This document shows positions 1 through 23,506 of a stretch of 23,506 nucleotides of DNA, piece by piece. The notes under the pieces are model-generated. The model saw only the letters and a list, made by a program, of their open reading frames with translations, was not told where the DNA came from and did no database searches. A program made the position numbers and the translations under genes. The DNA comes from Candidatus Poribacteria bacterium (GTDB taxonomy: Bacteria; Poribacteria; DTPJ01; WJIO01). The stretch's first letter is position 1. Each line of letters opens with the position of its first letter. The stretch is taken from NCBI GenBank assembly GCA_014730235.1, contig WJIO01000181.1, forward strand, positions 1 to 23,506, written 5' to 3'.

Positions 1-117
1 GAGCAGAGCGGCGAAGCAATCTCAAACATTTAAAAACAATAAATCTCTTCCGGAAACAGTGGATAGAAATATTTAGGACCTGTTTGGTGTTAGTTTTATT
101 GCATAAGCAATTTTTAA

Positions 118-123
118 TATAAT
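118..123 (+). promoter_or_regulatory. Possible -10 box upstream of the small ORF
   Basis: A perfect TATAAT lies here, 17 nt after a poor -35 match (TTTATT, 95-100). It would place a start site about 45 nt before the ORF at 178. The -35 is weak and the surroundings are AT-rich, so chance is a real possibility. Confidence 0.3.
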
Positions 124-138
124 ATTAACCCTTCTCTT

Positions 139-155
139 AATGGGCAAAGCCCATT
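139..155. repeat. Short perfect hairpin
   Basis: AATGGGC, loop AAA, GCCCATT: a 7-bp perfect stem just upstream of the ribosome binding site of the small ORF. No U-tract follows, so it is not a canonical terminator. It could be a leader structure or a remnant from an upstream gene. Confidence 0.4.
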
Positions 156-177
156 ATCCCACCTCATGGAGAAAAAA

Positions 178-339
178 ATGACAACTATCCACTGGTTGAT
201 AATATCTATAGGTTTACTGAATGTTGGTTATTATCTTGGTCGCTGGGTCGGAAGATCCCAGGGCAGAAGGGAAAATATCCGGGAATGGATTGAAAAAAAT
301 AGCATAAGAACTCTTTCACAACAAGTTGATAAAGAATAA
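178..339 (+). CDS. Small single-pass membrane protein, unknown
   Basis: A 53-residue ORF beginning MTTIHWLIISIGLLN. A hydrophobic stretch (about residues 4-20) is followed by a glycine and arginine rich segment (GRWVGRSQGRR, about 21-31) and a charged tail ending QQVDKE. The ATG at 178 is preceded by GGAG at 168-171 with a 6-nt gap. An in-frame ATG at 166 has no such site, so 178 is preferred. The layout suggests an inner-membrane peptide with a basic cytoplasmic side (positive-inside rule), with GxxxG-like spacing that could promote helix packing. No family is recognised. The gene ends 8 nt before the palindromic repeat. Short length limits confidence, but start signal and composition favour a real gene. 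Confidence 0.5.
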   Translation: MTTIHWLIISIGLLNVGYYLGRWVGRSQGRRENIREWIEKNSIRTLSQQVDKE

Positions 340-346
340 GTAATTT

Positions 347-468
347 TGGTTCTTCCGGGTCCAGTGTGGTAAAGATAAGAAACTTCTTTATGCTGTCATT
401 CCTGCAAAAGCAGGAATGACAAGCTGAGAAAATTTTCAATTATAACCACACTGGACCCGGAAGAACCA
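347..468. repeat. Palindromic MITE-like repeat, copy 1
   Basis: Outer arms 347-370 and 445-468 form a perfect inverted repeat of 24 bp (TGGTTCTTCCGGGTCCAGTG... and its complement). A second perfect stem sits inside: TGTCATTCCTGC at 394-405 and GCAGGAATGACA at 410-421 with loop AAAA. The whole unit matches, in reverse orientation, the sequence at 5121-5262. There is no coding potential; the reverse-strand ORF over it is an artefact. No clear target-site duplication is visible at this copy. It could act as a hairpin in transcripts of the flanking genes. Confidence 0.85.
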
Positions 469-485
469 TATTATTTTAAAGTTTT

Positions 486-510
486 AGATTATGAGCGGAG
501 CGAAGAATCT
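486..510. repeat. Fragment of GAGCGAAGCGAAGAATCT-type repeat
   Basis: AGATT (486-490) and AATCT (506-510) bracket GAGCGGAGCGAAGAATCT. A similar phrase, GAGCAGAGCGGCGAAGCAAT, opens the window at 1-20. I recall such motifs as dispersed intergenic repeats in many bacteria; the claim here rests on only two partial copies. Confidence 0.35.
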
Positions 511-537
511 TATTGTGGTATTAAGGAGAATTAATAA

Positions 538-1563
538 ATGCGTAAAGTAATATTAGGTAAATCAGATTTAGCTGTTACGGAAGTGGGTTTTGGCGGAATA
601 CCAATACAGAGACTAACCCATAAAAAAGCTGTGGAAGTAGTTCAGGCTTGTATTGACATGGGTGTCAATTACATTGATACTGCCAATGGCTATGGAACCA
701 GCGAAGAGCGTATCGGCGATGCCGTTTCGGATCGTCGTGGTGGTCTGGTAATTGCATCCAAAAGCCCCGGTCGCGATGCAAAGACATATAATGAGCATCT
801 TAAGTTAAGCCTTAAACGGTTGCAGACTGACTATATTGATCTATACCAGTTTCACAACGTCAGCAGAGAGGATGAATACGAAAAAATCCTTGCTCCCGGC
901 GGCGCAATGGAAGCCGCACAAAAAGCCAGAGAAGAGGGGGTTATAGGTCACATAGGCATAACATCCCACAAGATGGACATGGCCATAAAAGCTGTAAAGT
1001 CCGGTTTGTTCGAGACTCTCATGTTTCCGTTTAACTATATCAGCAACGAATCTGAGGACGAACTCCTGGATCTGTGTAAACAGAATAACATAGGCTTCAT
1101 AGCTATGAAGCCTATGGGCGGTGGTCTTCTGGACGATGCCTGCCTGTCGTTTAAGTATCTCAAGCAATTTCCCCACATTGTTCCCATTGTGGGAATCGAA
1201 ACCCTGGATCAGATGCAGGAGATTATATCCATTGTGGAAACGACCACAAAGGTAACAGATGCAGACCGTCAGGCTATAAAGAACATGCAGGAAGAACTGG
1301 GCAAACGCTTCTGTCGGGCCTGCGACTACTGCCAGCCATGTCCCGAAGAACTGCCTATATCCGCATTAACAAGGCTTCGCAGTTTCGCCAAACGTTTCCC
1401 GGAAGAGCGTTTCTTTGGTGAATGGGGTAACGGTCTTGTAAAAAGAGCCGAAGACTGTGCCGACTGCGGGGGATGTGAATCCAGATGTCCTTATGATCTA
1501 CCTGTCAGGGAAATGATAAAAGAAAACGTAGCCTGGTATAACGAGCAAATGGCCCTAAGGTGA
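538..1563 (+). CDS. Aldo/keto reductase with C-terminal 2x[4Fe-4S] domain
   Basis: A cytoplasmic NAD(P)H-type aldo/keto reductase of 341 residues. The TIM barrel (about 1-250) carries the family tetrad: D47 and Y52 in DTANGYGTSEERIG, K75 in VIASKSP and H106 in DLYQFH. The tail (about 255-325) holds two cysteine clusters, C259/C262/C265/C268 and C307/C310/C313/C317, each ending CP, as in ferredoxin-like extensions of the COG1453-type reductases. The family reduces aldehydes or ketones, with the iron-sulfur part presumably passing electrons. AAGGAG at 523-528 lies 9 nt before the ATG. The glycyl radical enzyme starts 6 nt after the stop, so the two are very probably co-transcribed and this enzyme may reduce the carbonyl product of its neighbour (inference). 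Substrate unknown. Confidence 0.93.
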   Translation: MRKVILGKSDLAVTEVGFGGIPIQRLTHKKAVEVVQACIDMGVNYIDTANGYGTSEERIGDAVSDRRGGLVIASKSPGRDAKTYNEHLKLSLKRLQTDYIDLYQFHNVSREDEYEKILAPGGAMEAAQKAREEGVIGHIGITSHKMDMAIKAVKSGLFETLMFPFNYISNESEDELLDLCKQNNIGFIAMKPMGGGLLDDACLSFKYLKQFPHIVPIVGIETLDQMQEIISIVETTTKVTDADRQAIKNMQEELGKRFCRACDYCQPCPEELPISALTRLRSFAKRFPEERFFGEWGNGLVKRAEDCADCGGCESRCPYDLPVREMIKENVAWYNEQMALR

Positions 1564-1569
1564 GAGAAA

Positions 1570-3723
1570 ATGAAAGAGCTAATCCGGAATATACGCGATG
1601 AACTTGTTTCCACAACTGATACAGTATGTCTACAAAGGGCCAGATTGATCACAGAAGCCTACCAGATGTTTGATTCCTATCCTGTGCCACTGAAAAGGGC
1701 AAAAGCCTTTAACCATGTTCTTCAGAACATGGACCTGGATTTGAAATCCAACCCCATTTTTGCCGGTAACACATCATCCAGGCCCAGGGCCTGGATGCTT
1801 ATACCCGAACACGGCATGAATAACGACACCCAGGTAGTCATTGAAAACGAGTGTCTGAAGGGAATTCTGGATGGCCAGATTCCCCGGGATATACTGGATT
1901 ATTGGAAGGACAGAAGTTTCGGCGGCTCCTCCGGTATTGGTCATCTGGCTGTGGATTTCCAGAGAGTGGTTCACTGTGGACTTGAGGATATTATCGCTGA
2001 AATTAAAAGTTACCCTGAAACAAATGGTGAAGAAAGTATATATCGCGGTGCAATGATCATCGGCCTGCAAGCTGTCATAGACTGGTCTGAAAGATATGCT
2101 GAAGAAGCTCAGAAAGCCGCAGCATCAGAAGAAAATCCTTTGATTTGGGAAGCTCATCTCAGGGTTGCAGAGGCATGCAGTCGCGTTCCGGCAAAGCCTG
2201 CGAAAAACCTGTTTGAGGCATTGCAGGCTATGGTTCTGGTGCATCTGGTTACGGCCATTGAAGGTCATGGTATGTCCATATCCATAGGTCTGCCAGATCG
2301 GGTGCTGGCACCGTTTATTGATGATTCGTTTGATTTTGAGTACGCTAACAACCTGATCTCTGCTTTTATGCTGAAAGTTGCCGGTAATTCCTTCTTGGGA
2401 CGTGGATCAAAGACCCAGGCCACAACTGTTGGCGGTCTTAATCATCTTGGTGAAGACCAGTGTAACCAAATTACCCTGGCATTTATGGAAGCCTGTGATG
2501 ATATACGCATAGGCGATCCCCATATTTTCCTGCGATGGCATGATGATATAAGCCCGAAGGCAAAAGAAAAGGCCGTTGACATGCTGGCGAGAGGTGTAAG
2601 TATGCCCCTGCTTATCAACGATGTGCCTACAGCCCAAGGATTTATAAATGCTGGATGCACGCCGGAAGATGCTTGGGAATACTGTGTTATCGGTTGCAAC
2701 GAACTGGGAATTCCCGGTCGTTCGGCTGATTCATCTACTGCTGTGGCTGGTACTGTTCAGTATCTTGCTATGCTTAATGATACACTTCTGGATCACCCTG
2801 ATCCTGATTCCATACAGAGCATGGATCAACTGCTGGAAGCCCTGGAAAAAAATATGAAACAACGTTTAACAAGAGCGCGGGAAAATGGTCAGAAGCATCG
2901 TGTAAGAATGGCAGAAAACGTACCTACACCCTTTACCTCCGCTTTGATGCAGGGGTGTATTAAAAACGGTAAGGATTTAGTATTGGGAATGAAATACCGA
3001 CTTCCCGGTGTTTATGAACGTGGACTTACTAATGCAGCCAACGCTCTGTCGTCTATACAGAGGGTTGTTTTTAAGAATGGCTCTATGTCCATGACTCAAT
3101 TGATCCGGGCTATGCAGGATGACTTTAATGATGCTTCTGTTCGGGCAAAGTTAGTATCTGCACCAAGATGGGGAAATGATAACAATCAGGCGGATCAATG
3201 GGCTACAATCCTTGTGGATATGCGTGAGCAAGTTTTAAACTCGGTTGATGAAAAATTTAATACAGGCCCACACATGGTCTGTCATGTTGTGCGCAGCTTG
3301 CACCATGTGGATGGACGACGTATTGCCGCATCACCGGATGGTCGCTACGCCTGGACTCCAGTGGCGGACAGCATTGGCGCTCAGACGGGTACGGCTTCTG
3401 AAGGCCCTACCGGGGTTATAAACAGCGTTCTGAAGCTGGATGCAGCGAGTAACTACCGGGGTGGATATAACCTTAATATAACATTACCTAAAAGCACTGC
3501 ATCACCGGAATCGGTTATGTCTCTGGTGGAAACATTTTTTAGCAAAGGTGGCCAGGAGATACAGATCAACTGCCTTGATGCCCATGTTCTCCGGGAAGCA
3601 CAGAAGAACCCGGAGGAATACGGTGACTTGGTGGTCCGTATAGCAGGATTCAGCGCGCGTTTTGTGGATTTATCAATAAAAGAGCAAAATGAGCTTATCG
3701 AACGAGCAGATGTTGTAAATTGA
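1570..3723 (+). CDS. Glycyl radical enzyme (pyruvate formate-lyase superfamily)
   Basis: An oxygen-sensitive radical enzyme of 717 residues. The C-terminal glycyl radical domain is clear (RIAGFSARFVDLS; radical site G693), preceded by INCLDAHVLREAQKNPEEYG. The active-site cysteine lies in EYCVIGCNELG (C376, with E378 two residues on). The C-x-E arrangement is typical of dehydratase/lyase-type members rather than pyruvate formate-lyase, which uses two adjacent cysteines. The central GTASEGPTGVINSVLKLD segment is also typical. The protein is somewhat shorter than many members (about 750-850), mostly at the N-terminus. The start has AAGGTGAG overlapping the end of the reductase gene. No radical-SAM activase is present in the window, so the activating enzyme must be encoded elsewhere. 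The substrate cannot be assigned; a diol-type dehydration feeding the reductase is one possibility. Confidence 0.93.
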   Translation: MKELIRNIRDELVSTTDTVCLQRARLITEAYQMFDSYPVPLKRAKAFNHVLQNMDLDLKSNPIFAGNTSSRPRAWMLIPEHGMNNDTQVVIENECLKGILDGQIPRDILDYWKDRSFGGSSGIGHLAVDFQRVVHCGLEDIIAEIKSYPETNGEESIYRGAMIIGLQAVIDWSERYAEEAQKAAASEENPLIWEAHLRVAEACSRVPAKPAKNLFEALQAMVLVHLVTAIEGHGMSISIGLPDRVLAPFIDDSFDFEYANNLISAFMLKVAGNSFLGRGSKTQATTVGGLNHLGEDQCNQITLAFMEACDDIRIGDPHIFLRWHDDISPKAKEKAVDMLARGVSMPLLINDVPTAQGFINAGCTPEDAWEYCVIGCNELGIPGRSADSSTAVAGTVQYLAMLNDTLLDHPDPDSIQSMDQLLEALEKNMKQRLTRARENGQKHRVRMAENVPTPFTSALMQGCIKNGKDLVLGMKYRLPGVYERGLTNAANALSSIQRVVFKNGSMSMTQLIRAMQDDFNDASVRAKLVSAPRWGNDNNQADQWATILVDMREQVLNSVDEKFNTGPHMVCHVVRSLHHVDGRRIAASPDGRYAWTPVADSIGAQTGTASEGPTGVINSVLKLDAASNYRGGYNLNITLPKSTASPESVMSLVETFFSKGGQEIQINCLDAHVLREAQKNPEEYGDLVVRIAGFSARFVDLSIKEQNELIERADVVN

Positions 3724-3745
3724 AAATTTAAAGGAGAGTTGAAAT

Positions 3746-4999
3746 TTGAAAACATACAGAATCATAATATTAATTTCGGTTTTTACACTTATTTTTACAG
3801 GATTAGTTCAAGCAGACGACTGGCCCGAGTGGCGAGGTCCCAGACGTGATGCTATATGCAAGGAAACGGGGTTATTAAAGGAATGGCCCGAAGGCGGTCC
3901 AGAGCTTCTAATGACTATAGAAGATTTGGGAAAAGGGTTTTCTTCGCCTTCTATATCAAAAGGGGTTATTTACATAACCAGCATGTATGATAACGAAGAA
4001 TATATATCCGCATTTGAGCTTGATGGAACGCCCAAATGGAAGACTAAATATGGCAAAGCGTATACAAAATCATTCCCTGACGCCCGTAGTACACCTACTG
4101 TTGACGGTGATTATGTATATGTAATCAGCGGTACAGGTGAAGTTGTATGTCTTGATACTGATGGTGAAATCAAGTGGTCTGTTCCCGGATATGAAAAGTT
4201 TGAGGGTAAATATGGGGCCTGGGGTGTGGCTGAATCGCCTTTGATCGTGGATAACAAGGTGATTTATACCCCATGCGGCGATAAGACAACTGTGGTGGCC
4301 ATGGATAAGATGACAGGTGAAACCGTGTGGATGTCTGAAACCCTTAACGATCAGAGCGGATATGTTTCACCCCTACTGGTTGAAATTGGTGATCTTAAAC
4401 TGATAGTTACTGTTACAGGAACTTACATTATCGGTGTCAACGCAGATAACGGTAATATCGAATGGAAAATTGTTTATAAAGACATCCCTGAAGAAGGAAA
4501 AGGTGGGGACATAAACATACCAACGCCAGTATACCACGATGGAGGGATTTTCGTCACCAGTGGATACAACCACACAGGTGTAATGCTGGAGCTTTCAGAC
4601 GATGGCAAGAGCGCAAAGCCGGTATGGGTAAATCCGGACCTGGATACTCATCATGGCGGCGTTGTTCTGGTTGATGGTTACATCTATGGGTCTAACTGGA
4701 TCAATAATGGCAACGGAAACTGGTTATGTTTGGACTGGGAAAGCGGCAAAACCATGTATGATACCAAATGGCACAACAAGGGATCAATTCTGGCTGCTGA
4801 AGGTATGCTGTATTGTTATGAAGAGGCCAAGGGGAATCTGGGACTTGTAAAAGCAACCCCGGATGAATTTGCCCTGGTCAGTTCTTTCAGGATCGAAAAG
4901 GGAAGCGCACAGCACTGGGGTCATCCGGTTATAAGTGATGGAAAGCTATATATCCGCCATGGTGATGTAATGATGGTCTTTGATGTAAAAGCTAAATAA
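3746..4999 (+). CDS. Exported PQQ-like (BamB-type) beta-propeller protein
   Basis: A 417-residue secreted or periplasmic protein. The signal peptide covers about residues 1-23 (MKTYRIIILISVFTLIF...VQA), followed by DDWPEWRGPRRDA, a phrase typical of PQQ-like repeat proteins in Planctomycetes and related phyla. Repeated blades follow with patterns such as GDYVYVISGTGEVVCLDTDGEIKW and YIIGVNADNGNIEW, ending at a GKLYIRHGDVMMVFDVKAK blade. Such propellers serve either as quinoprotein-like enzymes or as scaffolds; nothing here proves PQQ binding. The start is TTG: AAGGAG at 3731-3736 sits 9 nt upstream and no better ATG fits. It follows the glycyl radical enzyme by 22 nt and likely belongs to the same operon, although it acts in another compartment. 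Confidence 0.88.
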   Translation: MKTYRIIILISVFTLIFTGLVQADDWPEWRGPRRDAICKETGLLKEWPEGGPELLMTIEDLGKGFSSPSISKGVIYITSMYDNEEYISAFELDGTPKWKTKYGKAYTKSFPDARSTPTVDGDYVYVISGTGEVVCLDTDGEIKWSVPGYEKFEGKYGAWGVAESPLIVDNKVIYTPCGDKTTVVAMDKMTGETVWMSETLNDQSGYVSPLLVEIGDLKLIVTVTGTYIIGVNADNGNIEWKIVYKDIPEEGKGGDINIPTPVYHDGGIFVTSGYNHTGVMLELSDDGKSAKPVWVNPDLDTHHGGVVLVDGYIYGSNWINNGNGNWLCLDWESGKTMYDTKWHNKGSILAAEGMLYCYEEAKGNLGLVKATPDEFALVSSFRIEKGSAQHWGHPVISDGKLYIRHGDVMMVFDVKAK

Positions 5000-5079
5000 A
5001 GCTATACTTCGCTGTTTTTGAATGATTGGCTTTTCAGAGTTAAGTGTGGCAATAAAACAGGGGTGTAAAATTATCCCTG
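5000..5079. other. Intergenic segment before the nested insertion
   Basis: Non-coding stretch downstream of the propeller gene. I see no terminator hairpin with a U-tract, no RBS and no ORF in it. The rest of the gap up to 5390 is accounted for by the insertion and the promoter listed separately. Confidence 0.5.
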
Positions 5080-5088
5080 GACTCATGT

Positions 5089-5321
5089 CCAAGCATAAAA
5101 TTTATGTCCGTGAAAACTTTGGCTCTTCCGGTTTGAGTATGGTTATAATTTGAAAATTTTCTCAGCTTGTCATTCCTGCTTCAAGCTTTTTGAAAAAGCT
5201 TGAAGCAGGAATGACAGCATATAGAAGTTTCTTATTTTTAACACATTGAACCCGAAGGAACCAAACTTTATTTATTACCCCATTCTTCGCAATAACATAG
5301 GGACATAAATTTTATGCTTGG
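5089..5321. mobile_element. MITE-like element with 21-bp inverted ends and 9-bp target duplication
   Basis: Ends are perfect inverted repeats: 5089-5109 (CCAAGCATAAAATTTATGTC plus C) and 5301-5321. They are directly abutted by the same 9 bp, GACTCATGT, at 5080-5088 and 5322-5330. This is the signature of a transposition event. It carries no ORF and so is non-autonomous. Inside it lies a second repeat (5121-5262); removing that leaves an element of roughly 84 bp. It sits directly upstream of the promoter of the HAD/TRAP operon. Confidence 0.75.
5121..5262. mobile_element. Palindromic MITE-like repeat, copy 2, nested
   Basis: Imperfect outer inverted arms (GGCTCTTCCGG... at the left, ...CCCGAAGGAACC at the right) enclose a perfect internal palindrome at 5168-5216 with two 24-bp arms and a single G at the centre. 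The unit is the reverse-orientation counterpart of copy 1 at 347-468, with a longer central hairpin that includes TTCAAGCTTTTT and its complement. AAACTTT occurs directly on both sides (5114-5120 and 5263-5269), which suggests a 7-bp target duplication and insertion into the older element around it. Confidence 0.7.
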
Positions 5322-5337
5322 GACTCATGTTGAAGTG

Positions 5338-5366
5338 TTGACAGTATGAATTCATGATGCTATACT
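5338..5366 (+). promoter_or_regulatory. Sigma70-type promoter of the HAD/TRAP operon
   Basis: TTGACA (5338-5343), 17-nt spacer, TATACT (5361-5366): a full -35 match and five of six at -10. The predicted start near 5373 gives a very short leader to the GGGAGG and ATG of the HAD gene. It lies 8 nt beyond the target duplication of the nested insertion. Confidence 0.75.
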
Positions 5367-5390
5367 TACAGCAACCGGATGGGAGGATAC

Positions 5391-6035
5391 ATGAAAGAAA
5401 ATTTGGATGCTGTTTTGTTTGATTTTGATGGTACACTGGTTCAGATAGATATTGACTTTAAACAGATGCGACAGGGTATCATCAATCTGGGGCAAGAGTA
5501 TGGCATAATTCCTGAAACGGGTTTGTATGTTTTGGAATCTCTCGAGTATATATTCACCGGACTTTTGGAAAAAGACCCCAAACTGGCGAGGGAATTCAGA
5601 CAAAGAGCAGAAAATCTTATTATAGATATTGAGGTAAAAGCTTCAGCAAAGGCAACGGCAATGCCGGGAGTTGAAAATACCCTGAGGGAATTAAACAATA
5701 AAGGCATAAAAATCGGTATTGTAACCAGAAACTGCCGGGCCGGTGTATTAAAATCCACCCAGGTAGCTGACCTTGTATATGATATTTTATTGACAAGGGA
5801 TGATGTATTACAGGTAAAGCCCCATCCCGGGCATCTTACAGATGCTTTGAATTTGATGAAAAGCAGAGCAGAAGAAGCTATCATGGTGGGCAATCATGCA
5901 ATGGATATTATCGCCGGTAAAAGGGCTAAAATGAAGACGGCGGCTGTGCTTACCACCCACTCTGAGGATGACTTTATGGAAGTTCAGCCAGATTATATTA
6001 TGCCCGGTATCCCTGGTCTTCTGGATATATTATAA
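5391..6035 (+). CDS. HAD-superfamily phosphatase (phosphoglycolate phosphatase-like)
   Basis: A cytoplasmic phosphatase of 214 residues with cap. Motif I is DFDGTL (nucleophile D11, acid D13), motif II is the T112 region (IVTRN), and motif III is K143 in VKPHPG. Motif IV reads VGNHAMDIIAGKRA, where the usual first acidic residue (GD) is replaced by N168 while D172 remains, which may alter metal binding. The start is chosen at 5391 because GGGAGG (5381-5386) precedes it; an in-frame ATG at 5379 has no ribosome site. It is the first gene after the strong promoter and is followed closely by the TRAP genes, so it may dephosphorylate a metabolite linked to the imported solute. Substrate unknown. 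Confidence 0.85.
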   Translation: MKENLDAVLFDFDGTLVQIDIDFKQMRQGIINLGQEYGIIPETGLYVLESLEYIFTGLLEKDPKLAREFRQRAENLIIDIEVKASAKATAMPGVENTLRELNNKGIKIGIVTRNCRAGVLKSTQVADLVYDILLTRDDVLQVKPHPGHLTDALNLMKSRAEEAIMVGNHAMDIIAGKRAKMKTAAVLTTHSEDDFMEVQPDYIMPGIPGLLDIL

Positions 6036-6054
6036 ATTTTTATGGAGGTATGAT

Positions 6055-7029
6055 TTGAAAAAAAATACATTTTTATCTTTTATAACTATTATTATCCTGT
6101 TTCTGTCGTTTGCAGGATGCGGTAAAAATGAAAAGACGTTCTTTTCTATAGCCACAGGAAGCACTGGAGGAACTTATTATCCGGTTGGCGGCGCACTGGC
6201 CCAGATTCTCAACCAGCATGTACCAGAAACAAGCGCGGCAGCCCAAACAGGAAATGCCTCTGTGGCCAACTGCAACCTTATCAGAACCCACGAAATAGAA
6301 TCGGCTCTGGCCCAAAACAACGTGGCCTATTGGGCCTATACAGGCACTGAGATATTTTCCGATGAAGCACCAGCAAAGAATGTAAACGCCATTGCTTCAC
6401 TGTATCCTGAAACTATACAGATCGTGGCCAAGAAATCATCAGGTATTAAAAGTGTATATGATCTCAAGGATAAAAGGGTTGTGGTAGGCGCACCGGGCAG
6501 CGGGACGGAGATTGACGCAAGAAAAATACTTGCGGCTCATGGCCTGACATACGACGATATAAAGGAAGATTTTCTGGACTTCAGCGGCGCTTCCCAGAGG
6601 TTAAAAGACAACCAGGCTGACGCGGCTTTCCAGACCGCCGGATTCCCTACGTCCAGCATTATTGACCTGTCAGCCACTGCCGATATTGTACTTGTGCCTA
6701 TTGATGAGAATGTGATGCAGGAATTGATTGATGAAAATAAATATTACACAAAAGCTATCGTCCCTGCTGGAACATATGCAGGAGTAGATCAGGACACCCC
6801 AACCCTTAACCTCATGGCCATGTGGATAGTAGATGCCGACCAGCCATCTCAACTTATATATAAATTTACAGAAGCTCTATGGGAACACAGAGACCAGTTG
6901 GAAAAAGTCCACGATAAGTGCAAGGAAATAACTCTGGAAACTGCTCTGGACGGTCTTGGTATACCAATCCATCCCGGTGCGGAAAAATATTATAAAGAAG
7001 TTTCACATCCTAAGCTGGGATCTTTATAA
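6055..7029 (+). CDS. TAXI-family TRAP transporter solute-binding lipoprotein
   Basis: A periplasmic binding protein of 324 residues, anchored as a lipoprotein. The N-terminus MKKNTFLSFITIIILFLSF ends in a lipobox FAGC (C22). The mature part opens FFSIATGSTGGTYYPVGGAL, the TAXI-family hallmark, followed by QTGNASVANCNLI and by VYDLKDKRVVVGAPGSGTEIDA. TTG at 6055 is chosen: TGGAGGT at 6043-6049 sits just upstream and the lipobox then falls at the right distance, whereas the longer ORF would overlap the HAD gene and add an unlikely N-terminus. It delivers solute, probably an organic acid, to the permease two genes downstream. Confidence 0.92.
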   Translation: MKKNTFLSFITIIILFLSFAGCGKNEKTFFSIATGSTGGTYYPVGGALAQILNQHVPETSAAAQTGNASVANCNLIRTHEIESALAQNNVAYWAYTGTEIFSDEAPAKNVNAIASLYPETIQIVAKKSSGIKSVYDLKDKRVVVGAPGSGTEIDARKILAAHGLTYDDIKEDFLDFSGASQRLKDNQADAAFQTAGFPTSSIIDLSATADIVLVPIDENVMQELIDENKYYTKAIVPAGTYAGVDQDTPTLNLMAMWIVDADQPSQLIYKFTEALWEHRDQLEKVHDKCKEITLETALDGLGIPIHPGAEKYYKEVSHPKLGSL

Positions 7030-7040
7030 TATAAAAGCTC

Positions 7041-7060
7041 GGGCATGCTTAGGCGTGCCC
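7041..7060 (+). promoter_or_regulatory. Hairpin over the DUF1850 start
   Basis: GGGCATGC (7041-7048), loop TTAG, GCGTGCCC (7053-7060): an 8-bp stem with one G-U pair. It lies in the short gap after the binding-protein gene and covers the ATG at 7045. It could damp translation of the next gene or protect the upstream message, so binding protein is made in excess over permease (inference). Confidence 0.45.
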
Positions 7061-7560
7061 CAGACGAAATCACTTTGAAAAATCTCTCCATATTCCTATC
7101 TATATCCGTAATAGTTCTAACTGTTTTCTTTTTATTATATCTGAACAATCAAAAGATCTATATGCTTGAGATTGTCAATCCTGAAACTGGCGAATTGGTA
7201 TTCAGCAGGAAAGTTGAACCTTACGATAAATTCACCCTTGAATCCATACATTCCCTGGAACTATCTAACATTATCAACGAATACCAGATCAGCGAAAATT
7301 ATGATATACAATTAGTATCTACCATGTTTTCAGGCCACAGCGCGGGATTACCCTTTAAAACTAAAAAAGGCGAAAAGTTCTCTGTGGATAAAGACGGTAA
7401 ATTTAAAATATCCAACAGATATATTCAAATAAATAAAATACCTTTAAGGGTTCAGCGAAATTATGGTAATGTATTTGTTTATAATGATCTCAGGATAAAT
7501 CTATCAGAAATGTTTAACAACGTATTATTGCATATTCGGGTGAGAATGGAGAATGCCTAA
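7045..7560 (+). CDS. DUF1850 protein of the TAXI-TRAP operon
   Basis: A 171-residue membrane-anchored protein. One transmembrane segment spans about residues 15-34 (SIFLSISVIVLTVFFLLYL), followed by a soluble domain with VNPETGELVFSRKVEPYDKFTLESIHSLELSNIINEY. The conserved HS and NEYQ-type pattern matches DUF1850, which is commonly found between TAXI binding protein and fused permease. Its role in transport is not established. The ATG at 7045 lacks a clear ribosome site; an in-frame TTG at 7075, just ahead of the hydrophobic stretch, is an alternative. The stop abuts the ATG of the permease directly (TAAATG), which implies translational coupling. Confidence 0.8.
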   Translation: MLRRAPDEITLKNLSIFLSISVIVLTVFFLLYLNNQKIYMLEIVNPETGELVFSRKVEPYDKFTLESIHSLELSNIINEYQISENYDIQLVSTMFSGHSAGLPFKTKKGEKFSVDKDGKFKISNRYIQINKIPLRVQRNYGNVFVYNDLRINLSEMFNNVLLHIRVRMENA

Positions 7561-9714
7561 ATGCCAGATGATCTATCTGTAAGCTATGACGAAATAGGGA
7601 AATACGACCCGGAGTTTAGATTCCGTAAAGTAAAGGGTATTGCCGCTATTATTGTAACCGTTATAGCCTGCGGATTATCTATCTTCCATGTTTATACAGC
7701 CGGATTCGGGGCTTTGATGGACATGAAGCATCGCTCTGTCCATCTTACGGTGACTATGCTGTTAATATTTCTGCTTTATCCGGCCAGATATAATGAACGA
7801 ACAAAAGTAAAACACTGGATAGGCGATGGTTTAACAGCTTTGGTCGGCACCGCTGTTGCTGTGTTCGGTCTTAAAGAAATACTGAATTTTCATATAGCAA
7901 TAGGGGTTCCGGTATTCCTTGTGATCACCGGGTTCATTATTTATACCATGCGTGTTAAGTTTTATCGTCAAAAGCACATCCCCTACATTGATATAATCAT
8001 GGCCCTGGCCGGCGCGGTTGTATCCATTTATATCTTTGTGAACTATGAGGGCATTGTGTCCCGGTCTGGCTTGCCCACCAATCTGGATTTAATCTTCGGT
8101 TTATCCGCTATACTGCTAGTCATGGAAGCAACAAGACGGACTATTGGCTGGGATCTACCAGTGTTGGCCTTTTTGTGTCTTATATACGCTTACTTTGGGC
8201 CTTATATGCCGGGATTTTTGTCGCATCGGGGGTATTCGGTCAAGCGCATTATAGAACACATGTACCTGGGCACAGAGGGTATTTACGGCATCCCCTTGGG
8301 TGTTGTGGCCACATACGTCTTTCACTTTGTATTATTCGGCATATTCGTGGCAAAAACTGGGTTAGGGCAGTTATTTATTGACATAGCAATGGCCCTGGCT
8401 GGACGTTCAAAGGGTGGGCCTGCCAAAGTCGCCATTATATCCAGCGGATTGTTAGGATCAATAAACGGTAGTTCAATTGCAAATACCGTAACAACGGGCT
8501 CTTTTACCATACCACTGATGAAGCGTATGGGCTACAGTTCCCGATTTGCCGGTGCTGTTGAAGCAACAGCTTCTACAGGTGGACAGATTACACCGCCCAT
8601 AATGGGTGCGGCGGCTTTTATTATGTCAGAGATGATAGGTATGCCCTATATAAAGATCGCCGCAGCGGCTGCTATTCCCGCGCTTTTGCATTACCTGGGT
8701 ATCGGCACAATGGTTCATCTTCAGGCAGCCAAGGAAGGTCTCAAAGGCATTCCTAAAGAAGACCTGCCAGATATAAAACGATGTCTTATAGACCGGGGAC
8801 ACCTGTTAATACCTCTTGTGGCTGTTATATACCTGCTAATAACCGGGCGCAGTCCTTTCCTTGCGGCTTTCTGGGGAATTACTTCATCAATACTGGTCAG
8901 CTATTTGCGAAAAGAAACCCGTCTAAGCTTAAGGGAGATTATCGAAGCCTTGGAATGGGGAACCCGTAGTTCACTGTCCATAACAGCAGCTTGTGCCTGT
9001 GTTGGATTTATTGTGGGAACGGCCACCCTTACGGGATTGGGATTGAGCTTTGCCAGCATGACTGTTAATCTTGCCAAAAGCACGGCAGGCTTTTTTGCCC
9101 ATCTGGATTTTTTTAACCTGGGCTTCATTAATTTCGGGAATCTGTTTTTTACGCTTCTTTACACTATGGCTGCATGCACTATACTTGGTTCAGGACTTCC
9201 TACCACAGCCACCTATATAATCCTTTCTATGATAGCAGCACCAGCCCTGAGGGATTTTAACATACCATTGCTGGTCTCTCATATGTTTGTGCTTTATTAT
9301 GGTGTTCTGGCTGACGTAACTCCACCTGTAGCCCTGGCGGCTTATGCCGGGGCAGGTCTTGCCGGTTCAAATCCATTCAGAACGGGATTTACTGCGTTTA
9401 AACTGGCCCTGGCCGAAGCAATTGTTCCTTTTGCCTTTGTGTATACCCCCATGTTTCTTCTTCTGGGGTTTGAATGGAAAATGGGAATTATACACATATT
9501 AAGCGTAGCCCTGGGAATTGTAGCCCTGGGCGCTGGTGCTGTGGGATATTTATCAGGCAGACTGGCTGTATGGGAACGGGTATTAATGATCACCAGCACA
9601 ATCTTACTGATTGTTCCAAGCCTGCTGATTAAAGGCATCGGTGCTGTGCTGTTTTTCCTTTTGGTTTTCTATCAGAAAATCATTAATACGTTAAGAAACA
9701 ATAACCGGTTTTAA
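7561..9714 (+). CDS. TRAP transporter permease, fused 4TM/12TM (TAXI type)
   Basis: A polytopic inner-membrane protein of 717 residues combining the small and large TRAP permease parts in one chain. The N-terminal helices (about 25-190) correspond to the DctQ-like part; the rest is DctM-like. Hallmarks are GSINGSSIANTVTTGSFTIP with LMKRMGYS next to it, then EATASTGGQITPPIMGAAAF (about residues 299-350), and a second loop LGSGLPTTATYIILSMIAAP near 543. The family imports solute in symport with cations, fed by the TAXI lipoprotein. Length and order of genes are normal for this class. It ends 38 nt before the convergent ConA-like gene, with no obvious terminator between. Confidence 0.94.
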   Translation: MPDDLSVSYDEIGKYDPEFRFRKVKGIAAIIVTVIACGLSIFHVYTAGFGALMDMKHRSVHLTVTMLLIFLLYPARYNERTKVKHWIGDGLTALVGTAVAVFGLKEILNFHIAIGVPVFLVITGFIIYTMRVKFYRQKHIPYIDIIMALAGAVVSIYIFVNYEGIVSRSGLPTNLDLIFGLSAILLVMEATRRTIGWDLPVLAFLCLIYAYFGPYMPGFLSHRGYSVKRIIEHMYLGTEGIYGIPLGVVATYVFHFVLFGIFVAKTGLGQLFIDIAMALAGRSKGGPAKVAIISSGLLGSINGSSIANTVTTGSFTIPLMKRMGYSSRFAGAVEATASTGGQITPPIMGAAAFIMSEMIGMPYIKIAAAAAIPALLHYLGIGTMVHLQAAKEGLKGIPKEDLPDIKRCLIDRGHLLIPLVAVIYLLITGRSPFLAAFWGITSSILVSYLRKETRLSLREIIEALEWGTRSSLSITAACACVGFIVGTATLTGLGLSFASMTVNLAKSTAGFFAHLDFFNLGFINFGNLFFTLLYTMAACTILGSGLPTTATYIILSMIAAPALRDFNIPLLVSHMFVLYYGVLADVTPPVALAAYAGAGLAGSNPFRTGFTAFKLALAEAIVPFAFVYTPMFLLLGFEWKMGIIHILSVALGIVALGAGAVGYLSGRLAVWERVLMITSTILLIVPSLLIKGIGAVLFFLLVFYQKIINTLRNNNRF

Positions 9715-9752
9715 CCTGGATGAAATCTTTAAAAGCAAGCGAAATTATGTAT

Positions 9753-10442
9753 TTATTCCAAATGCTTTATCTTACTCCATAAAGATGAAAGTATTTTATC
9801 TGAATCTACTGATAAATTGGAATCCAGATCAGGAATATTATCTCCCATTATAATAACATCATCGAACTCTATTTCAGCGCCGCAGCATCCAAGACCAATT
9901 TTTCCAGATGGTAGCATGTTGATCTTGTGAGATACTACCAATTCATCATCAATATAGAAAAGGTAATCAGTTCCTACTACTTCTGCTTTTAATTCATACC
10001 ATCTCCCCATTTCGATATCAGCAAAAGCCCAGTTTTCGTTGCCCCCTCCGTTTAAAACTCCTATACCTACAGTTACAGCGCCTAAAGATGGTCCAAATAC
10101 ATAATAGATATGATTGGTGCCTGGTTCAGATTGCATATGAATACCCAGCATAATTCTGGAAAATGAACCAGGTCTTAACTCTTGAAGCATTCTGGCTTTA
10201 CATGTAACCGTATAGTCTGTCCAGTTATCTTCTCCTATTGTAAGATAGCATATTGTTCTCTGAGCTGAGCCCATATAATGAAGAACTCCATTATTTACTG
10301 ACCATTCACCACACTGCATACCCGGTGTGCAGTTATGGGGTGACCAGCCATTGAAATCCCCATCATTAAAATCATCAATCAACAATCCTGACCAAACTGG
10401 CGTAACAAATAATATAAAAAACAGAATAAACGTAAATTTCAT
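9753..10442 (-). CDS. Secreted ConA-like (DUF1080/LamG-type) domain protein
   Basis: A 229-residue exported protein. Signal peptide MKFTFILFFILFVTPVWS (about 1-18), then one beta-sandwich domain (about 20-200) starting LLIDDFNDGDFNGW and including GEWSVNNGVLHYMG, DYTVTCKARML, HIYYVFGP, RWYELKAEVVG and SGKIGLGC. This resembles the 3-keto-disaccharide hydrolase/DUF1080 or LamG fold. The tail ends SSLWSKIKHLE, a motif shared with two other proteins here. Its domain is close in sequence, gap by gap, to the C-terminal half of the upstream sigma factor, so the two are paralogues. Its ATG overlaps the sigma stop (TAATG), implying coupled translation. It may bind or act on a glycan; no catalytic residues can be assigned. 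Confidence 0.82.
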   Translation of the reverse strand: MKFTFILFFILFVTPVWSGLLIDDFNDGDFNGWSPHNCTPGMQCGEWSVNNGVLHYMGSAQRTICYLTIGEDNWTDYTVTCKARMLQELRPGSFSRIMLGIHMQSEPGTNHIYYVFGPSLGAVTVGIGVLNGGGNENWAFADIEMGRWYELKAEVVGTDYLFYIDDELVVSHKINMLPSGKIGLGCCGAEIEFDDVIIMGDNIPDLDSNLSVDSDKILSSLWSKIKHLE

Positions 10443-11587
10443 TATTTCCTCCTTATCTTACCCCATGAAGAGAAAAATCTTCCTGTTATTGGAATAGGTT
10501 TATGTCCTATATCCGAATATTTCTCATCCATTAGCTCTATTTGCGCATTTTCCAATTCAATCTCAGCGCAGGCGCACCCAATGCCAAGTCTGCCAGATTT
10601 ATATTTCTGGATTTCATGCTCTACCACCAGATTATCATTTATGAAGAACCTGTGTTTACAGCCTATAACTTCAGCTTTCAATCTATACCATTTTTCCATT
10701 TCAAATTTAATAACTTCCCAATTTTCGTTGGAACCACCATTATTTTGAAATACACCAATACCGGCTGAATCTCCCCAAGGGGTTGGACCCATTACATAAT
10801 ATACATGCTCATTCCTTGGCATCTCTGTCATACGAACGCCAAATATAATCCTGGAAAACTTCCACATAGGTTTTAGCATCCGGGCATTACAGGTAATAGT
10901 GTAATCTCGCCATGAATTATCTCCTAATGTTAAATAGGAAATAGAGCGTTGTTTTGTACCACTATAATGTAATATCCCATCCTTGATAGACCATATACCT
11001 GTCCTAGCATCTGGAATACAGCTATATGGTATCCAGTTATAAATATTGTTATTCATTATTCTGAAGAACTCCTCTGTAAGCTGTACTCGCGCTCTGCTTA
11101 AACGCTTCCTTACCGCGACGGGAGATATATTAAGAAATTCTGCAATTTGGATACTATTCATTCCGCCAATGTAACGCAGCATTAAAACCTGACTTGATAT
11201 TTCTGACAGCGAATCCAGTGCTTCCTGAATAAATTCCTGCATCAAAGCTTCACGATACCTGTATACGGCCGTAGAGTACAGCTCTTTTGAAGATTGATCC
11301 TCTATATATCTGTTATCAAGGCGATTGGATTTATCCCGGAAGAAATTTTTACATGTATTTGTAGTGATAACATAAAGCCATGAAGAAAACTTGTCTTTTA
11401 TTTTTAAATCTGATAGATTTTTGTATGCTTTAGCAAAAACTTCTTGAGTAATATCCTCAGCATCATGAAAGTTACGAGTTTTTGAATAAGAAAGGGAATA
11501 AATTGAAGCTCTATATTTATTTACCAAAAAATCAAATGCTATTTTATCTCCGTTAAGACACTTCTCAATATAATATTTATCATTCAT
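10442..11587 (-). CDS. ECF-type RNA polymerase sigma factor fused to a ConA-like domain
   Basis: A 381-residue fusion. Region 2 (about 15-85) contains AFDFLVNKYRASIYSL, NFHDAEDITQEVFAKAYKNL and FSSWLYVITTNTCKNFFRD. Region 4 (about 120-172) has LSEISSQVLMLRYIGGMNSI and QIAEFLNISPVAVRKRLSRA. No linker or membrane helix follows; from about residue 180 the chain enters a domain like that of the next gene (NNNIYNWIPYS, GIWSIKDGILHYSG, DYTITCNARML, HVYYVMGP, KWYRLKAEVIG). The end reads FFSSWGKIRRK. The ATG at 11587 is preferred because AGGAGG (complement of 11598-11603) lies 10 nt upstream; an in-frame TTG at 11596 is too close to it. Ordinary ECF factors are about 180-200 residues, so the added half is unusual. 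It may sense a ligand directly; no anti-sigma gene is nearby. Confidence 0.88.
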   Translation of the reverse strand: MNDKYYIEKCLNGDKIAFDFLVNKYRASIYSLSYSKTRNFHDAEDITQEVFAKAYKNLSDLKIKDKFSSWLYVITTNTCKNFFRDKSNRLDNRYIEDQSSKELYSTAVYRYREALMQEFIQEALDSLSEISSQVLMLRYIGGMNSIQIAEFLNISPVAVRKRLSRARVQLTEEFFRIMNNNIYNWIPYSCIPDARTGIWSIKDGILHYSGTKQRSISYLTLGDNSWRDYTITCNARMLKPMWKFSRIIFGVRMTEMPRNEHVYYVMGPTPWGDSAGIGVFQNNGGSNENWEVIKFEMEKWYRLKAEVIGCKHRFFINDNLVVEHEIQKYKSGRLGIGCACAEIELENAQIELMDEKYSDIGHKPIPITGRFFSSWGKIRRK

Positions 11588-11651
11588 ATTAGGCAATCCT
11601 CCTATAGAAATATATTTAATCTAATGACACAGAAAAAGGTCAAAGTGTGAC

Positions 11652-11701
11652 ATTGATTTCTCATTTTTTTTATTTTAATAGTTAAAAATAGAGAAATCAA
11701 T
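11652..11701. promoter_or_regulatory. Inverted repeat, possible operator between sigma and nfeD genes
   Basis: ATTGATTTCTC (11652-11662) and GAGAAATCAAT (11691-11701) are a perfect 11-bp inverted repeat with a 28-nt AT-rich, partly self-complementary centre. It overlaps the putative sigma-gene promoter and touches the -35 box of the nfeD promoter, so a bound dimer could control both. Confidence 0.45.
11672..11700 (-). promoter_or_regulatory. Candidate promoter of the sigma-ConA operon
   Basis: Read on the minus strand: TTGATT (11695-11700), 17-nt spacer, TAAAAT (11672-11677). Matches are four of six and five of six to the sigma70 consensus. Its -35 directly abuts the -35 of the divergent promoter. 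The AT-richness makes a chance match possible. Confidence 0.42.
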
Positions 11702-11729
11702 TGAAATAGAGACCATTCTGAGTTATAAT
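11701..11729 (+). promoter_or_regulatory. Sigma70-type promoter of nfeD-slipin operon
   Basis: TTGAAA (11701-11706), 17-nt spacer, TATAAT (11724-11729): five of six and six of six. The predicted start near 11736 gives a leader of about 75 nt to the nfeD ATG. Confidence 0.75.
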
Positions 11730-11811
11730 TAAGAAGGCGTAAATATAACAGAAGACATATCAATTATCAATTCCCGCCTCTCACAAACAGGCTTATAGGC
11801 CGTGATCTAAA

Positions 11812-13113
11812 ATGAAAAAATATATACTGCCCTTTATTCTTTTCCTTCTTATTCTTGGAATGGCTGATTCAGCCCTTTGTTGGGTTAGTCTGCTTGAATT
11901 CGATAATCTTGTCATTAACCCAGTAACTTCGGGATTTATCACCCGATCTATAACCCGGGCCAATGAGGATGGTGCGGAATGTCTTATTATCAGGCTGGAT
12001 ACTCCCGGCGGATTGCAGAAATCTATGGAGGATATTTATAAGGCCATTCTCGTGTCACCGCTGCCTATTGTGGTTTATGTGGCCCCGGAAGGCGCTCAGG
12101 CTACCTCTGCGGGTGTTTTTATAGCTTTAAGCGCCCATGTAGTGGCCATGGCCCCAACCACGAAGATCGGCTCTGCTCATCCTGTAGCTGTAGGCGGTGG
12201 GCAGATGGATGATGACGTTAAAAACAAGATAATCGAACATACAGTGGCAGAGGTTAAAAAGATAGCCGAAAAACGTGGAAGAAACGTGGAATGGGCTGAA
12301 AAAGCCGTAAGAGACAGCATATCATCCACATGGACAGAAGCCCTGGAACAGAACGTAATTGATTTTGTAGCCGAAGATATGGGGGAACTCCTGGAAAAAT
12401 TGGATGGTATGGAAGTAAAAACAGAAGCTGGTGAACGCGTATTAAATACTCGTTATGCGGAAGTGCGGCGGGTGAAGATGAATCTGCGGGATCGGTTGCT
12501 GAACATAATATCAGATCCTAATATTGCATACATGCTGCTTATATTAGGTTTCTATGGTATCTTCTTCGAGTTGTCCAATCCCGGTTCTATATTTCCGGGT
12601 GTTGCCGGTGCGATTTCCATTATTTTGGCTTTGTTTGCTCTTCAGACATTACCCATAAACTATGCCGGACTGCTGTTAATTCTGTTGGCTCTGGTGCTAT
12701 TTATCCTTGAAGTAAAGGTAGTAAGTTATGGTATACTCAGTATAGGGGGGATAATATCAATGCTGATAGGCTCTATAATGTTAATCGATTCGGCTGAACC
12801 TTTTGCTTATATATTTAAAATATCCTGGCAAATAATCCTCCCTGCTGTGCTGGTAACGGCGGGATTTTTTATACTGGGAATGATATTGGTGATAAAAACT
12901 CATAGAAAAAAGTCAATTACCGGAAAGCAAGGGCTTATGGGTGCTGTTGGTGTATGTGAAAGGGAAATCAATCCGGAGGGGAAAATTTTCCTGCACGGTG
13001 AAATTTGGAATGGCATAAGCGACGAGGTCATTCTTCCAAAAGAGAAAGTTAGGGTTATTGGAGCGGAAGGATTAACCTTAAAAGTTGAAAAACTGAAAGA
13101 TAAGGAGATTTAA
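11812..13113 (+). CDS. nfeD: NfeD family membrane-bound ClpP-class serine protease (long form)
   Basis: A 433-residue protein. Signal sequence about 1-23. The protease domain (about 25-200) has RLDTPGG, then EGAQATSAGVFIALSAHVVA with the nucleophile at S99, then IGSAHPVAVGG. The expected general-base lysine falls in DDDVKNKIIEH (K137 or K139; K139 fits the PH1510 pattern better). Several membrane helices follow (about 235-360, e.g. IAYMLLILGFYGIFF, AGLLLILLALVLFILEV). A C-terminal OB-fold NfeD domain (about 370-430, GKQGLMGAVGVCEREINPEG) completes the long form. The family cleaves hydrophobic C-termini of slipin partners and works in membrane quality control. The next gene is the slipin partner, 3 nt away, as usual. 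The ribosome site before the ATG is weak. Confidence 0.94.
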   Translation: MKKYILPFILFLLILGMADSALCWVSLLEFDNLVINPVTSGFITRSITRANEDGAECLIIRLDTPGGLQKSMEDIYKAILVSPLPIVVYVAPEGAQATSAGVFIALSAHVVAMAPTTKIGSAHPVAVGGGQMDDDVKNKIIEHTVAEVKKIAEKRGRNVEWAEKAVRDSISSTWTEALEQNVIDFVAEDMGELLEKLDGMEVKTEAGERVLNTRYAEVRRVKMNLRDRLLNIISDPNIAYMLLILGFYGIFFELSNPGSIFPGVAGAISIILALFALQTLPINYAGLLLILLALVLFILEVKVVSYGILSIGGIISMLIGSIMLIDSAEPFAYIFKISWQIILPAVLVTAGFFILGMILVIKTHRKKSITGKQGLMGAVGVCEREINPEGKIFLHGEIWNGISDEVILPKEKVRVIGAEGLTLKVEKLKDKEI

Positions 13114-13116
13114 GAT

Positions 13117-13938
13117 ATGCTGGACATATGGCAAATGGCTGTTGGACAGATAGGCAGTGATGGTGGTATATCCCCATGGATGTGGATGATACCAATCGTT
13201 ATTGTTGTTATTATTATACTGGTGAATTCTATTCGTATAATAAAAGAATATGAACGAGGTGTGGTGCTGAGGTTTGGTAAATTCCACATGACAAAAGAAC
13301 CGGGTTTCAGATTGATCTTTCCATGGATTGATAGAATGACTAAAATACCCATCCGTATTGTTACTATGGATGTCCAATCCCAGGAAGTTATAACAAAGGA
13401 CAATGTATCAGTCAAGGTTAATGCTGTTGCATATTTTAGAGTTGTAGATCCCGAGAAAGCCTTTTTAGAAGTAGAGGAATACTTACAGGCTACATCACAG
13501 ATAGCTCAGACAACCCTTCGGAGCGTTCTTGGTCAAGTTTCACTGGACGATGTTCTTTCTAATAGAGAAGAGATCAATATGGAACTTCAAACCATTGTGG
13601 ATAAACTTACCGACCCCTGGGGCGTAAAAGTTACAGCAGTGGAAGTTAAAGACGTGGAATTAACCGAACAGCTTACCAGGGCAATGGCGAGGGAAGCTGA
13701 AGCTGAGAGAGAAAGAAGGGCCAAGGTAATACATGCAGACGGTGAATTCGAAGCTTCTCAGAGATTATCGGATGCTGCCAGCATAATATCCAAAGAACCA
13801 GCCGCACTTCAGTTGAGATACTTACAGACATTGACGGAAATATCGGTGGAGAAAAACTCTACTATAATATTCCCTCTGCCAATAGAGGTAATAAGACCAA
13901 TCATGGATATTATGGACAAAAAGAATAAGCGAGAATAG
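13117..13938 (+). CDS. Slipin (stomatin/SPFH/Band 7 protein)
   Basis: A 273-residue membrane-anchored scaffold protein. One transmembrane segment (about 21-42, [20 protein letters not shown]) precedes the SPFH domain: [59 protein letters not shown] charged helical region ([14 protein letters not shown]) follows. Slipins oligomerise in the membrane and are substrates or partners of NfeD proteases. The ribosome site AAGGAG lies within the end of nfeD, 3 nt between the two genes, so they are translated together. Length and domain order are normal. Confidence 0.94.
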
Positions 13939-13950
13939 ATATATAATCTC

Positions 13951-13994
13951 TATATTTTCACCTGTTGGTTAATTAACCAACAGGTGAAAATATA
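13951..13994. repeat. Perfect 44-bp palindrome without loop
   Basis: TATATTTTCACCTGTTGGTT AA followed at once by its full complement: two 22-bp arms, no spacer. In RNA the U-tract would come before and the A-tract after the stem, the reverse of a canonical rho-independent terminator on either strand. A TATAAT (13991-13996) overlaps its right edge, so it could be an operator for the next gene or a cruciform-forming site. Confidence 0.7.
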
Positions 13995-14017
13995 ATTCAA
14001 TAAGCGATATATTTAAG

Positions 14018-14335
14018 ATGAATAACTACACACCACTTAAATTATTAAAGCTGATATATCATATACCAAATTTTATAAGGCTTTTCTGGAGACTTCTTAA
14101 AGACCCAAGGGTGCCAGCCTATAAAAAGATATTGCCAGTAACTGCAGGTATCATTTGTATTGGATATATTATCTTTCCCTTTGATTTTTTACCTGACCCT
14201 TATGCTTTTATAGGCCACCTGGACGATACTACCGTAGTATTATTTATAATGGTTCCCAGTATATGGATATTTGTAAAATCATGTCCTAAAGACCTGGTAA
14301 AGGAACACTCTCATCAAATCAGTCAAAGACGATAG
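14018..14335 (+). CDS. DUF1232 (YkvA-like) small membrane protein
   Basis: A 105-residue protein with the DUF1232 core: LKDPRVPAYKKILPVTAGII, then YIIFPFDFLPDPYAFIGHLDD. One or two hydrophobic segments flank it (about 45-60 and 75-92). The function of the family is not established; it is found in many bacteria as a small membrane-associated protein. No strong ribosome site is visible before the ATG. The gene ends 16 nt before the metallophosphoesterase gene and may be co-transcribed with it. Confidence 0.85.
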   Translation: MNNYTPLKLLKLIYHIPNFIRLFWRLLKDPRVPAYKKILPVTAGIICIGYIIFPFDFLPDPYAFIGHLDDTTVVLFIMVPSIWIFVKSCPKDLVKEHSHQISQRR

Positions 14336-14351
14336 ATATTAGATTGGAAAT

Positions 14352-15092
14352 ATGAAATACTTTATTCTAAGTGATATACATAGCAACCTGGAAGCTTTAC
14401 AGTCGGTTATGTTTAAATCCAAAACCATCAGGATAGATGAATATGTTTTTCTGGGAGATTTAGTCGGATATGGTGCTAATCCTAACCAAGTGGTGGATAT
14501 AGTAAAAAAACTAGAACCAATTATTGCCGTTAGAGGAAATCACGATAAAGCTGCTGTAGAGCTTTCTGATGCCAGCGACTTTAATTATGCGGCAAAGGAC
14601 GCGGCCTTGTGGACTCGTGATAAACTATCAAAAGAAAATAAAGGATATGTAAAACAATTATCGGAAGGGCCTGTTGATCAGGATGATTTATTTTGCATTA
14701 TGCACGGCTCTCCCTGGGATGAAGAATATTATATACTAAGCCCAAGATCAGTGTATAAAGCTATTGAATATTCGGATAAACAGGTTAAATTTTTTGGGCA
14801 TACTCATATCCCCGTTATATGGTCTTTGAAGACAAATGAGCTAAGCGGTCAGGCTGTAAAATCTGATTACCATAAGCTATCCATTGACGAAGATACTAAA
14901 TATCTCATTAATCCCGGCTCTGTGGGTCAACCCAGGGATAATATACCTAAAGCCTCTATGGTAGTATTTGATACTGATAAAATGGAGATAGAATTTTTCA
15001 GGTTAGATTACAATATCGAGGAAACTCAAAGAAAAATAATAAAGGCAGAACTTACACCTTATTTAGCAGAGAGATTGTCCTATGGCAGATAA
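14352..15092 (+). CDS. Calcineurin-like metallophosphoesterase (YfcE/MJ0936 type)
   Basis: A 246-residue cytoplasmic phosphodiesterase. All five metal-binding motifs are visible: SDIHSN (D8, H10), LGDLVGYG (D36), RGNHD (N63, H64), MHGSP (H118) and FGHTHIP (H150, H152), followed by NPGSVGQPRD. This set matches the YfcE/MJ0936-like branch, which hydrolyses phosphodiesters such as cyclic nucleotides or nucleotide derivatives in vitro; the true substrate is unknown. The gene is preceded closely by the DUF1232 gene and followed after 50 nt by the LamG gene, which has its own strong ribosome site. Confidence 0.9.
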   Translation: MKYFILSDIHSNLEALQSVMFKSKTIRIDEYVFLGDLVGYGANPNQVVDIVKKLEPIIAVRGNHDKAAVELSDASDFNYAAKDAALWTRDKLSKENKGYVKQLSEGPVDQDDLFCIMHGSPWDEEYYILSPRSVYKAIEYSDKQVKFFGHTHIPVIWSLKTNELSGQAVKSDYHKLSIDEDTKYLINPGSVGQPRDNIPKASMVVFDTDKMEIEFFRLDYNIEETQRKIIKAELTPYLAERLSYGR

Positions 15093-15142
15093 TTTCAGGA
15101 TCAAAAGCTAAATTTTAAATTTCTTTTTGGGGGAGATCAGGG

Positions 15143-15889
15143 ATGATTAAGAAAATTTCTATCAGCGTATTTATGATCTGTTTATCTATTTTTATGATTG
15201 TCAACACAGCTTCATCTCAGCAGGATGAATTCCTTGTAGGTTACTGGTCTTTTGATCAGGGGGAGGATGTGGTTGAAGACCAAAGCGGCAACGGAAATGA
15301 TGGAACTATTACCGGCGATGTAAACTGGATCGAAGGTAAATCCGGCACAGCCCTGGAATTTACAGCCGGTGCTAATGTTGAGATACCGGACTCTGATAGC
15401 CTGCGGGATATGGATGAATATACAATTGCCTTCTGGTTCAGACTTAACGAATTTGCCCCTGAATGGAATCATCTCTTTGAAAAGGATGGCTCTTATGGTA
15501 TAACAATAAATTCAGGTGCTGAGGATCTTCGTTTTACACCTAATTCTTCTAAAGTCTGGATCGAGAGCGGCGCCAAGGTAAAAACCGATATATGGTATTA
15601 TATAACCATGAAAACCGATGGAACATCTGTATATTTCTATGTTGACGGTAATGAAGAGACAAAATTTGATGAACCGGTTGTATTTACCAACAATTCAGTC
15701 AATATTGCACATGCAGCACCTTATACGGTAAATGGCGCTTATGACGAGGTGAAAATCTGGGCAAAGGCACTGACTGAGGATGAAATAAAAATAGCCATGA
15801 CCGGAGCTTCGCCCGTTTTGGCAACGGATCTTAGTTTTATTAGTCTTTGGTCGAAGATCAGGAATGCTACACTGGACACTGGACGCTAG
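15143..15889 (+). CDS. Secreted LamG/ConA-like domain protein with altered C-terminus
   Basis: A 248-residue exported protein. Signal peptide about 1-26 (MIKKISISVFMICLSIFMIV then NTASS). LamG core about 30-220: GYWSFDQGEDVVEDQSGNGN, GKSGTALEFTAG, EYTIAFWFRL, WYYITMKTDGTSVYFYVDGN, AYDEVKIWAKALTEDEI. Such jelly-roll domains bind carbohydrates or proteins. The tail FISLWSKIRN carries the same motif as the two ConA-like proteins at 9753-11587. The last residues (ATLDTGR) and the stop are encoded by the edge of the inverted-repeat element at 15868-16118, so the original end has been overwritten. GGGGGAG at 15129-15134 lies 8 nt before the ATG. Confidence 0.87.
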   Translation: MIKKISISVFMICLSIFMIVNTASSQQDEFLVGYWSFDQGEDVVEDQSGNGNDGTITGDVNWIEGKSGTALEFTAGANVEIPDSDSLRDMDEYTIAFWFRLNEFAPEWNHLFEKDGSYGITINSGAEDLRFTPNSSKVWIESGAKVKTDIWYYITMKTDGTSVYFYVDGNEETKFDEPVVFTNNSVNIAHAAPYTVNGAYDEVKIWAKALTEDEIKIAMTGASPVLATDLSFISLWSKIRNATLDTGR

Positions 15890-16118
15890 ACGCTGGAAAC
15901 TGGCTAAGATTTATAATATGAGAAATTTTCGTAATATACTGGCATGGCAAAAGGCCGATGATCTGGTAGTTGACATATATAGATTAACGGATTCGTTTCC
16001 TAAATCAGAGATGTATGGTTTGGTTACACAAATACGGAGGGGCGACTGTTTCTGTTGCTGCAAATATAGCTGAAGGATTAGCCCGTTCAAGTGTCTAGCG
16101 TCCAGTTTCCAGCGTCTA
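15868..16118. mobile_element. Remnant IVP (four-helix-bundle) element with inverted repeats
   Basis: Inverted repeats TAGACGCTGGAAACTGG (15887-15903) and its complement (16102-16118) bracket a decayed four-helix-bundle gene. Each side also has extra short units of the same kind (CTGGACGCTAGAC on the left, its complement at 16091-16103 on the right), so the ends are built from a small tandem motif. I recall similar CTGGACGCTGGA-type arrays beside S23/IVP genes in other bacteria, but that is from memory. Confidence 0.65.
15918..16098 (+). pseudogene. Frameshifted, truncated four-helix-bundle protein (23S rRNA IVP/S23-like)
   Basis: The first part reads MRNFRNILAWQKADDLVVDI and YRLTDSFPKSEMYGLVTQIR, close to the standard start of the S23/IVP family, which includes the Avd fold of diversity-generating retroelements. 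At about 16038-16042 (AGGGGCG) one base too many shifts the frame; read one base on, it continues ATVSVAANIAEGLARSSV and stops at 16096-16098. The conserved AANIAEG confirms the frame. Normal members are about 115-125 residues; the C-terminal half is missing, cut at the right inverted repeat. The in-frame ORF ends CCCKYS and is not functional. It is therefore a decayed copy. Confidence 0.82.
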
Positions 16119-16135
16119 AAATACAGGGGTATTAA

Positions 16136-17125
16136 ATGAATAAAAACTCATCAATCATAATACTATCTTTCATAATCATATCAATACTCAATCTGTCAAC
16201 ACTTGCTGAGGATGAATACAAATACGCCGGTGAGTTTTTGAATGTAGGCGCAGGAGCCAGAGCTTTAGGCATGGGTGGAGCCTTTGTGGCTGTAGCCGAT
16301 GATGGAACTACAGGATACTGGAGTCCTGGTGGGCTTCCGGCGTTGGAATACCGGGAAGTATCTTTTATGCACTGCCAGCAGTTTGACAGCCTTGTCAGAA
16401 CAAATTTTATTAGCTACGTTCACCCAAAATCACCTCTGGGTGCTTTTGGCATAAGTTGGCTTCGGCTAGGGGTTGAGGATATACCTCGTACAGGATATGT
16501 GGATTCAAATAAAAACATGATCCAGGATTTCGATGACAAGAATGACAACGGGATTAAAGACCCTGGTGAATATTATATTGAAAAGCCATATATCGCTGAT
16601 TACTTTGATGATATAGAAGACGGAATATTCCTGTCCTATGGTCTTAATGTCGTCGAGGGGCTGTCTATGGGGCTTAATTTTAAGATAATAAGGCAATCTC
16701 TGGGCCAGCACTCGTCGTCAGGGTGGGGGCTTGATTTAGGGGCGTTGTATGAGTTATATAAGGGTTTCAGATTCGGGATAAATTTCCAGGATTTACCAAA
16801 GACCAGGATCAGGTGGGGAATCACAGAACACGAGGAGGAAATACCCGCAAGCGTTAAATTCGGTGCCGCCTATACTGCTGATATAACATCACTTAAAAGC
16901 GTTGTTACGTTGGCGTGGAATGTTGATACAAAATATGATACCACCATGCACTATGGACTGGAGTGGTGGCTTGTAGATATACTGGCTCTCAGGGCTGGTC
17001 TGGACGAAGGTCAGCTTTCAGTAGGAACAGGCCTGAGAATGTCCAGTTTCCAGGTGGACTATGCCTTTGTAGGTCATGATGATCTGGGCAGCACTCACCG
17101 GGTTTCTACTTCGGTTAGATTTTAG
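16136..17125 (+). CDS. PorV/PorQ (UPF0164)-like outer-membrane barrel protein
   Basis: A 329-residue outer-membrane protein. Signal peptide about 1-24 (NSSIIILSFIIISILNLSTL). The mature start, YAGEFLNVGAGARALGMGGA and VADDGTTGYWSPGGLP, is typical of the PorV/PorQ/UPF0164 family. Alternating strands lead to a terminal aromatic (STSVRF), expected for barrel insertion. An insertion at about 123-145 (DSNKNMIQDFDDKNDNGIKD) is rich in Asp and Asn in EF-hand-like spacing and could bind calcium. PorV itself serves type IX secretion in Bacteroidota; that role is not shown here. AGGGGT before the ATG is a reasonable ribosome site. Its 3' end overlaps the convergent DUF2330 gene by 11 nt. Confidence 0.85.
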   Translation: MNKNSSIIILSFIIISILNLSTLAEDEYKYAGEFLNVGAGARALGMGGAFVAVADDGTTGYWSPGGLPALEYREVSFMHCQQFDSLVRTNFISYVHPKSPLGAFGISWLRLGVEDIPRTGYVDSNKNMIQDFDDKNDNGIKDPGEYYIEKPYIADYFDDIEDGIFLSYGLNVVEGLSMGLNFKIIRQSLGQHSSSGWGLDLGALYELYKGFRFGINFQDLPKTRIRWGITEHEEEIPASVKFGAAYTADITSLKSVVTLAWNVDTKYDTTMHYGLEWWLVDILALRAGLDEGQLSVGTGLRMSSFQVDYAFVGHDDLGSTHRVSTSVRF

Positions 17126-18137
17126 AAAATGTAAATCTTTTATAAATCTTTCTGAATACAACGAATAAAAATATGAATACACCCAGGGGTATAAAGTCTA
17201 TCCATGAAGAAACACCGTTGTATATTATTTGCTTAAATTCTTTATCGTCAGAAGCCGGGACAATTTCAATATCCTCTTCCATTTCCAGTATGGAGAAAGT
17301 CCGTTTCAACTTGGTCAAATAGCGATATTGACCGATTAACCCTCCGAAAGCCGGAAATCTATCTATTATACTTTTTATCTCATCTTCATCCATCCTGTTG
17401 GCATATTCAATTCTTGAGCCCGGGAAAGTCATCTTTGTGTCTGAAATTATATACATTTCAATACTTGTTCTATCCCCGGAGTTAATAGACGATAAGCGCA
17501 GTGGGTAAATCAATGAGCTGGCTGAATATCTGAATAGGATTGGGTTGATATTATACCTGTAATATTCGGACATTCCCGGATCCGTTTTACCATCTATCCG
17601 CACCACAGTGAAAAACCATCCCCTTTGTATGTAATAATCCACAATATCTTTATCATGAACCGAATAGTTGTAATTATTTTCCTCAAGCCAGTTTATCAAA
17701 GCATCGGGGTCATCAGCCGATAAGGTTATTCCGTTGAATTCTCCAACAGTCTGTTCGTCAATAATATCAACTCCCGGCTCCTCGGCCACATCTGAATCTT
17801 CCTCAGCTACACTACCGAACATGCAGCCTGAACCTCTTTGTCTCCATACGGGGTTTGTCAGATATTCTGCTTCATAAAAAACATCCCTGTTTACTGTGTT
17901 TAACCTTGGCGGAGTTGGTGTTGGTACTACAATACAAAAATCTTTAGGCGATCCCCTGAAGCTTATCTGGGGTACAAGACCAACTTTTTGATTTTCTCTG
18001 TCGTAGATAATTATAGAACGGTGAGATATTTCATAAATAACCGGATAATCGCGATAAAAAACCATTACATACGCGTCCACGTCAAAAGGAATCAGAATAA
18101 TTGCTATAGAAATTAGCAGGCAAAATATATTTTTCAT
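17115..18137 (-). CDS. DUF2330 membrane-anchored exported protein
   Basis: A 340-residue protein. Signal peptide about 1-22 (MKNIFCLLISIAIILIPFDVDA), then an extracytoplasmic domain with KVGLVPQISFRGSPKDFCIV and VPTPTPPRLNTVNRDVFYEA, as in DUF2330 proteins, and a WFFTVVRIDG segment. A C-terminal transmembrane segment (SWIDFIPLGVFIFLFVVFRK) with basic residues after it keeps the body outside. An acidic stretch (VAEEDSDVAEEPGVDIIDEQ) interrupts the domain after a cysteine-containing GSGCMFGS. The function of the family is unknown. GGGAG lies 7 nt before the ATG. It is 19 nt downstream of the barrel gene and shares its promoter. Confidence 0.82.
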   Translation of the reverse strand: MKNIFCLLISIAIILIPFDVDAYVMVFYRDYPVIYEISHRSIIIYDRENQKVGLVPQISFRGSPKDFCIVVPTPTPPRLNTVNRDVFYEAEYLTNPVWRQRGSGCMFGSVAEEDSDVAEEPGVDIIDEQTVGEFNGITLSADDPDALINWLEENNYNYSVHDKDIVDYYIQRGWFFTVVRIDGKTDPGMSEYYRYNINPILFRYSASSLIYPLRLSSINSGDRTSIEMYIISDTKMTFPGSRIEYANRMDEDEIKSIIDRFPAFGGLIGQYRYLTKLKRTFSILEMEEDIEIVPASDDKEFKQIIYNGVSSWIDFIPLGVFIFLFVVFRKIYKRFTFSKI

Positions 18138-18156
18138 TTTTCAACTCCCGATTGTA

Positions 18157-18846
18157 TTAATAATACCATGATAATCCTGCTCTTATAACCAGCCCTGACA
18201 GATTCATAGAGTATTCGTTGTTAGAATCCCGCATATCCACGCCGTTCATAATCAGCTTGATTTCCCCATCAAAGGCCAGATTGTTTGTAAAAAACACCTG
18301 GGGGCCTACAAATAAATGTATTCCAAAATCCCCGCCGTTGGTGGTGAACATATCGGCGACCTTTTCCCTTGCCCTTATATAGTTTATCCCTCCTCCAAAA
18401 TACAAACCGCGAGTTACAAAACCTTGCAACGATTTCATAAAGGCTATCCGCTGCCTTATACTAAGCTCAAACGGTACAAGCTGTATATTGGATAATCTGT
18501 CGGATGAAAATGTCGGATCATCGTAGTAGGGATCGCCATCGCTTTTAATCAGGCTTACGGCTCCCAGAAGATCTATGGAACGACTCATATTAAAACAATA
18601 TTGTCCGCCTATGGCAAAAGCGCCTCCGTATATATCCTTTACCTCTCCCTGAAGCGGGTAATATATACCGGTAAGTAATGTAACACCATCCAGGGGTGAA
18701 TTACTGATAGTTCTTCTTGTTCCCTGATTAACTGCCGAATCTGGCGGGGGTTTGAGTTCTTTTGGAAATTCCTCTGAATGGCTTTTATGGATTAAGAAAC
18801 ATGAAAATAGCAGGTATGTAATAAAAATAATAAATGATTTCCGCAT
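18157..18846 (-). CDS. Predicted outer-membrane beta-barrel protein
   Basis: A 229-residue exported protein of no recognised family. Signal peptide about 1-24 (MRKSFIIFITYLLFSCFLIH then KSHS). The mature part begins with a proline-rich linker (PKELKPPPDS) and then shows alternating strands with glycines (GVTLLTGIYYPLQG, GGAFAIGGQYCF, GLYFGGGINYIRA, FGIHLFVGPQVFF), ending LVIRAGLSWYY with an aromatic terminus. This is the usual look of an 8-stranded OmpA/OmpW-like barrel. AGAGGG is 8 nt before the ATG and a consensus promoter lies upstream at 18912-18940. It heads a two-gene operon with the DUF2330 protein. Confidence 0.8.
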   Translation of the reverse strand: MRKSFIIFITYLLFSCFLIHKSHSEEFPKELKPPPDSAVNQGTRRTISNSPLDGVTLLTGIYYPLQGEVKDIYGGAFAIGGQYCFNMSRSIDLLGAVSLIKSDGDPYYDDPTFSSDRLSNIQLVPFELSIRQRIAFMKSLQGFVTRGLYFGGGINYIRAREKVADMFTTNGGDFGIHLFVGPQVFFTNNLAFDGEIKLIMNGVDMRDSNNEYSMNLSGLVIRAGLSWYY

Positions 18847-18911
18847 GTTATATACCCTCTGGTTAAACTGTTTTTTTATTACAGATATTTTTTATATGTC
18901 CATACTTTGAT

Positions 18912-18940
18912 AGTATAAAATTTATATATTGGGTTGTCAA
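18912..18940 (-). promoter_or_regulatory. Sigma70-type promoter of the barrel/DUF2330 operon
   Basis: On the minus strand: TTGACA (18935-18940), 17-nt spacer, TATACT (18912-18917). The same two hexamers and spacing occur at 5338-5366. The predicted start near 18905 gives a leader of about 59 nt. Confidence 0.75.
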
Positions 18941-19200
18941 CGGAAAACGTTGGATTAATAGTTCTGATATTTCTAAAATTAACTAAAACCATATGTTGCT
19001 GTGCTTAAAGAGACACTAGCAAATGAAAATACTATCAGGCTGTCATTCCTGCTTCAAGCTTTTTCAAAAAGCTTGAAGCAGGAATGACATAGAACTATAT
19101 TCTTTGAGCATTTTCATCTGTTTCTTCATGCTGAATCCTTATAAACATTGGTTTTAGAGATTTTTTAGAATTCTCAGTAGTTTATGTATGCCTTTTCTTC
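18941..19200. other. Non-coding gap between divergent operons
   Basis: Apart from the 49-bp palindrome at 19041-19089, this AT-rich stretch shows no ORF with a ribosome site, no RNA gene and no terminator that I can support. CAAATGAAAAT (about 19020-19030) and ATTTTCATCTG (about 19110-19120) are near-complementary and may be the outer arms of a third, diverged copy of the palindromic repeat. Confidence 0.5.
19041..19089. repeat. 49-bp palindrome, third copy of the repeat core
   Basis: Two perfect 24-bp arms beginning TGTCATTCCTGCTTCAAGC, with a single C at the centre. It matches the internal palindrome at 5168-5216 except for that central base. The outer arms of the first two copies are not recognisable here. 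Confidence 0.85.
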
Positions 19201-19229
19201 TTGTAAACAATGGGTGTATATCATAAAAT
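19201..19229 (+). promoter_or_regulatory. Candidate promoter of the sugar-enzyme operon
   Basis: TTGTAA (19201-19206), 17-nt spacer, TAAAAT (19224-19229): four of six and five of six. The start near 19236 would leave about 49 nt of leader before the ATG at 19285. Confidence 0.42.
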
Positions 19230-19284
19230 ATGTATTATAAGCATTCTAATACAAATCAGATCAATACACCTGGAGGAATTTATT

Positions 19285-20322
19285 ATGATTAACGCATCTG
19301 TAGTAGGTTATGGTTTTGCGGGAAGGTCTTTTCATTCTTATCTTATAGGTTTAGCGGAAGGTTTAAACCTGTATGCCATATCAACCAGAGATCCTGAGAG
19401 ACGCGCAAATGCTGAAAAAGAGCGCAAGGTAAAAACTTATCCTGATATTGATGAGCTTCTTAAGGATGATAACGTAGACCTGGTAGTTATCGCAACACCC
19501 CATGACACCCATGCCGATCTTGCAATAAAATCAATGGATGCAGGCAAACATGTGGTAGTGGATAAAGCCATGTGTATGACTGTGGCTGAAGCTGATGAAA
19601 TGATAAATGCCAGCAAGCGAAATGATGTAATGTTAAGCATCTTCCAGAACCGAAGGTGGGATGGCGGCTATTTAACCGTTAAGAAAGTCATAGAAGATGG
19701 TCTTTTAGGTGATGTTTTCCTTATTCAGACGACTATACTTGGATACGGTAAGCCAAGAAGCTGGAGGGGAGTAAAAGCCCAGGTTGGCGGTCAGATTTAT
19801 GACTGGGGCGCGCATCTGGTAGACCAAGCCCTTCGCCTTGTTCCATCGGAAGTCGATACCGTTTTCTGCGATACTCATCACCGGAAATGGGATATTGATA
19901 TAGAGAGCCATCTCAATACCATAATTCGTTTTAAAAATGGTATGTCTTACGGTATTGAACTCAGCAATATATGCAGGATCAAAAAACCTCGATGGTTTGT
20001 TCTGGGGGATAACGGAACTTTAATTAAATATGGATTGGATCCCCAGGAACCTGCCATGATAAAAGGAAATATAGACGCGGCACAGGAAGACCCGGATAAC
20101 AGGGCAAAAGTAGTTACAGAAGTTGATGGCGAGGTTAAAGAGATGGTTCTGGATACTATACCGGGAAACTGGAAGGCCTATTATCAAAATATCTCTGACG
20201 TATTAAACAAAGGGGCCGAACTGGCCGTTAAACCCGAAGAAGTAAGGGAAAATATGAGACTGATCGAAGCTGTGATTAAGTCAGCGGAGACCGGAAAATC
20301 AGTCAAGATGGATTCAATGTAA
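19285..20322 (+). CDS. Gfo/Idh/MocA family NAD(P)-dependent sugar dehydrogenase
   Basis: A cytoplasmic oxidoreductase of 345 residues. The Rossmann motif is VVGYGFAG (8-13). ATPHDTHADLAIKSMDAGKH and VVVDKAMCMT follow; here DKA stands for the usual EKP, with K94 as the catalytic lysine. The second catalytic motif is DWGAHLVDQ (D173, H177, D180). Such enzymes oxidise or reduce sugars, inositols or sugar acids. The start at 19285 is chosen because GGAGG (19272-19276) lies 8 nt upstream; an in-frame ATG at 19210 would add 25 residues with no family match. It heads a run of three genes for sugar processing; the next begins 12 nt after its stop. Confidence 0.92.
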   Translation: MINASVVGYGFAGRSFHSYLIGLAEGLNLYAISTRDPERRANAEKERKVKTYPDIDELLKDDNVDLVVIATPHDTHADLAIKSMDAGKHVVVDKAMCMTVAEADEMINASKRNDVMLSIFQNRRWDGGYLTVKKVIEDGLLGDVFLIQTTILGYGKPRSWRGVKAQVGGQIYDWGAHLVDQALRLVPSEVDTVFCDTHHRKWDIDIESHLNTIIRFKNGMSYGIELSNICRIKKPRWFVLGDNGTLIKYGLDPQEPAMIKGNIDAAQEDPDNRAKVVTEVDGEVKEMVLDTIPGNWKAYYQNISDVLNKGAELAVKPEEVRENMRLIEAVIKSAETGKSVKMDSM

Positions 20323-20334
20323 TTGGAAGGAATC

Positions 20335-21600
20335 ATGAATATATCCCGCAGAATTTTTCTAAAAGGAGCAACTGTAATTGCAGTAAACACATTCCTTAAT
20401 CCGATAAAAGTCTTTTCTTCAGAAGGGAAATGGGATATGTCTGATAAATTTGGATATAAAACTGAGTTAAAATCAATAATAAGCGGATTTGATAAGGTAA
20501 CATGCTGGGTTCATGCCCGGGCTGGTGCAATTCCTCCTGATACAGAAGGTGAGAATCCTGTTGTTATACTTACCATGCAGAAACTATTACTGAGCGGATC
20601 GGATGTTTTTTACGCTTTAAACGAAATGCGCTCGGAAGATATGGGCGAAACATGGTCAGGGCCTGTGGAGCATTCCGGCCTTGGCAGGCGGGAAGAACCC
20701 GACGGGGTACAGGCCTGTATATGCGATTTTACACCCAAATGGCATGCTAAAACAAGAAAGTTACTGGGCACAGGACATATAGCCCGTTACAGGAATAACT
20801 CTTTAATACATGAACCCAGAAGACGGGATACAGCCTATTCTGTATATGACAAAGACAACCAGACATGGACTCCCTGGAAAATTTTAAAAATGCCCGATGA
20901 TGAAAAATTCTTTTCATCCGGTGCTGGCAGCACCCAGCGAGTGGATTTGGAAGACAGTACTATTCTACTGCCTGTGTATTTCCATGCACCCCAAAAGGGT
21001 GATCCTGTCAATTCAGCGACGGTAGTTCGTTGTAGCTTTGATGGTGAAAAGCTGACTTACTTGGATCACGGTGATGAATTGATAGTTGAAGAGCCTAGAG
21101 GACTTTGTGAACCTTCCCTCGCAGTCCATAAGGGTAGGTTCTTCCTGACTATGCGTAACGACGTAAAGGGATATGTTTCTGTAGGTGATGATGGTCTGCA
21201 TTTTAGTTCACCCAAGCCCTGGACTTTTGACGATGGTTCTGAGCTTGGTAATTACAACACCCAGCAACACTGGGCCAGCCATAGCGATGGCTTGTTCCTG
21301 CTGTATACCCGAAGAGGTGCTGACAATGATCACGTTTTTCGCCACCGGGCACCGTTGTTTATGGCCCGGGTGGATACAGAAAAATTATGTGTAATCCGGG
21401 ATACAGAACGGATTATCATACCGGAACGCGGGGCAAGGCTGGGTAATTTTGGTGTCATGGAGTTAAATCAACAGCAGACATGGGTTATTGATGCCGAATG
21501 GATGCAGCCTGTGGGTTGTGAGAAATACGGCAGCGATAACAGCGTATTCATAGCAAAAATCCTATGGAATAAACCAAACTTACAGGTGATGAAATATTGA
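20335..21600 (+). CDS. Tat-exported sialidase-like (BNR/Asp-box) protein
   Basis: A 421-residue protein with a twin-arginine signal (SRRIFLKGATVIAVNTF, residues 4-20), so it is exported folded. The body resembles the sialidase/neuraminidase-like six-bladed propeller. A perfect Asp box, SEDMGETW, lies at residues 100-107; a degenerate one is SVGDDGLHF. Other blade-like parts are LLGTGHIARYRNN, TAYSVYDKDNQTWTPW and STILLPVYFHAP. The family includes sialidases and other glycosidases; true sialic-acid activity cannot be claimed. The ATG at 20335 is chosen over the TTG at 20323 because GGAAGG (20325-20330) lies just before it and the Tat motif then has a normal position. The last 4 nt overlap the start of the next gene. 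Confidence 0.83.
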   Translation: MNISRRIFLKGATVIAVNTFLNPIKVFSSEGKWDMSDKFGYKTELKSIISGFDKVTCWVHARAGAIPPDTEGENPVVILTMQKLLLSGSDVFYALNEMRSEDMGETWSGPVEHSGLGRREEPDGVQACICDFTPKWHAKTRKLLGTGHIARYRNNSLIHEPRRRDTAYSVYDKDNQTWTPWKILKMPDDEKFFSSGAGSTQRVDLEDSTILLPVYFHAPQKGDPVNSATVVRCSFDGEKLTYLDHGDELIVEEPRGLCEPSLAVHKGRFFLTMRNDVKGYVSVGDDGLHFSSPKPWTFDDGSELGNYNTQQHWASHSDGLFLLYTRRGADNDHVFRHRAPLFMARVDTEKLCVIRDTERIIIPERGARLGNFGVMELNQQQTWVIDAEWMQPVGCEKYGSDNSVFIAKILWNKPNLQVMKY

Positions 21601-23506
21601 AAGAATACAACATGCTATTTATACTTTTGACTTTACTGGTATTTACTACAGGGAGTGAGATTATGTCTTCCGAAATTTCAGATAACAGTGTTAAATTTTA
21701 CGTTTCACCCAATGGCAAAGACAGCAATCCCGGCACAGATTCCATGCCCTTCGCCACAATACAAAAGGCCCGGGAAGCTGTGCGCAAAGAGATAAGCGAA
21801 GGTTTGACTTCCCATGTTCTGGTAATAATCAGGGGTGGGGATTATTACCTCGATAAACCCCTTATGTTTAATCAACAGGATTCGGGAGATGAAGAACATT
21901 CTGTAACCTATAAGGCTGAATCAGGTCAACAGGTGCGGATTATCGGTGGAACAGTTTTAAAGGATTGGAAACCGTACAAAGACGGAATATGGGAGTGCGA
22001 TTTTCCCCATGAAAGCAAACCAGAACAGGTTTTTGAAAATAACAGGCGTATGAACCTGGCCCGTAAACCTGATGGGGGTTATTTTAACCTTGAGAAGCCA
22101 GTTGAAGATAAGGACAGGACGGAGTTTATATATAGAGAAGGCGATCTGAAACCCCATGAATGGGATATTTCAGATGCCCGGGTTTTTATCTGGCCAAATC
22201 ACGATTGGTTCAGCGCAAATGTGCCGCTGGCAAACATAGACGGCCGGAATCGTGTAATTACTCTGGCTGAGCAGGTCAATACCATGAAACCGGGAAACCG
22301 TTTTTATGTCCAGAATGTGCTTTCATTACTGGATAAACCCGGTGAATGCCAGATTAGCTGGAGTAAAAAGAAGATATATATACTCCCTAACAAAAATCCG
22401 GTGTCACAGCAAAATATAGTAGCATCAACAGTTCCCAACGTTATATCCATTCAGGGTAATGCTGAGCATGGGCTGGTGAGAAACCTGCATTTTGAAGGGC
22501 TTGATCTTTGTATATCCAACGACCATGTGGTAAATATTACAGGGGCGGAAAACTGCTCTATACGCTTCTGTAAGGTGGAGAACGGCTATAATCACGGCAT
22601 GAGCATAACCGGTCATGCCCAGAATATAAATGTATACGGCAATCTTATTCGTTTTAATGGGTATCATGGTGTATCAATTAACGGCTTGCGACCAGGACAA
22701 CCGGATGTAAACAAGTATAACGTGGTTGAGAATAACCATATACATCACTGTGGCAGATTGGTCGGTCATGGTTATGGTGTCAACATCTCCCAGAGCGGTC
22801 ACAATAAGATAATACATAATCATATACACCATATGCCCAGATACGCAACTACTATAAAGGGTGTGCGCTATCAGGTTCTTCGGAAGCAGATAGAAGGCAT
22901 AACATGGGAAAACCGCCACGATTTTCTACATTCCCGCCATAACCTTATCGCTTATAACAATATACATCATGTGAATGAGGACAGTCAGGATACAGGCGCT
23001 ATGGAATCCTGGGGCCCCGGTCGGGATAACGTATACGACCATAACCTGATCCAAAATGTAGGGAATGACATGTTTAATCTTCAGATGGGTATATATCTGG
23101 ACGATGCTACAGACTATTTTACCGTTACCAATAATATAATATACGGTGTTGTAGGAACAAATAGAACTCAGCCTATATATGCAAAAGGTATCGGCAACAA
23201 GATTATCAATAACATACTGATTATAAGTCCGGAAAACGACGCCGCCATAAGCTCCCTGTATATGGCCGAAGAAAGAGCCGATAAACACGTCTACACCCAT
23301 AATATATACTACTTCGAGGGCAGCGGCGGGGCGATCTACGATTTCTACAACTGGAGCGATGACCGGGTCGCGGCTTCCGATTATAATATTCTCTGGAAGC
23401 CCAGGGGAGAGCTAACGATGGCCGGTAAATGTCCAGCTAAAACATTTGAGGAATGGAAAAAGATACTGGGCGGCAAATACGATCAGAACAGTATAGTCGC
23501 TGACCC
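21597..23506 (+). CDS. Secreted right-handed parallel beta-helix protein (partial, 3' end beyond window)
   Basis: 636 codons are present and open to the window edge. The start is TTG at 21597, overlapping the stop of the sialidase-like gene (TTGA), with AGGTGA 7 nt upstream (21584-21589). The signal peptide is MKEYNMLFILLTLLVFTTGS. Then FYVSPNGKDSNPGTDSMPFA and TIQKAREAVRKE, the usual opening of beta-helix glycosidases and polysaccharide lyases. Coils follow with repeated N-x-I-H-H patterns (NNHIHHC, HNHIHHM, YNNIHHV) and NNIIYGV, NNILIIS. This resembles the GH141/GH120-type architecture, but no catalytic residue is assigned. Together with its two upstream neighbours it suggests glycan degradation outside the cytoplasm. 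The reverse-strand ORFs in this part are shadows. Confidence 0.87.
   Translation, partial: MKEYNMLFILLTLLVFTTGSEIMSSEISDNSVKFYVSPNGKDSNPGTDSMPFATIQKAREAVRKEISEGLTSHVLVIIRGGDYYLDKPLMFNQQDSGDEEHSVTYKAESGQQVRIIGGTVLKDWKPYKDGIWECDFPHESKPEQVFENNRRMNLARKPDGGYFNLEKPVEDKDRTEFIYREGDLKPHEWDISDARVFIWPNHDWFSANVPLANIDGRNRVITLAEQVNTMKPGNRFYVQNVLSLLDKPGECQISWSKKKIYILPNKNPVSQQNIVASTVPNVISIQGNAEHGLVRNLHFEGLDLCISNDHVVNITGAENCSIRFCKVENGYNHGMSITGHAQNINVYGNLIRFNGYHGVSINGLRPGQPDVNKYNVVENNHIHHCGRLVGHGYGVNISQSGHNKIIHNHIHHMPRYATTIKGVRYQVLRKQIEGITWENRHDFLHSRHNLIAYNNIHHVNEDSQDTGAMESWGPGRDNVYDHNLIQNVGNDMFNLQMGIYLDDATDYFTVTNNIIYGVVGTNRTQPIYAKGIGNKIINNILIISPENDAAISSLYMAEERADKHVYTHNIYYFEGSGGAIYDFYNWSDDRVAASDYNILWKPRGELTMAGKCPAKTFEEWKKILGGKYDQNSIVAD

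Follow-up and report, generated by a model that had tools for sequence, protein, structure and literature searches.

A soluble poribacterial ECF sigma factor with a CBM66-like sandwich as a probable derived member of a one-piece ECF family

Background

How is a sigma factor governed when its chain runs on from region 4 into a carbohydrate-binding-type domain without a membrane helix in between? This question is raised by P0001, a gene in a 23,506-nucleotide stretch of DNA (the window, below) from a draft genome of Candidatus Poribacteria (5.53 Mb, 451 contigs). A sequence-only reading had described the product as an ECF sigma factor fused to a DUF1080/LamG-like sandwich, which could sense a sugar or a partner in the cytoplasm and control the factor in cis as a one-protein signalling system. 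By the analysis described here, P0001 is best explained as a soluble protein derived from within a family of one-piece ECF sigma factors in Poribacteria; its place in the sigma family, its lack of the juxtamembrane segment and transmembrane (TM) helix, and the paralogy of its sandwich with the adjacent gene P0002 are results of the analysis.

Results

The fusion gene

The ECF-ConA-like fusion proved to be real, with the sigma part and the sandwich found in a single frame by Pfam and AF2. The interval first given for the gene was correct (Table 1), but its strand had to be changed to minus, and the plus-strand frame over the same interval is closed by many stops. The 381 codons contain no stop or frameshift, the frame is open through the junction, and the GC contents of the two halves are alike (33.5% and 37.5%).

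Table 1. Features of P0001 and P0002 in the window
Feature	Position	Strand	Basis or remark
ecf-conA fusion gene P0001, 381 aa	10442..11587	(-)	ATG 11587, stop 10444-10442
AGGAGG ribosome-binding site for P0001	11598..11603	(-)	sequence
Promoter-like TGTCAC-N16-GTGTCA, poribacterial ECF type, 38-65 bases before P0001 start	11625..11652	(-)	motif comparison
Sigma-70 region 2, residues 21-87	11327..11527	(-)	Pfam PF04542, 58.7 bits
Sigma-70 region 4, residues 120-170; last helix to residue 180	11078..11230	(-)	Pfam PF08281, 46.3 bits; AF2
Fusion joint, residues 178-185, MNNNIYNW	11033..11056	(-)	end of ECF homology, start of sandwich
CBM66/PF06439-like concanavalin sandwich, residues 184-352, without the family's first strand	10532..11038	(-)	Pfam, AF2, fold match
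C-terminal tail RFFSSWGKIRRK	10445..10480	(-)	fits tag common to poribacterial secreted proteins
AGGAGG ribosome-binding site for P0002, within last fusion codons	10448..10453	(-)	sequence
P0002, secreted sandwich paralogue, signal peptide, 229 aa, about 45% identity	9753..10442	(-)	start overlaps fusion stop (TAATG)

With sigma2 and sigma4 and no sigma3, the N-terminal half is that of an ECF sigma-70 factor by Pfam, by TIGR02937 (sigma70-ECF; 84.9 bits vs 42.9), by the AF2 model and by structural matches to SigW and SigmaE; regions 2 and 4 are complete, as had been claimed, in their matches to Sigma70_r2 and Sigma70_r4_2. Of 47 positions that are strongly conserved in ECFs, 42 are kept in this half, and its only cysteines are at residues 10 and 79. 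In the AF2 model, which was computed from a domain-clean alignment of 53 rows, the block pLDDT of sigma2 and sigma4 is mostly 87-98.

At the joint, hydropathy and the joint alignment show that the juxtamembrane segment and TM helix of the relatives are absent. No hydrophobic segment was found in P0001, the best 19-residue Kyte-Doolittle mean being 0.54, as compared with 1.6-2.4 in TM-bearing relatives; thus the earlier description of a chain without membrane helix holds. A short, weakly modelled hinge is present at about residues 181-190 (AF2 block pLDDT about 59).

The C-terminal half matches PF06439 (3keto-disac_hyd, = DUF1080) over residues 196-343, but at 24.5 bits, below the gathering score of 26.8 that P0002 (39.9 bits) and P0004 (44.3) pass. 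Laminin_G_3 gave no match in Pfam, and the fold is CBM66-like. The best fold match is to the CBM66 of the B. subtilis levanase (4azz; Z 19.0, rmsd 2.3 A, 156 residues). This CBM66 is also picked up, at 4.5e-16, by a profile for the family of poribacterial sandwiches. The sandwich is predicted to fold well (block pLDDT mostly 76-94, with two weaker stretches), and the tail at residues 357-381 is of low confidence (pLDDT under 50). The pTM of the whole model is 0.56, so that there is no confident relative pose of sigma body and sandwich by which contacts with regions 2 or 4 could be judged.

The poribacterial one-piece ECF family

Poribacterial genomes each contain many ECF sigma factors with C-terminal extensions, the usual layout of which is a juxtamembrane segment, one TM helix and an extracytoplasmic domain. 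Matches to the sigma half of P0001 are present in 94 of 97 relatives, the best-scoring mostly in open frames of 600-1300 aa. In the genes sampled, a single hydrophobic helix lies about 40 residues after sigma4, the segment before it is conserved (type FDxxRLQxxFTFRVVEAIKxxK), and kelch, GH32-like, carboxypeptidase-regulatory or PKD domains lie beyond it. The sigma half of P0001 is nested within a clade of 21 rows (SH-aLRT 92; highest identity 49%), 18 of which have the helix about 40 residues past sigma4. The family's own mark, a juxtamembrane segment followed by a single TM helix, is missing from P0001. One-protein signalling, which the sequence-only reading proposed for P0001, is likely the rule in the phylum, but through a membrane helix that P0001 has lost.

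That the C-terminal tail can be exchanged at this point is indicated by two paralogues in one genome (L077 and L081 of G068). Their sigma halves are 85% identical over 195 aa and then run into unrelated C-termini, a TM in one and thioredoxin plus PD40 without TM in the other, at the same joint as in P0001.

Other arrangements were seen among these loci. A single open frame encodes an ECF sigma factor and, after it, a second Sigma70_r2 domain (L156 628-1761), and another combines an ECF sigma factor with SAICAR synthetase (PurC; L081 6029-7591). ECFs without TM are fused to S9 peptidase, ankyrin repeats or a winged-helix HTH (L163 2344-5151, L077 3727-6009, L153 2232-3497 and similar genes); several of them have KGExxM at the joint, which looks as if a former ribosome-binding site and start codon had come to be translated.

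The sandwich and its secreted paralogue

In the sandwich tree, the P0001 sandwich and P0002 are sisters (SH-aLRT 100). The P0001 copy begins at the second strand of the family, and the missing first strand is present in P0002 as modelled by AF2; in the last strand, P0001 has LEN..L in place of the FDD..G that is invariant in the family, and its DDF strand is gone. Pairwise comparison of the two sandwiches gives a dN of 0.46 and a dS of 1.75, the latter near saturation, and by this measure the sandwich is still constrained; the 45% identity, together with a dN/dS of about 0.26, argues for long maintenance after the duplication. P0001 has been the faster of the two, with a branch of 1.02 vs 0.25 for P0002, and Tajima tests all favour a faster P0001 sandwich, with values <0.05 in only 7 of 25. 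If each branch is given half of the synonymous change and P0001 four fifths of the protein change, the dN/dS on the P0001 branch is estimated at about 0.4, again with dS near saturation, and constraint there would be relaxed or redirected rather than absent. The faster evolution and the lost family-invariant residues also fit decay.

Upstream of P0001 lie divergent NfeD and SPFH genes and downstream a TRAP transporter. An anti-sigma gene had been reported missing, and indeed no anti-sigma or zf-HC2 domain was found in the ten neighbouring proteins scanned, nor an anti-sigma gene in the window. NCBIfam models gave no match to P0002.

An ECF-TM-kelch gene on contig C11 (L009 9107-11908) is directly followed by a secreted kelch paralogue, an arrangement that mirrors P0001-P0002. 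That the sensor is always paralogous to the secreted protein beside it was considered as a general rule and dropped, because among the sampled loci it holds for these two pairs only.

Many extracytoplasmic proteins of Poribacteria end in the motif KLATTWGx[IL]K, a candidate sorting signal that is shared by unrelated families (sandwich, LamG, kelch, esterase-like). Carriers include the genes at 9753-10442 and 15143-15889 of the window, L009, L010, L013-L015 and many other poribacterial loci; it is present in 52 of 136 signal-peptide-like genes, in a sample enriched for the sandwich family, vs 0.4 expected from shuffling. As proof that the sandwich was formerly a separate secreted gene the tag is weakened, since membrane-anchored ECF-kelch proteins of G080 have it too.

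Distribution

The exact fusion was not found in 83 other poribacterial genomes, nor did a scan for it as a single protein in 84,980 species genomes give a further case. Because it is known from one genome only, selection on the fusion itself is beyond measurement. An alignment scan retained the best 80 of 461 ECF relatives, and among these a match deep into the sandwich was seen only at two loci of the isolate UWMA-0232, where an ECF sigma factor is fused in frame to an entire secreted sandwich protein with its signal peptide (L116 517-1797, L150 2873-4210). An SD-like GGAGG and ATG lie within the L116 frame when it is read at base level, and the gene may yield a secreted product as well as the full-length one. 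These fusions are not orthologues of P0001: their sigma halves and sandwiches both fall in other clades, so that they arose independently. Absence of the fusion from all relatives had been named as grounds for doubting it, and the answer is divided, as the exact form was found only in this genome but an independent, signal-peptide-bearing form exists in UWMA-0232.

A promoter-like element of the ECF type

A search made without a prior found GCGTCA as the top six-mer, in 21/63 ECF upstream regions vs 21/618 others. Its refined form, TGnnAC-N15..17-GYGTCA, occurs in 9/63 vs 0/618, counts that are not independent because the pattern was refined on the set in which it was counted and the ECF genes are related. 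A five-mer search of six upstream regions of the P0001 genome gave nothing that exceeds shuffles. In the 5.53 Mb genome the exact TGTCAC-N16-GYGTCA has two occurrences, as compared with one for the reversed pattern used as a control. They lie ahead of P0001 and of a decayed ECF fragment on contig C279, as would be expected of an autoregulated ECF.

The C279 fragment (L249 3812-3723 of G000) lies behind an intact copy of the element. A similar palindromic repeat (CTCAGCTTGTCATTCCTGC...) occurs near it and before an ECF gene on contig C78.

Discussion

Proposed origin and action of P0001

The reading preferred here, to which we give about an even chance, is that P0001 is a soluble, autoregulated ECF sigma factor that arose by C-terminal exchange and drives both itself and its secreted homologue. 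Recombination or a deletion at the end of sigma4 would have replaced the juxtamembrane segment, TM helix and sensor by a tandem copy of a secreted CBM66-like gene, which probably entered the fusion without its signal peptide and first strand. The protein would still act as a sigma factor and could recognise the promoter of the family type that precedes P0001, a positive autoregulation; recognition of that promoter would mean that the P0001-P0002 operon is driven by P0001. With the tether lost, control of its activity would have passed to the cytoplasm, to the level of expression and to the sandwich, which may serve as a cis-acting cap or stability domain in the manner of soluble C-terminal extensions in other ECFs.

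The same locus could instead be a by-product, a deletion chimaera with an unregulated or unused sigma half and, as a passenger, a sandwich that is being lost. The restriction of the fusion to 1 of 84 genomes and the long branch with its lost invariant edge-strand residues fit such a history, as does the decayed ECF remnant with the same promoter, a sign that such genes die in this genome. However, the reading frame is intact over all 381 codons, a good ribosome-binding site, the operon overlap and the promoter element have been kept, the sandwich is predicted to fold, and 45% identity at a dN/dS of about 0.26 points to long maintenance after the duplication; we consider this account rather unlikely. 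That an assembly or sequencing artefact joins two genes is scarcely credible, even in a draft of 451 contigs, given the open frame, the similar GC, the TAATG coupling, the paralogy of the sandwich with the very next gene and the analogous independent fusions in UWMA-0232.

Quite unlikely, too, is the broader proposal of cis gating of the sigma factor by a carbohydrate-binding module that came from a secreted protein and now lies in the cytosol. A membrane-tethered one-piece sensor would in this way have become an intracellular switch that responds to a glycan or to a backlog of precursor and controls the adjacent secreted homologue. In its first form the sandwich would bind a cytoplasmic sugar and gate sigma2/sigma4. 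The CBM66-like fold points that way, CBM66 being a fructan-binding module, as do two TM-bearing paralogues in the same genome with GH32-like propellers, a fructan-enzyme fold, and the gating of ECF41 and ECF238 by soluble C-terminal domains (PMC8999054); but the sandwich is of a secreted lineage, has diverged rapidly and has lost edge-strand residues invariant in its family, and the AF2 model has no confident interface, which leaves sugar gating distinctly improbable. In its second form the cytosolic sandwich would bind unexported P0002 precursor, and the operon would read its own secretion backlog. Here the two paralogous sandwiches are translated from one overlapping operon, and a gene for a secreted kelch protein also comes after the ECF-kelch gene on C11, but the other sampled loci have no secreted homologue beside the sensor, and homotypic sensing of this kind seems very improbable.

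Relation to known systems

In SigI/RsgI of Clostridium thermocellum, the sensor modules resemble the secreted carbohydrate-active proteins under their control; unlike P0001, that system consists of two proteins, uses transmembrane proteolysis and does not involve ECF sigma factors. The CBM66 of Bacillus subtilis SacC and PF06439 are close to the P0001 sandwich in fold (Z 19), and CBM66 is picked up by the profile of the sandwich family (4.5e-16), but P0001 is without the first strand and the FDD..G motif.

Sigma factors with an extension are already a known kind, of which P0001 is a variant. ECF52 (SCO4117 of Streptomyces coelicolor) has a C-terminal extension with a TM and, at its end, an outside carbohydrate-binding domain (PMC8999054). 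P0001 similarly joins an ECF sigma factor to a carbohydrate-binding-type domain, but neither the zinc-finger anti-sigma part nor the TM helices of ECF52 were found in P0001 (Pfam, hydropathy), where the domain is predicted to be cytoplasmic. The soluble extensions of ECF41 and ECF238 act in cis (PMC8999054), and the ECF41/ECF42/ECF238 set (SnoaL, TPR, Cys-rich) shares with P0001 a soluble extension right after sigma4 and the lack of an anti-sigma gene, which makes it a candidate model for a cis cap; its domain folds are different, the SnoaL-like extension of ECF41 contrasting with the CBM66-like sandwich, and regulation in P0001 is putative. ECF57 has large beta-rich extensions of the WD40 type, such as also occur in poribacterial relatives, but P0001 does not have the conserved pair of Cys residues by which sigma2 and sigma4 are linked in ECF57. 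In IutY, the truncated form of which is active (PMC8999054), and in ECF243, sigma factor and membrane anti-sigma part form one chain; P0001, without TM, is comparable to a natural truncation that has gained a new tail. Neither a soluble ECF-CBM66-like chimaera nor the surrounding poribacterial series was found in the literature searched, a search whose scope excludes the main ECF classification and which does not establish absence.

Conclusions

The many one-piece ECFs of each poribacterial genome, with their exchangeable C-termini and shared promoter type, thus form a natural series in which to ask what is required of an extension that controls a sigma factor. Within this series P0001 is a natural experiment, in which the sigma half is the same, the tether is gone and the sandwich is inside.
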